DNA of 64,000 nucleotides. Source: a bacterium (lineage in GTDB: Bacteria > Hydrothermota > UBA3072 > JAPDKE01). The first letter of the stretch is position 1; the number at the start of each line of letters is the position of its first letter. The notes beneath the pieces were generated by a model, which worked only from the letters and a program-made list of their open reading frames with translations, ran no database searches and was not told where the DNA came from. Positions 1-64,000 of the stretch are shown piece after piece. Position numbers and translations under genes: made by a program. The DNA lies in NCBI GenBank assembly GCA_029258725.1, contig JAPDKE010000009.1, positions 1-64,000 of the forward strand, read 5' to 3'.

Positions 1-425
1 ATATAGTCTCCATAAAGAGCAATACGAAAAGTAAAGATGCCATCGTAAATTTTCCTCTTAAGGAGTACAGGTTCAGCAGGGACAGAAACATCCCAAACCT
101 CTATGCCTCCATCTCCACAGGAAAGATAGAGAATTTGCTTGCCTTCATCATACACAAGTTGAAGTACATTTCCCATAGTACGAATATCATCGGAAAGTTT
201 TACACAGGTATCAGGATCAGAAACATCAAAAATATAAACTCCACATCCAGAACCTGCAAAAACAAGATTCCTCACAGGATCATAAGCAACAGCATAAGAA
301 GGACCAAAAGGCCAGTTCCCCACCACCCGCATGTTGGAAGAATCATAACTGGCTGGAACATAAGGAGTCTGGGGAACACCTGGAAGGTTATCAAAAGGAA
401 GAGAAATAAAGAAAAGCATGAACAT
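1..425 (-). CDS. Partial secreted beta-propeller protein with LVIVD-like repeats
   Basis: Only the first 141 codons lie in the window; the gene continues past the left edge. After a short hydrophobic start (MFMLFFISLPF) come two repeats of the form VAYDPVRNLVFAGSGCGVYI then FDVSDPD, and LVYDEGKQILYLSCGDGGIE then VWDVSVP. Each is a four-stranded blade ending in (F/W)DVSxP, the signature of LVIVD-type propellers, which in this kind of bacterium are usually surface proteins with a C-terminal sorting domain. The start is chosen by GGGAGG 6-7 nt upstream; a second in-frame ATG lies two codons later. It sits 12 nt downstream of the LolA-like gene and is probably cotranscribed with it. The ligand is unknown. 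Confidence 0.75.
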   Translation of the reverse strand, partial: MFMLFFISLPFDNLPGVPQTPYVPASYDSSNMRVVGNWPFGPSYAVAYDPVRNLVFAGSGCGVYIFDVSDPDTCVKLSDDIRTMGNVLQLVYDEGKQILYLSCGDGGIEVWDVSVPAEPVLLKRKIYDGIFTFRIALYGDY

Positions 426-437
426 ATTTACCTCCCT

Positions 438-848
438 TTATTTTCTCTCCTCATTACCTCCTTCAGGAATGTAAAAGAGCTCGTCCTTTAAACCCTGATT
501 AATCTTAACATTCCTGTACTCAATCCTCGTCTTTACCACTCTGCCTCCAAAACCCATGGGCATTACACTCCTCCCCTGAGAAGTCTCCATCATCACCCTC
601 TCGCCATCCATGACCATGCACATGCCCCCATCCATCTCCATCCGCAACTTCTCACCCTTACTCCATAACTTCATACGCTGAACCTTCACCTCATTCCCCA
701 GGTCAGTCTCAACCACAACCTCACAACTCATATCCTTAAGGTGAGAAGAATTCCTCTCAAGTGCCTTAACCACATCATCCAGGGTAAACCCGGAAGAATA
801 AAGCGAAAAAGCAAAAAAGAGACACAGGGCATATATTATCCTTCTCAT
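438..848 (-). CDS. Small LolA-like exported protein
   Basis: A 136-residue protein with a signal peptide (MRRIIYALCLFFAFSLYSSG). It continues with a helix (LDDVVKALERNSSHLKDMSC) and then beta strands containing VKVQRMKLWSKGEKLRMEM and a DGERVMM turn. That order (helix, then strands with xKxxxKxxxMRMEM) is the LolA/LolB-like half-barrel seen in outer-membrane-lipoprotein sorting proteins. At 136 residues it is clearly shorter than LolA (about 180-200), so it may hold only part of the fold or bind a different lipid ligand. The start at 848 is fixed by GGGAGG 6 nt upstream; a longer reading to 965 lacks a ribosome site and a signal peptide at its end. Function is inferred from the pattern only. 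Confidence 0.6.
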   Translation of the reverse strand: MRRIIYALCLFFAFSLYSSGFTLDDVVKALERNSSHLKDMSCEVVVETDLGNEVKVQRMKLWSKGEKLRMEMDGGMCMVMDGERVMMETSQGRSVMPMGFGGRVVKTRIEYRNVKINQGLKDELFYIPEGGNEERK

Positions 849-1389
849 TTCATCCTCCCTCTCAATTTTTTCCAGAATTATCAAATTTGTCAAGAGTTTA
901 ATTTTCCTCAACATACTGCCTCCAGTAAAGATAAAAGCCATCAAATGGAACCTTATTGTATTCATCAGGGTCAGAGGCTATACCCTTTATTCCTAATCTG
1001 AGCGATTTTTGTGGGTAATTTTGGGGAAGGGAGTTAAAAAGGGATTGTTGTTCTCTGCTATAATTCAGGCATGGGTAAGGGAAAAATAAAATGAAATACA
1101 AAAAGAATGTATCTCTTTTTTCCGGGAATGTCAAGTGTAAAATGGGTGTATAATAAACATCCGGGGTTATCCAGGTTATCGGGCTTTATAGAAGATGTTT
1201 ACCTTCTTCCTTACCCTTAAAATGCTCCTCAGTCCTGGGGACCATGAGTTCTGCGCATGAAAATCAAAAACCTCGTTAAAAACAGCCTCTCAAAAATCCA
1301 TCAGATATTCTTGACAAAGAGCCGAACGAATTTTCCTCAAAAATGAGAGGGCAGAAGTGGGGTTGTTTCAGTTCGGGAATGCAAGCCAC
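849..1389. other. Longest gene-free stretch; no clear gene
   Basis: No convincing gene was found in these 541 bases. Two perfect minus-strand TTGACA hexamers are present, at 893-888 and 1134-1129; the second has TACATT 17 nt downstream. A minus-strand reading that ends at 898 has a protein-like tail (DPDEYNKVPFDGFYLYWRQY) but no ATG or ribosome site, and may be a gene remnant. Short inverted repeats near the end of the glycosidase gene lack a T-run, so no terminator is called. No tRNA or CRISPR repeat was seen. Confidence 0.5.
865..893 (-). promoter_or_regulatory. Putative promoter of the LolA-like gene
   Basis: On the minus strand a perfect TTGACA (893-888) is followed after 17 nt by AAAAAT (870-865), a poor -10. 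The -35 matches the other promoters in this window and the distance to the start codon allows a short leader with its ribosome site. The weak -10 keeps confidence low. Confidence 0.35.
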
Positions 1390-4203
1390 CTACTTTATTA
1401 TCATAAGTTTCTTATAGCCTCCTTCTACCTTTTTGAAATAGATTCCAGGAGGCAATTTTCCCTTTTCTCTTTTTCTTCCAAGCACATCTATCAAAGAAGG
1501 ACCGGAAAGAACCCTTCGAGAAGTGCGATGTCTTCTTATGCCCGAGAGCTGGAAGGCATAGAAATCGCTTTCCTCTATGTCCTGGGGGGAGCCTGTTCCC
1601 TGAGGGACCTGCCCAATAAGGTCTCCCCCATCCCCGGTCTCGTATATGCCAACCGCAAGGTATATAACCTGAGGGATATGGCCAAATGCATCCTCAAGGT
1701 TTATCACCCCTTCAAGGTAAGTTCCTGAACTCTCCGGGAAACTCACAATACTTTCATTTTCATCAAACCATCCGGACCACCCATTTGTCCCTTCCCCACC
1801 AAGGAAGAAATCCCACCTTCCAACCTTCCCTGATTTTGCCCAGGGAGAAGGAACTAAAGTGTCGGGGGAAAGGGAAAGTATGATAAACCGGTCTTCCGTT
1901 CCTCCAGGGGCCTCGGTGGCAAGATAGAGGTTCTCACCATCGAAGTGGGCGTAAAGGGATGCTCCGCCATTCTCTGAAATTTTTGATGCAACGGGGTCGA
2001 GCTCTCCGTCCATCACATAGGTTGTTACCCCCTGAATAACTATGTGGTAGTCATTCCCGTTGTTGTTATCCCATGTGTCATCCTCAAAGTGAATAACAAA
2101 ATCAACAACCCCAACATCTCCATTTATAAAGGGTCCTATATCTATGTAAAAGAGGGGGGATGAACCGGAAAGAGGAGTCTCAACGGCACAGCTATCCTCC
2201 CATACTGTGGTTCCTGGTGGCCAGTAATCCTGCGGGGGCAACTTCCATCCATTTACACCCCAGTGAAGATATCCGCCTTTGTCCGACTGGACTTCTATTC
2301 TTATTGTATCCTGAGGGGTTGGATTTGAGGGGGTCCATGAAACGCTCCCACCACCCCCTCCCGGGCCAACATACACATGCATTATCCTGGATTTGCTTTC
2401 GTTACCCAGACTGTCAACAGCCTTTACATAGTAATCGTACAAAACATTTTCTCTTCCGTTTATAACTGCATAGTATCTCTTTGCTTTATAATAGGGAGCC
2501 GGATCCGTTCTTGAATCCCATGTCTCCCACGACATATCCAGTGAATCCCATGTTCCCCATGAATATATGCAATTAAGGCTATCAACCACCCCATCTTCAT
2601 CCGCTCTGTAAAATAACTTTGCCTCCTTTATTCCACTCAGGTCGTAAATGAGAGTCCATACCTCAAAATCTCTGGGCTGGGCTGTGCCGAATTCGGTTCC
2701 TCCTGGATTGTATGGGGTTCTCTGGGGTAAAAATATGGAGGGCCCCAGATTATCGGGTCCACCTGATACCACATCTCTTATATGGTCTATTGCAAGATTC
2801 ACAGCCCTTGTAGGATTTGCATTCCAGATGGTGTCGTCTATGCTCTCCTCCCAGTAAAAGTAGCAGGAGGTATGCGAGGCAAGATAATCATGGAATGCCT
2901 GAGAGGTTGCATTTCCCGTGTTATCAATTATGTCCGATATGCTTGTGTATGGCTCTATCAGGTTTGCAGTCCATACCCAGTTATGACCGGCTACAATAAC
3001 AGCCCAGGAATTCAAATCAGGACTGTAATCCTCTGAATATCCCAGCCACTTTGAAAACTGAGGGTCAAGGCATCCGGACCCTATCCATCCTCCAGGTTCA
3101 ACATGAACCACATCCGATGGATCCGGTGGAAAGAGGGAAAGATAGTCCTCTATGGTTACTGGTACAAAACTATCCTGTTTTTCTGTGGCCCAGGAGACAA
3201 AATTCTCAAAATTAGAATGGTAATAAGAATCGGTCCCTCCACCATAGTTATCCCCATCGTGATGAAGGAGGACAAGCACTGGATGGGATGGGTCGGTGTT
3301 ATAAGGGAAAAGCTGCCCCATCACCTGTTCGTAATCAAGGGCTCCAAATCCTCCTCTTCCATCCTCATTTCCCATATAACACTCTGCAGGAACCACTATT
3401 ATCTTTTTACTCTCTCCGGTTTCAGGGTCTATATACTTTGCATAATGGGGTCTGTGAGCAAATCCTGCAGCCACAGGCTCTGGAGCCCATACATTGTGGA
3501 GATTTACCCATCCTGAATTTGGCCAGGAGGAAAGGCTTCCGTTTAACACATCGGCCCTGTTTGGCTCAACCACTCCTGTTCCGCCATTCCATGCATAGTC
3601 TTCCAGTGTTCTTGACAGGTGTATGTTATCTATTATAACCCACTCAATCCCCGCCTCTCTGAGAGGGGGAATTATCCACTCCGCAAATACACACTCTGGA
3701 GGGAACAGTCCACGGGTGGTTATATTGAAGTTTCTCTGCAATAATTCCTTGTATATAAGCAGATGAAGCAGCACATCCTCATCCGGAAGCAAGGGAAGGA
3801 CAGGATGGTGGTATGGGAACAGAACCGGATAAAGCCTTGGATTCCCTCCCGAGGTGGTGTAGTTAATCCCCGTCACATATCTATCCTTCCATCCACAGAA
3901 AAGACAGCTGTTCCATCCATTATACTCAAGATTGTTGAGATTCTCTATAAGAGAACCCGATAGACTCACTTGGGCGCCCAGATAAGGAAGAGAGAGGCCG
4001 TATTCTATAGCATCCGTGGGCCAGGAGGTATAGGGACCGACCCTCTGGGTCCATACATCTGAAAGGGAGAAGGAAAAAGAAGGTCCTGATGGAACACCAT
4101 TGTAATAGATGGTTGTTACGGCATCATAGTAAGGCACATAAATCGGCTGGTGCATGTGCCACTGGAAGGAGATGTAAATGGGAATTGATAAAAGCACGAC
4201 CAT
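1390..4203 (-). CDS. Secreted GH57 glycoside hydrolase with C-terminal sorting domain
   Basis: A 937-residue protein. The GH57 signature QWHMHQPIY lies at residues 14-22, right after a very short hydrophobic start. FPPECVFAEW (Glu170) matches the family's nucleophile region and HHDGDNYGGG (Asp316/318) the acid/base region. A linker with loop-rich modules follows; one, after GPGGGGGSVSW near residue 620, looks like an Ig-like starch-binding module (GGYLHWGVNGW). The C-terminus (LIDVLGRKR, LPPGIYF, KKLMIIK) is a type A sorting domain, so the enzyme is probably exported and surface-bound. GH57 enzymes are alpha-glucan active (amylase, amylopullulanase, transferase); the exact substrate cannot be told here. 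It is monocistronic, with its own promoter and no ribosome site. Confidence 0.88.
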   Translation of the reverse strand: MVVLLSIPIYISFQWHMHQPIYVPYYDAVTTIYYNGVPSGPSFSFSLSDVWTQRVGPYTSWPTDAIEYGLSLPYLGAQVSLSGSLIENLNNLEYNGWNSCLFCGWKDRYVTGINYTTSGGNPRLYPVLFPYHHPVLPLLPDEDVLLHLLIYKELLQRNFNITTRGLFPPECVFAEWIIPPLREAGIEWVIIDNIHLSRTLEDYAWNGGTGVVEPNRADVLNGSLSSWPNSGWVNLHNVWAPEPVAAGFAHRPHYAKYIDPETGESKKIIVVPAECYMGNEDGRGGFGALDYEQVMGQLFPYNTDPSHPVLVLLHHDGDNYGGGTDSYYHSNFENFVSWATEKQDSFVPVTIEDYLSLFPPDPSDVVHVEPGGWIGSGCLDPQFSKWLGYSEDYSPDLNSWAVIVAGHNWVWTANLIEPYTSISDIIDNTGNATSQAFHDYLASHTSCYFYWEESIDDTIWNANPTRAVNLAIDHIRDVVSGGPDNLGPSIFLPQRTPYNPGGTEFGTAQPRDFEVWTLIYDLSGIKEAKLFYRADEDGVVDSLNCIYSWGTWDSLDMSWETWDSRTDPAPYYKAKRYYAVINGRENVLYDYYVKAVDSLGNESKSRIMHVYVGPGGGGGSVSWTPSNPTPQDTIRIEVQSDKGGYLHWGVNGWKLPPQDYWPPGTTVWEDSCAVETPLSGSSPLFYIDIGPFINGDVGVVDFVIHFEDDTWDNNNGNDYHIVIQGVTTYVMDGELDPVASKISENGGASLYAHFDGENLYLATEAPGGTEDRFIILSLSPDTLVPSPWAKSGKVGRWDFFLGGEGTNGWSGWFDENESIVSFPESSGTYLEGVINLEDAFGHIPQVIYLAVGIYETGDGGDLIGQVPQGTGSPQDIEESDFYAFQLSGIRRHRTSRRVLSGPSLIDVLGRKREKGKLPPGIYFKKVEGGYKKLMIIK

Positions 4204-4211
4204 ATTAAAAA

Positions 4212-4238
4212 TTTATATCAAAATTTAACTCATGTCAA
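4212..4238 (-). promoter_or_regulatory. Promoter of the GH57 gene, leaderless type
   Basis: TTGACA (4238-4233), a 15-nt spacer and TATAAA (4217-4212) on the minus strand. Only 8 nt separate the -10 from the ATG at 4203, and no purine-rich ribosome site precedes that ATG, so transcription would start at or one base before the start codon. An alternative -10, TAAATT, gives a 17-nt spacer. Confidence 0.6.
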
Positions 4239-4373
4239 ATAAAATTGGGTGTGGTGTTCCTCTTTAAAATCCGAATTCCTCCCCGGGATAAAAGCAGGAA
4301 GAGTATGTACGGGGGAATCCCCCACTGCGGAAAGGAGGGTATAAATGCGGTTCATGGTTCACCGGAAAAATCC

Positions 4374-4667
4374 TCACTCGCATTTTGCGTATTTTTTTAT
4401 AATCTCGAGTTTCTTAGGACCTATACCCTTTACCTCAAGGAGTTCATCAAGACTTCTTATCCTCCCCTTCCTCTCCCTTAACTCAACAATCCTTTTTGCC
4501 GTAACCTCTCCTATCCCGGGAATAAGAGTGAGCTCCTCCCGGGAGGCGGTGTTTACATTTATGAATTCCCTTTCGCCTCCGGAGAGAGAAAGGGAAATCA
4601 GTGGCTTTATGGAAAGAAGGAATATGATGAGTGCAGTGTAAAGAAATCCTTTCCTATATCTTTCCAT
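4374..4667 (-). CDS. comEA: ComEA-like helix-hairpin-helix DNA-binding protein
   Basis: A 97-residue protein with an N-terminal membrane anchor (residues about 8-30) and a C-terminal pair of helix-hairpin-helix motifs: INVNTASREELTLIPGIGEV and LLEVKGIGPKKLEIIKKY. This is the ComEA fold, which in naturally competent bacteria binds incoming double-stranded DNA in the periplasm. The ATG at 4667 is preferred because GGGGCAGGGT sits just upstream; a longer reading would need TTG. The start overlaps the 3' end of the outer-membrane-type gene by 14 nt, so translation is likely coupled. The two pilT genes farther along would supply retraction for a competence pilus, although no pilin or ComEC gene is in the window. 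Confidence 0.88.
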   Translation of the reverse strand: MERYRKGFLYTALIIFLLSIKPLISLSLSGGEREFINVNTASREELTLIPGIGEVTAKRIVELRERKGRIRSLDELLEVKGIGPKKLEIIKKYAKCE

Positions 4668-5484
4668 ACCCTGCCCCAAAGATGAATCTTTTATTTTCGT
4701 ATCTCACATAGGGGAAAAACACGGTATTCAATCCTATCCCGACTCCCCATCCATCGGTCCCGGTATCAAAATCAAGATAAAAAATTTTCCACTCTGCCTC
4801 AAATCCTCCCTTCCAGTGAATCTCACCATCATACTCCACCCTTCCCCAGCACCATGGGAGTTCAAGGGAAAAACATATATACTCCCTCCCAAAAAGGCAG
4901 TCAAAAAGCGGTGCTCTTATTCTCACGCCTTCAAACAGACCATAAGAGGGAAATGTATCGGGGTAAACATCCCTCTTTATCCACCACCTTCCTCCCTCCA
5001 CCATGAAATTTTTAAAAAGAAAACCAACGGAAAGAAAGGGAACCTTCCTGTAACCTCCCCGAATTCTCAGCCTTTCGGTATAAAAGCCAGCCTCCCCTCC
5101 CCTTCCGATAAATCCACATGAAAAAAGACAGCCTTTAACGGGCATTAAAAGTTTACCCTCTGTCACCACTCCGTTTCCAAAAACACCACCGAGATAGAAG
5201 TATTTTCCCTGAATATCCACCAGACCTCCCCTTCCCTCAACCCAGTGAACCTTCAGTCCGGTAAAGTGAAGGTGAAGGGAGGGATGGGGCAAAACCCTCA
5301 CATCAGCCCATTCCCATCCCTTTCTTATTCTTACCCTCCCGTATCCATTCCCGCAGAAAGCCCGGAATTTCACCGGGAAAGAGAAAGAGGGTCCCTCGTG
5401 GAAGACGGGAACAGGAAGAGGGGGAAGAAAATCATCCTCTTCCACGGAGAAGAGGCATAATAAGAGAAGGTATGTTTTTATCAT
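4654..5484 (-). CDS. Predicted outer-membrane beta-structured protein of unknown function
   Basis: A 276-residue protein opening with MIKTYLLLLCLFSVEEDD, a short signal peptide. Its body is made of alternating hydrophobic/polar strands rich in Gly, Phe, Tyr and Trp (for example KYFYLGGVFGNGVVTEGKL and FYLDFDTGTDGWGVGIGLN), the pattern of a beta-barrel or beta-helix envelope protein. No family is recognised. The start overlaps mtnA by 53 nt and no ribosome site precedes it, which fits coupled translation; a later start would lose the signal peptide. Wedged between mtnA and comEA, its role cannot be inferred from context. Confidence 0.6.
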   Translation of the reverse strand: MIKTYLLLLCLFSVEEDDFLPPLPVPVFHEGPSFSFPVKFRAFCGNGYGRVRIRKGWEWADVRVLPHPSLHLHFTGLKVHWVEGRGGLVDIQGKYFYLGGVFGNGVVTEGKLLMPVKGCLFSCGFIGRGGEAGFYTERLRIRGGYRKVPFLSVGFLFKNFMVEGGRWWIKRDVYPDTFPSYGLFEGVRIRAPLFDCLFGREYICFSLELPWCWGRVEYDGEIHWKGGFEAEWKIFYLDFDTGTDGWGVGIGLNTVFFPYVRYENKRFIFGAGYGKI

Positions 5485-6439
5485 AGGGCTTTTTTATTAT
5501 ACCTGCATCGGTTATGAATCCATGTATGTATTTTTCAGGTGTAACATCAAAAACAGGATTCCTTGCCCCTATCCCCTCAGGTGCAATCCTTGTGCCTCCG
5601 CAGTAAAATACCTCATCGTGGCTCCTCTCCTCTATGGGAATCTCATCCCCGCTTTTTATACCCGGGTCAAAGGTTGTGTGGGGAGCTGCAATGTAAAACG
5701 GAACCCCGAACTCATTGGCACATACAGCAAGCCCGAGGGTTCCTATCTTATTTGCTGCATCCCCATTCATCGCAATCCTGTCCGCGCCGGTTATCACTAT
5801 ATCAACCTTCTCGGTTCTCAGGATATGCGCCTTTGCTCCATCGGATACAAGATACACCTCTATCCCATTCCTTGAAAGTTCCCATGCAGTAAGCCTTGCA
5901 CCCTGAAGGAAGGGTCTCGTTTCTGGAACAAATACCCTGACCTTTTTTCCTTTTTCCTTTGCAACATAAAAAGGAGCGAGTGCGGTCCCCATTCCTCCGG
6001 TTGCAAGCGCCCCTGCGTTGCATATGGTCATTCCTGTTATCTCATCGCCTGAAAGAAGTGAAAAACCATACTCCCCTATTTTTCTGCATATTTCCTCATC
6101 CTCTTTATGGATTGATAGAGCCTCCTCAACCAGGTCTTTTCCTTCCTCATATGCCTTTTTCATCCTGTCAAGTGCGTAAAACAGGTTGTATGCGGTTGGG
6201 CGCGTTTTTCTCAGCTCCTCCATCGCACGCTCAACATCAAGTTTCTTCATCCATGCAAGGGCAACCCCGTAGGCTGCAACTATCCCTATCAAGGGTGCAC
6301 CCCTGACCTTCATCTCCTTTATTGCCCTTCCCACCTCCCCGGGTGTTTCAAGTTCAAGGTATTTTTCTTCAAGAGGGAGAAGGGTCTGGTCAAGTATCCT
6401 TATTTTCCCATCCATCCATTCAACCGTTTTGAATTTCAT
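5432..6439 (-). CDS. mtnA: S-methyl-5-thioribose-1-phosphate isomerase
   Basis: A 335-residue aldose-ketose isomerase of the eIF2B-like family, converting methylthioribose-1-phosphate to methylthioribulose-1-phosphate in methionine salvage. The family marks are present: KVRGAPLIGIVAAYGVAL, RPTAYNLFYALDRM, TICNAGALATGGMGTALAP with the catalytic Cys, RPFLQGARLTAWEL, and VDIVITGADRIAMNGDAANK with the catalytic Asp. Length is normal. It overlaps maf by 4 nt (ATGA) and has GGAGG upstream. No other salvage gene is nearby, so the isomerase may work with genes elsewhere; a related ribose-1,5-bisphosphate isomerase role is less likely given the strong MtnA motifs. Confidence 0.93.
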   Translation of the reverse strand: MKFKTVEWMDGKIRILDQTLLPLEEKYLELETPGEVGRAIKEMKVRGAPLIGIVAAYGVALAWMKKLDVERAMEELRKTRPTAYNLFYALDRMKKAYEEGKDLVEEALSIHKEDEEICRKIGEYGFSLLSGDEITGMTICNAGALATGGMGTALAPFYVAKEKGKKVRVFVPETRPFLQGARLTAWELSRNGIEVYLVSDGAKAHILRTEKVDIVITGADRIAMNGDAANKIGTLGLAVCANEFGVPFYIAAPHTTFDPGIKSGDEIPIEERSHDEVFYCGGTRIAPEGIGARNPVFDVTPEKYIHGFITDAGIIKKPYDKNIPSLIMPLLRGRG

Positions 6440-7002
6440 TCAAACCTCCATTTTTCAGGGTTGAAAGTGTATTTTATACCAAGTTCATCAAGAACAGGGA
6501 GAAGTCTCTCAACAGGCAATCCTATAACATTTGCATAACTCCCTTCTATCTTTTCAATGAACCTCTTCCCGTACCCCTGCGCCCCGTAAGCCCCTGCCTT
6601 GTCCATTGGTTCACCGGTTTTTATATACTCCATTATCTCCTCCGGTTCAAGTTTTCTAAACTTCACCCTTGAGCAGTCATACCCCTTGATTCCACCGGCA
6701 TAAAATCCTGAATAAACCTCGTGCCATTCACCACTCAGCATTGAAAGCATACGGAATGCCTCATCTTCATTTTCCGGCTTTCCAAGCATTTTTCCATTAA
6801 GGATTACAATGGTATCAAATGCAAATATTATCCCATCCCTTTTCACTGAGTTTGCCTTTCTTTCTGCCTGTCTTACAACATATTCCTCCGGGGGTGGAAA
6901 ATAGGGCTCTTCCTCAATCTGCGGTTTTTCAATTTCAAATCTTATTCCAAGTTCCTCAAATATCCATTTCCTCCTTGGCGAGGTTGAGGCAAGGATTATC
7001 AT
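6436..7002 (-). CDS. maf: Maf-family nucleotide pyrophosphatase
   Basis: A 188-residue protein with the Maf N-terminus ILASTSPRRKWIFEELG, the catalytic-Asp segment FAFDTIVILNGKMLGKP, the helix DEAFRMLSMLSGEWHEV and the DKAGAYGAQG loop. Family members hydrolyse non-canonical nucleoside triphosphates (house-cleaning) or m7GTP/UTP/CTP depending on subfamily; which applies is not clear. The start codon lies directly at the end of the T-run of the upstream operon's terminator and no ribosome site stands in front of it, so maf is reached either by read-through or from an unseen promoter. It is coupled to mtnA through an ATGA overlap. Confidence 0.9.
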   Translation of the reverse strand: MIILASTSPRRKWIFEELGIRFEIEKPQIEEEPYFPPPEEYVVRQAERKANSVKRDGIIFAFDTIVILNGKMLGKPENEDEAFRMLSMLSGEWHEVYSGFYAGGIKGYDCSRVKFRKLEPEEIMEYIKTGEPMDKAGAYGAQGYGKRFIEKIEGSYANVIGLPVERLLPVLDELGIKYTFNPEKWRFE

Positions 7003-7035
7003 AAAAATAAAAAGGGGGTGGGCTGACCCACCCCC
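7003..7035 (-). terminator. Strong intrinsic terminator of the surface-protein operon
   Basis: On the minus strand GGGGGTGGG, loop TCAG, CCCACCCCC (7035-7014) is a perfect 9-bp stem, followed by TTTTTATTTTT. It begins 8 nt after the stop codon of the preceding gene. The T-run ends one base before the maf start codon. Confidence 0.93.
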
Positions 7036-7043
7036 TGTCCTTT

Positions 7044-10034
7044 TTAGTGAACCACTATGAGTTTCTCGGTCGCACTCCTCTTTCCGGTATCGAGTCTGTA
7101 GAAGTAGACGCCCGCGGGCAGCCTCTTTGCGTCAATCTTCACCTGGTGGACTCCGGCTGCAAGGTCTGCATCAACAAGTGTCCTCACCACTCTTCCAGTC
7201 ACGTCGTAGAGCTTAAGTGTTACGTGTCCTGCAGTCGGTATTCCGAACCTTATCACAGCATTGTCCCTGGTTATCATGCTTCTTGAGAGGAAGAACTTTG
7301 CGGACTTCTTCTGTGGCACACCCTGGAGGAAGGCAAGGGTCTTGGCAACGAGGAGATCCTGGGAAGCAGAGTCAAGATAGGCCACCGCGAATGGATAGAA
7401 TATCGCCGCATACTTTCCGTAGACTTTCCTTCCAACTCCAACGATGTTTCCGCTTCCATCGTAGTAAATTGGGAACGGCTTCTCAGCAATGGTGGTGTCA
7501 ATTCCAAGACCGTCGGTGAAGTCATACCACCAAGGAGCCCAGACAAGGCTATCAGCACCGATATTCCACGGATCACCGGCAGGAATGAGGGTATCGAGTC
7601 CGATGTCGTTGTACACATAGTTCACGCCCAGGTAATCGTAAATGAAGTCACCTGGACCGAATGCCGCATCAACCCAGTCTGTCCATACACCCAGAAGTTC
7701 GTCTGAGGTAAGCATAAGGTATCCACCCTCATCCAGGAACCTGGCGAGGTAATTGTCGCTGGATGCCTGGGAAAGTATGGATTCCCATCCCATATCTGCA
7801 TTCCAGACAATGATGTCGTAGTTTGCCTTTCTGAAGATGGTAGTGTCAGGCGCACCATGCGTTGCGACCTCGTAGTAGTCAAATGCATATCCGTTGTGGG
7901 TGAGTGCTGCAGAGTAGTCGAAGTAGGAAGGATAGTAGGAGTCGTTCACATAGAGGATGTTTGTTGTGGGTGCAAGGTAGTAGTAGGAGGAGGAAACACT
8001 TGCAGAGGTTCCATTGCTACCATAGGCGGTGATGGTGTAGGTAACAGGATCTGTCCAGGACGGAGTAATTCCATCTATACTACCCTCGTATGTTCCGGTG
8101 GCAACCTCGGTCATAGAAACCTTTCCAGTAGTTGCACCCTGGGTCCACTCAAGAATTACGCTGTCAATGGTAACGCCGCTCACATATATTGTAACCTCTG
8201 CATCTACAACATGAGGCGGTGCTGCCATGGTGGTGGGGAGTTGGGTGTAGGAAAGTATGGTAGGAGGAACAGCGTGACCAAGGTAAGCAAGGACATTCGC
8301 CACAAGTTTATTCTGGGACTCCACATCGAAGGATGTATCTGCGGTCATCATGTACCAGAAGGGCCAGAAGAGGAACACAGTCTTGTATCCTGCAGTTGCA
8401 TCTGTGTAGTGCATTCCGTTGGCTTCACCGGTGAGGTATGTAAAGTTCTCAACGGGTGTCCCATCTGTCATCATCATTCCGGCGTAGTTAAGCCAGTAGG
8501 ATATGTTAATGTAAGGTGCAACGTAGGTGGGTGTAGCTGACCATGAATCACTTATAGGATCGCCAGACACTCCATAAATTTCGTTCACTGCCTGGAGGGA
8601 GTCCCCGGGCATAAAGTCGTCGTAAACCTCGGTAAGGTGGAGATAGTCATAAAGGAAGTTTCCTGCATCAATGGTTGTGTCGTCATATGTTCCCACAAAC
8701 GGATATGCTCCATCCTGGTCGGAGTAGAAGAGGTTATTGCCGGCATCAAGGTATTTCCTGAGGTTTGTTTCTATTTCCTCTATCCCTTCTCCACCCCAGG
8801 AGATCCACACGATGGTAGGATAGGAGAAGATAACAGAGGAATCAGGCAATCCGTGATACTCCTCAGGATACCACGGATCATATGCCTGATATACATTGGA
8901 CATTGCATCAGGAGTGTATACTCCATAGTAACTGTCTCCAAGATAAAATACCACGTCGGCACCGGGTGTGGGTTCCCTTATAATATAGGTCCACTCAGGT
9001 GTATAGTCAGGGAGTATCACATTGCCCTGAAGGTCTCCTGCCTTCATCCAGTAGGTGATAGTATCTCCCACATTTCCTGCAGGAATGGTTCCCTCATACA
9101 CTCCATATGCAGAATCTCCACTCACAAGGGTAAGGTCAACAGAGTCGGTGGTTGTGGGGTCATTATTGAACATCCAGTAAAGTCTTGCCCACGCAACACC
9201 AGCGGAGTCAGGAGGCACTCCTATATCCTCTATGATTGCAGAGACGGTTATCGGGGTTGTGAGGTAGGTGTCTGCTTTTTTCTCCATGGTTATCATTGGA
9301 GGCGGGTTCGTGTAGAGGTATGCCTTTGCCCTCATCATGAAGCTTCCACCGCTGTAATAGTAGTACCATCCAGAAGGATTACCGCTTGCACCTGGATCCT
9401 GTATGTAGATGAGGTCGTGACGGGTGAAAGACCTGTCTCCAAGCATGGGAGGATCCATGGAATTCTCACCCGCTGTGGTCATGATGTATCCAACGACGAA
9501 AATGGTATCCTGAACATCAAGCGCCCATGTGTCACCAACAACGGAGTAGAAGTCAAATATCTGCCATCCTGCGGACTGGAGAACGGTTGTCTCATAAGGT
9601 CCGAACACAAAGTTTGCAGAGGGAGGAATGGGTCTTGGACCGGGTGTACCTCCAGAGATATTGGACCAGTCGTAGACATCCGGATCAAAGTCGGGAACAA
9701 CCTTGGTCATGTACACTTCAACCACAGCGGTGTTGTCGTAGTTGATTGCATAAGCAGCACTCAGAATGCATCCCTTTGCAACAGGCATGAACCAGGTTCC
9801 GAGGGTATCTCCAACCGTCGGTCTTCCACAGTAGTAGTCTGGATCACCGTCGTCGAGAATGTACCAGTACTCAACTCCCTTGGTGGTGGGAAACTCCTGA
9901 AGGGAGCCGTGCCTCACCGGGAATTCCTCAAAAACGACTCCCTTCTCCGGTGCCCTCCCGTCAAGACCAGGAACAAACCTTGCACCGAGCGGGAGGACCA
10001 TTAAAAGTGCAAAAAGCGGGAGCAAACGCCTCAT
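7044..10034 (-). CDS. Large secreted sorting-domain protein with two amidotransferase-like domains
   Basis: A 996-residue protein with a clear signal peptide (MRRLLPLFALLMVLPLGARF). The middle contains two copies of an alpha/beta domain that starts with a strand and DSYY (VVFYLGDSYYGVYTPDAM; ILYVNDSYYPSYFDY), goes through IVWISW/IVWNADMGWES and a glycine-rich YLDAGNNLFYSDQD or LDEGGYLMLTSDE turn, and ends in AYLG/AFLQG. This is the layout of class I amidotransferase/ThuA-like folds; no catalytic Cys is obvious. Immunoglobulin-like linkers separate them. The C-terminus (TLKLYDVTGRVVRTL, RLPAGVYFYRL, KLIVVH) is a type A sorting domain. It is the last gene of the TonB-receptor operon, has AGGAGG 6 nt upstream and ends at the operon's terminator. 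Confidence 0.8.
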   Translation of the reverse strand: MRRLLPLFALLMVLPLGARFVPGLDGRAPEKGVVFEEFPVRHGSLQEFPTTKGVEYWYILDDGDPDYYCGRPTVGDTLGTWFMPVAKGCILSAAYAINYDNTAVVEVYMTKVVPDFDPDVYDWSNISGGTPGPRPIPPSANFVFGPYETTVLQSAGWQIFDFYSVVGDTWALDVQDTIFVVGYIMTTAGENSMDPPMLGDRSFTRHDLIYIQDPGASGNPSGWYYYYSGGSFMMRAKAYLYTNPPPMITMEKKADTYLTTPITVSAIIEDIGVPPDSAGVAWARLYWMFNNDPTTTDSVDLTLVSGDSAYGVYEGTIPAGNVGDTITYWMKAGDLQGNVILPDYTPEWTYIIREPTPGADVVFYLGDSYYGVYTPDAMSNVYQAYDPWYPEEYHGLPDSSVIFSYPTIVWISWGGEGIEEIETNLRKYLDAGNNLFYSDQDGAYPFVGTYDDTTIDAGNFLYDYLHLTEVYDDFMPGDSLQAVNEIYGVSGDPISDSWSATPTYVAPYINISYWLNYAGMMMTDGTPVENFTYLTGEANGMHYTDATAGYKTVFLFWPFWYMMTADTSFDVESQNKLVANVLAYLGHAVPPTILSYTQLPTTMAAPPHVVDAEVTIYVSGVTIDSVILEWTQGATTGKVSMTEVATGTYEGSIDGITPSWTDPVTYTITAYGSNGTSASVSSSYYYLAPTTNILYVNDSYYPSYFDYSAALTHNGYAFDYYEVATHGAPDTTIFRKANYDIIVWNADMGWESILSQASSDNYLARFLDEGGYLMLTSDELLGVWTDWVDAAFGPGDFIYDYLGVNYVYNDIGLDTLIPAGDPWNIGADSLVWAPWWYDFTDGLGIDTTIAEKPFPIYYDGSGNIVGVGRKVYGKYAAIFYPFAVAYLDSASQDLLVAKTLAFLQGVPQKKSAKFFLSRSMITRDNAVIRFGIPTAGHVTLKLYDVTGRVVRTLVDADLAAGVHQVKIDAKRLPAGVYFYRLDTGKRSATEKLIVVH

Positions 10035-10058
10035 AAAGCACCTCCTGTTTGATGGTTA

Positions 10059-11027
10059 TTATTCTCCCTCCCCGGAAAGAAGGGATACGATTTTCTCCTC
10101 AAGTTCGTAAAGGAAGGTTGGGGAGGTTGTGTCAGGTACAAAAGTCGGATCCACAGCCTGCACCTCAGAAAGTGACTTCATGTAGTATCCAAGGTTGTAA
10201 TAGGAATGGGCGAGGAAGAGATGTATTCTATCTGCATCAAGATATTCAGGAATTACCGAAAATTCATATTCTGGATCCATCCGGAGAGCAGAAACTCCAT
10301 GTGCTATTGCTTCACTGTATTCTTCAGCTTTTGTATACATCACGCACATCGCAGCATATCCATCAATCTGGAGTGGGGTCCCTTCTCTTTCCATTGCATA
10401 GTACCAGACATCCAATTCATCATCAGAGGTGATGGGAATAAGGGTAGTATCGTTCTCATCACTCCAGGCAAGTTTTATCCATCCTTTATCCCAGTCCACT
10501 ATGTCATATACAAATTCACCATACTCCCTCACCGTATCAACTTCAATGACCACGTAGATGGAGTCTCCCTCCTGCACAACCTGCGTATCCACCTGTATCT
10601 CTTCGGAGAGAAGGTGTTTGGATGTAACCGTGAACTGATAGGGACTGACCAGGTTGGTATCGGGTATAAGTAAGGTCAATCCTAAGGTATCCGATGGATC
10701 TGGATCAAGATCAACCGAACGTTTAAGGACCACAGGTCTTTTGCCTTCCACTGCAAGTAAATATGCGAAGTTCATTTCAGCATCCTCATACTCTCCCAGT
10801 CTTGTCTGTGCCCATATGAGTCCAAGATACGCATCGGGCACGGTCACATCCATTCCCAGTATTGAGTCAAACCTCGCCTCTGCAAGTTCAAAATCGCCTG
10901 CCTTGAATGCCTCCCACCCGGTTTCCAGTAATCTATCTATCTCTGGATAGGGTCCCACGGGTGGGCTGTGTTCCTCACCACATCCTATTATAAGTAAAAG
11001 CGGTAAAAATGCAAGTATCCTCTTCAT
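10059..11027 (-). CDS. TPR lipoprotein
   Basis: A 322-residue lipoprotein: signal MKRILAFLPLLLIIG followed by the lipidated Cys16. Residues about 29-95 form tetratricopeptide helices (LLETGWEAFKAGDFELAEAR, AYLGLIWAQTRLGEYEDAEM), a beta-rich middle section (about 100-210) carries SPYQFTVTSKHLLSEEI, and the C-terminal part returns to TPR-like helices (HGVSALRMDPEYEF, LFLAHSYYNLGYYMKSLSE). TPR lipoproteins of this kind usually scaffold envelope complexes. It lies between two sorting-domain genes with 10-24-nt spacers and may serve the same surface assembly. No close family is recognised. Confidence 0.7.
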   Translation of the reverse strand: MKRILAFLPLLLIIGCGEEHSPPVGPYPEIDRLLETGWEAFKAGDFELAEARFDSILGMDVTVPDAYLGLIWAQTRLGEYEDAEMNFAYLLAVEGKRPVVLKRSVDLDPDPSDTLGLTLLIPDTNLVSPYQFTVTSKHLLSEEIQVDTQVVQEGDSIYVVIEVDTVREYGEFVYDIVDWDKGWIKLAWSDENDTTLIPITSDDELDVWYYAMEREGTPLQIDGYAAMCVMYTKAEEYSEAIAHGVSALRMDPEYEFSVIPEYLDADRIHLFLAHSYYNLGYYMKSLSEVQAVDPTFVPDTTSPTFLYELEEKIVSLLSGEGE

Positions 11028-11037
11028 CTCTACCTCC

Positions 11038-14000
11038 TCACTTCACAAGTATCATTTTCTTTACAGATTCATTTCCATCACCAGCCATTCTCACGAAGTA
11101 AAGTCCTGGAGCAAGTTTATCCGTATCTATCCTTACACTGTGATATCCTGCCCTTACCTTTCCATCCACAAGTCTTCTTACCACCCTTCCAGCCACATTT
11201 ATGAGATCCATCCTTACCTCCATATCTCTCGGCACACCATAGAGAACCACGGGAGACCTGGAGGTTATGGATGGATTGATGGAGACTATTCCAAACACCG
11301 CTCTCTTCTCCACCCTTCCTTCCTTCAGGACGAATGTTCCAAGTCTGTCTGTTGTCACTTTTATTCCATCGGATACCCTTATACCAGGAACCTCAACAAG
11401 AACACCACTTTCCATTCTGTAAACTGAGTATCCTTCTGGTGCCCTGAAGAATATCTCAACAGGCTTTGTAAGAGGCACCTGAGGACCGATGTATATTCCA
11501 TGTTTGTTTTCCGCAACAACCATCCATACATTCTCTGTGAATGCTCCTTTTGGTACATACACCTTCACATTTCCACTCTTTGCAGCAACCGTGGTTTCTT
11601 CGGATGCTATCATGAAGATAACCTCAAGCTCTGTGGAATCAGGAGTAATATCATTCCCGGCAAGGTCCTCTCCCTTAACCACTATTGTGTAGGAGCCGGG
11701 TTCGGAGAAGATGTAGGAGGTGCGATATATCACCTTTATAATGCTGTCATTTTCAGGCTCTGTAAGTATATCACATGTAAGGTCCTCAGTAACGGTTGTG
11801 GTCTCATCCACCAAATATTTCACTTCCACATCTGGTGTCTCCACAAGGTTCCTGTAAAGTCTTTCACTTGAGTAGATGTAGAGCTCAAGTTTTTCAGTGG
11901 CACATGGATTCTGGAAGAGAATGGTCCTGAGATATGTAGCAGATTCAAGGTCATCGTCTATCACCCATTCCAGTTCGCCCTCATATGCTTTGGAAATCAC
12001 AAGGAAACCGAGGATATGGAAAGTATCCGGATATTCAAAGAACTGAGATATTTCCATTACCCCTTCGTTATATTCGTTGAGCGCTATCGTGTCTATCTCC
12101 AAAACATTTCCAAGCGAATCTATATACACGCAGTATACCATAAAGCCGCCGGTATCGTCTCCATTAAACCTTATTGGACTGTTCTGGTTTGGAGGTGTGT
12201 AGAGATCTCCATGCTGGAACCTCAATGCACCCACACTCCATTCCGCAAGTTCTCCGCTATAAGGATAATTATCCGCCCTTCCCGGAGAAACAAGGGGCAT
12301 GGTAACGGAAACATTTGGAAGCACATCAATTTCATGTGTAACACAGGAAAGGATAAACCCGGAGTAGAGGTCTTCAAAGGATGCCCCAAGGGCGTTCTCC
12401 ACACCCTCTATCCCGGTGAGTGTATCCTGCACAATGTTCTTTATCCCATCCAGACCGAATTTATCGTAGATATACATTGCAAAGAGGTATGCAAAGGTCT
12501 TCTCACTCTCCGTATTCGGTGAACCATCTCCATAGCTCTGATCGCCCCAGAAGGTGAAACTGTTAGAGGATGGTAGTGAGTAGTTACTGCTATCGATAAT
12601 TACTACAGTGTCATGGGATATCCCATGTACAGCAAGGAATTCTGCAAGGGCTGCAATCCCTTCCACGAACGGAGAGTGGGTGCCACCGTCACTGAATCCT
12701 TTTCTTGAACCCAGTTCCTCAGGATCATAGTTGAACATTACCATTCTCACAAGAGGCTCTGTAAGGGCTGAAACAAGAGCGGATGTATCAGTATAATCAA
12801 GCTCTCCCACATCAACATAAAGCATCTCGCAGAAGTTGGACATATAAACACTGTCTCCCCAGATGGAATCTGCCACAAGCTGTGGATACTCATTCACCGG
12901 GTCAAAGTATGCGTATATATGATAGGGATGAGCCCAGTTATATCCATCTTTTATATCCTGCATGAGAATCTTTATCCTGGGATTCCTGTCATAGTCGGGG
13001 AGGTCTCCAAAGTAGGTGGCTACGAAATCGAGCAATCCTCCACAATCGGTCTCAGGAGGTGTGTACTCTTCAAGCACATACTTCACAAGGTCTATCATGG
13101 AAGGTGTGATAAACCAGGCATAGAGGCCTTTTCCTTCCTCTACCCACTTTTCTCCATTGAAGAAGTAGGGTCCCTCACCGGTCCCTGCGTAAACAGAGTC
13201 AACATCAAAGGCATATATATCATACACAACCCCTGTGTATTCAACACATCCCCAGTCTGCAAACCCTGTATTTATCTCAACCCAGTTTGTTCCTCCATCC
13301 AGAGTCCTGAGAATACCACCTCCATTCAGCCCAACCCATATTGTGTCCTTATTGAGTGCCTCCACGGTGAGCACATCGTTCCTGTCAAGTATCTTCGTCC
13401 AGGTTGAATAATCCTCAGAGGCAACGTAAACACCATCCTCACCTATCCCAAAGAGGGTAGTATCCGTCCTGCTCCATTTCATTGAGATCATAACCGCATC
13501 AGAAACCTTCACAAAACCATCATTTTCATCCTTCCATGTGTATATTCCTTCGGAGGAAGATACAAGAATATCTACCTTTCCTGCAACCTCAACCACATCG
13601 TAAATCTCTCCAGGGACAGAGGGAAGCGCATAAACCTGTATGCTGTCAACCCATGTGGTGTAAGAATTTGTGTTTACACGATATGCTATTCCTGCAACAT
13701 CTCCAGCAGAAAGAAGATCAAACTCTCCAAGGAGGGTATTCTCTATGTAAACCTTACCTTTCCCATTGTAGATTTCGATTTTAAGAGGATAGGTCTCTCC
13801 TTTATCAATGGTGTACATCGATTTCCATCCCTCATCCACAGAATAATATGAAATTTTACCGCTAATAACACCTATTTCTGCAACAGGATTGCCATCCGCA
13901 TCGTAAACCACAAATTCAGGACCAGAGTTGTAGTGCTCCTGCTGGTTCACGAAGAGTGTATCAAAGTAGAAGGTATCTCCATCCTGGACAATAACTGTAT

Positions 14001-14829
14001 CATATATCGTATCCTGAGTGAAGTAATATCCAGCATCCTCCGCAAAGAAAGAGAACTTCCACATAATCCCAGGAACAGGATCAAAGGAGTAGGTGATAGA
14101 AACAGCCTCCGAAGTGGTATCGTTTGTATGGCTTCCAAAGAGGAGGAGTGCCTGCTCCCCATTAAGTGAATCCACCCTTATATCAAACAGTGCCTCATCC
14201 TCCACCTGATTTTCACTCCATCCCCCAGGTACTGTGCCATAGGTTTCGGCTTCAAGGTCTGTTTCATAAATCTTTCTTGTTATGAGAGTCCATCCGCGGA
14301 ATGGAGGCGTTTTATTGGACTGATAGACATACCCATCTTGTGAAACAGCAAAGAAGTAATAATACCTGGAAAGTGGAACAGTATCAGGAACAATCGTAAC
14401 CGCCTTTATATTCTTGCTTTCCAGATATTCATTTCCATCGGACCACCTGACACCACCGTCAAGAGAGAAATAGGCTCCACTGGAGGTTCCTACTATTACA
14501 GCTTTTGAGGAAGAGACCTGCTTTGCATAAAGGTCCTGTGTCTGGAATATGAAGGATTCCTCCTCGTCATCCCCGGTAATAATGCTCCATTTTCCTGTTC
14601 CCGTAGCGGCATCATATGAATAAGAATAAATACCATTCTCAGTGAGGGCGTAAAGGACACCACCAAGAACGTAAAGTTTCTTTATGGGATACTCAGACTC
14701 CTCTGTGTATATGTAAAGGTTATCTGTCGAATCCCTGAGAACAGCATTCACCTGGTAGTTTGCCTTGAAGAATCCCCAGTCAAAGGACCATAGAGTTTCA
14801 ACCTGAGAGAAAAGTAAGAGCAGCACCAT
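11038..14829 (-). CDS. Giant secreted protein: propeller plus M30-like protease domain that appears inactive
   Basis: A 1263-residue protein with a short hydrophobic start and WD40/BNR-like propeller repeats at about 45-180 and 405-560 (GTSSGAYFSLDGGVRWSD, GGGILRTLDGGTNWVEIN) interrupted by a jelly-roll-like domain. Residues about 575-835 resemble the secreted M30-type metalloprotease domain common in this group of bacteria, but where HExxH is expected the sequence reads TEPLV (690-694), so both His ligands are missing; VEGIAALAEF (722-731) keeps the second helix. The C-terminal part has a ZU5-like segment (VYVPKGAFTENVWMVVAENK) and a type A sorting domain (LYFVRM, KKMILVK). It is translated from AAGGAGGT. 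A binding rather than proteolytic role is the likelier reading. Confidence 0.7.
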   Translation of the reverse strand: MVLLLLFSQVETLWSFDWGFFKANYQVNAVLRDSTDNLYIYTEESEYPIKKLYVLGGVLYALTENGIYSYSYDAATGTGKWSIITGDDEEESFIFQTQDLYAKQVSSSKAVIVGTSSGAYFSLDGGVRWSDGNEYLESKNIKAVTIVPDTVPLSRYYYFFAVSQDGYVYQSNKTPPFRGWTLITRKIYETDLEAETYGTVPGGWSENQVEDEALFDIRVDSLNGEQALLLFGSHTNDTTSEAVSITYSFDPVPGIMWKFSFFAEDAGYYFTQDTIYDTVIVQDGDTFYFDTLFVNQQEHYNSGPEFVVYDADGNPVAEIGVISGKISYYSVDEGWKSMYTIDKGETYPLKIEIYNGKGKVYIENTLLGEFDLLSAGDVAGIAYRVNTNSYTTWVDSIQVYALPSVPGEIYDVVEVAGKVDILVSSSEGIYTWKDENDGFVKVSDAVMISMKWSRTDTTLFGIGEDGVYVASEDYSTWTKILDRNDVLTVEALNKDTIWVGLNGGGILRTLDGGTNWVEINTGFADWGCVEYTGVVYDIYAFDVDSVYAGTGEGPYFFNGEKWVEEGKGLYAWFITPSMIDLVKYVLEEYTPPETDCGGLLDFVATYFGDLPDYDRNPRIKILMQDIKDGYNWAHPYHIYAYFDPVNEYPQLVADSIWGDSVYMSNFCEMLYVDVGELDYTDTSALVSALTEPLVRMVMFNYDPEELGSRKGFSDGGTHSPFVEGIAALAEFLAVHGISHDTVVIIDSSNYSLPSSNSFTFWGDQSYGDGSPNTESEKTFAYLFAMYIYDKFGLDGIKNIVQDTLTGIEGVENALGASFEDLYSGFILSCVTHEIDVLPNVSVTMPLVSPGRADNYPYSGELAEWSVGALRFQHGDLYTPPNQNSPIRFNGDDTGGFMVYCVYIDSLGNVLEIDTIALNEYNEGVMEISQFFEYPDTFHILGFLVISKAYEGELEWVIDDDLESATYLRTILFQNPCATEKLELYIYSSERLYRNLVETPDVEVKYLVDETTTVTEDLTCDILTEPENDSIIKVIYRTSYIFSEPGSYTIVVKGEDLAGNDITPDSTELEVIFMIASEETTVAAKSGNVKVYVPKGAFTENVWMVVAENKHGIYIGPQVPLTKPVEIFFRAPEGYSVYRMESGVLVEVPGIRVSDGIKVTTDRLGTFVLKEGRVEKRAVFGIVSINPSITSRSPVVLYGVPRDMEVRMDLINVAGRVVRRLVDGKVRAGYHSVRIDTDKLAPGLYFVRMAGDGNESVKKMILVK

Positions 14830-14841
14830 TTTTACCTCCTT

Positions 14842-15789
14842 TTAAAAACTTATGCTTACATCCATCCTGTGGCAGTCAGGAAGAGCACCCATATTCGTGA
14901 AGGAGTAGTCTATATTGAAGATGTTGTATTTCACACCCATTCCAAAGGAAACATCCTGCTCATCCTTCTGCAATGCATATCCTCCTCTTACAAAGAGCAT
15001 ATCCATAAGGGAAATCTCGGTACCAATTCTCAATCCCTCAAGGTTATCGTTGGGATGAACTCCATCAACAGCAAGTGTAACCCTCATGTTTTCTGTCTGA
15101 TAAACCTCCATTGCAGCCCCAACCCTGAAGGTTATGGGCAATGGATAGGGGCTGTATTCCATTGTATCTCCAGGCTCTCCATTGGTCCAGTCGATGTAGG
15201 TTCCTGATGGTTTTATATCAGGACCAAAGTGGAAAATAGACATTCCAAACCTGAGAGTTTTCCATCCTGTAAAGTATATGGTTCCGACATCCCATGCCCA
15301 TGCAATGGTTGAGGAATAGGGACCGTATATCTCACCAAGAACCTTCAGATTCAATCCAAAAGAGAATTTTTCGGTAAGGCTTGCTGCATAGGAAACACCT
15401 GCCTGATACGCCTTGTAGGAGAAGTAATTTCCGGTCCCGTATTCTTCTATGGTTGTCTCCTCCATCTCTCCTGAATCAAAAACCGTTATAAACCCACCTG
15501 CCACGGACACGGGATTAAGTCTCTTCGCAAAAGCAACATTTACATGCTGAAATCCTGCTATCCACTGGAATCCACCTATGAAAACACTCACCTTGTCAAT
15601 CCGAACAAGGTCTGCAGGGTCCCAGAAGCATGCGGTTGCATCCTCACATACACCAATGTATGCCTCTCCCATCCCCGTTGCCCTTGCTCCCACCGGGATT
15701 GTCAGGAACTGTGCACCCGCAGTTCCAACCTTCGCAAACTGGGGGAGAAGAACAAGGGGAAAGACGAGCAAAAGTATTGCCTTCTTCAT
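14842..15789 (-). CDS. PorV/PorQ-like outer-membrane barrel
   Basis: A 315-residue protein with a signal peptide and the PorV-family opening AGAQFLTIPVGARATGMGEA then YIGVCEDATACFWDPADL, followed by beta-barrel strands to a C-terminal aromatic residue (MDVSISF). The family (PorV/PorQ, UPF0164/DUF3308) includes barrels that deliver sorting-domain cargo to the cell surface in type IX secretion, as well as FadL-like transporters. Being encoded directly among three sorting-domain cargo genes suggests a shuttle dedicated to this operon. AGGAGG stands 6 nt before the ATG. Assignment to PorV rather than a paralogue is not certain. Confidence 0.82.
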   Translation of the reverse strand: MKKAILLLVFPLVLLPQFAKVGTAGAQFLTIPVGARATGMGEAYIGVCEDATACFWDPADLVRIDKVSVFIGGFQWIAGFQHVNVAFAKRLNPVSVAGGFITVFDSGEMEETTIEEYGTGNYFSYKAYQAGVSYAASLTEKFSFGLNLKVLGEIYGPYSSTIAWAWDVGTIYFTGWKTLRFGMSIFHFGPDIKPSGTYIDWTNGEPGDTMEYSPYPLPITFRVGAAMEVYQTENMRVTLAVDGVHPNDNLEGLRIGTEISLMDMLFVRGGYALQKDEQDVSFGMGVKYNIFNIDYSFTNMGALPDCHRMDVSISF

Positions 15790-15800
15790 TTCTTCCTCCT

Positions 15801-18056
15801 TTATCTTAATATCATGAACTTCCCAACCTTGGACCCGATAAAGTTCCCGTTCTGGTCGTATGCCTCAACCTTGTATATGTAAATCCCGCTCACAACATCC
15901 TGATTATTCCTGGAAAGAAGATTCCAGTACACATCCCCTGTTCCTTCTTCATGTTTGAGTTCTATAACCAGGTCTCCATCTATGGTATATATCTTTATTC
16001 TGCAGTTTGGAGGAAGATTTACAAACTGTATCTTGTTCATGTATTCGGAACCAGGCTCCAGCTCCCACTTTGCAGAACCAAAGTATGGATTGGGAACAAC
16101 CTTTATTGCATCCCAGTCTATCTCAGGATAGTTCATTTCTGTTTTTACATAAACAGGGATGGGAGCTCCGGTCTCCGTCTTTTTGTAGTTTGTCTTTCCG
16201 CTCTCAAGCGGCGGGAGCGCAGGGGTTGTTTCAGTTGCTGGTCTTCCCAGGTCGTATGCAGTAACCGCATAGTAGTAAGCAACACCGGGGATTGCGGTGG
16301 AATCCACATAGGTGTGAGGATATCCACCATGCTCCCTTGCATATGCTGTATCAAAGTCTGCAAGGAGCTCCCACTGATTGGGTCTGTATGCACTCCTGTA
16401 AACCCTGTACCCCGCAAAGTCATACATTCCATCCATGGGGTCGGGTGTGGTCTCTGCTATATCATCCCATGTAAGGGTAACAACCCCTCCCGCTGCAGAA
16501 TAAACCAGGTGAGGAACCTCGGGAGGAACCGGAATCAACCAGTGAACATCCTCATTGGGCGCGGATGGATGATAGGGGTCGGAGTGGGATGCACCCTTGT
16601 AGTATGCAACAAGACCCCAGTCTGCATAGTGTCTTGCACCCATCCTGTATCCCCTTCCCCAGTATGTATCCTCTCCTCCATTCATTCCCTGACCAACACC
16701 CGCAACATACACAAACCTCAGAGTATCTCCATGTGCAAGGGTGTAAGGTCCTGCAACAAGCATGAACCTGTAGTCAAATGTTGGGGCTCCAACATCAAAT
16801 GGATGGGGCATGAACCTGTGACCAAAGTTATCCGGATGGGTTGCATTCATGTATCTGTACTTCTGGATGTCGGTTCCTGGGTCAGACTCCCAGTTCCACC
16901 ATTGATGTGCAAATGCCCTTATTATCCTGCATGTATCTCCATCCTCTGTAACCCATACCGAATCCGCAGGAGAAGGAGGTGCATACACAATCCTTCCAAA
17001 TATCCTTCCTGCACATGCTCCTCCCTCACCCATATCATCTCCGGGCTCTGCAGGATTGTCTCCGTCAAAGATGAAGGACATGTTTCTGGGAACTATCTCA
17101 ACATGAACAACCTTTTTCCCTCCACTCCATACCAGAGTATCACCTATAAGAAGATTAAACGTATCCGCTCCTCCATCAATTGGAACCTTCCTGTAGAAGG
17201 GCTTTGACTGAACAACCTCTCCGTTTATTACAATGTCATTTGTTCCTATGGTGTGCATGTAAGTCTCTCCATTTATCTTCACAACAACCCTCTCATCCGG
17301 GTCATCACCCCAGATTGTGTACTGGTCTGGAATGGAGTCAGAACCCCTGAGAACGGTATCGGAAAGAACAACAAGGGTATCGGTTGGTATTCTTGTATAC
17401 TCAAAATCCTTCCATTCTCCAGCCACCCATCCATCAAAGGACACAAGGTCATCTATGTGGCAGTCCGTCGGGTCCTCGTTGCACACGTCCGCGTCAAAAA
17501 CCCATGCAACATACAGATTTTCAAGTGCATCGGGTCCTGCACCGGTGTAAAATTTGGTCTTATCGTATGTAACCTTGAGTTCGTATGCAAATATGGAATT
17601 GTAGGGTTCCATGGACCATGCCATCGCCTTCTGGAAGACCTTGAGTCCAAGTGCCTTGCTGTCAGCATAGTCATCAAAAACTGCGTTTATATCGTACATG
17701 GAGGTCCGGGGACCAATGTATCCCCATCCTGTAGGATAGTCCTCACTTGGATGCCACTCATAGTCTCCATAGTCGGCATGGGATACGAGTGTCTCCCCTC
17801 CCACTGCTGCCCCTATCCACAATCTTCCTTCCCAGAGGTAGTAGTTGTGGGTTCCACCGGGCCAGTCGTAGGAGGGTCTTCCGGTATTGGTGGAGTTCGG
17901 GTCTCCGTAGTTACCGAAGTTTGAAACCGCACTCCAGAGTTCTCCTATGGTGTGGACCTTGTAGTCATCCAGCCCCGGGTCTCCCTTCACCACCCTGCGG
18001 GACCTTGCAGGGAGGGTGAGGGCAACAAGTGCCATGAGTATGAGCCACTTCCTCAT
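15801..18056 (-). CDS. Secreted partner protein of the TonB receptor, with C-terminal sorting domain
   Basis: A 751-residue exported protein (signal MRKWLILMALVALTLPARSR). It has the opening typical of a recurring FCB family (GELWSAVSNFGNYGDPNSTN, NYYLWEGRLWIGAAVGGETL), a fibronectin type III-like domain near 530-640 (VTLTWDDIAETTPDPMDGMY, GYRVYRSAYRP, YYYAVTAYDLGRPATE), and a C-terminal domain with VVPNPYFG, IKIYTIDGDLV and GIYIYKVEAYDQNG ending KVGKFMILR, a sorting-domain variant. This family is usually encoded next to a carboxypeptidase-regulatory-domain TonB receptor, as here (10-nt spacer), and may act with it at the surface. The ligand is unknown. Confidence 0.75.
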   Translation of the reverse strand: MRKWLILMALVALTLPARSRRVVKGDPGLDDYKVHTIGELWSAVSNFGNYGDPNSTNTGRPSYDWPGGTHNYYLWEGRLWIGAAVGGETLVSHADYGDYEWHPSEDYPTGWGYIGPRTSMYDINAVFDDYADSKALGLKVFQKAMAWSMEPYNSIFAYELKVTYDKTKFYTGAGPDALENLYVAWVFDADVCNEDPTDCHIDDLVSFDGWVAGEWKDFEYTRIPTDTLVVLSDTVLRGSDSIPDQYTIWGDDPDERVVVKINGETYMHTIGTNDIVINGEVVQSKPFYRKVPIDGGADTFNLLIGDTLVWSGGKKVVHVEIVPRNMSFIFDGDNPAEPGDDMGEGGACAGRIFGRIVYAPPSPADSVWVTEDGDTCRIIRAFAHQWWNWESDPGTDIQKYRYMNATHPDNFGHRFMPHPFDVGAPTFDYRFMLVAGPYTLAHGDTLRFVYVAGVGQGMNGGEDTYWGRGYRMGARHYADWGLVAYYKGASHSDPYHPSAPNEDVHWLIPVPPEVPHLVYSAAGGVVTLTWDDIAETTPDPMDGMYDFAGYRVYRSAYRPNQWELLADFDTAYAREHGGYPHTYVDSTAIPGVAYYYAVTAYDLGRPATETTPALPPLESGKTNYKKTETGAPIPVYVKTEMNYPEIDWDAIKVVPNPYFGSAKWELEPGSEYMNKIQFVNLPPNCRIKIYTIDGDLVIELKHEEGTGDVYWNLLSRNNQDVVSGIYIYKVEAYDQNGNFIGSKVGKFMILR

Positions 18057-18066
18057 AATTTACCTC

Positions 18067-20748
18067 CTACCATTTTATTTCTATTCCAACCCTTATAAGC
18101 CTTCTCTCGGACCACACAAGAATGTTGTGCCATCTTCCCTCAGGGTCACCAAACGCATAGTACCAGTTCTCGTCTGCTATATCAAGCAGATTTTTCCTGT
18201 CGGTGAGGTTGTGAACAACTGTAAAGAAGGAGATGGTTGCAGGTCCAACCTTAACATCCTTGTGAATCTTCATGTCAACATTAAAGGTGGGAGGCATCCG
18301 CTCCTCATTTATACGCTGTATAAGACTCCTGGAAGGCGGTGTCCAGGGAAATCCACTTCCATAGTTTGCAACAAAGCTTATTCCAAGGTTGTCAAGTCCC
18401 CTTACACCAAACATTGGCTCACCCTGAGGGAATTCAAACGCAAGGTTGAAGGTGATGGTGTGTCTCTGGTCCCAGTCAAGATAGTGCTCTTTTGTGGGAA
18501 TAACCCATCCAGCCCAGATAAACTCGTAGTTCTGCCTTTCGGATGAAGATTTACCCCTTGCAATCTGATAGGTATAAACAAGGTTCCAGGAAACATGAGG
18601 CCAGAAACCACCACTGAACTTCTTGAAGGTAACCTCAAATCCCTTTGCACTTCCATAGTCTGCGTTTTTATACCTTGTGTAGTAGTTCGCAGCGGAGTAG
18701 AAGATAGCCTCGGTATCAGTAAGACCTGATATGTCCTTGTAGAATGCGGTCACATCTATGAGAAGATGGTCACTGAATGCATGCTTGATTCCTATTTCAT
18801 AGGACACTGTCTTCTCCGGTTCAAGATTGGGATTCCCGACAAGCGGGAATGCACCGGAGAAGTCATAGTTCATGTTTCTGTAAAGGAGTGCAAGACGCGG
18901 TATCTGGAAGTAGTGTCCATAGGTGAAGTGGAGCTGGTCCCTCTCAGTTATTGGATGGGACACCCCAAGTCTCGGGCTCCACTTGTGCTTCATCGGAGCC
19001 CTGACAGGATTGAGTATCTCTCCTCCAGTGGATATGTCAGTAACCGGATGATATGGGTCTGCTGGATAATCCGCCCTGGGGTCAAATATATCAAGCCTCA
19101 TTCCAGCATTCACAACCAGTCCCTCAAACTCCATCTTGTCCGTAGCAAACAGTGCCCCACCCCAGGGTTTTACCTTGTAGTATTCCATGTAAACGTTTCC
19201 ACCGGATGCCATGTCGGCGGTGTAATAGAAGAGGTCGTATATCTTCACCTCAAATCCGGTCCTTATCTCATGATGCTTGGTCCACTGGGTGGTGAGGTCT
19301 CCCTTTATTGTATGAACAACACTTCTATCCTTGTGCCATGCAATCCGGTAGTATCCGGAGGTATAATATCCATGCTCATCCTGGTACCTGGTGAATGGAT
19401 AGTCAAGCTCAGGCCAGTAGAGGTCCGTTTCAACACCATTTATTTCTACATTCTGATCACAGTCCACATCGGCAAAGTCATCCACCCCGTCAAGGTCTGA
19501 AGGATAAATCAAGGTATCCACTTCACCTGTCCAGGGGTTAACCCTGTAAATGGTGGTGTCATGGTCCGTGGGGTTAATAAATCCATCCCCATTTGCATCC
19601 ACGGTTCCATCCTCAAAAACATTGTAGAAGAGCTGGGTCATGTATCTTCCATAGACAAGTTTCATGTAAGTTTTTGCACTGGGAGCATAGGTGAAGGAAA
19701 GACCTATGAGATTGCTGTAGTCCTCAACATCTGGCAGTCCATCAGGATGGTAAATCCACCTTGCGTTTATGAAGTGTCTTTTTCTCTTGTTCCAGAGACC
19801 CTCAAGTGCAAATTTTGCCTTTGGAGTGACTGCCCAGGAAATCTTTCCAAAATATGTCCATCTCTTTGAATCTGTATGGATCCACCTTCCATCTGTGCGC
19901 TCAAGTTCTCCTGAAACAAACGCCCTGAGCTTTTTCTGAATGATGGGGAATGAAAGTGCATACTCAAACCTGTGGAGGTTTTCAGTGCTGTCCCTGTCAA
20001 AGAAACGGTGGATATCTCTTCCCAGGAATCTCATATCACTCGTTCTGTATATCAGGTCTCCTGAGAACTTCGCTCTTCCTTCTCTTGTAACAATATTAAT
20101 CACTCCTGACTGTGCATTTCCAAACTCAGCCCCAAATCCACCGGTATAGATTGATGTCTCCTCAATGGATATCTGGGGGACATGGGTATCGTAGGCACCG
20201 GTTATCGGGTCCTTCAACTCTATTCCATCAACCATGTAAACGGTCTCACCTGCTCTTCCTCCCCTTATGTGTATCTGCCCACCCCTTCTAACAGATCCTG
20301 CCTGCTGTGCCACTATGTCCTGAACATTGCTTACCGGCATTGCTTCTATTTCTTTCCTTCCCACTATTGCAACCGAGGTCGTGAGGTCCTTTTTGATTAT
20401 CGGTCTCTTTGCAACAACCACCACTGGTTTTTTCTCAATTACTGTCTGTCTCAGGGGAAACTCAAGGGTTGTGGTGAGGTCTGCGGAAACCTTCACATTC
20501 TCAATGGTCATCGGCTCATATCCTATAACCCTTGCGGTAACCGAATAAACTCCGGGAGGGACATCCAGAATGATGAAGTATCCATCAGGGTCAGTGGCTG
20601 CTCCAAGAACTGTTCCCTCAATTATCACATTGGCAGCAGGGAGTCCTTCTCCGGTTTCTGCATCATATACTCTTCCCACTATCTTTCCCGTCACTCCTCC
20701 ATAGAGAAGGAGTGCAAGAAAAAGGGATAAAACCACATATTTCTTCAT
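18067..20748 (-). CDS. TonB-dependent outer-membrane receptor with carboxypeptidase-regulatory-like N-domain
   Basis: An 893-residue protein: signal peptide; an Ig-like regulatory domain at about 22-95 (GKIVGRVYDAETGEGLPAAN, GYFIILDVPPGVYSVTARVI); a plug domain at about 130-225 (VQDIVAQQAGSV, GQIHIRGGRAGETVYMVDGI, GFGAEFGNAQSGVINIVTRE); then a 22-strand-type barrel ending in an aromatic residue (RVGIEIKW). Such receptors import bulky ligands with TonB energy. It is the first gene of the surface operon, directly behind a good promoter and GGGGGTGGT. No TonB, ExbB or ExbD gene is in the window and the ligand cannot be told; the three cargo genes downstream may process it. Confidence 0.9.
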   Translation of the reverse strand: MKKYVVLSLFLALLLYGGVTGKIVGRVYDAETGEGLPAANVIIEGTVLGAATDPDGYFIILDVPPGVYSVTARVIGYEPMTIENVKVSADLTTTLEFPLRQTVIEKKPVVVVAKRPIIKKDLTTSVAIVGRKEIEAMPVSNVQDIVAQQAGSVRRGGQIHIRGGRAGETVYMVDGIELKDPITGAYDTHVPQISIEETSIYTGGFGAEFGNAQSGVINIVTREGRAKFSGDLIYRTSDMRFLGRDIHRFFDRDSTENLHRFEYALSFPIIQKKLRAFVSGELERTDGRWIHTDSKRWTYFGKISWAVTPKAKFALEGLWNKRKRHFINARWIYHPDGLPDVEDYSNLIGLSFTYAPSAKTYMKLVYGRYMTQLFYNVFEDGTVDANGDGFINPTDHDTTIYRVNPWTGEVDTLIYPSDLDGVDDFADVDCDQNVEINGVETDLYWPELDYPFTRYQDEHGYYTSGYYRIAWHKDRSVVHTIKGDLTTQWTKHHEIRTGFEVKIYDLFYYTADMASGGNVYMEYYKVKPWGGALFATDKMEFEGLVVNAGMRLDIFDPRADYPADPYHPVTDISTGGEILNPVRAPMKHKWSPRLGVSHPITERDQLHFTYGHYFQIPRLALLYRNMNYDFSGAFPLVGNPNLEPEKTVSYEIGIKHAFSDHLLIDVTAFYKDISGLTDTEAIFYSAANYYTRYKNADYGSAKGFEVTFKKFSGGFWPHVSWNLVYTYQIARGKSSSERQNYEFIWAGWVIPTKEHYLDWDQRHTITFNLAFEFPQGEPMFGVRGLDNLGISFVANYGSGFPWTPPSRSLIQRINEERMPPTFNVDMKIHKDVKVGPATISFFTVVHNLTDRKNLLDIADENWYYAFGDPEGRWHNILVWSERRLIRVGIEIKW

Positions 20749-20775
20749 ATTACCACCCCCATGGTTTTTCTTTTT

Positions 20776-20803
20776 ATTATCCTTAAAGAGAGTTTCATGT
20801 CAA
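20776..20803 (-). promoter_or_regulatory. Promoter of the six-gene surface operon
   Basis: TTGACA (20803-20798), 16-nt spacer, GATAAT (20781-20776) on the minus strand, 27 nt from the TonB-receptor ATG. The -35 begins 4 nt beyond the pilT stop codon, and no terminator separates pilT from this operon. Confidence 0.75.
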
Positions 20804-20806
20804 GCG

Positions 20807-21886
20807 TCATTTTGCAACCTTCACCCTTCTTGCCTTCATGAGTAATTCCTTAAATTCTTCAGGGTTATGTGCCTTTCTTGCCGCCTCCTCGGCGGTAACA
20901 ATTCCCTTCATGACAAGTTCAACAAGCGACATGTTTAAGGTCCTCATTCCTTCCTTTGTTCTTGTCTGAATGATGGAAGGAAGCTGATGGGTCTTTGCCT
21001 CCCTTATAAGGTTTCTCACAGCGGCAATGGATACCATTATTTCTGTTGCAGCAACCATCCCCTTCCCATCCGCACGCTTGAGCAGTATCTGAGACACAAT
21101 CCCCACCAGGTTTGCGGATAGCTGCAACCTTATCTGGCGCTGCTGGTGGGGTGGAAATGCATCTATAATTCTGTCTATGGTCTGGACTGCATCGTGGGTG
21201 TGAAGGGTTGAAAGAACAAGGTGTCCGGTCTCTGCCGCAGTTATTGCAAGGCTTATGGTCTCAAGGTCCCTCATCTCTCCAACGACTATAACGTCCGGGT
21301 CCTGCCTCAGGGAATACTTGAGCGCATTTGAAAAACTCCTTGTATCCTTTCCCACCTCTCTCTGGTCAATGATTGCCTTTTTGTTCCTGTAAATGAACTC
21401 TATCGGGTCCTCAACGGTTATTATATGACACGCCTCATGTTCATTTCTGTAGTCAACCATTGCAGCAATGGTTGTTGACTTTCCACATCCAGAGGGACCG
21501 GTTACGAGAATAAGCCCCCTGGGCCTCATTGCAAACTTCTTTAGAATCTCAGGCATCCCGAGTTCATCAAGGGAGGGAATTCTCTCCGGGATGAGCCTGA
21601 ATACTATCCCGGTATGCCTGCGCTGTTTGAATATATTAACCCTGAATCGTGCAAGCCCGGGGACATTTACCGCAAGGTCCATCTCCATCGTCTTCTCAAA
21701 TCTTCTCTGCTGTTCTTCGGTCATTATTGCCTGTGCTATCTTATCAACCTCATCATCTGTAAGAGGGGGAGCATTGATGTCCACAAGGTCTCCATAAATT
21801 CTCATAATTGGTGGTCGACCTGGTTTTAAAATCAAATCAGAGGCATTCCTTTCCTTCATTTCCTTTAACAATTTTCCTATATCCAT
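20807..21886 (-). CDS. pilT: PilT-family pilus retraction ATPase (second copy)
   Basis: A 359-residue type IV pilus motor ATPase. Walker A GPSGCGKST, Asp box VEDPIEF, Walker B DVIVVGEMRDLET, His box STLHTHDAVQTIDRIID and the PilT-specific VRNLIREAKTHQLPSIIQT are all present. It powers retraction of pili for twitching or DNA uptake. The ATG at 21886 shares one base with the stop codon of the first copy (TGATG) and has GGAGG at the right distance; a GTG one codon earlier is too close to that site. The two copies differ clearly in sequence, resembling a PilT/PilU-type pair. There are no other pilus genes here. Confidence 0.92.
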   Translation of the reverse strand: MDIGKLLKEMKERNASDLILKPGRPPIMRIYGDLVDINAPPLTDDEVDKIAQAIMTEEQQRRFEKTMEMDLAVNVPGLARFRVNIFKQRRHTGIVFRLIPERIPSLDELGMPEILKKFAMRPRGLILVTGPSGCGKSTTIAAMVDYRNEHEACHIITVEDPIEFIYRNKKAIIDQREVGKDTRSFSNALKYSLRQDPDVIVVGEMRDLETISLAITAAETGHLVLSTLHTHDAVQTIDRIIDAFPPHQQRQIRLQLSANLVGIVSQILLKRADGKGMVAATEIMVSIAAVRNLIREAKTHQLPSIIQTRTKEGMRTLNMSLVELVMKGIVTAEEAARKAHNPEEFKELLMKARRVKVAK

Positions 21887-22950
21887 CACAACCTCCCCAC
21901 TGATTCTTCAAACTCCTGAGGGTTTGATGCCTTTGCAAGTGCATCCTCGTAGTTTACAAGACCCCTGAGATAAAGTTCCTTAAGGGACTGGTCAAGCAGT
22001 CTCATTCCTTCCTTTGCTCCCGTCTGGATTATTGTGTAAATCTGCTCTATCTTTCCTTCCCTTATTGTATTTCTCACCGCAGGAGTAACTATGAGTATCT
22101 CAAACGCCGCTATTCTTCCCTTGCCGGATGCAAGGGGAAGAAGGGTCTGAGAAATAACAGCCTGGAGGGTTGCTGCAAGCTGCAATCTCACCTGGTGCTG
22201 TTGCTCCGGAGGGAATACGTCTATTATCCTGTCAACAGTCTGGGCTGCATCGGTTGTATGGAGTGTTGCAAGAACAAGGGCTCCCATCTCAGCAGCAGTT
22301 AAAGCCTGTTTCATTGTCTCAAGGTCCCTCATCTCTCCAACCATTATAACATCCGGATTCTGTCTCATAACCCTCCTGAGAGCCTCGGAGAAGGAAAGTG
22401 TATCAACCCCGAGTTCACGCTGCTCTATGGTGCACATTTTGTCCTCAAATACAAACTCTATCGGGTCCTCAATCGTGATAATGTGCCTTCTTACGTGTGT
22501 ATTCATGTGCTCAATCATTGCTGCAAGGGTCGTGGATTTACCGCTTCCTGTTGGACCGGTAACAAGAACAAATCCCCTGGGAAGGAGAGCAATCTTTTTA
22601 AGAACCTGGGGAAGCCCCCACTCATCTATGGTCTTTATATGCAGAGGAATAAGCCTTATTGCAGCCCCGATGTTTCCGCGCTGCAAGAATAGATTTATCC
22701 TGAATCTCGCAAGTCCCTGAATCTCGTAGGAAAGGTCAAGTTCCAGCTCCTCCCTGAACCTCTTTCTCTGTTCCTCTGTCATTATTGGCAGGACAAGATT
22801 CCTTGTATCTTCTGGCTTCAATGGAGGAAGTTCAGACCTTATCAATCTTCCATCCACCCGGTAAATGGGTGGTTCTCCGACATGTAAATGAAGGTCACTT
22901 CCGTTCAGTTCAACAAGTTTTTTCAGTAAGGTATCAAGATCAACAGTCAT
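21886..22950 (-). CDS. pilT: PilT-family pilus retraction ATPase (first copy)
   Basis: A 354-residue paralogue of the following gene with GPTGSGKST (Walker A), IEDPIEFVFEDK, DVIMVGEMRDLETMKQALTA (Walker B) and ATLHTTDAAQTVDRIIDVF (His box), plus VRNTIREGKIEQIYTIIQT. The N-terminal part (LNGSDLHLHVGEPPIYRVDG) is the usual PilT PAS-like domain. The ATG lies 11 nt after the CCA end of tRNA-Arg with no recognisable ribosome site, so its mRNA 5' end may be made by tRNA 3' processing. It is probably the canonical PilT of the pair, since the tRNA-side copy keeps the textbook Walker A sequence. Confidence 0.92.
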   Translation of the reverse strand: MTVDLDTLLKKLVELNGSDLHLHVGEPPIYRVDGRLIRSELPPLKPEDTRNLVLPIMTEEQRKRFREELELDLSYEIQGLARFRINLFLQRGNIGAAIRLIPLHIKTIDEWGLPQVLKKIALLPRGFVLVTGPTGSGKSTTLAAMIEHMNTHVRRHIITIEDPIEFVFEDKMCTIEQRELGVDTLSFSEALRRVMRQNPDVIMVGEMRDLETMKQALTAAEMGALVLATLHTTDAAQTVDRIIDVFPPEQQHQVRLQLAATLQAVISQTLLPLASGKGRIAAFEILIVTPAVRNTIREGKIEQIYTIIQTGAKEGMRLLDQSLKELYLRGLVNYEDALAKASNPQEFEESVGRL

Positions 22951-22961
22951 AACTTTCTGGA

Positions 22962-23038
22962 TGGTGCACCCGACAGGACTCGAACCTGCAACCTGCGGAA
23001 CCGGAATCCGCCGCTCTGTCCAGTTGAGCTACGGGTGC
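22962..23038 (-). tRNA. tRNA-Arg (anticodon CCG), CCA encoded
   Basis: Read on the minus strand the sequence folds as a full cloverleaf: acceptor GCACCCG/CGGGTGC, D stem GCTC/GAGC, anticodon stem GCGGA/TCCGC with loop TTCCGGT (anticodon CCG at 23004-23002), T arm GCAGG-TTCGAGT-CCTGT, discriminator A, then CCA at 22964-22962. It reads CGG codons. It lies 3 nt after the stop codon of the 29-residue ribosomal protein gene and 11 nt before pilT, so it is probably cut out of a longer HU-pilT transcript. Confidence 0.97.
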
Positions 23039-23041
23039 ACC

Positions 23042-23131
23042 CTACTTCTTCTTGTGTCTCATTTTCTTTCTTCTCTTCTTGAGTTTGTGTTTTCTTATCT
23101 TCTTGAGCTTCCTCTTTCTTCCACAGGGCAT
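23042..23131 (-). CDS. 29-residue AURKAIP1/COX24-domain ribosomal protein (bS22/mS38-like)
   Basis: Too short for routine gene calling. It translates to MPCGRKRKLKKIRKHKLKKR and nine more residues ending MRHKKK: 29 residues, 19 of them Lys or Arg. This matches the tiny AURKAIP1/COX24 proteins annotated across Bacteroidota and other bacteria (GRKKKRRKI, THKRKKR, RHKKK), relatives of mitochondrial mS38 and actinobacterial bS22, which bind the small ribosomal subunit near the decoding centre. The ATG follows the HU stop codon directly (TAGATG) and its ribosome site is the GGGGGGG inside the last HU codons. Family assignment is from the pattern; subunit placement here is inferred. Confidence 0.85.
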   Translation of the reverse strand: MPCGRKRKLKKIRKHKLKKRRKKMRHKKK

Positions 23132-23419
23132 CTACCCCCCCTTTTCAACTGCCTCCCTCAACTTGCGGGATGGCTTAAAAACGGGAACCATCCTTTCAGG
23201 AATGATCACCTCCTCACCCGTCCGCGGATTCCTCGCCTTCTTTCTCTTTCTCTTTTTGTTCTCAAAGACCCCAAATCCCCTTATCTCCACCCTGTCTCCC
23301 CTTATCAAAGCCTCCTTGATAATCTCAATCACTCCCTCCACAATCACCACCACCTCATTCCGCTGCAACCCGGTGCGCTCCATCAGTTCTTCAACTATCT
23401 CATTCTTTGTCCAGGTCAT
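23132..23419 (-). CDS. hup: HU/IHF-family DNA-binding protein
   Basis: A 95-residue nucleoid protein: TKNEIVEELMERTGLQRNEV helices, dimerisation strands GDRVEIRGFGVFENKKR, and the DNA-arm region ARNPRTGEEVIIPERMVPVF ending in FKPSRKLREAV. Length and motifs are standard for HU. It begins 12 nt after its -10 box with AAGGAGGTGAG in front, and its last codons double as the ribosome site of the next gene. It leads a unit with a ribosomal protein, tRNA-Arg and pilT. Confidence 0.95.
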   Translation of the reverse strand: MTWTKNEIVEELMERTGLQRNEVVVIVEGVIEIIKEALIRGDRVEIRGFGVFENKKRKRKKARNPRTGEEVIIPERMVPVFKPSRKLREAVEKGG

Positions 23420-23431
23420 CTCACCTCCTTA

Positions 23432-23460
23432 ATTTTACCACATTTCCTACCACCGGTCAA
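23432..23460 (-). promoter_or_regulatory. Promoter of HU and downstream genes
   Basis: TTGACC (23460-23455), 17-nt spacer, TAAAAT (23437-23432) on the minus strand, each one mismatch from consensus. The -35 lies within the last codons of lptE. The ribosome site AAGGAGGT follows almost at once, giving a very short leader. Confidence 0.75.
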
Positions 23461-23908
23461 GCAAAAGAAGGATTATCCGATCCTTCACCTTTTCCGCCAC
23501 CCTTTTTATCCCTTCCTCCTCTTCTTCTCCCTCAGGATAGGTAGCCCATTCCGTGAGTTTCTTCCTTATCGTATCTCCCTTCTGGGTATAATACACAATT
23601 TCAAGGGAGATTTCAAGTTTATATTCCCTTATTTCTCCCTCCCCAGTATATGCATAGGGGCTTTTTGAGTAGTCTGTTATCTTCCCGGCAAGTACAGCGT
23701 CGGAGGCATCACAGGAGGTCACCTTCATTCTCCCATCCGAGAGGAAGGCATTTACCAGTTCCTGAGTGAATACCTCCTCAAGCCCATATTTCATGGTCAA
23801 ATTCTCCATGGGCTCCACGCACACACTCCCCTCTCCCCCTCCGGTGAATGTAAATGTGCAGGAAAGTAAGAGAAGCACTAACGGCGTCTTCTTAATGTTT
23901 TCAGCCAT
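23447..23908 (-). CDS. lptE: LptE-like LPS-assembly lipoprotein
   Basis: A 153-residue lipoprotein (PLVLLLLSC lipobox, Cys17). The core reads VCVEPMENLTMKYGLEEVFT then QELVNAFLSDGRMKVTSCDA then DAVLAGKITDYSKSPYAYTG, which is the LptE arrangement: a strand, an amphipathic helix, then a strand with GxIxxYxxxPxxY. LptE plugs LptD, the outer-membrane LPS translocon; with lpxD in the same window it supports an LPS-bearing outer membrane. The start overlaps the solute-binding gene by 31 nt. It is the last gene of the eleven-gene ptsN operon. No lptD is present. Confidence 0.8.
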   Translation of the reverse strand: MAENIKKTPLVLLLLSCTFTFTGGGEGSVCVEPMENLTMKYGLEEVFTQELVNAFLSDGRMKVTSCDASDAVLAGKITDYSKSPYAYTGEGEIREYKLEISLEIVYYTQKGDTIRKKLTEWATYPEGEEEEEGIKRVAEKVKDRIILLLLDRW

Positions 23909-25296
23909 AGGCTCATCGCATTATGGGGCATCAGTTCATATCCATTTCTAACAGCATGATATTCAAATGGAGAAAACAGAGGAATCGCAGGGAGGTCCTC
24001 AAGGATAACGTTCTGAGCCTCAAGGAGAATGGCGTTCCTCTCTTTTCTATCCATTACCCCAAAGACACTCTCAATAAGAGAATCGGCACGTGGATTGGAA
24101 TAGTAAAACAAATTTTCACCTCCCCATCCTTCCTCTCTGGTATGGAAGAGGGATGCAAGCGCATCTCCACCGTCCCCTGTCTCGTTAAGATACAGCACAA
24201 TGAAGGCATCAACCTCTCCCCCAAGAATTTTATGGAAAAACTCCTTGTTATCCCTGGGAAGTTCCAGTCTCACATCCATTCCTGCCCGTGCAAGCATCTC
24301 CTTTATCTCCTCCCCCATGCCCTTGAGGTCCTGGGTAATGAGCAGGGTAAACCCGACCCTCCTTCCCTTCAACAATCTCCTGGCAATGGATGGATTATAG
24401 GAAATAGCATGAACCTCAGGGGAATATCCCTCCGCATTTGGAGAAATGTATCCATCCACCACCTCCCCTCTTCCAAGAGCAAGCCTTTTCCGGTCGATTG
24501 CAAGTGCAGCTGCCTTTCTCACCCTGGGGTCATTAACAGGGTATCTTTTCAGATTGAATCCAAGAAGGAAAATGTGAGGGGGATTGAAATGAACAAGTTT
24601 TATTCCCTTTTTTCTTGCCTCCTCTACGTAACTGAATGGAAAGCGATACATGATATCACCAAGCCCTTCAACAAACCGTTTTGCCGCATAAGGTCTGCTT
24701 TCAAAGAAAATTATCCTTATTCTTTTCACATCCAGGGGCTCACGGTAAGCCTCAAACGCAGAGAGAATAAGGGTATCTCCCTTCATCTCCTCAATCCTAT
24801 AAGGTCCGGTCCCGGTAAGTGAATCCTCTGCAATAATAAACACGGTAGCAAGTTTATTGAGAAATGTAACACAGGGACGGTGGAGGTAAAATACGATGGT
24901 GTATGGGTCCTTTATCTCCATTCTCTTTATAGGAGAGATGTTGTCTATATAGGGAGACCCCTTCATGCCTCTTATCCTCTCCATGGTTGCCTTGACATCG
25001 TATGCTGTGAAGGGCTTTCCTGTATGGAAGTAAACATCCTCCCTCAGGTGAAATATCCAGGTGGTATCGTCTGGTGTCTCCCAGTACTCTGCAAGGCAGG
25101 GACCAATACGGAGTGAAGGGGTGTAAACAACAAGTGGTTCGTATATATTCTCAAGCAATGCACGAACCGATGCTATTTTCTGTGCATGCGGGTCCAGGGT
25201 GAGGGGTTTTGGTCTGAATACAATAACCACCTCCCTTTCCCCCATCCTGCAACCGGAAAAGAGCAGAAGAGAAAAGAGAACTATCCTCTTTACCAT
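23878..25296 (-). CDS. Peptide/oligopeptide-type solute-binding lipoprotein
   Basis: A 472-residue family 5 extracellular solute-binding protein: lipobox LLFSGC, then PKPLTLDPHAQKIASVRALL, LENIYEPLVVYTP, FHTGKPFTAYDVKATMERI, a TGTGPYRI turn, FNLKRYPVNDPRVRKAAALA and AIDRKRL, and a C-terminal AIPLFSPFEYHAVRNG. Most relatives are 500-600 residues, so this is a short member. No ABC permease or ATPase of the Dpp/Opp type is adjacent; the ABC pair in this operon is of the ABC-2 export type. It may use transporters encoded elsewhere, or act as a binding protein only. It overlaps trpS by 7 nt. Confidence 0.85.
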   Translation of the reverse strand: MVKRIVLFSLLLFSGCRMGEREVVIVFRPKPLTLDPHAQKIASVRALLENIYEPLVVYTPSLRIGPCLAEYWETPDDTTWIFHLREDVYFHTGKPFTAYDVKATMERIRGMKGSPYIDNISPIKRMEIKDPYTIVFYLHRPCVTFLNKLATVFIIAEDSLTGTGPYRIEEMKGDTLILSAFEAYREPLDVKRIRIIFFESRPYAAKRFVEGLGDIMYRFPFSYVEEARKKGIKLVHFNPPHIFLLGFNLKRYPVNDPRVRKAAALAIDRKRLALGRGEVVDGYISPNAEGYSPEVHAISYNPSIARRLLKGRRVGFTLLITQDLKGMGEEIKEMLARAGMDVRLELPRDNKEFFHKILGGEVDAFIVLYLNETGDGGDALASLFHTREEGWGGENLFYYSNPRADSLIESVFGVMDRKERNAILLEAQNVILEDLPAIPLFSPFEYHAVRNGYELMPHNAMSLWLKTLRRRR

Positions 25297-26258
25297 AATC
25301 TCATCGCCTCCCTTACCATCTCCATTGTCTCCCCTGCAACCACCCTTGCCCTCCGCGCCCCCTCCCTCAATATTCCCTCTATATCCTCACGCTCAAGCTC
25401 CCTTCTTTTTTCCCTGTAGGGCTCAAGCGCCTTTGCCATGAGTTCCGCACAGCGTTTTTTGCATGCAACACATCCAATATTTCCTCTCTTACATTCTTTT
25501 TCAAGCTCCGAAACCCCGGGATTGAAAATCTGGTGGTATGCAAATACCACACACCCTTCAGGATGTCCGGGGTCGTTTTTCTTTATCTTTTCAGGGTCGG
25601 TAAACGCCTGCATTACCTTCTTCTTTATCTCATCAGGCTCATCTGCAACAAATATTGCGTTTCCGTAACTTTTTGACATCTTCCTTCTGTCTATTCCGGG
25701 AACCTTTGGGAAGGAAGAAAAAATGGGTTCGGGTTCCGGAAATACCTTTCCATAAAGGTGGTTGAACCTCCTTGCAATCTCCCTTGTCAGTTCAAGATGG
25801 GCGCGCTGGTCCTCCCCTATGGGAACAACATCCGGACGATAGATGAGAATGTCCGCTGCCTGCAAAACCGGATACCCAAGCAATCCATACGAAACCTGTT
25901 CCTGGAGTTCCATATCACGGACCATTTCCTTCAGGGTTGGATTTCTCTCAAGCCTGGAAACCGTAACGAGCATGGAGAACAGCAGATGGAGTTCTGCATG
26001 TTCCTTAACCTCTGACTGGACAAAAAGAACTGATTTTTCAGGGTCTATCCCCACCGAAATCCAGTCTATCACTGTTTCCTTTATAAGACTTCTCAGGTTG
26101 CTCGTATCCTGATATGCAGTTGTGAGTGCGTGCCAGTCTGCAACCTCGTAGAAGCACCTATACTCTTCCTGGAGTTTCACCCAGTTTGATAGGGCTCCGT
26201 AGAGGTTTCCTATGTGTATCTTACCCGTTGGTCTCAGTCCGCTCAGCAGCCTCTTCAT
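25290..26258 (-). CDS. trpS: Tryptophanyl-tRNA synthetase with a predicted [4Fe-4S] site
   Basis: A 322-residue class I synthetase charging tRNA-Trp. SGLRPTGKIHIGNLYGALSN carries the HIGH-type motif and KMSKSYGNAI the KMSKS motif; GYPVLQAADILIYRPDVVPI and GEDQRAHLELTREIARRFN are typical. In the C-terminal third four cysteines are spaced C-x19-C-x6-C-x2-C (CKRGNIGCVAC). Thermotoga maritima TrpRS binds a [4Fe-4S] cluster through C-x22-C-x6-C-x2-C, so this enzyme probably does too. The start overlaps the flippase gene by 38 nt. There is no sign of a T-box leader, as expected inside an operon. Confidence 0.96.
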   Translation of the reverse strand: MKRLLSGLRPTGKIHIGNLYGALSNWVKLQEEYRCFYEVADWHALTTAYQDTSNLRSLIKETVIDWISVGIDPEKSVLFVQSEVKEHAELHLLFSMLVTVSRLERNPTLKEMVRDMELQEQVSYGLLGYPVLQAADILIYRPDVVPIGEDQRAHLELTREIARRFNHLYGKVFPEPEPIFSSFPKVPGIDRRKMSKSYGNAIFVADEPDEIKKKVMQAFTDPEKIKKNDPGHPEGCVVFAYHQIFNPGVSELEKECKRGNIGCVACKKRCAELMAKALEPYREKRRELEREDIEGILREGARRARVVAGETMEMVREAMRLW

Positions 26259-27492
26259 ACCTTATCATTTTACCCTTACGGATGAAATAAGTCAAGGAGG
26301 AAATCACAAAGTAAACAAACCCACCAGCAGCAAGTCCCCCTTCAGCCCTCCAGGGCATGGGAATGGGGGAGAGAAGGAAAAGAAGAAATGCTGCCGCACC
26401 GGAGGCTGAGGAAAGGATGAGCGGTCCATACAGGGATGATGCAAGAAAGAACCTGTTTACAAGCCTCCCCATTATGTAGAAGCTCATGAAGGAGGTTATC
26501 AGGACTATCTCATACCTTCCCACATCCCATCCATACATCACTTTTACTATTCTTTCTCCTGCTAAGTAAAATACAAAAATGTTGAGGATTATAATTGTGA
26601 GTGCAATTCCATAGGATTTAAAAACATATCTTTTTACCTTTTCCTTTTCCCCAAGTCTTTCTGCTGCTGAGAGGTTGGGAAGAAGTGCTGTGTAAAGGGC
26701 AATAAAGCCGGAGCGAAGGAAGTTCTGGAGGGAATAAACAACCCCAAATCTTCCCGCAAGGACGTTTCCCTCGCTTCCTCCCAGGATTTTTATAAAAACA
26801 GGTCCTCCCCTGAGGAGAAATATATCAAAAAGGTTTGCAAACATCATGAGCAACGCAGGAATCCAGATTTTCCTCTCCTCCCCCTCCCCTGGTAACCTTC
26901 CCCGTAGAAGGTATCCAAAAATTGCAAGGGTTATAATGGTTGAGAGAAAAAGGGAGAGTGCACATCCATCAACACCCATGGGATGGACAAAAATAAGAAA
27001 AAGCAGGAAGAACAAAAAATGATAGATGAGATTTCCGAACATGTGCATGTGAAACTCGCGCAGTCCTGAGTACACTGCAAGGGTTAAAAAAAGAAAGCAC
27101 ATTCCTGAAACTGATAAATAGTAAAGGATGAGAAGTGTAAGGTTGCCGTCAAAGAACCGGTTCAGGATAAACCGGAAAAGGATACCTGTGACAAGGAGAA
27201 CCACCCCGAGCCAGGAACCCAGAAACCTCACTGCATCCTTCACGAGTTTCTTCACATTCCCTCTCACCGCCTCCGTGGACGCAATCAGACTCCTCATTGT
27301 ATCGGCTATTCCGGATGTAAGACACACAACAGAGCCAAAAACAAGGGATAAAAACACCTGAAAAAGCCCGTATTCCCCTTTGGGGAGTATTCTTGCTGCA
27401 AACATGTGGAAAAGAAGAAGGAACAGCCCTCCCCCGAACTTTCCCGTGAGTGAAAGAGCCGTTCCCTTTATAACCCCCTGTTTCCTTTCCAC
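26221..27492 (-). CDS. Polysaccharide flippase-like membrane protein (MOP/Wzx superfamily)
   Basis: A 423-residue protein with about 12 membrane segments. The N-terminus (GTALSLTGKFGGGLFLLLFH, AARILPKGEYGLFQVFLSL) is the standard opening of Wzx/PST-type flippases, which move lipid-linked sugars across the inner membrane; FVIKILGGSEGNVLAGRFGV-like spacing in the middle also fits. It starts with GTG at 27492, chosen because GGAGGTGAG directly precedes it; the stop codon of the DUF2905 gene lies 1 nt upstream. No glycosyltransferase cluster surrounds it. The substrate is unknown. Confidence 0.85.
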   Translation of the reverse strand: MERKQGVIKGTALSLTGKFGGGLFLLLFHMFAARILPKGEYGLFQVFLSLVFGSVVCLTSGIADTMRSLIASTEAVRGNVKKLVKDAVRFLGSWLGVVLLVTGILFRFILNRFFDGNLTLLILYYLSVSGMCFLFLTLAVYSGLREFHMHMFGNLIYHFLFFLLFLIFVHPMGVDGCALSLFLSTIITLAIFGYLLRGRLPGEGEERKIWIPALLMMFANLFDIFLLRGGPVFIKILGGSEGNVLAGRFGVVYSLQNFLRSGFIALYTALLPNLSAAERLGEKEKVKRYVFKSYGIALTIIILNIFVFYLAGERIVKVMYGWDVGRYEIVLITSFMSFYIMGRLVNRFFLASSLYGPLILSSASGAAAFLLFLLSPIPMPWRAEGGLAAGGFVYFVISSLTYFIRKGKMIRYEEAAERTETNG

Positions 27493-27493
27493 C

Positions 27494-27709
27494 TCACCTC
27501 CTCATCACAAGATTGAGGATGAGGGTGAGAAGGATTGAAAGGAGGATGCATGTGGCAAGGGGGAAGTAAAATACAAAGTTTTCCCTCTCCACCCTTATAT
27601 CCCCCGGGAGTTTTCCCAGGTAGGGTATCCTTCCCGAAAAAACAAGGAAGAGACCAAGGATTATGAGGATGAAACCTGTGAGAATTAAAAGTTTTCCCAT
27701 TCCCTCCAT
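27494..27709 (-). CDS. DUF2905 family small membrane protein
   Basis: A 71-residue protein with two transmembrane helices around the family's conserved centre (SGRIPYLGKLPGDIRVEREN, FVFYFPLATCILLSILLTL). These match the DUF2905 pattern LGxLPGDixixxxnxxxyfPlxtsiLlS. The family's function is unknown. The ATG at 27709 has GGAGGGGAT in front and overlaps hutH by 25 nt; a later ATG at 27700 is possible but its spacing is worse. The overlap places it firmly in the ptsN operon. Confidence 0.9.
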   Translation of the reverse strand: MEGMGKLLILTGFILIILGLFLVFSGRIPYLGKLPGDIRVERENFVFYFPLATCILLSILLTLILNLVMRR

Positions 27710-29160
27710 ATCCCCTCCAGAAGTTCCTTCATCTTTTCTATATCCTTATAAATTTCCCTGTCACGTTCCATCACCGGGATTTCTTCCCTCACCATTTTTC
27801 TTATCTTCTCAACAAACCCTCCTGAGGTCCTGCCCGCAAGGTCAAGTGCCTGAAGCCCTGAGAGGAATTCAACAGCAAGCACAGTCCTTACATTCTCCAG
27901 GACCCTGAGCAGTGTCAGGCATCCTCCCATTCCCATGGAGACATGGTCCTCCTGACCCCCCGAGGTTGGAATTGTGTCAACCGAGCATGGATGTGAGAGG
28001 ATTTTGTTCTCTGAAACAAGGGCTGCTGCAAGAACATGGGGTATCATGAATCCCGAATTGAGCCCGCTTTCCTTCGCAAGAAAAGGTGAAAGGGAGGTGA
28101 AGGAAGGGTCCATGAGGATGTATATCCTTCTCTCCGATATGGAGGCAAGTTCAGAAAGAGCCATCCTCAGAATATCCGCAGTGAATGCCATGAGTTCGCC
28201 GTGGAAGTTACCTCCTGAAAGAACACCATCCTCAAAGACCAGTGGATTGTCGGTAACAGCATTTATCTCCTTCTCAACGTTTCTTTTTGCAAACTCCACA
28301 AGTTCCCTCACCGCCCCGTGAACCTGGGGTGCACACCTGAAGGAGTAAGGGTCCTGGACCCTTTTCCCCCTCTCAACCCCGCTCCCCTCAAGAACCCTTC
28401 TCACGTTCTCCGCCGTTCTCACCTGTCCCTCTATACCCTTGAGTTCCTGTATCCTGGGGTCAAACGCGGAAAGATTTCCTTCTATTGCATCAAGGGATAC
28501 CGAGAGTGCAACATCTGCAAGGTCGCATAGTTTAAGAGACTCATGAACCGCATATGAGTTTATTGCGGAAAGAAAGTGAGTCCCATTGAGGAGTGCAAGC
28601 CCCTCTTTTTCCTCAAGTGTAATGGGGGATAATCCTGCCTTTTCAAGTGCCTCTTTCCCGGGCATCCTTTTATTACCATAAAAAGCCTCGCCTCTCCCTA
28701 TGAGCACAAGGGTCATGTGCGCAGATGGGGCGAGGTCTCCTGATGCACCAACCGACCCCTTCTCGGGGACAACAGGAACAACACCACGGTTGAGCATCTC
28801 CTCAAGCAATTTGATAACTTCCCATCTTGTGCCACTGTATCCGAGGGAGAGTGCATGGAGCCTTATAAACATTGCCATTCTCACCAATTCAGGCGAAAGG
28901 GGATTTCCCGTTCCGGAGGCATGAGAGAGAACAAGGTTCTCCTGAAGTTCCTCAAGCTTATCTCCGGGTATTCGGGTTGATGCAAGTTTGCCAAACCCCG
29001 TGTTTATTCCGTACATTATCCTTCCCTCCTCCACCCACCGTGAGAGCCTTTCCCTTGTCCGCTCCACCCTCTCTCTTGCCCCGGGAGCCGCCTCAACCCT
29101 CTCACCCTTTCCCACCCTTATGCAGTCCTCAATTGATATTCTCTCTCCATACCTTACCAT
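27685..29160 (-). CDS. hutH: Histidine ammonia-lyase
   Basis: A 491-residue aromatic amino acid lyase turning histidine into urocanate and ammonia. YGINTGFGKLAS (50-61), KGSVGASGDLAPSAHMTL with the self-cyclising Ala-Ser-Gly (139-141) that forms the MIO cofactor, RVQDPYSFRCAPQVHGAVRE, GGNFHGE and HPCSVDTIPTSGGQEDHVSM are all intact, and length is close to the usual 500-510. No urocanase or other hut gene is nearby. It lies in an operon with glyA, opposite ornithine aminotransferase, which suggests amino acid breakdown as a carbon or nitrogen source. GGAGGTTCC precedes the ATG. Confidence 0.95.
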   Translation of the reverse strand: MVRYGERISIEDCIRVGKGERVEAAPGARERVERTRERLSRWVEEGRIMYGINTGFGKLASTRIPGDKLEELQENLVLSHASGTGNPLSPELVRMAMFIRLHALSLGYSGTRWEVIKLLEEMLNRGVVPVVPEKGSVGASGDLAPSAHMTLVLIGRGEAFYGNKRMPGKEALEKAGLSPITLEEKEGLALLNGTHFLSAINSYAVHESLKLCDLADVALSVSLDAIEGNLSAFDPRIQELKGIEGQVRTAENVRRVLEGSGVERGKRVQDPYSFRCAPQVHGAVRELVEFAKRNVEKEINAVTDNPLVFEDGVLSGGNFHGELMAFTADILRMALSELASISERRIYILMDPSFTSLSPFLAKESGLNSGFMIPHVLAAALVSENKILSHPCSVDTIPTSGGQEDHVSMGMGGCLTLLRVLENVRTVLAVEFLSGLQALDLAGRTSGGFVEKIRKMVREEIPVMERDREIYKDIEKMKELLEGIWREWENF

Positions 29161-29927
29161 GGAACCTCCGCCTTTACCTTTCTTTCCTTCCTGTCAATGA
29201 AAAACCTCACACCTTCAAGATAGGGTATCTCAACACCAAGTTCCCCCAGAGTTTTCGGCAGTCTCCCCTCCTTTTTTTCAAATTCCCTGAGGAGTGAGGT
29301 GAGTATCTTCTCTATCCCCTCAACACACTTTTCCCTCATGTACCTGTTCCGTGTTTTCTCATAAAGTGAACTCCAGACCTTTATTCCAACCTCCGGTCTT
29401 TTTTCCTTAACCATGCAGTAGGACGCAAGGACGGATGCATGGGGATAGGAATTGGGATATCTTGCAGTGAGGTAAAAGTATCTTGCTGCCTCGTGGTAGT
29501 TTTTTGTGTAGAGGTAATGAACAAATCCAAGAACAAACGGTATCTGCCAGAGTTCAGGATTTGCCCACATCCCCTTTTTCAGAAGACTTATTGCATTCTC
29601 CACTTCCCTGGCATCATGAGAGAGGAGGAAGGCACCGAAGGTGTATCCCGGGATGAAACGATGGTCTATGGTGGTTAAAACATCAAGGATATGGTAGAGA
29701 TATCTGAAATCCCTGTCTGAAAACCTGTGTTTTCCATAGTACTGGATGCATTTGAGCCAGACAAAATCCGCCCACAGGTTTTCATATCCCGAACTCACAA
29801 AAGATGCAAATTTTCTTCTGGGAAAGTAAAGCAGTTCCTCCTTTCCTTTCCCGGGGAGGTGCTCAAATGCCTCTTTCTCAATGAAGAAAAGCACAACACA
29901 CAGGAGAATAACCCAGAGCCACCTCAT
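29154..29927 (-). CDS. Membrane-anchored TPR-like protein of unknown function
   Basis: A 257-residue protein with one N-terminal membrane helix (LWVILLCVVLFFIEKEAFEH), then a motif seen in related TPR-type proteins (FVSSGYENLWADFVWLKCIQ, YYGKHRFSDRDFRYLYHILD) and helical repeats (GYTFGAFLLSHDAREVENAI, YHEAARYFYLTARYPNSYPH). It overlaps the ABC permease by 4 nt (ATGA) and hutH by 7 nt, so it is translated along with the transporter and may be an accessory subunit of it. No named family is recognised. Confidence 0.65.
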   Translation of the reverse strand: MRWLWVILLCVVLFFIEKEAFEHLPGKGKEELLYFPRRKFASFVSSGYENLWADFVWLKCIQYYGKHRFSDRDFRYLYHILDVLTTIDHRFIPGYTFGAFLLSHDAREVENAISLLKKGMWANPELWQIPFVLGFVHYLYTKNYHEAARYFYLTARYPNSYPHASVLASYCMVKEKRPEVGIKVWSSLYEKTRNRYMREKCVEGIEKILTSLLREFEKKEGRLPKTLGELGVEIPYLEGVRFFIDRKERKVKAEVPW

Positions 29928-30691
29928 GGGAATTCCCTCCTCTCAAAGAATGCAATGGAAATGAGTAAAAGGACGGTGGAGTAGAGAAGGGAGTAAGAAA
30001 AGGCAAGGGGGTAGAGAAGAGGGTCTGTGGGTATCCTGTAAACGAGTTCTCCTTTAATGTTGAAGATGGAAAAATTCGGGAGAACATAGTAAAGCACGTT
30101 CATGAGGATTTTGAAGGATGGGATTTTTAAAAATTCTCCAAACTCTTTCAGGAAGGCTGTGGCATGCCCTATGAAGTAGAAAAATAAGGTGAAGAATCCG
30201 CTTGAGATTGGTGTTGTGAAACTTGAGAAGAACATTGCAACCGCAATAACCAGGCACGCCTCAAAGAAGAAAAAGTAAAATGCCTTCCATATCTCAGTTA
30301 CCGGAAAGAGGGTATAGAGTTTGAGGAAGATGGAGAAGAAAACGAAAAGCAAAAACTGTAAAAATCCAACCAGCATAACCTGGCTTGTGTATTTTCCCAG
30401 GATGAATTCCCATCTCTTGACAGGTTTTGTAAGAACAAGATAAATGGACTTTCTTTCTATCTCCTCAAAAACAATTCTTGTCCCTATGAAGACAACCACA
30501 AGGATGCTGATTATCTCAATGAAGGCAAGCCCAAAATCGCATATTATCTTCCCCCCCTCCCCTGCACCGATGGGGATGAATATCCTGCTTGCAGCAAGGA
30601 GGAAAAATCCAAAAACTCCCAGGACCAGCAGGACCTTATCCCTTACGGATTCAAGCCATGTGTTAAATGCTATTGCCCATATTCTTTTCAT
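29924..30691 (-). CDS. ABC-2 type transporter permease
   Basis: A 255-residue protein with six predicted membrane helices in the ABC-2 layout. The tell-tale stretch VFIGTRIVFEEIERKSIYLV then LTKPVKRWEFILGKYTSQ, between helices 2 and 3, is typical (E-IE-KTI--LL-KPI-R--F--GK). It pairs with the ATPase upstream, with which it overlaps by 29 nt. ABC-2 systems generally export drugs, lipids or polysaccharides, or act on proteins at the membrane; the substrate is unknown. The TPR-like gene follows directly. Confidence 0.88.
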   Translation of the reverse strand: MKRIWAIAFNTWLESVRDKVLLVLGVFGFFLLAASRIFIPIGAGEGGKIICDFGLAFIEIISILVVVFIGTRIVFEEIERKSIYLVLTKPVKRWEFILGKYTSQVMLVGFLQFLLFVFFSIFLKLYTLFPVTEIWKAFYFFFFEACLVIAVAMFFSSFTTPISSGFFTLFFYFIGHATAFLKEFGEFLKIPSFKILMNVLYYVLPNFSIFNIKGELVYRIPTDPLLYPLAFSYSLLYSTVLLLISIAFFERREFP

Positions 30692-31583
30692 CTTTCACCT
30701 TCTCCATGAAGTATTCCTCAAGTGTAAGGGTATGGGGAACAACGCTTTCTATCTCTCCTCCCCTCTCCATTACAAGTTTCAGTACCCTGTTTTTTTCCTC
30801 CTTCTTTCTCACACTCACATACACGACCTCTCCCCTCTCTATAACTCTCATCACCTCAAGGTTATCAAACACCGATGGCTTAACCCCCCTTATCCCTATC
30901 TCGTAGTACCTTATCTCCCGCTCCATTATGTGGTCCAGTTCTCCCTCCCCGAGCATTCTTCCCCCAACTATTATTCCAACCCTGTCGCACACAACCTCAA
31001 CATCGGGAAGGATATGAGAGGAGAAAAGAATGGTCTTTCCCCTTTCCTTAAGGGAAAGTATTATGTCCTTTATCTCCTTTCTCCCAACAGGGTCAAGTCC
31101 TGAAAGGGGTTCGTCCAGGATTATGAGTTCAGGGTCGTGGAGGATTGCCTGTGCAAATCCAAGGCGCTGTATCATTCCCTTTGAGTATTTCCCCACCTTT
31201 CTGTCCCCTGCATCCCGCAGTCCAACCCTGTCTATGAGTTCCTCTATGTGTCTTTTATCGGTTATCCCGTAAAGTCTTCCAAAGAAGGAGAGGAGTTCAA
31301 ATCCTGTGAGATGACGGTAGAGGAAGGGATTTTCGGGAAGGAATCCTATATTTTTCATAAGATAAGGGGAGGGAGGATTATTCAAAACCCTCACCTCCCC
31401 TTTATCCGCTCTCAAAAGCCCTGTTATTATCTTGAGGCAGGTTGTCTTTCCTGCACCGTTTGGTCCCAAAAGACCGTATATCTCTCCTTTTTTAACCGAA
31501 AACGAAAGCCCACGGAGTGCAGGTACTTTTCTCCTGAGAAAGGGAGAACGATAGGTCTTGTATAGTTCCCGGACCTCTATCAT
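30663..31583 (-). CDS. ABC transporter ATP-binding protein
   Basis: A 306-residue ABC ATPase: Walker A GLLGPNGAGKTTCLKI, Q-loop region NIGFLPENPFLYRHLTG, signature KYSKGMIQRLGFAQAILHDP, Walker B ELIILDEPLSGLDP, H-loop ILFSSHIL. Residues beyond about 220 form the extra C-terminal regulatory domain usual in ABC-2 exporters of the NatA/CcmA type. It shares a single base with glyA (TGATG) and overlaps the permease by 29 nt. Its partner permease is the next gene. Confidence 0.95.
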   Translation of the reverse strand: MIEVRELYKTYRSPFLRRKVPALRGLSFSVKKGEIYGLLGPNGAGKTTCLKIITGLLRADKGEVRVLNNPPSPYLMKNIGFLPENPFLYRHLTGFELLSFFGRLYGITDKRHIEELIDRVGLRDAGDRKVGKYSKGMIQRLGFAQAILHDPELIILDEPLSGLDPVGRKEIKDIILSLKERGKTILFSSHILPDVEVVCDRVGIIVGGRMLGEGELDHIMEREIRYYEIGIRGVKPSVFDNLEVMRVIERGEVVYVSVRKKEEKNRVLKLVMERGGEIESVVPHTLTLEEYFMEKVKDEKNMGNSI

Positions 31584-32854
31584 CAGAGACCGAGACCCTT
31601 ACGGAGCTCTTCCCTTATCCCGGGATAGAGAGGAAATGCATCGGTGAGTTCCTTGACCTCTCCCTTCACCTCCTCAATCACATGCTCGTCGTCAGGATGG
31701 GTGAGAACCTTATCAATCAATCTTGCTATCTTTTTCATTTCCTCCTCGCGCATTCCTCTCGTTGTCACTGCGGGTGTTCCTATTCTTATCCCGGATGCAA
31801 CAAAGGGCTTTTCCGTATCAAATGGGATTGTATTCTTATTCACGGTTATTCCTGCCTTATCCAGCAATTTCTCTGCCTGTTTTCCTGTAAGTCCCTTTGA
31901 TTTCACATCTATAAGAAGAAGATGGGTATCGGTTCCTCCTGCAACCAGCCTCCATCCAAGGCGCTTGAACTCCTCCTCAAATGCCTTTGCGTTTTTCACA
32001 ATCTGGCGCTGATATTCCCTGAATTCCTCTGTCATCGCCTCCTTGAATGCAACCGCCTTTGCAGCGATTATGTGCATGTGGGGTCCACCCTGGAGTCCGG
32101 GGAAGACCGCCTTGTCTATTGCCTGCGCATGCTCCTCCTTGCACAGGATTATTGCACCTCTCGGTCCACGGAGGGTCTTGTGGGTTGTGGTTGTCACTGC
32201 ATCTGCAATCGGAACGGGATTTGGATGCAATCCTGCAACAACAAGCCCTGCTATGTGGGCTATGTCTGCAACGAAATATGCTCCAATGTCATCGCATATC
32301 TCCCTGAACTTCTCCCAGTGGAGGGTTCTCGGATATGCGGATGCACCGGTCATTATGAGTTTTGGCTTCTCCTCCTTCGCCATCTTCCAGAGGGTATCAA
32401 AGTTTATCTGCTCTGTCTCACGGTCAACCGTGTACTGGACAGCCCTGAACCACTTTCCGGTAATGCTCACCTTGTGTCCATGGGAGAGATGTCCTCCGTG
32501 GGAGAGAGAAAGTCCAAAGAATGTATCCCCTGTCTCAAGGAAGGCTGCATAAACTGCAAGGTTTGCCGGGACCCCGGAGAGGGGCTGGACGTTTGCGTGT
32601 TCTGCGTTGAAGAGTTTCTTTGCCCTTTCTATTGCAAGTTTCTCGGCAACGTCAACCCACTCACATCCTCCGTAGTATCTCTTTCCGGGGTACCCCTCTG
32701 CATATTTGTTGGTCATGACAGAACCCATTGCCTCCATTACTGCGCGTGAAACAAAGTTTTCGGAGGCTATGAGTTCTATTTTTGAGTGCTGGCGCTCCGC
32801 CTCCCGGTAAATTGCCTCTGCTATTTCCCTGTCGGTTTGTATGAGGTGCTTCAT
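31583..32854 (-). CDS. glyA: Serine hydroxymethyltransferase
   Basis: A 423-residue PLP enzyme interconverting serine and glycine with one-carbon transfer to tetrahydrofolate. [55 protein letters not shown], the PLP lysine segment [17 protein letters not shown], and [15 protein letters not shown] are conserved. Length is standard. It overlaps ptsN by 4 nt (ATGA) with GGAGG upstream. Together with folK and panC elsewhere in the window it belongs to cofactor and one-carbon metabolism; cotranscription with hutH suggests amino acid turnover. Confidence 0.97.
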
Positions 32855-33375
32855 TTCTCCTCCTTTCTGTGTATTACCCTTCCCTTCCGGGTTTTTACCC
32901 TCACCTCCTCCGGGTATTTTTCATCAAATGCAACTATTGCACGGATTATCTCCTTTTCACTTTTTGCCTGCATTATCATATTCCGGTAGTGCCTGCTCCT
33001 GAGAAGCCTTGCAACCTTTGCTATGGTCTGGAGGTATTCTTTCTTTATTCCCTTTGGGGCGGCAATCATTATAACCAGGTGAACGGGCTTTCCATCCATT
33101 GAGTCACATTCCTCAATTCCAGGGGTTGAGCGTCCCAGTGCTATTGCAATTTTCTCAACGGTCTCGCTCCTTGCATGGGGAATTGCTATTCCATCTCCTA
33201 TTGCTGTGGATTCTATACTCTCCCTTTCCTTTATCTTTTTCAGGAATTCTCCCTCATCCTTAACAACGCCATCCTCTTTGAGGACGTGGACCAGTTCCGA
33301 AAGAACCTCCTCTTTCGTCTTCCCTTTCACTTCCGGAATGACTCTCCGCTCGTTTATGAGGTTACTCAAAAGCAT
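32851..33375 (-). CDS. ptsN: PTS EIIA (PtsN-like) domain protein
   Basis: A 174-residue protein with a fructose/nitrogen-type EIIA domain: [38 protein letters not shown], then [18 protein letters not shown] with the phosphorylatable His, and [21 protein letters not shown] short basic C-terminal tail (about 25 residues) extends beyond the domain. The ATG at 33375 is set by a perfect AAGGAGGT; an earlier start at 33432 would lie inside the promoter. PtsN proteins are mostly regulators. No sugar EII genes are in view, so a regulatory role is likelier. It leads the eleven-gene operon and faces ppdK, which makes phosphoenolpyruvate. Confidence 0.88.
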
Positions 33376-33403
33376 ATGGACCTCCTTACTTTTTGTTTTG
33401 TAA

Positions 33404-33432
33404 AGAATAAAATCTAAGGAAATTTTTGTCAA
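33404..33432 (-). promoter_or_regulatory. Promoter of the ptsN-glyA-lptE operon
   Basis: TTGACA (33432-33427), 17-nt spacer, TATTCT (33409-33404) on the minus strand, about 28 nt from the ptsN ATG. Its -35 is one arm of the palindrome at 33421-33445, so a repressor bound there would block it directly. Confidence 0.8.
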
Positions 33433-33445
33433 GGTGACAAAATTT
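33421..33445. promoter_or_regulatory. Palindromic operator-like site between ppdK and ptsN
   Basis: AATTTTTGTCA, spacer AGG, TGACAAAATTT: two 11-bp arms with one mismatch, core TGTCA-AGG-TGACA. It covers the -35 of the ptsN promoter and lies 18 nt upstream of the ppdK -35, a good position for a factor that controls both directions. The binding protein is unknown. A similar core, TGTCAAGTTGAC, occurs at 51230-51241 between the DIP synthase and folK promoters. Confidence 0.55.
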
Positions 33446-33463
33446 GTAAGAAAAATCGAACCC

Positions 33464-33491
33464 TTGAACTTTTCCCTTTTTTCTGTATGAT
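33464..33491 (+). promoter_or_regulatory. Promoter of the ppdK operon
   Basis: TTGAAC (33464-33469), 16-nt spacer, TATGAT (33486-33491) on the plus strand, 25 nt from the ppdK ATG. It has the poorest -35 of the clear promoters here, which may indicate dependence on an activator. Confidence 0.7.
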
Positions 33492-33516
33492 AGGGAAAAA
33501 CAGAAAGGAGGAGAGA

Positions 33517-36156
33517 ATGAGGAAGTATGTTTATTTCTTCGGTGGTGAGCGTGCAGATGGTAATGCAAAAATGAAGGATATACTGGGAGGAAAAGGGGCA
33601 GGGCTTGCAGAGATGACAAACCTTGGTGTTCCTGTTCCTCCCGGATTCACCATATCAACCGAGGTTTGCACATACTTCTACAAACATGACTCCTATCCAG
33701 AGGGACTTGAGGAGGAGGTGAAGGAGGGAATGAAACACATAGAGAGCATGATGGGTAAGCGCTTCGGAGACCCCGAAAATCCCCTCCTCGTTTCCGTCCG
33801 CTCCGGTGCAAGAGTATCAATGCCCGGAATGATGGATACAATTCTCAACCTGGGATTGAACGATGAGACGGTGAAGGGGCTTGAAAAGGCAACAGGGAAT
33901 CCGAGGTTTGCATACGACTCATACAGAAGATTTGTTCAGATGTATGCAAATGTCGTTCTTGGAGTTCCTCACGATGAGTTTGAGAAACTCCTGGAGGAAA
34001 AGAAGAAGGAAAAAGGTGTAAAACTTGATACCGAACTCACAGCAGAGGACTGGAAGGAACTGGTTGTGAAATACAAGGAACTCATAAAGAGCAAGGGGCT
34101 CTCATTCCCCGAGACCCCTGAGGAGCAGCTGTGGGGAGCAATAAGGGCGGTCTTCCTCTCCTGGAACAACAAGCGTGCGATTGAATACCGGAAGATTCAC
34201 AACATTCCTGATGACTGGGGAACAGCAGTCAATGTCCAGGCGATGGTTTTTGGAAACATGGGAGAGGATTCAGGAACGGGTGTTGCATTCACACGCAACC
34301 CTGCAACCGGGGAGAATGAGTTCTACGGTGAATATCTCACCAATGCACAGGGTGAGGATGTGGTAGCGGGAATAAGGACTCCTCTCCCGCTTACAAAGCG
34401 TCAGAAGACAAGAGAGGATGAGCTCTCCCTTGAGGAGATAATGCCCGAAATATTCCAGGAACTCTGTGAGATAAGGAAAAAACTGGAAAATCATTTCAGG
34501 GATATGCAGGATATAGAGTTCACGATTGAAAGAGGAAAGCTCTGGTTGCTCCAGACGAGGACCGGCAAGAGAACCGCACTTGCTGCGGTAAAGATTGCGG
34601 TGGATATGGTAAAGGAAGGGCTCATTGATAAGAAAGAGGCAATTATGAGGGTAACCCCAGAACAGATAGACCAGCTGCTCCATCCCATGATAGACCCGAA
34701 AGTCAAGGTTGAGCCCATTGCAAAGGGACTTCCAGCATCCCCGGGGGCTGCAACGGGAAAGGTTGTATTTACGGCTGAGGAGGCGGTTGAGGCGAAGGAG
34801 CCGGTCATCCTTGTAAGGCACGAGACATCCCCTGAGGATGTTGCAGGTATGCACAAGGCACAGGGAATTTTAACATCCAGGGGTGGAATGACCTCACATG
34901 CGGCAGTGGTTGCAAGGGGAATGGGTAAGCCGTGTGTTGTTGGATGCGAGGCAATCGTTGTTGATTATGAGCAGGAGGAGTTCAGGGTTGGTGATGTCAC
35001 CGTAAAGAAGGGAGATGTCATAACCATAGATGGAACCACAGGAAACGTGATTCTTGGAGATGTTCCAAAGATAGAGGCAGGGGTTACGGATGAATTGAAT
35101 GAACTTCTCACCTGGGCTGATGAGATAAGAAAACTTGGAGTCAGGGCAAATGCAGATACCCCGCACGATGCATCCCTTGCAAGGAAGTTTGGTGCTGAGG
35201 GAATTGGACTTGCAAGAACGGAGCACATGTTCTTCAAGGAGGATAGAATTCCTGCGATGAGGGAGATGATACTTGCAGAGACAGAGGAGGAGAGGAGAAA
35301 GGCACTTGAGAAATTGCTTCCCATGCAGCGCGAGGACTTCATGGGGCTCTTCAGGGCGATGGATGGGTATCCTGTTATAATAAGGTTGCTTGACCCACCT
35401 CTGCACGAGTTCCTCCCCAAGGAAGAGCGCGCACAGCGTGAACTTGCAGAGCGCATGGGAATTCCATTTGAAAAGATAAAGGAGAAGGTTGAGCAGTTAT
35501 CAGAACTCAACCCCATGCTTGGATTCAGAGGGTGCAGGCTTGGTGTGGTATATCCTGAGATAACAGAGATGCAGGCAAGGGCGATATTTGAGGCGGCATG
35601 CAGGGTTGCGAAGGAGGGGGTGAAGGTTATACCGGAGGTAATGGTTCCCCTTGTTTCCATGAAGGAGGAGATAAAGCTGCAGCGCGAGATAGTGAAGAGG
35701 GTTGCAGAGGAGGTGATGGAGAAAGAGGGAATAAGAATTGAGTACATGGTTGGAACGATGATTGAGCTACCAAGGGCTGCAATAAGGGCTGATGAGATTG
35801 CAGAGGAGGCGGAGTTCTTCTCCTTTGGAACAAACGACCTCACCCAGACAACCTTTGGATTCTCAAGGGATGACGTTGGAAAATTCGTTCCCTATTACAT
35901 AGAAAAGGGGCTTCTGAAGCATGACCCCTTCCAGTCCCTTGACCAGTCCGGGGTTGGGGACCTTATAAGGATAGGTATTGAAAGGGGAAGGAAGACAAGA
36001 CCCGAACTTGAGGTTGGTATATGCGGTGAGCATGGTGGAGACCCTGACTCCATAGACTTCTGCCACAGAGTTGGGATGAACTATGTGAGCTGTTCACCTT
36101 ACAGGGTTCCGATAGCAAGGCTCGCCGCAGCACAGGCAGCAGTAAGAAACGAATAA
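33517..36156 (+). CDS. ppdK: Pyruvate, phosphate dikinase
   Basis: An 879-residue enzyme interconverting pyruvate + ATP + phosphate and phosphoenolpyruvate + AMP + diphosphate. The nucleotide-binding domain ([40 protein letters not shown]), the phospho-His domain ([20 protein letters not shown], near residue 455) and the C-terminal PEP/pyruvate barrel ([37 protein letters not shown]) are complete and of normal length. The ATG at 33517 is preferred over 33487, which falls inside the -10 box; AAAGGAGG precedes it. In thermophiles it can run in either glycolytic or gluconeogenic direction. First gene of a plus-strand operon, divergent from ptsN. Confidence 0.98.
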
Positions 36157-36165
36157 GGAGGTGAA

Positions 36166-37374
36166 ATGGGAGAACTTACAAAAAAATACATTGAGGAAGC
36201 AGAGAGATACTCTGCACACAACTATCATCCCCTTGATGTTGTTCTGGTAAAGGGAGAGGGTGTGTGGGTGTGGGATGTTGAGGGAAATAAGTATCTTGAC
36301 ATGCTCTCCGCCTACTCAGCCCTGAATCAGGGGCACAGGCACCCCGAGATAGTGAAGGCACTCGTGGAACAGGCAGGAAGAATAACCCTCACATCCCGCG
36401 CCTTCCACAACGATAAAATGGGGGCTTTCCTCAAGAAACTCTGTGAGATTGCTGGATTTGAGAAGGCACTTCCCATGAATACCGGGGCAGAGGCGGTTGA
36501 GACTGCAATAAAGGCGGCAAGGAAGTGGGGATATCTCAAGAAGAAGGTGGAAAAGGACAAAGCGGAGATAATCGTATGCGAGAATAACTTCCATGGAAGG
36601 ACGACAACCATAGTGGGATTTTCCTCCGAACCGCAGTACCGATACGGTTTTGGTCCCTTCACCCCAGGTTTCAAACTCATACCCTACAACGACCCTAAGG
36701 CACTTGAAGATGCGATTACGGAAAATACCGTTGGTTTTCTCTTTGAGCCGGTTCAGGGAGAGGGTGGGGTTATTGTTCCTGACGAGGGATACTACCGGAA
36801 GGTGAGGGAGATAACCAGAAGACACAACGTCCTCCTCATGGCAGATGAAATCCAGACAGGATTTGGAAGAACAGGAAGGCTCTTTGCTCTTGAACACGAG
36901 GGAGTGAAGCCCGATATCCTGATAGTCGGAAAGGCGCTTGGGGGAGGTGTTTATCCTGTATCGGCAATCCTCGCGGATAACCACATAATGGATGTATTCA
37001 CCCCCGGAGACCATGGTTCAACCTTTGGTGGAAATCCCCTTGCCTGTGCGGTTGGAATGGCTGCCCTTGATGTGCTTGTTAAGGAAAAACTTCCTGAAAG
37101 GGCGCAGGAACTCGGTGAGTACTTCATGGGAGAACTGAGAAAGATAAACTCCCCTGCAGTGAAGGAGGTAAGGGGTAAGGGATTGCTCATAGGGGTTGAG
37201 ATAAAGGAAGAGTATGGAGATGCAAGACCCTTCTGCGAACGCCTCAAGGAGCGTGGAATCCTGGCAAAGGAGACACACAAACAGGTGATAAGGTTTGCTC
37301 CACCTCTTATTATCAAACGTGAGGAGATAGACTGGGCGCTTGAAAGAATAAGGGAGGTCCTGCTGGAGGTATAA
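36166..37374 (+). CDS. rocD: Ornithine aminotransferase (class III)
   Basis: A 402-residue PLP aminotransferase. SAHNYHPLDVVLVKGEGVWV, YLDMLSAYSALNQGHRHPEI, SRAFHNDKMGAFLKKLCEI, NTGAEAVETAIKAARKWGY, NNFHGRTTTIVGFSS and the PLP lysine in LIVGKALGGGVYPVSAILAD match ornithine-oxo-acid transaminase closely, so the product is glutamate semialdehyde. Acetylornithine or 4-aminobutyrate transaminase is possible but fits less well. AAGGAGG lies 5 nt upstream and ppdK ends 9 nt before. With hutH in the opposite operon it points to amino acid catabolism. Its last base is shared with the lemA ATG. Confidence 0.93.
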   Translation: MGELTKKYIEEAERYSAHNYHPLDVVLVKGEGVWVWDVEGNKYLDMLSAYSALNQGHRHPEIVKALVEQAGRITLTSRAFHNDKMGAFLKKLCEIAGFEKALPMNTGAEAVETAIKAARKWGYLKKKVEKDKAEIIVCENNFHGRTTTIVGFSSEPQYRYGFGPFTPGFKLIPYNDPKALEDAITENTVGFLFEPVQGEGGVIVPDEGYYRKVREITRRHNVLLMADEIQTGFGRTGRLFALEHEGVKPDILIVGKALGGGVYPVSAILADNHIMDVFTPGDHGSTFGGNPLACAVGMAALDVLVKEKLPERAQELGEYFMGELRKINSPAVKEVRGKGLLIGVEIKEEYGDARPFCERLKERGILAKETHKQVIRFAPPLIIKREEIDWALERIREVLLEV

Positions 37375-37922
37375 TGCTCATAGCACTTATAGTTGCCGGT
37401 GTAATAATTCTCTGGTTTGTTCTTACCTATAACTCCCTTGTTGCTTTGAGAAACAGGGTGAGGAACGCATGGCACCAGATAGATGTGCAGTTAAAAAGAA
37501 GACACGACCTCATACCCAATCTGGTGAATACCGTGAAGGGATACATGAAGTATGAGCAGGAGACCCTGGAAAAGATAATACAGGCAAGGGCGAGGGCTGT
37601 GAGTGCAAAAGAAATGAAGGAGAAAGCAAAGGCTGAGGGTGAACTTTCAGGGCTTTTAACAAGACTCTTTGCCCTCTTTGAGAACTATCCCGAACTCAAG
37701 GCGAATGAAAATGTGCTGAAACTCCAGGAGGAACTCACAACAACGGAGAATCAGATAGCATTTGCACGGCAGTTCTACAACGATATAGTGATGAGATACA
37801 ACACGAAAATCCAGAGTTTTCCATCAAACATCATAGCGGGAATGTTCGGATTCAAACCTGAGGAGTTCTTTGAGATACCCGAGGAGGAAAAGGAGGCACC
37901 AGAGGTTGACCTTTCGCTATGA
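37374..37922 (+). CDS. lemA: LemA family membrane protein
   Basis: A 182-residue protein: one N-terminal membrane helix (LIALIVAGVIILWFVLTYNS), then a long coiled helical bundle with the family marks YNSLVALRNRVRNAWHQIDV, QLKRRHDLIPNLVNTVKGYM, YEQETLEKIIQARARA and ENQIAFARQFYNDIVMRYNT, and an acidic tail. LemA function is poorly known; it is often encoded next to HtpX, as here (4-nt overlap). The ATG overlaps the rocD stop by one base (TAATG) and GGAGG precedes it. Confidence 0.96.
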   Translation: MLIALIVAGVIILWFVLTYNSLVALRNRVRNAWHQIDVQLKRRHDLIPNLVNTVKGYMKYEQETLEKIIQARARAVSAKEMKEKAKAEGELSGLLTRLFALFENYPELKANENVLKLQEELTTTENQIAFARQFYNDIVMRYNTKIQSFPSNIIAGMFGFKPEEFFEIPEEEKEAPEVDLSL

Positions 37923-38842
37923 GAAGTTTTTACGAGGTTCAGGCTGCCAATAAAAGAAAAACCGTCCTTTTGTTCCTTGTCTTCATCGGGCTCATAACCC
38001 TGCTTGGTTATGTTTTTGATAAGGCCTTCGGGGGAGGGATGGTTTTCCTCCCCCTTGCCTTTATTTTTGCTGTTCTTTACTCCCTTTTTTCCTACTTCAA
38101 TGGCCACCGGCTTGTCCTTGCCTCTCTTCGTGCAAGGAAGGCAGACCCGAATGTTTACGAGGAGAAGGTTTTGATAGATGTTGTTCATGAGATGAGTATT
38201 GCTGCAGGGATTCCAAGACCCAGGGTCTATGTCATCCCTGACCCTGCCCCCAATGCACTTGCAACTGGAAGAAATCCTGAAGATTCATATGTTGCTGCAA
38301 CGGAAGGGTTGTTGAAGATGCTCAATCGGGAAGAACTCCAGGGTGTTATAGCACATGAAATCTCCCACATAAGGAACTATGATATTCTCACAATGACTCT
38401 CGTTGCCTCTCTTGTTGGTGTTATTGCAATACTTGCAAGGTGGATATGGCACAGTTTTTACTGGGGAGGAAGACGCAGGAGGGAGGAGAGAGGAGGGAAT
38501 GGAATAATACTTTTAATTGCGCTTGTCCTCATGATAATAGCCCCCATCCTTGCAAGACTGCTTGCCCTTGCTGTATCCAGGGCAAGGGAGTATCTTGCTG
38601 ATGCATCTGCTGCTGAACTCACCAGGAATCCCTTAGGGCTTGCATCCGCCTTGAGGAAGATAGCAGGGTGGAAAAAACCCATGCGCGTGGCAAATGAGGG
38701 GACCGCACATCTTTTCATCTCAGACCCCTTCAGGCGAAGCCTGACAGAAAAGGAAAGCCTGCTTGCAAATCTCTTCAGCACCCATCCACCCATACACAGG
38801 AGAATAAAACTGCTTGAGGAGATGGCAGGAGGTGGGAGATGA
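37919..38842 (+). CDS. htpX: HtpX-like M48 membrane metalloprotease
   Basis: A 307-residue zinc protease with two N-terminal membrane helices (about 15-60), the catalytic VIAHEISHIRNYD (HEISH at 146-150), a pair of hydrophobic segments after it (about 157-225), the third zinc ligand in SRAREYLADASAAELTRNPL, and a C-terminal THPPIHRRIKLLEEM. HtpX takes part in quality control of damaged membrane proteins. It overlaps lemA (ATGA) and the DUF6754 gene (ATGA), an arrangement suggesting that the three work together at the inner membrane. Confidence 0.96.
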   Translation: MRSFYEVQAANKRKTVLLFLVFIGLITLLGYVFDKAFGGGMVFLPLAFIFAVLYSLFSYFNGHRLVLASLRARKADPNVYEEKVLIDVVHEMSIAAGIPRPRVYVIPDPAPNALATGRNPEDSYVAATEGLLKMLNREELQGVIAHEISHIRNYDILTMTLVASLVGVIAILARWIWHSFYWGGRRRREERGGNGIILLIALVLMIIAPILARLLALAVSRAREYLADASAAELTRNPLGLASALRKIAGWKKPMRVANEGTAHLFISDPFRRSLTEKESLLANLFSTHPPIHRRIKLLEEMAGGGR

Positions 38843-39894
38843 TATATCTCTTTTTTCTTCTTCCTCCAGCAGGGGTGGAGGCGTTTGATACACCTAACGA
38901 TGAGGGAGGGTCCATCACAATAAGGTGGAAGGAGGTTGAGGGGGCGAAGGTTTATCTTATTTACAGGAAAAAAGATACACTTGAACTCATAGGAAAAACA
39001 TACGATACAGAGTTTTCGGATGATGAGGTTGAGGATGGGGTTGAGTATGTTTACGGAGTAAGGGCAGTTGTGGGGACAGATACATCGGATTTTGCATTTT
39101 CCCCTCCTGCAGCTGCATCACCCCAGTTATTTGATACCTCAAAACTCAACATATTCTTTGCGGTTTTTATCTATCTTTTTTTCATAGTTTACTTTGTAAG
39201 GGCTGCAAGGGGGAGGACCCTGTTTATAAGAAGAATAGCAGGACTTGATGCCCTTGATGAGGCGGTTGGAAGGGCAACCGAGATGGGAAGACCAATACTT
39301 TATGTTCCAGGTCTTTCAGGGATGGGAGATGTTGCCACAATTGCAGCAATAAATATCCTGAAGCCTGTTGCGAAGAAGGCTGCGGAATATGAAACGCCGA
39401 TAATTGTCCCAAACTGTGGCCCGATTGTTATGACAGTTGCACAGCAGGTTGTGAAGGAGGCATATCTTGAGGCAGGCAGACCCGATGCATACCGGGAAGA
39501 CAATGTATTTTTCCTCACCGATTCCCAGTTTGCCTATGCTGCTGGTGTTGATGGAATAATGATGAGGGAGAGGCCTGCAACGAATCTCTTTATGGGTATG
39601 TTCTATGCTGAGTCCCTGATTCTTGCTGAGACCGGTAATATGACAGGGGCAATACAGATTGCCGGGACTGATGCTGTTGCCCAGTTGCCTTTCTTCATAG
39701 CCGCATGTGATTATACGATAATTGGTGAGGAGCTTTATGCCGCGAGTGCATATCTTTCACAGGACCCGAAACTCGTTGGCTCACTCAAGGCACAGGATGT
39801 GAGCAAGGCTATACTCATGATTATGATGCTTCTCGGGACGGTTCTCTCCATTTTCGGGTTACCTGTGATCTTGAACCTCTTCAATACGATGTGA
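38839..39894 (+). CDS. Fibronectin-type plus DUF6754-like membrane protein
   Basis: A 351-residue protein. Residues 12-95 form a fibronectin type III-like domain (GGSITIRWKEVEGAKVYLIY, VEDGVEYVYGVRAVVGTDTS), followed by a membrane helix (NIFFAVFIYLFFIVYFV), a soluble domain (RPILYVPGLSGMGDVATIAA, NILKPVAKKAAEYETPIIVP, ETGNMTGAIQIAGTDAVAQL, DYTIIGEELYAASAYLS) and a C-terminal membrane helix. I recognise the soluble part as the DUF6754 type found in assorted bacteria, of unknown function. It overlaps htpX by 4 nt and precedes the fur-like gene by 3 nt. The family name is from memory and should be confirmed. Confidence 0.75.
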   Translation: MIYLFFLLPPAGVEAFDTPNDEGGSITIRWKEVEGAKVYLIYRKKDTLELIGKTYDTEFSDDEVEDGVEYVYGVRAVVGTDTSDFAFSPPAAASPQLFDTSKLNIFFAVFIYLFFIVYFVRAARGRTLFIRRIAGLDALDEAVGRATEMGRPILYVPGLSGMGDVATIAAINILKPVAKKAAEYETPIIVPNCGPIVMTVAQQVVKEAYLEAGRPDAYREDNVFFLTDSQFAYAAGVDGIMMRERPATNLFMGMFYAESLILAETGNMTGAIQIAGTDAVAQLPFFIAACDYTIIGEELYAASAYLSQDPKLVGSLKAQDVSKAILMIMMLLGTVLSIFGLPVILNLFNTM

Positions 39895-39897
39895 CCC

Positions 39898-40307
39898 ATG
39901 GAAGATGTGATAAAGAAACTCATTGAACATGGAATAAACCCATCCTATCACAGAATAAGAATTCTTTCCTATCTTCTGGAACACAAAAAGAACATCCCAG
40001 TGCGGATATGATATACCGCGCTCTGATAAAGGAAATCCCTACCCTTTCAAAGACAACGGTTTACAATACCTTAAATCTTTTTGTGAAAAAGGGGCTTGTC
40101 ATTCCGATTGCCATTGATGAACAGGAGACCAGGTTTGATATAGATACCGAACCCCACGGGCATTTTCTCTGTGTTAAATGCGGAAGGATTTACGATGTTG
40201 GAAAGTGTTCTGCGCTTTTTGACAAGAATGAGATAGACGGACACAAAATACTTGAGTGCAGGGTTTATCTCAGGGGGATATGCAGAGAGTGTTTGAAAAA
40301 GCAGTAA
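39898..40307 (+). CDS. Fur/PerR-family regulator, reading frame broken at an A5G run
   Basis: Read from ATG 39898 the protein runs MEDVIKKLIEHGINPSYHRI, RILSYLLEHKK and then meets TGA at 40009-40011. Shifting -1 after the Lys-Lys codons at 39985-39990 (sequence C AAA AAG) continues EHPSADMIYRALIKEIPTLS, KTTVYNTLNLFVKKG, RFDIDTEPHGHFLCVKCGRI and GICRECLKK, a normal 136-residue Fur-family protein with winged helix, regulatory His/Asp/Glu residues and two Cys-x2-Cys zinc pairs. So the frame is off by one base: an assembly or homopolymer error, a real mutation, or -1 slippage. A start at the internal ATG 40008 would lose the first half of the DNA-binding domain. It might regulate peroxide or metal response. 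Confidence 0.8.
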
Positions 40308-40975
40308 TTGTATCCATTGCTATTTCCCTTGTTTTCTTTTTCAGAATGGTCCCTTCTGCTGTGCTTGATTTAAAATTTACAGGATGGGAAAAAGAGAAGG
40401 CGCTGAAGTATATCCTTGAAAGATGCGGACATGGAGATGTTTTAGAGATTTATGAAAGGATAAAAAGGGTGGAAAAAGGAAATTTTCTCGTGCTTATGCC
40501 TTACGGATGCACTGATAAAATGCGTAATATTATTTGGAGGCTGAATTATATAACTTTTCCCGATCATAGCTATCTTCTTCCCTTAACCCCTGCAGGGGTT
40601 GATGATATTAGGTGGTGGAAAAGGGAAAAAATTGAATATCTTTTCCTTTTTACCGGAGAAGACGCAGTTTTCATTCCCCGCTCTGTATTTTTTAAAAACC
40701 TCCTTCCCGTGGTTATGCATCCTGAGACTCTTTCATCCCCACCACTTATCAAATGGAAAGGGGGGAAAAGAGGTATAATCCACGTAACCGATGAACACTG
40801 GTCCCTGGGTATTTTGTCAAAACCTTTCTCAGGGGTCGAGGAAGTCATCAACGGCTTACCTCTCCCGGAAGATATGTGGGAGAGAATACCTGAAGGGCAG
40901 AGAATGTACTGGTGTATCTTCTCACCGGATTTCCTGCACAAAACACCCTATGTTCCTCTGGTGAAGGTGAGATGA
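40280..40975 (+). CDS. Membrane-anchored protein paired with a glycosyltransferase-like gene
   Basis: A 231-residue protein with one N-terminal membrane helix (AVIVSIAISLVFFFRMVPSA) and a soluble domain of about 200 residues (YILERCGHGDVLEIYERIKR, NFLVLMPYGCTDKMRNIIWR, EKIEYLFLFTGEDAVFI). The mix of short strands and LPYG/DVLE motifs is like the extracytoplasmic part of GT39-type membrane glycosyltransferases, but no family is certain. ATG 40280 has AGGGGGAT in front and overlaps the fur-like gene by 28 nt; it overlaps the next gene by 4 nt (ATGA). Probably a split partner of that gene. Confidence 0.6.
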   Translation: MQRVFEKAVIVSIAISLVFFFRMVPSAVLDLKFTGWEKEKALKYILERCGHGDVLEIYERIKRVEKGNFLVLMPYGCTDKMRNIIWRLNYITFPDHSYLLPLTPAGVDDIRWWKREKIEYLFLFTGEDAVFIPRSVFFKNLLPVVMHPETLSSPPLIKWKGGKRGIIHVTDEHWSLGILSKPFSGVEEVINGLPLPEDMWERIPEGQRMYWCIFSPDFLHKTPYVPLVKVR

Positions 40976-42312
40976 TTATTTTTTATCTTTTTATCTGGCT
41001 CTTTTCCTTTTTCTGTCTTGGCAGTCTTATCCTCAGAATCGTTCTTCCTGAGGAGAAGGAGAACATAAAAAATGCCCTCTCCATACCTCTGGGTGGAGGG
41101 GTGTTTTCTCTTTTTGTATGGCTTTTTCTGTTTCTCTTTCCGGGAAGAGAATGCATTCCCATTTTTGTGGTATCTCTTTTTTCCATTCTTTCCTGGATTT
41201 CTGTAAATTTAATACCCAGGGCAAAGAAACCGCATGTGATTTTTCGCCCCGTATGTTTTATCCTGGGGACAAGCGTTCTTCTTTCTGTTTTGCAGGCGCT
41301 TCCCTTTCCTGTCTATCGCCATGATGCCATGGTGATATGGGCGTTCAAGTCCAAGGTATTCTTTTATGAGGGAGCAAGGGCACTGTTTCATCCCTGGAGG
41401 GTTGCGGCACATCTTAGATACCCATGGCTTGTGCCTCTCCAGCAATTTGCCTTTTACAGACTTGCAGGGTGCGTTGATGATAGAAGCGTTATGATTCTTT
41501 TCCCTTTTTACTGGTTTTCTCTGCTTTATCTTTTGTGGGCAATAATGAAGGAAGAAAATAGGTTGCTTCTTTTGGCCTTTTTTGCATTTCTCCCTGTTTA
41601 TTTCAACTCCGAGGCAAGAATAAGTTCCGGATACATGGCTCTTCCCCTTTCCCTTTACTTTCTTTCCACACTTTATATGACTGTAAAATTTGATGAAACA
41701 GGAAAATCACGATATCTCTTTCTTGCGTCTTTATTTTCCTTCTTCTGTCTTTTTACAAAGGATGAAGGCATTCTTCTCCCATTTTTTATTATCTCCTATT
41801 TCATCATGAAAAGAAGGAAAAAACATCTCTGCCTTTTCCTTTTACCTTTTTGTCTTCCTTCCCTGGTATGGTTTCTTATCAGGATTAGAATCCCTGGAAG
41901 GATGGATGCCCATTATCTCCTTTACCTGATTTATCTTCCAGGCAATCTTTACCGGATACTCCGGATATTGTGGGAAGGGATAAAGGAAATGTTAAATCCG
42001 GTAAGGTGGTCCCTTTTCTTCCCCATTGTTTTTTCTCTTATGTTTTTAACACGCCACAGGCTCTTAAATTCCTTCATGAAAATCCCTGTGCTTTTTTCCA
42101 TCTTTTACCTTTGCTTTTCATTTTTTATCTTTTTGATACCTCCATGGGCTCACTATTCTGAACAGATGAGGGTTACATTCTACCGGTTCCTGATGCACAT
42201 TGCCCCATCACTCCTCTGGATTACCTCTTATTCTTTCCACTATCTCGGGAAGTCTCCTCAGGAGAGAGGCGACCCTCAACCATTTTCTATGGGGCATGGG
42301 AGGGAAACCTGA
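40972..42312 (+). CDS. Multi-pass GT39/PMT-like membrane glycosyltransferase
   Basis: A 446-residue protein with about 11 membrane helices. Between helices 3 and 4 it carries [20 protein letters not shown], close to the D-A-x-x-W-x-x-K-(A/S)-K motif of dolichyl-phosphate-mannose-type and ArnT-like glycosyltransferases, which use lipid-linked sugars on the outer face of the membrane. [17 protein letters not shown] later also fits. The ATG at 40972 overlaps the previous stop (ATGA); a longer start at 40912 lacks a ribosome site. The last 35 codons overlap lpxD on the other strand by 105 nt. Last gene of the ppdK operon; the acceptor is unknown. Confidence 0.72.
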
Positions 42313-43197
42313 AATATGTTCTCCTTTCTTTACCCTTCCAAAAACCCCTGCCTTTCCGTAAATTACTGCCCCGTCTTCAATAATGGTATGGTCTCCAATA
42401 CCTGCCTGTCCTGCAATGATAACATTTTTTCCGATTCTTGCACTTCCGGCAATGCCAACCTGGGCAACAATGATTGAATTTTCTTCTACAAGAACATTGT
42501 GGGCTATGTGAACCAGGTTGTCTATCTTTGTCCCTTTTTTTATCCTGGTTTCTCCAAAGGTTCCCCTGTCTATGGTAACATTTGCACCTATCTCCACATC
42601 GTCCTCTATAACGACTTTTCCCCTCTGGGGAATCTTTATCCACTTTTTTCTTTTTATGTATCCAAAACCATCACTCCCTATCACTGTTCCCGAATGAATT
42701 ATAACATTTCTTCCTATAATCGTTCCATCCAGGATGGAAACCCGGGGATAGATTATGCTCCCATCCCCTATCTCAACGTTTTTCCCTATATAAACAAGTG
42801 AGCCTATTTTAACATTTTTCCCTATCCTTGTGTTTTCTCCAACAAAGGAAAACTCCCCCATAACAGTTCCCTCTCCTATGGATGCGGATGGGGAAACGAA
42901 AAAATTTTTCCCCGGAGGAAAATAGAATTCCTGGGGAAAGAATTTTTCTATAGCCTTTATAAAAGAAAGATACGGGTCCTTTACTTTTATGAGATTTTTT
43001 CCCTCTATTTTAACATCGGATGGCACGATCAAACACGCTGCCTCACTTTTCTCTGCAAGTTTTACATATTTTCCCTCCGCAACAAAACTTATATCCCCCT
43101 TTTTTGCATCCTCAAGGGATGAAAAACCATAAATTTCTACCTCCGGGTCGCCGGAGACCTCTCCCTTCAAAAATTCTGCTATTTCCCTTATTTTCAT
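42208..43197 (-). CDS. lpxD: UDP-3-O-acylglucosamine N-acyltransferase
   Basis: A 329-residue lipid A biosynthesis enzyme adding the N-linked acyl chain to UDP-3-O-acyl-glucosamine. It has the N-terminal uridine-binding domain ([20 protein letters not shown]), a left-handed beta-helix of hexapeptide repeats ([40 protein letters not shown]), the catalytic His in [20 protein letters not shown] and a C-terminal helix ([18 protein letters not shown]). It shows that the cell makes LPS. It follows the skp fusion with an ATGA overlap and ends inside the converging glycosyltransferase gene, with no terminator seen. Confidence 0.96.
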
Positions 43198-44117
43198 TTA
43201 AACAGAACCGCTATTTTCCCTGCTATCTCGTTGGTGAGTGCCTGGAGAGTCTTTAACTCCTCTCCCTCAACCGTTATTGTTTCCTCCTTTACCTTCTTCC
43301 CCTCCTTCTTATCATAAACCCTGTAGGTCACTGTGATTTTTTCCCCTTCCTTTTTCACCCCTCCTGTAACAAGCACCCTTATCTCAGAAAAGGCACCAAC
43401 CATTTCAACTGCCTTGTTTTCGTCTTCATAGAGTTCATCCTCTGTTGATACTCCAGCCTGCGCCTTTGCGGTTAGGTAGTCGTTTGTTTTTCCCTGTTTG
43501 AACCCCGCATTTTTCAATGCCGAGATTATGAGATTTGCAATCCTTTCTCCAAGATTCTCCGCAATTGCCTCACTGTTTTCGTTCTTGAACTCCACAACCC
43601 AGAACTCAACCTCCTCAACCTCCTCTGCTCCGGCATATTCCCTGTTGAGTTCCTCAAGAACCCTGTCCGTCAAATCAAGCCCTTCTTTTGCATAAACAAC
43701 AGCCCCCGATGCTATGTCAAGAATAACGGTAAATCCTTCATTTTCTCCTATGGTCTGGAGGATGTTCTGTATCTTTTCAATGAGAGGTCTCATTATCTCC
43801 TCATTTCTCTTTTTTGCAAGCCCCTCAGGCCCCCATATCTCCTGTAAAAACTGCTCATACTCACGCTGTTTCTCCTCTATCTCCTTCATCCTTCGGAGCC
43901 TTGCCTCCTCAGAAAGCATTATGCTCTGTGCCTCAAGTTCACGCTGCATCTGTTCTATCTCCCTTCTCATCTCCTCAGCCTTGCGCTGCCACTCCCTTAC
44001 TTCTTTCTCATACTGGCGCTGGAGCTCTGCTATTCCCTTGTATTCCTGGAGGATTCTTCCTGAGTCTATGTATCCTATCTTGACTTCCTGTGCAAGCAGG
44101 AAAAGCATTGCAATCAT
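43194..44117 (-). CDS. Skp/OmpH chaperone domain fused to a TolB_N/CsgG-like domain
   Basis: A 307-residue protein. Residues 1-145 are Skp/OmpH-like: cleavable start, [20 protein letters not shown], long charged coiled coil ([20 protein letters not shown]), and closing helix with [20 protein letters not shown]. Skp normally ends near residue 165. Here a second domain follows (about 165-307): [56 protein letters not shown] and [15 protein letters not shown], the pattern of TolB N-terminal/CsgG/FlgO-like periplasmic domains. The fusion may tether outer-membrane-protein chaperoning to an envelope complex. It has AGGAGG upstream and lies in the bamA operon next to lpxD. Confidence 0.8.
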
Positions 44118-44130
44118 GTTACCTCCTTTT

Positions 44131-44994
44131 TTACCATCTTTCCCGGAACCTCATGCCGAGAAAGATGCGGTGGATGTATTCCTCATCCGCCTTTATCACC
44201 CTGTATCCTGCAAAGATTTCATGTTCTCCAACAGGGAAAAGGAAACCGGTGCCAGCCTCAATCATGTCCTTTCTCTTTTCAAACCCGACTATAAATCCTT
44301 TAAATCCGGCTCCCAGCCCGGTTTCATCAGGGGTGAGATGAAAGAGGAGGGAAAAATCTCTGTATTTCAAAGATAATCCTGCATTCCAGTCAATTTCCTC
44401 TCCCACAGTCGCAACCATTCCCACATCAACCCATGGAAAACTGAGAAGGATTCCAGGGGTTATCCACAGCCAGGAGGAATCTTTTCTTGTCGTGTCCGCA
44501 TAATCCCTTCCAAGGGAGGAAAGCATGTCAATGTAAATCTCATCCTCCCTTGAGAGTTTAACATACTTTAAAGCAACACCACAGGAAAAGAATCCCTTTC
44601 TCCAGCCTGAGAAACCTGCAAAGGAAATCCTTTCTCCCTTTCCCCTTGAGAACTGAAGAAGGGTATCCCTTTCAAAGCACAGTGTATCTCCAAGCACATA
44701 GGAATACGCAAAATCCCTTTCCTGAAGCATGTAAAATCCTCCAAATAGCTCCAGAGGAAGAGGAATTTCAATCCCTATGGATGGGATTCTGGTTCCACGA
44801 GCGCATGAGGAAAAACCATAGAAAAAGAGGGAGGTGAAGGAGGTGGAGTCTCCTGGAGGAATGGCAGGATTTATCACAAATTCACCCTTGAGGGCAGGAG
44901 ATTCAAGTATGAATCCGGTAAGGTTCCCTGAACCCAGGGGTTCTCCTTCAGGTGTTTGAGAAAGATGGGAAAGGGAGACAAGCAAAAGTATCAT
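44131..44994 (-). CDS. Predicted outer-membrane beta-barrel protein
   Basis: A 287-residue protein with a short signal (MILLLVSLSHLSQT) and a run of amphipathic strands (IGIEIPLPLELFGGFYMLQE, FFSCGVALKYVKLSREDEIY, LSLKYRDFSLLFHLTPDETG, HEIFAGYRVIKADEEYIH) ending GMRFRERW. These are features of a PorV/FadL-like or general outer-membrane barrel, possibly assembled by BamA of the same operon. ATG 44994 is preferred because GGAGGAGG precedes it and it overlaps the lipoprotein stop (ATGA); an upstream start at 45060 would destroy the signal. Function is not recognised. Confidence 0.65.
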   Translation of the reverse strand: MILLLVSLSHLSQTPEGEPLGSGNLTGFILESPALKGEFVINPAIPPGDSTSFTSLFFYGFSSCARGTRIPSIGIEIPLPLELFGGFYMLQERDFAYSYVLGDTLCFERDTLLQFSRGKGERISFAGFSGWRKGFFSCGVALKYVKLSREDEIYIDMLSSLGRDYADTTRKDSSWLWITPGILLSFPWVDVGMVATVGEEIDWNAGLSLKYRDFSLLFHLTPDETGLGAGFKGFIVGFEKRKDMIEAGTGFLFPVGEHEIFAGYRVIKADEEYIHRIFLGMRFRERW

Positions 44995-45896
44995 CGCTCC
45001 TCCTCCGGAATGTATATAAGGTAAAGGAACATGGAATCGACCTCTATTTCCTCCTTCCATGCATCATCGAGTTCGTTCTGCACCCTTATCGTGAATCCTT
45101 CAAGGCTGTCCTTTATTGCATGGTAAACATTTATCTCGCTTTCTCCTTCCTCTATCGTTCCGGTATGATATCTTTCATCTCCCCATATCTCAACCGGAAT
45201 TGAAACAGAGTCAGGAGTGATAACAACAAGACCTGCATGGAGCATTGCCTTGAAGGGCGGGATTTCAGGCTTGTGGATGTAAACCCTGAATGGAACACCT
45301 TTCCCAAGGACCAGTCCTGAAAGCGTATCCTCTCTTCCCTCAAGGTCTATAAGGTATGCATCCTGTGAGGGATGGAAAGTCTCTTTATCATCACCATGAA
45401 AGGCAAGAAGGCTCCTTTCTTCTATTCTGAGAAATGTATTGGAGAGAACAGCAAATCCATATTCAAAAAGTGATGAATCAACCACAATTTTTACTGAATC
45501 TTCACCACTTAAACTCACTTCCCTGTACACCTCACCCATAAGGGCTGTATCACTCCAGGAGAGGGAGGTATCATGCCATTCTCCCTCAAGTTTTTTCAGG
45601 AAAAGGCTTCCATTTACCGGTTCAGCGAATTTAAATTCAAGCAAAAGACTGTCATAATGGATTGTATCCAGGTCAAAGTCAATGAATGCTATTGCATGGT
45701 ATCCATTCTTTTCACCGCTAAGAAGAACTGAGGATGCACCGGTGAAGGGAATAAAGGAGTATGAGTAAAAAGAATCAACGGGTATCACAACTTCCTGCAC
45801 CTCATAGGGTTGTGCCTCAGGGGAACTTTCACCCGTGCAGGAGAGGAGAACGAGTAATATCAGAGCACAAACCCTAACTGGAAGTGGGGCTGCCAT
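44991..45896 (-). CDS. Envelope lipoprotein of unknown function
   Basis: A 301-residue protein with a lipobox (VCALILLVLLSC, Cys20) after a short N-terminus. The body is beta-rich with repeated Asp/Ser-Asp-Thr turns (IDFDLDTIHYDSLLLEFKFA, LEGEWHDTSLSWSDTALMG), reminiscent of the DNRLRE-type or carbohydrate-binding-like modules of surface proteins: strands giving HDTSLSWSDTAL and FRVYIHKPEIPPF. No named family is certain. It overlaps bamA by 37 nt and has AGGAGG upstream. Encoded between bamA and a barrel protein, it may accompany barrel assembly. Confidence 0.65.
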   Translation of the reverse strand: MAAPLPVRVCALILLVLLSCTGESSPEAQPYEVQEVVIPVDSFYSYSFIPFTGASSVLLSGEKNGYHAIAFIDFDLDTIHYDSLLLEFKFAEPVNGSLFLKKLEGEWHDTSLSWSDTALMGEVYREVSLSGEDSVKIVVDSSLFEYGFAVLSNTFLRIEERSLLAFHGDDKETFHPSQDAYLIDLEGREDTLSGLVLGKGVPFRVYIHKPEIPPFKAMLHAGLVVITPDSVSIPVEIWGDERYHTGTIEEGESEINVYHAIKDSLEGFTIRVQNELDDAWKEEIEVDSMFLYLIYIPEEER

Positions 45897-48061
45897 TTCT
45901 CCTCCTTTGCGTCTATTCCATATCCAAGGTCAAATCCCATGATTCCCATCATGGGAAGTTCAATCCTTATTCCTATCCCAACCCCTCTTTTCAGGTCCGA
46001 GAACTTCGCATCCAGGAAGGATGGGAATGCCCCTCCTGCATCAAAGAAGGCAAGGGCATAGGCTGTTTTTGATATGTTTCTGTGTATCTCAAACGTGAAT
46101 ACAAATGCACTCTTTCCCCCTATAACCCATCCCCCCTCAGCCTGCCCTATGCTCCTGTCCGGGTATCCCCTCACACCCCAAACCCCGGAACCTCCAGGAA
46201 CAAACCACTCATTCAAGGGAGGCTCCTTACCCCCAATTCCTGCAAGTATTCCTATTCTGTATCTCACAACCGCAACCCAGGATGGGAGAAACTCTGCAAA
46301 CCACCTCTGTTCCAGAACATACTTCTGATAGGCAATCTCTCCTCCGAGCCATCCTCCTGCAAACTCCGGTAAAAACTCGGTATAACTTCCCCTGCTTGCT
46401 CCCATGTATGTGTTTCTTGAATCCCTTACAATGGAGAAGGATATGGAACTCTTCCACTGCCATCCCTCATGAGCCTGACTTCTTATCCATGGACTTATGG
46501 AGGAGGTATCAACATTCTCTCCAAGAACGACCTTTACCTCTTCAAGGGTATAGGTTGCGCTTATCCTGTAATCCTTTGGGGTGTAAAGCCTCTTCCCAAG
46601 CCTTATCCTTCCCCCTATCTCTCCATATTCATAATAATCGTAAGTTCTGTAGGTATTAAACAGGTCAAAACCAACACTTGTTGGAACATCAAATAGATAG
46701 GGCTCAAGGAATCCGAAACTGTAATCCTTTATCTTCTTGCCCCTCTGGACGGTAAGCCTCACAAGCTGTCCCCTTCCAAGGAAGTTGGGAACGGAAAGGG
46801 AAAGATTGAGTGCAAGCCCTATATCCTCTGAATAACTTGCACCTGCAGAAAAAGAGCCGGTCTGCTTTTCCTTAACCGTAAGGACCAGGTCAACGGAATC
46901 CTCATGCTGTCTCATATCAACCTTTATGTCCTCAAAGTATCCAAGCCTGAAAAGCCTATACTGGCTTTCTATGAGTTTTTCGCGATTGAAGAGGTCTCCT
47001 GGATAAATAAGCAATTCCCTTCTTATAACCTTATCAAACGTCTTCGTGTTTCCTTTAATATCAATGAATCTCACATAAACCGGAGAACCTTCTTGTATTC
47101 TGAAAATTACGTTTATTGTGTCCTTTTTTATCATCTCCTCAGGGAATATGTTTGCATACAGGTATCCCCTGTCAGAATAAACAGAATACATATCCCTTAT
47201 TGTTTCCTCAAATTTTTTCCGGTTGAAAATTTCGCCTTTCTTCCATTTTATCTTTTTCCTCAGTATGTCTTCTGGAATTTTCTCCATTCCTTCAAGTACT
47301 GCATCTCCAAAATAGTATTTCTTCCCCTCGCTTACCCAGTAGTCTATCTCCACCCATCCCTCCTCAATCTCGTTTATCTTAAATGAGTCAACCCTTGCTT
47401 CAGGAAATCCGTGTTCTCTGTAATAATCCTCAATTTTCTTCACATCTTCCTCAACCGCCTCTTCATTCAGGTTTCCCCTCCTCCACCAGTTCTTTTCGTG
47501 GTTGGTGAGCAATTTTTTGAGTTTCTTCTCCGGAATGGATTCGTTTCCATAAAACTTTATCTTTTTCACCCTTAACTTCCTTCCCTCGTGAACCACAAAT
47601 GTAACCTTCACTGCCCCCTCAAGTTCTTCTTTCCTCACCTCAACCTCTGTCCCATGGAATCCCTTTTCTTTATAGATTTCTTTTATGTTCCTGACCGCAT
47701 CGAATATGTCCTTTTCAGAAATTATCTGTCCCTCAATGAGTTTTATCTTCTTTTTCAATTCCTTTTCCTTTATTTTTTTCACTCCCTCAAGTTTCCACTC
47801 AAGGAGCATGGGATTTTCTTTAACAACTATCCATATCCTTGCACCCCCTCCTTCCCTTTCTGCCTCCAGTCTTACATCGGAGAAAAGCCCGAGCGCATAC
47901 ACATTCTTTATTGCCCGCTCACTTTTTCTTTCCGTCATTATCTCCCCTATCCTGAGACCGGAGGCAGAAATCACAAGGGAGGTATCGGTCCGTTCAACCC
48001 CCTTTACGCATACATCAACTATTACTTCTCCATAAGGAAAGAGAGCGAGAATCCATATCAT
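45860..48061 (-). CDS. bamA: BamA outer-membrane protein assembly factor
   Basis: A 733-residue Omp85 protein: short signal (MIWILALFPYGEV), five POTRA domains (for example SGLRIGEIMTERKSERAIKN, VYALGLFSDVRLEAE, KIKFYGNESIPEKKLKKLL, FIDIKGNTKTFDKVIRRELL, YRLFRLGYFEDIKVDM), and a 16-strand barrel with the loop-6 motif VRGYPD and a C-terminal aromatic-rich strand (HFQLGFVL). It inserts beta-barrels into the outer membrane. The promoter's -10 is only 6 nt before the ATG and there is no ribosome site, so the message is probably leaderless. It leads an operon with a lipoprotein, a barrel, the Skp fusion and lpxD. Confidence 0.97.
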   Translation of the reverse strand: MIWILALFPYGEVIVDVCVKGVERTDTSLVISASGLRIGEIMTERKSERAIKNVYALGLFSDVRLEAEREGGGARIWIVVKENPMLLEWKLEGVKKIKEKELKKKIKLIEGQIISEKDIFDAVRNIKEIYKEKGFHGTEVEVRKEELEGAVKVTFVVHEGRKLRVKKIKFYGNESIPEKKLKKLLTNHEKNWWRRGNLNEEAVEEDVKKIEDYYREHGFPEARVDSFKINEIEEGWVEIDYWVSEGKKYYFGDAVLEGMEKIPEDILRKKIKWKKGEIFNRKKFEETIRDMYSVYSDRGYLYANIFPEEMIKKDTINVIFRIQEGSPVYVRFIDIKGNTKTFDKVIRRELLIYPGDLFNREKLIESQYRLFRLGYFEDIKVDMRQHEDSVDLVLTVKEKQTGSFSAGASYSEDIGLALNLSLSVPNFLGRGQLVRLTVQRGKKIKDYSFGFLEPYLFDVPTSVGFDLFNTYRTYDYYEYGEIGGRIRLGKRLYTPKDYRISATYTLEEVKVVLGENVDTSSISPWIRSQAHEGWQWKSSISFSIVRDSRNTYMGASRGSYTEFLPEFAGGWLGGEIAYQKYVLEQRWFAEFLPSWVAVVRYRIGILAGIGGKEPPLNEWFVPGGSGVWGVRGYPDRSIGQAEGGWVIGGKSAFVFTFEIHRNISKTAYALAFFDAGGAFPSFLDAKFSDLKRGVGIGIRIELPMMGIMGFDLGYGIDAKEEKWQPHFQLGFVL

Positions 48062-48067
48062 GCCCTG

Positions 48068-48095
48068 ATAATATCACAAACTGTTTCCTTGTCAA
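48068..48095 (-). promoter_or_regulatory. Promoter of the bamA operon, leaderless type
   Basis: TTGACA (48095-48090), 16-nt spacer, TATTAT (48073-48068) on the minus strand. Six bases lie between the -10 and the ATG at 48061, so the predicted first base is at the start codon itself. It occupies the 42-nt gap after the maturase stop codon. Confidence 0.82.
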
Positions 48096-48103
48096 CAGGA
48101 AAC

Positions 48104-49513
48104 CTATTCCATCTCCACATTTTTGAGATAATCAAGGGCATTCTCTTTTTTTTCTCTTATTTCGGTATAAAGGGTAAGGTAGAAATCTATGGTGGAGCGT
48201 ATCCCCTCGCAGTTTTCTTTTTTCCTCTCTCTTGAGAGTTCATTTCCCTTTTTTGCAGCAATGAAACAAGCATTGCAGAGTCTTACAGCCCAGCAATTCA
48301 GACACTCATCACTTATCTCAATAAATCTTTTTATGAGATTTTCCACTTTCTCTATGTCTATCCCCCTCTCCACATCCCCGATGGGGAGCCTTTCCCCCAT
48401 TTTTTCACAGATGTAAAACTTTCCATCGGTGGATACAAAAAGCCTTCTTTCTCCAGGAAGGCATATACCGTTGGGATAGTGGTAAGGAGGAAGAGGGGTC
48501 ATCTCTCTTTTATGAATGAGTATAAGATTTCCATCAAAAAGTCCATTTAAGAATGCAGAGCGTCTGCCCGAGGTTATGAGTTCCACAAATCTATCCTTTG
48601 CCTTCTCAAAGTTCTTTATCTTCATCTCCTCCAGCTCCTCACGCTTCCATCCTTCAAAAAAGGTGGTATCATTCTCATCAACCAGACTCACCACTATAGA
48701 GGAGGTTTCAGGGAATAATTCAAAGGAGGAAAAGAAATCATCTATGGCAAGTAAATCGTACGGAGGTGCTATGGTGACTATAAATCCCACGCAGGTGTTG
48801 AAGTATTCTTCGTCCTTCTCCCTTATTCTTCTCAGGGTCCTTACCACATCCCTGAAGGTTCCCTCACCATTTGCCTTTACCCTGTACCTGTCGTGGATTT
48901 CTTGCGGACCATCAAGACTTACCGAAAAGAACACCCTGTTTTGCACAAGGAAGTCAAGCATATCATCAGGAAGGTATACACCATTGGTGGTAAAATTGAA
49001 TCTTACATCCGGTCTTCTCTCCTTTGCATAAAGCACACTTTTCCTCAATACTTCTGGATTGAGCATGGGCTCTCCTCCATAAAATGTGATGAACGGTCTT
49101 TTCTCCTTTGTGGCATTTTCGAGAAAATAGTCTATTGCCCTTCTCGCCACATCCCATGGCATCATTTTATCCGAATGGGTTCTCTCATAATAATAACTTC
49201 CAGAATAAACGCAGTACCTGCATCTCAGATTGCATTTCTCTGTTAGATTGAGAATAAGCTGCCGCAGATTTTTCAACCTTTCCGGGATGGTCTCAAAGGG
49301 AAATTTAAGACCCTTGAGGGGAGAGTGGGAAAATAAACCTGATTTTTTTGCATTTTCTATTGCCTCTTCTGCCTCCTTCAGCTTCTCAGGAGCATAACCT
49401 GCCTTTTCTCCTCCAAGTATGTCCCATACAATCCTGTCAACCTGGAGGATTTTATTTGTGCAGGTATCGTACACGTAAAAATTATTTTTTGTTTTAAATC
49501 TGTGGATGAGCAT
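48104..49513 (-). CDS. Radical SAM/SPASM maturase of a Cys-rich RiPP (ranthipeptide type)
   Basis: A 469-residue radical SAM enzyme. Residues 1-70 (IHRFKTKNNFYVYDTCTNKI, LQVDRIVWDIL) resemble the N-terminal peptide-binding region of SCIFF/Clo7bot-type maturases. The SAM cluster motif is CNLRCRYC (Cys94, 98, 101), followed by ITFYGGEPMLNPEVL and FSVSLDGPQEIHDRYR. The C-terminal SPASM part (CLPGERRLFVSTDGKFYICE, IGDV, CLNCWAVRLCNACFIAAKKG, ERKKENC) supplies at least seven Cys for two auxiliary clusters and matches Cys-rich-peptide maturases that form thioether links. It starts right after a hairpin with no ribosome site and lies 38 nt behind the precursor gene. The reaction is inferred from the family. 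Confidence 0.88.
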   Translation of the reverse strand: MLIHRFKTKNNFYVYDTCTNKILQVDRIVWDILGGEKAGYAPEKLKEAEEAIENAKKSGLFSHSPLKGLKFPFETIPERLKNLRQLILNLTEKCNLRCRYCVYSGSYYYERTHSDKMMPWDVARRAIDYFLENATKEKRPFITFYGGEPMLNPEVLRKSVLYAKERRPDVRFNFTTNGVYLPDDMLDFLVQNRVFFSVSLDGPQEIHDRYRVKANGEGTFRDVVRTLRRIREKDEEYFNTCVGFIVTIAPPYDLLAIDDFFSSFELFPETSSIVVSLVDENDTTFFEGWKREELEEMKIKNFEKAKDRFVELITSGRRSAFLNGLFDGNLILIHKREMTPLPPYHYPNGICLPGERRLFVSTDGKFYICEKMGERLPIGDVERGIDIEKVENLIKRFIEISDECLNCWAVRLCNACFIAAKKGNELSRERKKENCEGIRSTIDFYLTLYTEIREKKENALDYLKNVEME

Positions 49514-49520
49514 GGGAACT

Positions 49521-49545
49521 TAAAAGGGGGAGGTCTGCCTCCCCC
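49521..49545 (-). terminator. Attenuator-like hairpin between RiPP precursor and maturase
   Basis: GGGGGAGG, loop CAGA, CCTCCCCC (49545-49526), a perfect 8-bp stem on the minus strand, followed by TTTTA (49525-49521). The T-run is short, so termination is probably partial, leaving far more precursor mRNA than maturase mRNA. The only purine-rich stretch that could bind ribosomes for the maturase is the 5' arm of this stem. Confidence 0.75.
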
Positions 49546-49551
49546 TTCCTT

Positions 49552-49692
49552 TTAATTGCCGTGGGAAAGTCTTGCAGACCCGATGTACTGGGTCATGGAA
49601 AGAAGATGTTCATTCCTGCATCCCATAATACAGACGCATCCACAATCCACCTTCTTGGTTCCGCCATTCCCCTCAAAGACCTCTCTTATCAT
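49552..49692 (-). CDS. Predicted 46-residue Cys-rich RiPP precursor peptide
   Basis: Too short for routine calling. The translation starts MIREVFEGNGGTKKVD, continues with the cysteine cluster CGCVCIMGC (Cys17, 19, 21, 25) and ends with a 21-residue tail without Cys (RNEHLLSMTQYIGSARLSHG then N). It has a consensus promoter, a perfect AAGGAGGT 5-7 nt before the ATG, and lies directly upstream of a Cys-rich-peptide maturase, the expected position for its substrate. A short charged N-terminal segment would be the leader and the CxCxCxxxC cluster the thioether donor core; acceptors may be in the Ser/Thr/Asn-containing tail. No known precursor family is recognised. The coding call is strong, the modification inferred. 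Confidence 0.85.
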   Translation of the reverse strand: MIREVFEGNGGTKKVDCGCVCIMGCRNEHLLSMTQYIGSARLSHGN

Positions 49693-49723
49693 CCATCCAC
49701 CTCCTTTTTATGGGTTTTTGAAA

Positions 49724-49752
49724 AGTATATCATGAGAAACCCTGTCTGTCAA
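49724..49752 (-). promoter_or_regulatory. Promoter of the RiPP cassette
   Basis: TTGACA (49752-49747), 17-nt spacer, TATACT (49729-49724) on the minus strand, one mismatch from consensus in total. The -35 overlaps the stop codon of the DIP synthase gene. About 30 nt separate the -10 from the precursor ATG, leaving room for its ribosome site. Confidence 0.88.
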
Positions 49753-51152
49753 CCCTGAAATTCCCTTCCTGAAACATATGTTGAAACAAGACGAGAAAGA
49801 ATGTAAATATGGGATATCCCTCCCAGAATAACCATTGCAAGAAATGGACGGTTGAAGATCGCCCCCAAGAATATTCCAAAGAGCCTGAGGTCCCTCTTTG
49901 TCAGTTTATCAAAAGGACCGGATGGAATGGGAACACCATATCTCAGTGCGTATTCTTTTCTGGTATAACTTGCAAGGATAAATCCTGTTACAGCAACTGC
50001 ACATCCTATCCATGCAAGGGGGTGAGGGTTTACAAGCCAGTATCCATAGGTCACACCAAGTGCTATTGCCATATCGGCATACCGGTCCAGGAGAGTATCA
50101 AACCATGCGCCAAATCGGGATGATTGCATCCTCAACCTTGCTATTTCTCCATCACATCCATCCACTATGGAGGCTAACTGAACAAGGATTCCAGCAAAAA
50201 GGGTCCAGAGATAACCCTTTACTCCAAAGAGAAACGCACCAGCAAGTGCGATAACAAAACTTATAACACTTATTGTATTCGGAGTAATTCTTGTGTTCAC
50301 GAGCCATCCTGAAATGCGGGTTGATATTTTCCGGTTCAGAAATCTGGATATATATCCATCCTCACCCTTGGTGGAAATACTCTCAAGAACCACCTTTCTT
50401 GCATGGTCAATGCTTTCAGGAGTATCCAGGTCAAACCACATTCTCCCATCCATCTTCACAGCCTTTATTCTTTTTTTACCTGCAAGGAACCTGACTCCTG
50501 CAGATAGTGAATACTCCCCTTCCTCCGCAGCCTCCTCAAGTGCTATGGTGAAATCGGGAAGACAGTAAAACAATCCCATGTCTATTCCATTGAAATTCTC
50601 AAGTTCCTTTCCTATATCCACGATATTGTCTCCCCTGAGTTTCACCTTGGTTGCATCCTCCAGGTCAAAGACCCAGTCTTTTCTTGGATCAACTGCAAGC
50701 AGGGATGTTCCTGACTCCATCGCCCTTTCAACAAATGTTTTGACTATTTCAGGGTCAAACACATGGTCACACATAAGCAATATAAATGGCTTTTTGAGGC
50801 GCCTCAATGCGGCAAGAACGGATGTTCCATTCCCTCTTTCCCAGTTCGGATTTTCTATCACCTCTATTGGAACCCTGTACTTCTTTTTTAACTCCTCAAC
50901 ATGCTTTTTGACCATTTCTTTTTTATATCCCACAACCACATAAAATTCCCTTATCCCCGCACGCATGCATGTTTTTATAGCCCTCTCCAGGAGGGTCAAT
51001 CCAAGATATCGTGTGAGTGGTTTGGGAATACCGCCATTTCTTTTTCTTAATCTGCTCCCCATCCCCGCTGCAAGAATCACGGCAGGAGGGGGGGTCTTTT
51101 TTAAAACGCACGATACTTTTTTTCTTTTATCTATCCCCATTACACCACGCAT
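49749..51152 (-). CDS. Bifunctional CTP:inositol-1-phosphate cytidylyltransferase / di-myo-inositol-phosphate phosphate synthase
   Basis: A 467-residue fusion. Residues about 22-250 are a nucleotidyltransferase (AVILAAGMGSRLRKRNGGIP, then KPLTRYLGLTLLERA), which would make CDP-inositol; residues about 270-467 are a CDP-alcohol phosphotransferase with the full DGCDGEIARLRMQSSRFGAW then FDTLLDRYAD signature (331-359) and several membrane helices, which would couple CDP-inositol to inositol-1-phosphate. This domain pairing is known from hyperthermophiles (Archaeoglobus, Aquifex relatives) that accumulate di-myo-inositol phosphate against heat. The ATG at 51152 follows GAGGTGG; a longer start at 51311 would run through the promoter. 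Another CDP-sugar-alcohol product is possible. Confidence 0.88.
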   Translation of the reverse strand: MRGVMGIDKRKKVSCVLKKTPPPAVILAAGMGSRLRKRNGGIPKPLTRYLGLTLLERAIKTCMRAGIREFYVVVGYKKEMVKKHVEELKKKYRVPIEVIENPNWERGNGTSVLAALRRLKKPFILLMCDHVFDPEIVKTFVERAMESGTSLLAVDPRKDWVFDLEDATKVKLRGDNIVDIGKELENFNGIDMGLFYCLPDFTIALEEAAEEGEYSLSAGVRFLAGKKRIKAVKMDGRMWFDLDTPESIDHARKVVLESISTKGEDGYISRFLNRKISTRISGWLVNTRITPNTISVISFVIALAGAFLFGVKGYLWTLFAGILVQLASIVDGCDGEIARLRMQSSRFGAWFDTLLDRYADMAIALGVTYGYWLVNPHPLAWIGCAVAVTGFILASYTRKEYALRYGVPIPSGPFDKLTKRDLRLFGIFLGAIFNRPFLAMVILGGISHIYILSRLVSTYVSGREFQG

Positions 51153-51207
51153 GGTCCACCTCACAGGAAAAATCCACCTGAAATGAAAAAGGTATAAATC
51201 TATATAT

Positions 51208-51235
51208 AATTTAATCACAAATCTGGAAATGTCAA
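51208..51235 (-). promoter_or_regulatory. Putative promoter of the DIP synthase gene
   Basis: TTGACA (51235-51230), 16-nt spacer, TAAATT (51213-51208) on the minus strand, followed by a very AT-rich stretch and a leader of about 50 nt. The -10 is weak and could be TTAAAT instead. The -35 is half of the short palindrome GTCAA-G-TTGAC (51231-51241). Confidence 0.45.
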
Positions 51236-51248
51236 GTTGACTTTTTGA

Positions 51249-51277
51249 TTGACAATCATCTCTTTTAAAAATATACT
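51249..51277 (+). promoter_or_regulatory. Promoter of the folK operon, leaderless type
   Basis: TTGACA (51249-51254), 17-nt spacer, TATACT (51272-51277) on the plus strand. Six bases separate the -10 from the GTG start of folK, and no ribosome site exists, so the transcript would begin at the start codon. Confidence 0.85.
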
Positions 51278-51283
51278 CTCCAT

Positions 51284-51769
51284 GTGAGGGTTTATCTTGC
51301 ACTCGGGTCAAACCTCGGGAAAAGGGAGGAGTTTATAAGAGAAGCGATAAAAAAACTTGAGAAACTGGGTAAACTGAGATGCTCCTCCATTTATGAAACA
51401 GCCCCATGGGGAGTAAAGAATCAACCCCATTTCTTAAATGTGGTATGCGCACTTGAAACCTGGCTTTCCCCACAGGAGCTATTGAATGAAATAAAAAGAA
51501 TAGAAATAAGATTGGGGAGAAAGGAAAGGGAAAGATGGGGCCCCAGGGAGATAGACATTGATATTCTTCTTTATGAAGACAGGATTGTGGAAAATGAAAA
51601 CCTCAGGATTCCCCACCCTCACCTCCGTGAAAGAAGATTTTTCCTGGTCCCTCTCTGCGAGATTGCCCCGGATGTAAAAGACCCGGTAACAGGACTCACT
51701 GCAAGAGAACTGCTTGAAAAATGCGGGGATACAGGAGAAGTTAAACCATGGTCCCATATCGTTTTATAG
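51284..51769 (+). CDS. folK: 2-amino-4-hydroxy-6-hydroxymethyldihydropteridine pyrophosphokinase
   Basis: A 161-residue folate biosynthesis kinase: VRVYLALGSNLGKREEFIRE, SSIYETAPWGVKNQPHFLNV, RIEIRLGRKERERWGPREID then IDILLY, and IPHPHLRERRFFLVPLCEIA are the full HPPK set. The start is GTG at 51284. The bases ATGTGAGG around it also contain an out-of-frame ATG followed at once by TGA, so a leaderless transcript could begin with that two-codon reading; the HPPK N-terminus demands the GTG. First gene of a tightly overlapping plus-strand operon ending at 60514. Confidence 0.95.
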   Translation: MRVYLALGSNLGKREEFIREAIKKLEKLGKLRCSSIYETAPWGVKNQPHFLNVVCALETWLSPQELLNEIKRIEIRLGRKERERWGPREIDIDILLYEDRIVENENLRIPHPHLRERRFFLVPLCEIAPDVKDPVTGLTARELLEKCGDTGEVKPWSHIVL

Positions 51770-52383
51770 CAGTTGAAGGACCCATAGGGGTTGGAAAGAC
51801 CACCCTTGCAACCCTTCTTTCCGAAAGAATAAAGGGAAAACTTGTGCTTGAGGAGGTTGATGAGAATCCATTTCTTCCTCTTTTTTACCAGGACAGGAAA
51901 AGATATGCATTTGTAACCCAGATATTTTTCCTTCTTTCAAGATATAACTCCCTCCTTGAGGTGAACCAGCGAGACATCTTTTCAAAAACGGTTGTTTCTG
52001 ATTACTTCTTTGAAAAGGACTGGATATTTGCCCATATCAATCTTGATGAAAGAGAACTCATACTCTACCGGAAGATTTACGAAATCCTCTCCTCCCACAT
52101 TCCCTCTCCCGACCTTGTTATTTACCTCCAGGCAGGGGTTGATACCCTCATTAAAAGAATAAAAAAGAGGGGAAGACCATATGAGATGGAAATGGACCCG
52201 GAGTATTTAAAAGCACTCATAGGTGCATACAATGAGTACCTGTACCACTACACCAAATCGCCCATCCTGATGGTGAATGCAGAAAACCTTGATGTTGTGG
52301 GAAACCCGGAATTGCTTGACAGGATAATAGAGGAGATAAAAAAGCCCTTCACGGGAAAAAGATACCTTTCTCTGGAGCTATGA
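51748..52383 (+). CDS. Deoxynucleoside kinase
   Basis: A 211-residue kinase of the deoxyguanosine/deoxyadenosine kinase family: P-loop AVEGPIGVGKTTLATLLSER, the acceptor-site EEVDENPFLPLFYQD, SDYFFEKDWIFAHINLDERE (the D-R-like segment), and LVIYLQAGVDTLIKRIKKRG with the GRPYE lid. It phosphorylates salvaged deoxynucleosides; the base preference cannot be told. It overlaps folK by 22 nt and panC by 4 nt. A folK-dNK-panC order occurs in other bacteria of this type. Confidence 0.93.
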   Translation: MVPYRFIAVEGPIGVGKTTLATLLSERIKGKLVLEEVDENPFLPLFYQDRKRYAFVTQIFFLLSRYNSLLEVNQRDIFSKTVVSDYFFEKDWIFAHINLDERELILYRKIYEILSSHIPSPDLVIYLQAGVDTLIKRIKKRGRPYEMEMDPEYLKALIGAYNEYLYHYTKSPILMVNAENLDVVGNPELLDRIIEEIKKPFTGKRYLSLEL

Positions 52384-53216
52384 GAATCGTTGAAAAGAAA
52401 AAAGAGATGCAGCGTATAAGTGAGGAACTGAGAAAAGAGGGGAAGATAATCGGGTTTGTCCCCACCATGGGCTATCTGCATGAGGGTCATCTCTCCCTCG
52501 TTGACATTGCAAGAAAAAACTCGGATGTTGTTGTCGTGAGCATATTTGTCAACCCAACCCAGTTCGGTCCCAACGAGGACTATGAGGAGTATCCAAGAGA
52601 CCTGGAAAGGGATAAAAAACTGCTTGAGGAGAGGGGATGCGATATTCTCTTCTATCCATCGGTTGAGGAGATGTATCCTCCGGGATTCAGGACAGAGGTG
52701 CATGTTAAGGAATGGAGCGAGGTTTACTGTGGTGCATCAAGACCGGGACACTTTAAAGGTGTTACAACCGTTGTGATGAAACTCTTCCACATAGTAAAAC
52801 CCCATCTTGCGGTATTTGGTGAAAAGGATTTCCAGCAGTTAAGGATTATAGAGAGAATGGTTGACGACATGGATATGGATATAAAAATAATTCCCGGGAA
52901 GATAATAAGAGAGAAGGATGGACTTGCAATGAGTTCAAGGAATACATATCTTTCCCCGGATGAAAGGAAAAGGGCGACGGTTCTTTACAGGGCACTTGTT
53001 TATGCAAGGGAAAGGATAAAGGAGATGGAAAATCTTGATGAACTGAAAAAAGAGATGAGGGAGATGATAGAGCGTGAGGGAGGGGAGGTTGACTACATAG
53101 TCTTTATAGACCCTGTTACCCTTGAAGAAAGAAAAGAGAAAAAGTCACCCATGAGGTGCCTGCTTGCCGTGAGAATGGGGAAGGCAAGGCTGATAGACAA
53201 CATGGAGATTCTATGA
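52380..53216 (+). CDS. panC: Pantothenate synthetase
   Basis: A 278-residue enzyme joining pantoate and beta-alanine with ATP in coenzyme A biosynthesis. GFVPTMGYLHEGHLSLVDIA (HIGH-type motif), VVSIFVNPTQFGPNEDYEEY, GHFKGVTTVVMKLFHIVKPH, VFGEKDFQQLRIIERMV and GLAMSSRNTYLSPDERK (KMSKS-like) are intact; length is normal. It overlaps the kinase and the following barrel gene by ATGA junctions. No panB or panD is in the window. Confidence 0.97.
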   Translation: MRIVEKKKEMQRISEELRKEGKIIGFVPTMGYLHEGHLSLVDIARKNSDVVVVSIFVNPTQFGPNEDYEEYPRDLERDKKLLEERGCDILFYPSVEEMYPPGFRTEVHVKEWSEVYCGASRPGHFKGVTTVVMKLFHIVKPHLAVFGEKDFQQLRIIERMVDDMDMDIKIIPGKIIREKDGLAMSSRNTYLSPDERKRATVLYRALVYARERIKEMENLDELKKEMREMIEREGGEVDYIVFIDPVTLEERKEKKSPMRCLLAVRMGKARLIDNMEIL

Positions 53217-53611
53217 TTTTCCTTTTATCCTTAACCCTTGAGGCAGGGATGGGATGGGGTGAAAGATACTTCCCTCCGGGGGAGTTTCTGAAGGTATCTT
53301 TTGACAGACCTTTCCCTCTTTCTCTCTCCCTTCATCACCATACCTCCTCCAGCACTTCTTTCTTTCGCCTTCCCTTCACCGGAGGATATGGGTTGAAATA
53401 TAAAAATCTCCGGGTTGAGGCAGGGGGAGGTGGATTTCTTTACATGCTTGAGAGGGAAAACATGAGAAAATGGGGGTTTCTCCCTCTTTTTTACCTCTCA
53501 GGAGGTCTTTATCCACGGGAAAAAATCGTGCTTAAAATAACCCTGGAGGAGAGACTGGATGGGACACTGGCACCGGATTTTATGGCTTTCTCTTTTGGTA
53601 TTGAGCTGTAA
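53213..53611 (+). CDS. Small envelope beta-structured protein, unknown function
   Basis: A 132-residue protein beginning MIFLLSLTLEAGMGWGERYF, a short signal-like start, and continuing with amphipathic strands (GGYGLKYKNLRVEAGGGGFL, WGFLPLFYLSGGLYPREKIV) and a C-terminal FMAFSFGIEL, suggestive of a small outer-membrane barrel or fragment. No family is recognised. ATG 53213 overlaps the panC stop (ATGA). It overlaps the next lipoprotein gene by 53 nt. Confidence 0.5.
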   Translation: MIFLLSLTLEAGMGWGERYFPPGEFLKVSFDRPFPLSLSLHHHTSSSTSFFRLPFTGGYGLKYKNLRVEAGGGGFLYMLERENMRKWGFLPLFYLSGGLYPREKIVLKITLEERLDGTLAPDFMAFSFGIEL

Positions 53612-54119
53612 TAAAGCATTCTACGGGGACTACTTTCCCCTTAAAGAGGGGAAGTGGTGGAAGTATGAAAAAGAGGGAAGGGTCCTCAGGATAGAGGTGT
53701 GGAGTGAGCAGGATTCCATTTATCAGGTCCTTTTTGGGAATGAATTCAGGGAGTTTGTGAAACTCAGAGATGCTGTGCTTGAAAAAAAGGAAATAAGATT
53801 TTTCCATGAGGGGGATGTCTACAATGCAGGAACATGCATCTTCACCTTTCTCAGGCTTCCTTTAATGGATGAAGACAGGTGGAAGGAGGAAATATCCCTT
53901 GATGTGGGATACCCCCCGGTTCCATTTACCCTGGAAAGAGAAAGCCAAATCATGTGGGTTGGGGAATTCAATGGATATAATGACGTATACATGCTTGTTA
54001 TAACCGAGCGGGAATCTCTTCCTTCCTCCACCGAGGAAAGGCACGATACCCTTTACCTTGCCCCTGATGTTGGAATCGTGGAATTCAATGGATGGGGGCT
54101 TACCGAATGGGGAGACTGA
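53559..54119 (+). CDS. Envelope lipoprotein, unknown function
   Basis: A 186-residue protein with a lipobox (LWLSLLVLSC, Cys17) followed by FYGDYFPLKEGKWWKYEKEG, an opening shared by many FCB lipoproteins of unknown role, and beta-rich sequence ending in LYLAPDVGIVEFNGWGL. GGAGGAG stands 8 nt before the ATG, which decides the start despite the 53-nt overlap with the preceding gene. Two adjacent small envelope proteins in one operon may act together, but nothing in the sequence shows the role. Confidence 0.65.
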   Translation: MGHWHRILWLSLLVLSCNKAFYGDYFPLKEGKWWKYEKEGRVLRIEVWSEQDSIYQVLFGNEFREFVKLRDAVLEKKEIRFFHEGDVYNAGTCIFTFLRLPLMDEDRWKEEISLDVGYPPVPFTLERESQIMWVGEFNGYNDVYMLVITERESLPSSTEERHDTLYLAPDVGIVEFNGWGLTEWGD

Positions 54120-55360
54120 TTCTTTCGGTTATCATATTCCTCTGCGTTTACATCTCCTTTGCGGTTGTAAGAGAAAAAAGATTCTTATGGGTGTGGGGAG
54201 GTATAATTTTGCTTTATCTTTTAAGAATCATCTCCCCGCTTGAATCCATAAGACTTGTGAACTGGAATATAATCGGGATATTTGCAGGGACCCTGCTTGT
54301 TGCAGAACTGCTTGTTGAATCAGGACTTCCATCTGCCGTTGCCTCCTTTCTTTCAAGAAAGGCAAAAAATGTGGGATGGGCAATTCTTTATCTTTCAATC
54401 CTTTCGGGTTTTGTCTCCTCCTTTACGGAAAATGTTGCAACCGTGCTTCTGCTTGCCCCCATTGCCTTTGAACTTGCAAAAAGAATGAAGGTGTCCCCGG
54501 TTCCATTCCTTGTCAGTATAAGCATAAGTTCAAACCTTCAGGGAACGGCAACCCTTGTTGGAGACCCCCCCTCCATTATCCTTGCGGATTTCTGCAAACT
54601 CACCTTCAACGATTTCTTTTTCCTGCATGGAAAACCCGGAATATTCTTTGCTGTTGAGATAGGGGCTCTTTTTTCCTTTCTTTATCTCTATTATGTTTTC
54701 AGAAAATACACCGAAAAGGCAGGGGAAATGGAAAAAAAGAAAATTGAGGATGTTTTCCCCATCATTCTATTCTGCGGACTCATCGCCTTCCTTGTTCTTG
54801 TGTCCTCCAGAAGAGAAATGTTTGAGAAGATTGGTGGATTGGGAACCATGCTTTTTGGATTGCTGGGGGTTCTTGTAAGGGGAAGGGATGGGAAGGTTCT
54901 TAAGAGATTTGACTGGGAAACCCTCCTCATACTCTGCGGAATTTTTATCCTGGTTGGAACGCTTGAAAAAGTCGGGGCAATTGAGCTTGCAGCCCGGAAA
55001 CTTGGAGGTTTCACGAAAGGAAGTGTCTTTTTAACATACCTTTTGCTCGTCGTTGCATCGGTTGCATTCTCCGCCTTTATTGATAATGTTCCCTATGTCA
55101 CGGCCATGATTCCCGTTGGTATGGAGATGGCAAATACCCTGGGAATGGAACCATATCTTTTTGCCTTCGGAATTGTTATAGGTGCAACCGTTGGGGGAAA
55201 CATAACCCCAATAGGTGCATCTGCGAATCTTGTTGCCTTCGGACTCCTGAGGAAAAAAAGATACAATATAACCTTCCTTGACTTCGTGAAACTCGGGCTT
55301 CCCTTCACCATCCTTGCCGTCGGTTCTGCATGTGTATTCTTATGGTTTGTATGGAGGTGA
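54107..55360 (+). CDS. ArsB/NhaD-type ion transporter
   Basis: A 417-residue membrane protein with about 11 helices, two half-repeats and paired inner motifs: SFTENVATVLLLAPIAFELA and LQGTATLVGDPPSIILADF in the first half, AFIDNVPYVTAMIPVGMEMA and GGNITPIGASANLVAFGLL in the second. This two-fold arrangement of (T/D)NV and GxxxxPxG(A/D)xxN is the ion-transporter (ArsB/NhaD/CitMHS) superfamily. The substrate could be arsenite, Na+/H+ or an organic anion. ATG 54107 has GGGGG 8 nt upstream; 54092 is an alternative. Confidence 0.85.
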   Translation: MGRLILSVIIFLCVYISFAVVREKRFLWVWGGIILLYLLRIISPLESIRLVNWNIIGIFAGTLLVAELLVESGLPSAVASFLSRKAKNVGWAILYLSILSGFVSSFTENVATVLLLAPIAFELAKRMKVSPVPFLVSISISSNLQGTATLVGDPPSIILADFCKLTFNDFFFLHGKPGIFFAVEIGALFSFLYLYYVFRKYTEKAGEMEKKKIEDVFPIILFCGLIAFLVLVSSRREMFEKIGGLGTMLFGLLGVLVRGRDGKVLKRFDWETLLILCGIFILVGTLEKVGAIELAARKLGGFTKGSVFLTYLLLVVASVAFSAFIDNVPYVTAMIPVGMEMANTLGMEPYLFAFGIVIGATVGGNITPIGASANLVAFGLLRKKRYNITFLDFVKLGLPFTILAVGSACVFLWFVWR

Positions 55361-55363
55361 GAA

Positions 55364-55978
55364 ATGGAGATAAAAAGATATGTTCTGGGAGACTTCCTTG
55401 CAAATGGATATCTTTTAATATCCGGGGATGAGGCGGTTTTTATTGACCCCGGTGAGGAAAGGGTGGTTGAGGAGGTAAAAAAACTGGGAATAGAGATAAA
55501 GGCAATAATAAACACCCACGGCCACATTGACCACATAGAGGGAAATGAGGTTTTGAGGGAGGCATTCGGGGCTGAACTCTACATCCACCGTCATGATGTT
55601 CCATTTCTCTCGGACGCAACCCTCAACCTGTCCTCCATTCTCGGAAAGCCAAAAATCTTCTCCCCCCCAACCCGCATACTTGAGGGAGGAGAGAAAATAA
55701 CCCTGAACGACGAGGAACTTTTAATTCTCCACACTCCAGGACACACCCCCGGAAGCATAGCCATAGTTGGGGATGGATTCATATTCACAGGAGATACAGT
55801 ATCCAGTGAGGGAATAGGGAGAACGGACCTCTTCATGGGTTCGTTTGAGGAACTCAAAAAGAGTCTGAGAATGCTGTTTGACCTTGAGGATGACCTTCTT
55901 GTCTATCCCGGACATGGTGAACCTGCATACTTAGGGGAGATTAAAAAAATAATAAAAGGGGTGCTGGATGGAGATTGA
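55364..55978 (+). CDS. Metallo-beta-lactamase fold hydrolase (glyoxalase II-like)
   Basis: A 204-residue enzyme with IINTHGHIDHIEGN (metal motif, 49-62), HTPGHTPGSIAIVGDGFIFT (third His), GDTVSSEGIGRTDLFMGSF (bridging Asp) and VYPGHGEPAYLGEIKKI (last His). Proteins of this size and motif set include hydroxyacylglutathione-hydrolase-like thiolesterases, YcbL-type and rhodanese-associated persulfide dioxygenases; the substrate is not clear. GGAGGTGAGAA precedes the ATG. It overlaps the beta-CASP gene by 11 nt. Confidence 0.9.
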   Translation: MEIKRYVLGDFLANGYLLISGDEAVFIDPGEERVVEEVKKLGIEIKAIINTHGHIDHIEGNEVLREAFGAELYIHRHDVPFLSDATLNLSSILGKPKIFSPPTRILEGGEKITLNDEELLILHTPGHTPGSIAIVGDGFIFTGDTVSSEGIGRTDLFMGSFEELKKSLRMLFDLEDDLLVYPGHGEPAYLGEIKKIIKGVLDGD

Positions 55979-57332
55979 ATTCTGGGGAGCAACCCGGACT
56001 GTAACCGGCTCACAGTTTATCATAAGCGACGGAAAGAGGAAAATCCTTTTTGAATGCGGTCTCTTTCAGGGAAGAAGAAAGGAATCGGAAGAAAGAAACA
56101 GAAACTTCCCCTACGACCCCGGTGAGATACCCTATCTATTCCTCTCCCACGCCCACATGGACCACGCCGGGAACATACCAAATCTTGTGAAACATGGATT
56201 CCGGGGAAAAATAATAGCCACCCCTGCAACCATCGACCTTCTTCAGTACATGCTCAGGGACTCAGCACACATACACGAAAAGGATGCTGAATACGTGAAC
56301 AAGAAAAGAAAGAGAAAGGGGCTCCCACCCATAGAGCCCCTCTATACCATGAAGGATGCGGAAGAATCCATGGAGTTTTTTGAACCCCTGGATTACTACG
56401 AGACATTTGAGGATGGATTCTCCGTCCGGTTCATTGAGGCAGGACACATTCTCGGGTCTGTTCAGCTCATAATAGAAATGGACGGGAAAAAGATAGGATT
56501 CACAGGGGACCTGGGAAGACCGCACCTTCCCATTTTGCGCGACCCTGACCAGATAGAGGGGGTGGATGTCCTCATAATGGAAAGCACCTACGGGAAAAGA
56601 TATCACAGGCCCATAGAGGAGGCTTATAAGGACCTGGAAAAGATAATAAAAAGGGCGGAGGAATTGAAGGGAAAGGTTATAATTCCTGCATTTTCGGTTG
56701 GTAGAACACAGGAAGTAGTTTACTGCATTCACAGGCTCATAGATGAGAAAAGAATTCCTGAGATTCCTGTGTATGTTGACTCCCCACTCTCAACCAATGT
56801 AACAGAGGTGTTCAGGAGACATCCTGAGTGTTTTGATGAGGAGACCTACAAAATGTTTCTTGAGGAAGGGGACCCCTTCGGGTTTGAGAGAATTGAATAT
56901 ATAAGGGATGTTGAGGAATCAAAGGCGCTGAACCACATGCACGGTCCAATGGTGATAATCTCCGCAAGCGGGATGTGTGAGCATGGAAGGATACTCCATC
57001 ATCTGAAAAATTCCATTGAGGATGAGAGAAATGCGGTTGTTATCGTTGGATATCAGGCAGTCAATACCTTAGGGAGGAAACTTGTTGAGGGAGAGAAGAG
57101 GGTCAATATATTTGGTGAACCGCATCGGGTGAGGGCACCGGTCTATGTTTTAAATGAATTCAGTGCGCACGCGGACAGAAACGACCTGCTCCGGTATGTT
57201 GAGAGCTCAGGTGTGAAAAGAATAATCCTGGTGCATGGAGAAGAGAAGGAGATAGAGGCACTGAGGGAGGAACTCGCAAGGAGGGGCTATGATGTCCACG
57301 CACCTCGCCGGGGAGAAAGAATTACCATTTGA
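55968..57332 (+). CDS. Metallo-beta-lactamase/beta-CASP ribonuclease
   Basis: A 454-residue nuclease: EFWGATRTVTGSQFIISDGK, FLSHAHMDHAGNIPNLVKHG (metal motif 60-66), EAGHILGSVQLIIEMDGKKI, FTGDLGRPHLPIL, then the beta-CASP marks MESTYGKRYH, PAFSVGRTQEVVYCIHRLID, VYVDSPLSTNVTEVFRRHPE, IISASGMCEHGRILHHLKN and the final AHADRNDLL with VLVHGEEKEIEALREEL-type ending. It matches the CPSF73-like/YSH1-type RNases found in bacteria and archaea, which cut or trim RNA 3' ends. The last 44 nt overlap xerD. Confidence 0.93.
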   Translation: MEIEFWGATRTVTGSQFIISDGKRKILFECGLFQGRRKESEERNRNFPYDPGEIPYLFLSHAHMDHAGNIPNLVKHGFRGKIIATPATIDLLQYMLRDSAHIHEKDAEYVNKKRKRKGLPPIEPLYTMKDAEESMEFFEPLDYYETFEDGFSVRFIEAGHILGSVQLIIEMDGKKIGFTGDLGRPHLPILRDPDQIEGVDVLIMESTYGKRYHRPIEEAYKDLEKIIKRAEELKGKVIIPAFSVGRTQEVVYCIHRLIDEKRIPEIPVYVDSPLSTNVTEVFRRHPECFDEETYKMFLEEGDPFGFERIEYIRDVEESKALNHMHGPMVIISASGMCEHGRILHHLKNSIEDERNAVVIVGYQAVNTLGRKLVEGEKRVNIFGEPHRVRAPVYVLNEFSAHADRNDLLRYVESSGVKRIILVHGEEKEIEALREELARRGYDVHAPRRGERITI

Positions 57333-58197
57333 GGTTCGTGAGTTTGTTTTTTACCTGAGGGCGGAAAGGGGAGCGAGTGAGAATACGGTTGATGCATATA
57401 AAAGGGATGTCATGCAGTTGCTTGAGTGGTGCAAAAAACCCGTAAAAAACATAGAGAGAAGGGATGTTGAAAACTTCCTGGATGCCCTGAGGGAGGCAGG
57501 GCTCTCACCGCGTTCCATTGCAAGGAAACTTTCCTCTTTGAGGGTGTTCTTCAGATTCCTTGAGGGAGAGGAATTTATAGACAGGGACCCCACAGAACTC
57601 ATTGAATCCCCGAAACTTGCAAAAGTTCTTCCCGATGTTCTTGAGGTTGAGGAGGTTTTAAAAATTCTTGAGACATGTAATCCTTGTGACCCCATGAGTG
57701 AAAGGGACAGGGCGGCACTTGAACTTTTATACGGTTGCGGTTTGAGGATTTCCGAACTTCTGAATTTAAGGGTGGATGATGTATTCTTTGAGCAGGGATT
57801 TATAAGGGTAAGGGGCAAGGGGAAGAAGGAAAGGCTTGTCCCCCTGGGTCCATATGCAAAGGAGGCGCTTTTAAAATACATGAAAAATGGAAGAGAGGTA
57901 TTGAAAAAAGGAAAAACAGAGTATATATTCCTGAACAGGAACGGGGGGAAACTTTCAAGGATGGGTTTCTGGAAGAGGCTCCAGCACTGGGTTGCACTGA
58001 GCGGCGTGAAAAGGAGGGTTACGCCTCATACCTTCAGGCATTCCTTTGCAACCCATTTGCTTGAGGGAGGTGCGGACCTGAGGGCGGTTCAGGTAATGCT
58101 CGGGCATGCTGATATATCAACAACGCAGATTTACACCCATGTGGACAGGGAGTACCTGAAGGAGACAATAGCACTTTACCATCCCAGGGGAAGATGA
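57289..58197 (+). CDS. xerD: Tyrosine recombinase XerC/XerD
   Basis: A 302-residue site-specific recombinase. The SAM-like N-terminal domain (FVFYLRAERGASENTVDAYK, RSIARKLSSLRVFFRFL) is followed by the catalytic domain with Arg153 (LYGCGLRISELLNL), Lys in GKGKKERLVPL, HTFRHSFATHLLEGGADLRA (His247, Arg250), LGHADISTTQIYTH (His273, Tyr282). All catalytic residues are intact. It resolves chromosome dimers, in single-Xer bacteria alone. It is embedded in the folK operon (44-nt overlap upstream, 4 nt downstream) with no inverted repeats or att sites, so it is a housekeeping Xer, not an integrase. Confidence 0.95.
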   Translation: MMSTHLAGEKELPFEVREFVFYLRAERGASENTVDAYKRDVMQLLEWCKKPVKNIERRDVENFLDALREAGLSPRSIARKLSSLRVFFRFLEGEEFIDRDPTELIESPKLAKVLPDVLEVEEVLKILETCNPCDPMSERDRAALELLYGCGLRISELLNLRVDDVFFEQGFIRVRGKGKKERLVPLGPYAKEALLKYMKNGREVLKKGKTEYIFLNRNGGKLSRMGFWKRLQHWVALSGVKRRVTPHTFRHSFATHLLEGGADLRAVQVMLGHADISTTQIYTHVDREYLKETIALYHPRGR

Positions 58198-58805
58198 TGC
58201 TTTTTCTTCTGATGCAGATAGAACTTGTGAGATTGAAGTATTCCGGGGGAGGGGACTGGTACAACGACCCCTCCATCCTGCCCAACCTTGCAAAAGAGTT
58301 CACGAAAAGGACCGGAATAGAGGTTGTCCCCCATGAAAAGATTTTAACGTTCAGGGACCCTGAAATATTCTCCCATCCCTTTGTCTTCGTAACAGGGCAC
58401 GGAAACATTGTCTTCAGTGAAGAGGAGATAAAAAACATAAGGAGGTACCTTGAAAATGGAGGTTTTATATATGTTGATGATGACTACGGGATGGATGAGT
58501 ACATAAGAAGGGAGATAATGAGGATATTCCCATCCCGGAAGCTGGTTGAGGTTCCTTTTGACCATCCCATATACCACATCTTTTACGACTTTCCCCAGGG
58601 TTTACCCAAGATACACGAGCATTATAAAGGACCCCCAAAGGGATACGGGATATTTATGGACGGAAGGCTTGCCCTTTTCTACACCTACAACACAAACATA
58701 TCCGATGGATGGGCGGACCCGGAGGTTCACCGCGACCCGCCACTCAAAAGGGAACTTGCGATAAAAATGGGGATTAATATCTTACTTTATGCACTCACAT
58801 ACTGA
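58194..58805 (+). CDS. DUF4159 domain protein
   Basis: A 203-residue protein with a short hydrophobic start. ELVRLKYSGGGDWYNDPSIL then PNLAKEFTKRTG, FVFVTGHGNIVFSEEEIKNI, RRYLENGGFIYVDDDYGMDE, REIMRIFP and GYGIFMDGRLALFYTYNTNI are the full DUF4159 pattern, a GATase-like fold of unknown function, often exported. In many bacteria it is encoded with Bat aerotolerance genes; here its neighbours are xerD (4-nt overlap) and an ACT-like protein (1-nt overlap). No catalytic residues can be named. Confidence 0.9.
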   Translation: MMLFLLMQIELVRLKYSGGGDWYNDPSILPNLAKEFTKRTGIEVVPHEKILTFRDPEIFSHPFVFVTGHGNIVFSEEEIKNIRRYLENGGFIYVDDDYGMDEYIRREIMRIFPSRKLVEVPFDHPIYHIFYDFPQGLPKIHEHYKGPPKGYGIFMDGRLALFYTYNTNISDGWADPEVHRDPPLKRELAIKMGINILLYALTY

Positions 58806-60514
58806 TGGATACGTTTAAAGAGGCAAGGAAACTATTTCCAAGGGATAAGGAACGCAGGCTTTTTTACCGCCTCCTTGAGGGGTGGAGAAGGAAGAGAAAG
58901 CCAATCCTTGTTAAGTTTTACATTCCACGGAAGAAGGAGTTCCCCCTCGCCGTTGCAATTGGGGTCCTGGGTGAGGACTGGCCCGGTTTGAGTGATGCTG
59001 TAACCGGGGCTGTCCATGAGAGGGGATGGAACATTTACTATGAGGCCGGGTATCAGGTCCAGAGGGGGAAGAAGAATCTGGGGATAATGATCGTCTCCAT
59101 AAGGATAGAGAATGAAAGGGACCTCATCAAGTTCAGAAGCCAGATGGAGGGTTTATCACTTATGCTGGAAAAGATTTCCATTGGAAGTTTTGCAAAGAAA
59201 TTGCTGCTTGCAACCGAGGTAAAGAGGATAGAGATTTACACAAGGACCATAGAAAAGATAAAGGAGCTTGTGAAGGATAGAAAGACGCTGAGCGCATTGA
59301 TATGCCCTGGAGGGGAGGCAACCAAGTTCTTCGCATCCCGTTCAAGGGCTTATATAGAAGAAAGAAAGGTTGAGGACATTGCCAAAATAATAATAAAAAA
59401 CCACGAACTCATGAAACGCGTCAGGGAAACAGGAGGAAGCATACAGGTATGGGTGGAGAATCTGAAAACATTAAAGGAGGACCTGACAGGGATAACCGTT
59501 GCAGCATATGAAAGGGACCTTTCCTTGAGGGATGTTCTTGATGCATTATCCAGGGTTGTTCCTGGATTCAGGATGAAGTTCAATAAAGAGTTCACAACAT
59601 CCGATGGAATTGTAGTGATAAGGCTTGAGATAAGTGACCCGCGTGGTAAATCGTATCCTTCTGATATCCATCCTGAAATTGAGGAGTACATAAAGAGGAT
59701 ACAGATAATGAGAAGAACCGAGCGTATGAGATGGATTGAATCCATAGGGGGATTTGAGCATTACATGAGGGCGATAATTCCCTTCCTGGTAAAGGAATTC
59801 ACACGCACTGGTATCCCTCAGGTATTCATAAGTCTTGTTGCATCAACCGAGTTTTTCCTGGATTACAAGATAATAGTGGTTGCGGATAAAAATAAGGAAC
59901 TTGAGGGTGTTTTGAAGGGAATAACCAGAACAAGCGGGATAAAAGTCCTTTCTGTGAGACCTCCCAAGATTTTTGGAAATGCAGCAGTTCATCTGTTTGA
60001 TACAAGGGTTGACCTCGATTACTTCAGGGATGTGGGTGAGGTTTACAGTAAACTACTTGAAATACTTGAAAAGGGAATAGGAAGATTCAGGGACTTTGAC
60101 AGGGGAATGAGGGAGATGGATGTGGATAAACTGATGAAATTGAGAGAGAGGTTCAGGGATATGGATGAGTTCTTATTGAGGGAACTGTATTATTCCATTG
60201 AGGATTTTTACAGGGTGAGTGCCCCTGAGGATGAACTTGCAACCCTTATAGAACTCGGAAGGGAGTGCCTTTCAAGGTTCAAAGGGAAAACTGTCCTGAA
60301 AGTAAAACACACCTCCCTTTCAAGCCTTGTTGCAATTGCGACCCCATGGGATCCCGCTCTTCTTTCAAGGGTCCTTGACCTGGGAAGGGAATATGAAATG
60401 ACCCTGAGCAGATACGAGAGGGAAAACCTTGTATTGTTGCTTCTGAGAATTTCAAAGAATGGGAAACCGGTTAAGGGAATAGAGAAGGAAATTAAAAAAC
60501 TACTTTCTTCTTAA
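58805..60514 (+). CDS. Large cytoplasmic protein with ACT-like domains, unknown function
   Basis: A 569-residue soluble protein. Residues about 46-125 resemble an ACT domain (FPLAVAIGVLGEDWPGLSDA, VTGAVHERGWNIYYEAGYQV, KNLGIMIVSIRIENERDLIK), as in the C-terminal sensing part of GlnD. A second module around 245-300 (GITVAAYERDLSLRDVLDAL, SDGIVVIRLEISDPRGKSYP) and a third at about 345-395 (YKIIVVADKNKELEGVLKGI) look similar. The C-terminal part is helical (KLMKLRERFRDMDEFLLREL). No catalytic domain is recognised, so it may sense a small molecule. The ATG shares a base with the DUF4159 stop. Last gene of the operon, converging on the exporter with a 15-nt overlap. Confidence 0.65.
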   Translation: MDTFKEARKLFPRDKERRLFYRLLEGWRRKRKPILVKFYIPRKKEFPLAVAIGVLGEDWPGLSDAVTGAVHERGWNIYYEAGYQVQRGKKNLGIMIVSIRIENERDLIKFRSQMEGLSLMLEKISIGSFAKKLLLATEVKRIEIYTRTIEKIKELVKDRKTLSALICPGGEATKFFASRSRAYIEERKVEDIAKIIIKNHELMKRVRETGGSIQVWVENLKTLKEDLTGITVAAYERDLSLRDVLDALSRVVPGFRMKFNKEFTTSDGIVVIRLEISDPRGKSYPSDIHPEIEEYIKRIQIMRRTERMRWIESIGGFEHYMRAIIPFLVKEFTRTGIPQVFISLVASTEFFLDYKIIVVADKNKELEGVLKGITRTSGIKVLSVRPPKIFGNAAVHLFDTRVDLDYFRDVGEVYSKLLEILEKGIGRFRDFDRGMREMDVDKLMKLRERFRDMDEFLLRELYYSIEDFYRVSAPEDELATLIELGRECLSRFKGKTVLKVKHTSLSSLVAIATPWDPALLSRVLDLGREYEMTLSRYERENLVLLLLRISKNGKPVKGIEKEIKKLLSS

Positions 60515-62839
60515 AAGAATGAATAGAGCAGGAAGGAGGTAAAGTGTGAGGTAACAGGCAGATATAAATCCTCCGACAAGCAATATTCCAAGGCTTTTTA
60601 ATCCACGGGATGGGTTGAAGAACAGAACACCAAACCCCACCACTGTTGTGAGGGTGGTGAGGATAATTCCATGACCGGTGAGGTAAAGTGCCCTGAGAGG
60701 GTCTTTTTCCTTCAGATATCTGGAAATGAAATGAATCGCATCGTCCACCGCTATCCCGAGAACGAGAGGAAAACCCATTATATTCATGAAGTTCAACTTC
60801 ATCCCCAGGAAAGAAAGTGCACCACAACTCCAGAGTATGCTCAGCACCACCGGTAATACAGAATATATCCCGTATTTTATGCTCCTGAATCCTGCAGATG
60901 TGAGGATGAGGATAAAAAGCAATGAAAGGAACACGAGTTTTATAATTCCACGCCTTCCTCCCTCTCCTATGGAGATCATTATTATGGGAAGTCCGGTAAT
61001 TGATGGAACTTTCTTTTCTATTTCCTTAACCAGTCTCTCAATTGCAAAAAGGTCCCATGTGGAGGTGGAGGGGAAAAGGTATATGAGATACTCACCCTTC
61101 TCGTTTATATATCTTTCCTTTATATTTTCGGGAAGATGCCTTTCATCGGGTATCTCAAGTGCGGCTATCTCCTCCACATACCTTTCAAACTCCCTTCTCC
61201 TTTTCTCCAGGGATTTAAAATCCAGGTGTATTTTCTCCGGAACGGGTAAAAAGACCGAAAGAATGGAAAGCCTCTTTTCAAATTTTTCCAGTTCCTTTTT
61301 CATATCCCTGGAACGACTCATTTTTTTCATCAGCACTCTCTTTCTTTTCTCAAAAACCTCTTTTTCAGGAAGAAACTTCAGGGCAGACTGCACCACGCCA
61401 TAATCCGAAAGGAACTCTGTATATTCCCTTGCCTCCTTCCGGGTTTTTGCAATGCATAGAAGGGGAAATGGATGCAAGTCAAACTTCTGAGCCATTTTCT
61501 CCTGCACCTTCATGGACTGGAGTCCTTCAGGTTGCATATTTTTCAAATCATTATCAAATCTCAATCCTGTAATGGTAAGCAGGAATAAAAGACTGAAGGC
61601 AAGGGGGATAAATAAAGCAGGAACAGGGTCTGTAATTATGGAGGGGAAATCGCAGGGAGGGGATGTTTTTCTCACAAAAATAACAAGCAGGCGAGGGAGA
61701 AAAAGAAAAACGGAGAGCATACAGAGAAGAACACCTGAACCGGCTATAAATCCAAGTTCTCCAAACATGGGAAATCCGGAAAAAATAAAAGAGAAAAATG
61801 CAAAAGAGGTTGTAACAGCCCCGAGAACTATTCCCTTTCCACACTTTCCAATGGCATCCTTTACCGCCTTTTCCGGTTCTTTTCCCTGAACCTCACGGTT
61901 GTAGGAAAGGGTAAGATGGATGGCAAAATCTATTCCAAGTCCTGCAATGATGGGAATAAACATGGAGGTGAGGATGTTGAGATTTTTGATTGTGAGAGAA
62001 ACAAGAAAGAGAGACCATAAAAGACCGGGAATAAGGGAAATCATCATGAGGAGAGGTTCTTTTAAATTTCTGAGGAAAAATACCTGGAGCAGAAAAATCA
62101 GCACAAACACAGCCAGTGTCAGGATTCCCATTCTCTCTTCGATCATTCTCCTCTCTTCCAGTGCCACTGCCGGAATCCCGGTAAGTGTTATATGCACACC
62201 TGGATATTTCCTTTCCACCTTCTTCATCATCTTCTCCACTCTGGCTGCGAATTGTATAAGGTCCTCGGTGCTCTCTCCCTCCGCATAAACCACCATATAC
62301 CCCAGCCTTCCATCAGGAGAGAAAAAGAGGGTATCGGGCAGAAACAGGCTACAGAGATACTGTCTGATTGTGCATCTTCCTTCAAGAAACTCCACTGTGG
62401 CGTGAATAAGTCTTACGATGTATGCGGTATCTCCGGAAGCAGTTTCTCCAGAAAAACGATTTATCAGATAAACAGGATAAAGTGGGTCCCTTTCCTGAAA
62501 CATGGGCAGCAATTGCTCAAACACATCATCCGGAATAAGATATACTCCATACCTGAGAAAGTAATCCACATCCATCCTGTATTCCACATCCACATCCTCT
62601 CTTTCTCTTATCCCTTTTGCGATTTCCTCAAGCGCCCCCTCCATCTTTTCTCTATCCCATCCTTCCACAACCACAAATAACGGGGTGAAGTCTTTAAAAC
62701 TTTTTTCAATCTCTCTGTATTCCTTCAAATATCTGGATGGTGGGGCCAGGGAAATCCAGTCCGTGGAGAAGCTTATCCTCCTTATGGAGAGAAAGGTCAA
62801 AAAAGAGAGAGGAATGAGCAAAAGGATGCTATTCCTCAT
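60500..62839 (-). CDS. RND/MMPL-family exporter
   Basis: A 779-residue transporter in two halves, each with one membrane helix, a large extracytoplasmic loop and five further helices. Typical RND segments are NILTSMFIPIIAGLGIDFAI then HLTLSYNREVQG in the first half and MNIMGFPLVLGIAVDDAIHF then ISRYLKEKDPLRALYLTGHG in the second. Relatives export lipids, hopanoids or complex metabolites (MmpL, HpnN types). The ATG at 62839 precedes the first helix (RNSILLLIPLSFLTFLSI); a longer start at 62887 runs through a hydrophilic stretch. It overlaps the radical SAM gene by 11 nt, so the two are cotranscribed and may act on the same compound. Confidence 0.88.
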   Translation of the reverse strand: MRNSILLLIPLSFLTFLSIRRISFSTDWISLAPPSRYLKEYREIEKSFKDFTPLFVVVEGWDREKMEGALEEIAKGIREREDVDVEYRMDVDYFLRYGVYLIPDDVFEQLLPMFQERDPLYPVYLINRFSGETASGDTAYIVRLIHATVEFLEGRCTIRQYLCSLFLPDTLFFSPDGRLGYMVVYAEGESTEDLIQFAARVEKMMKKVERKYPGVHITLTGIPAVALEERRMIEERMGILTLAVFVLIFLLQVFFLRNLKEPLLMMISLIPGLLWSLFLVSLTIKNLNILTSMFIPIIAGLGIDFAIHLTLSYNREVQGKEPEKAVKDAIGKCGKGIVLGAVTTSFAFFSFIFSGFPMFGELGFIAGSGVLLCMLSVFLFLPRLLVIFVRKTSPPCDFPSIITDPVPALFIPLAFSLLFLLTITGLRFDNDLKNMQPEGLQSMKVQEKMAQKFDLHPFPLLCIAKTRKEAREYTEFLSDYGVVQSALKFLPEKEVFEKRKRVLMKKMSRSRDMKKELEKFEKRLSILSVFLPVPEKIHLDFKSLEKRRREFERYVEEIAALEIPDERHLPENIKERYINEKGEYLIYLFPSTSTWDLFAIERLVKEIEKKVPSITGLPIIMISIGEGGRRGIIKLVFLSLLFILILTSAGFRSIKYGIYSVLPVVLSILWSCGALSFLGMKLNFMNIMGFPLVLGIAVDDAIHFISRYLKEKDPLRALYLTGHGIILTTLTTVVGFGVLFFNPSRGLKSLGILLVGGFISACYLTLYLLPALFILLRRK

Positions 62840-63932
62840 CCTGCAACCAGCAGAACGGTCCTTTTTCCTCCCTTCTCTTCCATCCATACCTGCTCATCCT
62901 TATCCATATGCTCTCAAGGTCCTCCTCAAGAACCGACCCGAACTTCATGGTAACACCATCGCATGGTGTAACATCTCCATTGTTGGAGACGTGAAACATG
63001 GTTACTCCTGCAGGGCATCCGCATCCATAAAAGGAACGAAGATGACCATACCACCATACCCCGGGAACATCCTCCCTTTTCCACCATTCTTCCATGAACC
63101 CTCTCAATTTCCTTTCATACTCCCTGTCTCTCCTTTTCAGGTCCTTTCTCTCCTTCAGGCATCCTGCAGGAAGGGCATCAAAAACTGCGATTTCATTCAC
63201 GCCCAGTTTCACTCCCAGTTCCATCATTTCCTCAAGCACCCCTGAGGAAAATCTCTCAGGAGAGGAGAAAGTTGAAAGTCCAACAAGCATCCTTTCCCTT
63301 TTCGCCGCCTCTATTCCCTTCAATGCCTTTTTAAAAAGACCCTTCAACCCCCTGTGTTCATCGTGTCTTTTCTCATCCGGAAAATCAATGCTCACATATA
63401 CACGATTGAGCCCGCTTCTTTTGAGTTCCTTTATTCTTTCTTCAAGCAAAAACCCATTGGTGTAAATCACGGGGATAGCATATTCCTGATCCACATGGGA
63501 AATGAGTTCTGGAAGGTCTCTTCGTAAAAGTGGTTCTCCCCCCTCAAAAACTATGGTAAACACACCAAGCATTATGGATTCCTCTATAACTCTTTTCCAT
63601 ACTTCTCCGGGAAGGTCCTTTCCGGGATATACTGTTGCTGCACAGTGTTTGCATCTGCAGTTACATCTTGCGGTAACTGCAAGGGTTGTAAGTCCTGGAT
63701 ATCTAAGCCCATACTTGAGGGAATTGAACATCCTTGCACCCGAATTTACGAATGCAGGGCTGAACTCTGCAGGCACAAGGAGACCTCTTACCGGAAGTCC
63801 ATTTTCCCATCCTATTATCTTATCGTGCCCCAAATGGAAAACCAGCATCTGGGACTGGAGTTTTCTCAGGGATGGGATCCCGTATTTCAGAGTAACAAGA
63901 TTGTATCTTATTCTGTCACGCCATTTCACCAT
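62829..63932 (-). CDS. Radical SAM protein with partial SPASM domain
   Basis: A 367-residue radical SAM enzyme. After about 80 residues (RIRYNLVTLKYGIPSLRKLQ, MLVFHLGHDKIIGWENGLP) the cluster motif ARCNCRCKHCAATVYPGKDL appears, then IVFEGGEPLLRRDLPEL and RVYVSIDFPDEKRHDEHRG. The C-terminal part has FYGCGCPAGVTMFHVSNNGD, VTPCDGVTMKFGSVLEED and a last Cys near the end (GPFCWLQ), a shortened SPASM that could hold one auxiliary cluster. The substrate could be a peptide, a porphyrin-like or a lipid compound. ATG 63932 follows GGAGGTGC. It is cotranscribed with the RND exporter; the operon may begin beyond the window. Confidence 0.85.
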   Translation of the reverse strand: MVKWRDRIRYNLVTLKYGIPSLRKLQSQMLVFHLGHDKIIGWENGLPVRGLLVPAEFSPAFVNSGARMFNSLKYGLRYPGLTTLAVTARCNCRCKHCAATVYPGKDLPGEVWKRVIEESIMLGVFTIVFEGGEPLLRRDLPELISHVDQEYAIPVIYTNGFLLEERIKELKRSGLNRVYVSIDFPDEKRHDEHRGLKGLFKKALKGIEAAKRERMLVGLSTFSSPERFSSGVLEEMMELGVKLGVNEIAVFDALPAGCLKERKDLKRRDREYERKLRGFMEEWWKREDVPGVWWYGHLRSFYGCGCPAGVTMFHVSNNGDVTPCDGVTMKFGSVLEEDLESIWIRMSRYGWKRREEKGPFCWLQDEE

Positions 63933-63961
63933 GCACCTCCATATTTTTTGTAGACATAATA

Positions 63962-63988
63962 ACACCCGGGATATGCTCCCCTGGGTGT
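63962..63988. promoter_or_regulatory. Hairpin in front of the second radical SAM gene
   Basis: ACACCC and GGGA (63962-63971) pair with TCCC and GGGTGT (63977-63988) around the loop TATGC, with a 2-nt bulge. On the minus strand it lies about 30 nt before the radical SAM start and is followed by TATTATGTC, not a T-run. It may be a terminator remnant of an upstream gene or a leader structure; the window edge prevents a decision. Confidence 0.4.
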
Positions 63989-64000
63989 CAGAAAAATACC

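Follow-up and report, generated by a model that had tools for sequence, protein, structure and literature searches.

Sactipeptide precursors follow a published pattern in which a leader of 8-29 residues precedes a core of 26-44 residues, with donor cysteines towards the N-terminus of the core and acceptors towards its C-terminus (PMC8326336), and a review places the thioether links of SCIFF and freyrasin at Cbeta/Cgamma (PMC8326336). SacP23, from a CcpM-associated CLI_3235 cluster of Paenibacillus polymyxa, has antimicrobial activity, its links not having been determined (PMC10731318). Here we describe a two-gene unit on the minus strand of a 64,000-nucleotide stretch of bacterial DNA (the window), in which a 46-codon precursor gene is followed, after a gap of 38 nt, by the gene of a 469-aa radical SAM/SPASM protein. 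Judged from sequence comparisons, this unit extends a known partnership of enzyme and peptide by a new branch and is not a wholly new kind of system: the enzyme falls short of the curated model cut-offs and the peptide matches no precursor model, which places the pair as a variant branch.

The likeness is greatest to CcpM and the CLI_3235 peptides, with which the locus shares the best-scoring maturase model, a short leader, a Cys block, a Cys-free tail and a Cys-rich small peptide gene adjoining the maturase gene. The window leader, however, is of an MI-x3-[WF]-x-G kind and not a CLI_3235 leader, with no match to TIGR04065 (CLI_3235-family precursor), and the unit has no adjoining accessory genes, protease or exporter, in contrast to the eight genes of the SacP23 cluster. 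RumMC, the maturase of the sactipeptide ruminococcin C, provides the second-best model over the full length, and the window peptide has the leader and core proportions of a sactipeptide; yet the score of 277 bits compares with a cut-off of 720, and the precursor is not recognisably related. With the ranthipeptide maturases CteB and PapB the enzyme shares the domain order of leader-binding domain, radical SAM domain and SPASM region, CteB being the closest solved structure. Both differ in giving lower model scores, and the window peptide has four Cys against the six of SCIFF in its 45-residue precursor and lacks the C-x3-D/E pairs of freyrasin. Membership of the SCIFF or freyrasin families is ruled out by the model scores and the Cys pattern.

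Organization of the Locus

The features of the unit and of its downstream boundary are as follows.

49724..49752 (-): sigma-70 type promoter, TTGACA-17-TATACT, its -10 preceded by TG
49700..49705 (-): ribosome-binding site AGGAGG, 7 nt before the precursor ATG
49552..49692 (-): precursor peptide gene, 46 aa (open reading frame, signals, family profile)
49522..49549 (-): hairpin with a 12-bp stem, then TTTTAA, between the precursor and maturase genes
48104..49513 (-): radical SAM/SPASM peptide maturase, 469 aa, CcpM/RumMC-like (models, alignment, fold)
49274..49513 (-): maturase N-terminal leader-binding (RRE-like) region, residues 1-80 (alignment, predicted structure)
49211..49234 (-): radical SAM cluster motif CNLRCRYC, residues 94-101 (alignment)
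48209..48463 (-): SPASM region, residues 351-435 (seven invariant Cys)
48068..48095 (-): promoter-like site TTGACA-16-TATTAT of bamA, downstream boundary of the unit
45860-48061 (-): bamA, next gene downstream, start 48061

An earlier note on this DNA had described the promoter, the ribosome site and the 46-codon frame, and all three were confirmed. The promoter overlaps the stop codon of the preceding gene. The genome contains 46 perfect sites of the form TTGACA-16..18-TATA[AC]T, whereas the reversed control pattern occurs 2 times, and the promoter class is therefore genuine. AGGAGG is also the ribosome site of most of the related precursor genes. Since bamA has a promoter-like site of its own, precursor and maturase look like a transcription unit apart from it. 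The genome encodes a reverse gyrase, which supports the note's view that the host is a thermophile, as it probably is.

The position of bamA directly after the maturase gene led us to consider a link to BamA of the kind known for darobactin. This was rejected: bamA has its own promoter-like site, the genes after it resemble skp and lpxD, as is usual, and in relatives bamA was not noticed next to the maturase gene. The bamA of the window is one of at least two genes for BamA-like Omp85 proteins in the genome (the other at G000:C2:34626-35516).

The intergenic hairpin, which the earlier note did not mention, recurs in relatives: a stem score of 24 was reached in 12 of 15 precursor-maturase gaps versus 4 of 17 control gaps (Mann-Whitney p 1.4e-4). 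It is likely either a partial terminator that keeps the precursor in excess or a stabiliser of the RNA 3' end, and precursor transcripts would thereby outnumber those of the maturase.

The Maturase

The downstream gene product was confirmed as a radical SAM protein (PF04055, E 3e-21). As in radical SAM/SPASM maturases, it combines a CX3CX2C motif with a leader-binding N-terminal domain and seven SPASM cysteines (C351, C369, C404, C407, C413, C416 and C435), the latter being invariant in 17 homologues and the last spacing being CX2C. The score against the Pfam SPASM model lies below the cut-off. Two auxiliary Fe-S clusters are expected in this region. The CX3CX2C motif is likewise kept among the homologues, with the exception of one (G049) that lacks the middle Cys, and the N-terminal region is without about 13-16 residues carried by most relatives in the phylum.

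The likeness of the N-terminus to SCIFF maturases, proposed in the earlier note, is borne out by the predicted structure (pLDDT 90), which starts with three strands and then helices, in the manner of the CteB leader-binding domain. By sequence, CteB (5wgg) is also the best solved relative, matching over the whole length including the N-terminal domain (E 4e-63), and CteB structures came out on top in a fold search. No CcpM or RumMC structure was among the matches of the PDB search, so the rank of CteB partly reflects what has been solved.

The curated models point elsewhere. CcpM (TIGR04068) is the best, with 336 bits (E 4e-100) over nearly the full length and a cut-off of 500 bits that no genome of the phylum passes, followed by RumMC and then by models of the lachnocin maturase (217 bits), a GG-type maturase (187) and a QhpD-type enzyme (157). 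PapB (NF047865; 153 bits, below the cut-off of 340), a ScfB-related model (140) and SCIFF (TIGR03974; 135 bits, below 425) come only after these, and models for cyclophane-forming enzymes match more weakly. The CcpM, RumMC, PapB and SCIFF models each match all 17 aligned homologues. The designation "ranthipeptide-type" in the earlier note is thus not supported by the scores.

The Precursor Peptide and Its Relatives

The 46-aa peptide, MIREVFEGNGGTKKVDCGCVCIMGCRNEHLLSMTQYIGSARLSHGN, consists of a leader (residues 1-16, MIREVFEGNGG...), a Cys block (17-25, CGCVCIMGC, with Cys at 17, 19, 21 and 25) and a Cys-free tail (26-46). It has no match to any NCBIfam or Pfam family, precursor models included. 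The earlier note had taken it to fit no known precursor class, a statement that needs revision: if the core starts at C17, the 16 + 30 aa division and the confinement of all Cys to 17-25 agree with the published sactipeptide pattern (PMC8326336), and the CLI_3235-family precursor next to a Paenibacillus CcpM homologue (L012), which does match TIGR04065, has its parts in the same order.

CcpM-like maturases were found in 16 of 147 genomes of the same phylum. A small Cys-containing open reading frame with a strong ribosome site lies directly upstream of 15 of the 19 homologous maturase genes, which were defined by coordinates, as opposed to 1 of 147 control genes (Fisher p 8e-17), figures to be read with the reservation that the criteria were fixed after some loci had already been seen and that the genomes are not independent. 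The sole control match is itself a second precursor-like frame within a maturase cluster. This is not the case that the note had named as contrary to its reading, of maturases consistently devoid of such a neighbour. Examples of the upstream peptides are MIEVMNWGGG...CQCGCTCVCGCLCSC (G074), MFEIMSWSSAGG...CSCGCACSCSC (G012), MINAKNWGGASG...CGCACVCNCICGC (G127), MERLDWGLG...CICTCAC (G024) and MINIIG...CVCLSPGC (G103). Their Cys number ranges from 2 to 9, and the Cys positions and the start of the leader are their most conserved parts.

A profile built from the other precursors, with the window peptide held out, ranked this peptide first among 841 small open reading frames (E 4.6e-4), as did an earlier training set (E 0.03). 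Leader positions 2-12 alone, scored with an ungapped matrix that left out Met1 and all of the window Cys, also gave rank 1 of 841; with the Cys masked, the whole-peptide profile placed it only seventh of 841, with a poor E-value. The profile in addition picked up two further precursors blind, in two genomes (G110 and G013) whose maturase genes each lie close to the edge of a contig. Codon-level comparison of two congeneric pairs outside the window genome yielded pN/pS values of 0.21 (G042/G110) and 0.24 (G013/G024, with synonymous sites saturated), and the Cys block is kept in both. These related precursors are under purifying selection, contrary to the note's other adverse case of a frame that is not conserved.

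The closest maturase compared (G001, 43% identity) is preceded by a frame that the earlier note did not mention, encoding MILDIFNDGVEPDIEPTADPDSPPLYCTLGCPSYPPFAVRNTHA in the same position, with a similar ribosome site and a hairpin before the maturase gene. This peptide, which begins MILDIFNDGVE, shares the start of its leader with the window peptide, and its CTLGC matches the window CIMGC. It has only two Cys, and the number of bridges is thus not conserved. The held-out profile missed it (rank 81), the connection being made by position, leader start and CxLGC. The precursor gene of this relative is itself preceded by a gene of sigma-factor type (Sigma70 region 4; L136:5646-6173(-)).

Further precursor-like frames were seen in other clusters. 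In the maturase clusters of G042 and G110, a second, different Cys-containing frame lies immediately ahead of the ABC transporter (L147:3323-3484(-), ..ICDCTTSYGCRI.., and L139:3114-3278(+), ..ACNCSFYYGCRI..; pN/pS 0.51). In Clostridiaceae bacterium M8S5 (L010:4316-5860(+)), four related small frames (CPCGC/CSCGC/CFCGC) precede a single CcpM-like maturase gene; NCBIfam gave no match for the one that was searched.

Proposed Modification and Alternative Interpretations

Taken together, the profile ranks and the upstream-frame association rule out a chance open reading frame, and the two genes almost certainly form a real precursor-maturase pair, in agreement with the earlier note, in which the enzyme would modify the peptide. 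That the 46 codons are untranslated or unrelated to the enzyme, a reading to which the missing family-model match lends something, is scarcely credible given the promoter, the ribosome site, the leader similarity and the conservation of the arrangement in relatives. The 46-residue peptide is probably the substrate of the maturase, the likely product being a sactipeptide-like thioether hairpin. The N-terminal domain of the enzyme would bind the leader (MIREVFEGNGG...), the SAM cluster would generate a 5'-deoxyadenosyl radical to remove hydrogen from the acceptor residues, and these would then be attacked by the Cys thiols, probably bound at an auxiliary cluster, to form thioethers. In the likeliest shape, donors C17, C19, C21 and C25 would be joined to residues in the Cys-free tail; C21 and C25 are perhaps the most essential pair, as the CIMGC motif resembles CTLGC of the nearest relative. 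We infer that the peptide is modified, that its links are thioethers attached at Calpha and not at Cbeta/gamma, and that the topology is a hairpin, and likewise infer cleavage, export and activity.

The same gene pair might instead make a ranthipeptide, with thioethers to Cbeta or Cgamma of the acceptors. CteB, the best solved relative, is a SCIFF maturase, the links of SCIFF and freyrasin are of this kind (PMC8326336), and the PapB and SCIFF models match the enzyme significantly; their scores, however, are less than half that of CcpM and well below that of RumMC, and the rank of CteB carries the bias of the solved structures noted above. Freyrasin-type precursors obey a C-x3-D spacing rule, and neither this nor C-x3-E spacing is present in the window peptide, which has four Cys only. 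We regard a ranthipeptide as unlikely, and sactipeptide is the best-supported label in view of the higher-scoring models, the short leader, the N-terminal Cys and the Cys-free tail. A different chemistry altogether, such as epimerisation, formation of a C-C or C-O bond or a single Cys-based change, in which the cysteines would form disulfides or bind metal, is a good deal less probable still: radical SAM/SPASM maturases are chemically diverse, the cyclophane-enzyme models do match, if more weakly, and the Cys count among related precursors varies widely, but the best models are families associated with Cys-rich thioether peptides, and the features that the precursors preserve most strongly include the Cys positions.

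With the sactipeptide-like pair, the CcpM/RumMC-like enzymes gain a precursor family unrecognised by NCBIfam precursor models. Its host lineage is uncultured and probably thermophilic, and the enzyme is possibly heat-stable. Natural variants with differing Cys numbers provide material for studying what governs acceptor choice and bond type in such enzymes, and the two-Cys variant of the closest relative makes a minimal core directly testable. The papers found on WOR-3 together with RiPPs do not, from their titles and abstracts, appear to concern such precursors.

Export and Neighboring Genes

The lack of an adjacent transporter, remarked on in the earlier note, applies to the window locus but not to the phylum at large, where about half of the clusters have an ABC exporter gene beside the maturase gene on the same strand. 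These transporters comprise membrane and ATPase domains; the ones tested showed no C39 peptidase domain. In the stretches examined, no cluster ABC transporter was found in the window genome or in those with the maturases closest to its own (G001, G012 and G103); ABC-exporter homologues are encoded elsewhere in the window genome, in which no C39 leader peptidase was found. The units here and in the nearest relatives could conceivably represent a separate thioether RiPP class that would be served by no dedicated protease or cluster exporter and would have an intracellular or envelope housekeeping-type role, unlike bacteriocins, a proposal that we consider rather improbable.

At a locus of G002, from the same class (L141:1104-4700(-)), two consecutive radical SAM genes are followed by genes for an ABC ATPase and a membrane protein, with no Cys-rich precursor recognised. 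Large proteins of about 690-750 aa, those of L145 and L144 without a Pfam match, are encoded next to maturase or transporter genes in several clusters (L145:783-2999(-), L149:9174-11426(+) and L144:1398-3458(-)). At the end of the window and beyond it, three more radical SAM genes stand in a row (63288-63677(-), G000:C12:64508-65989(-)).
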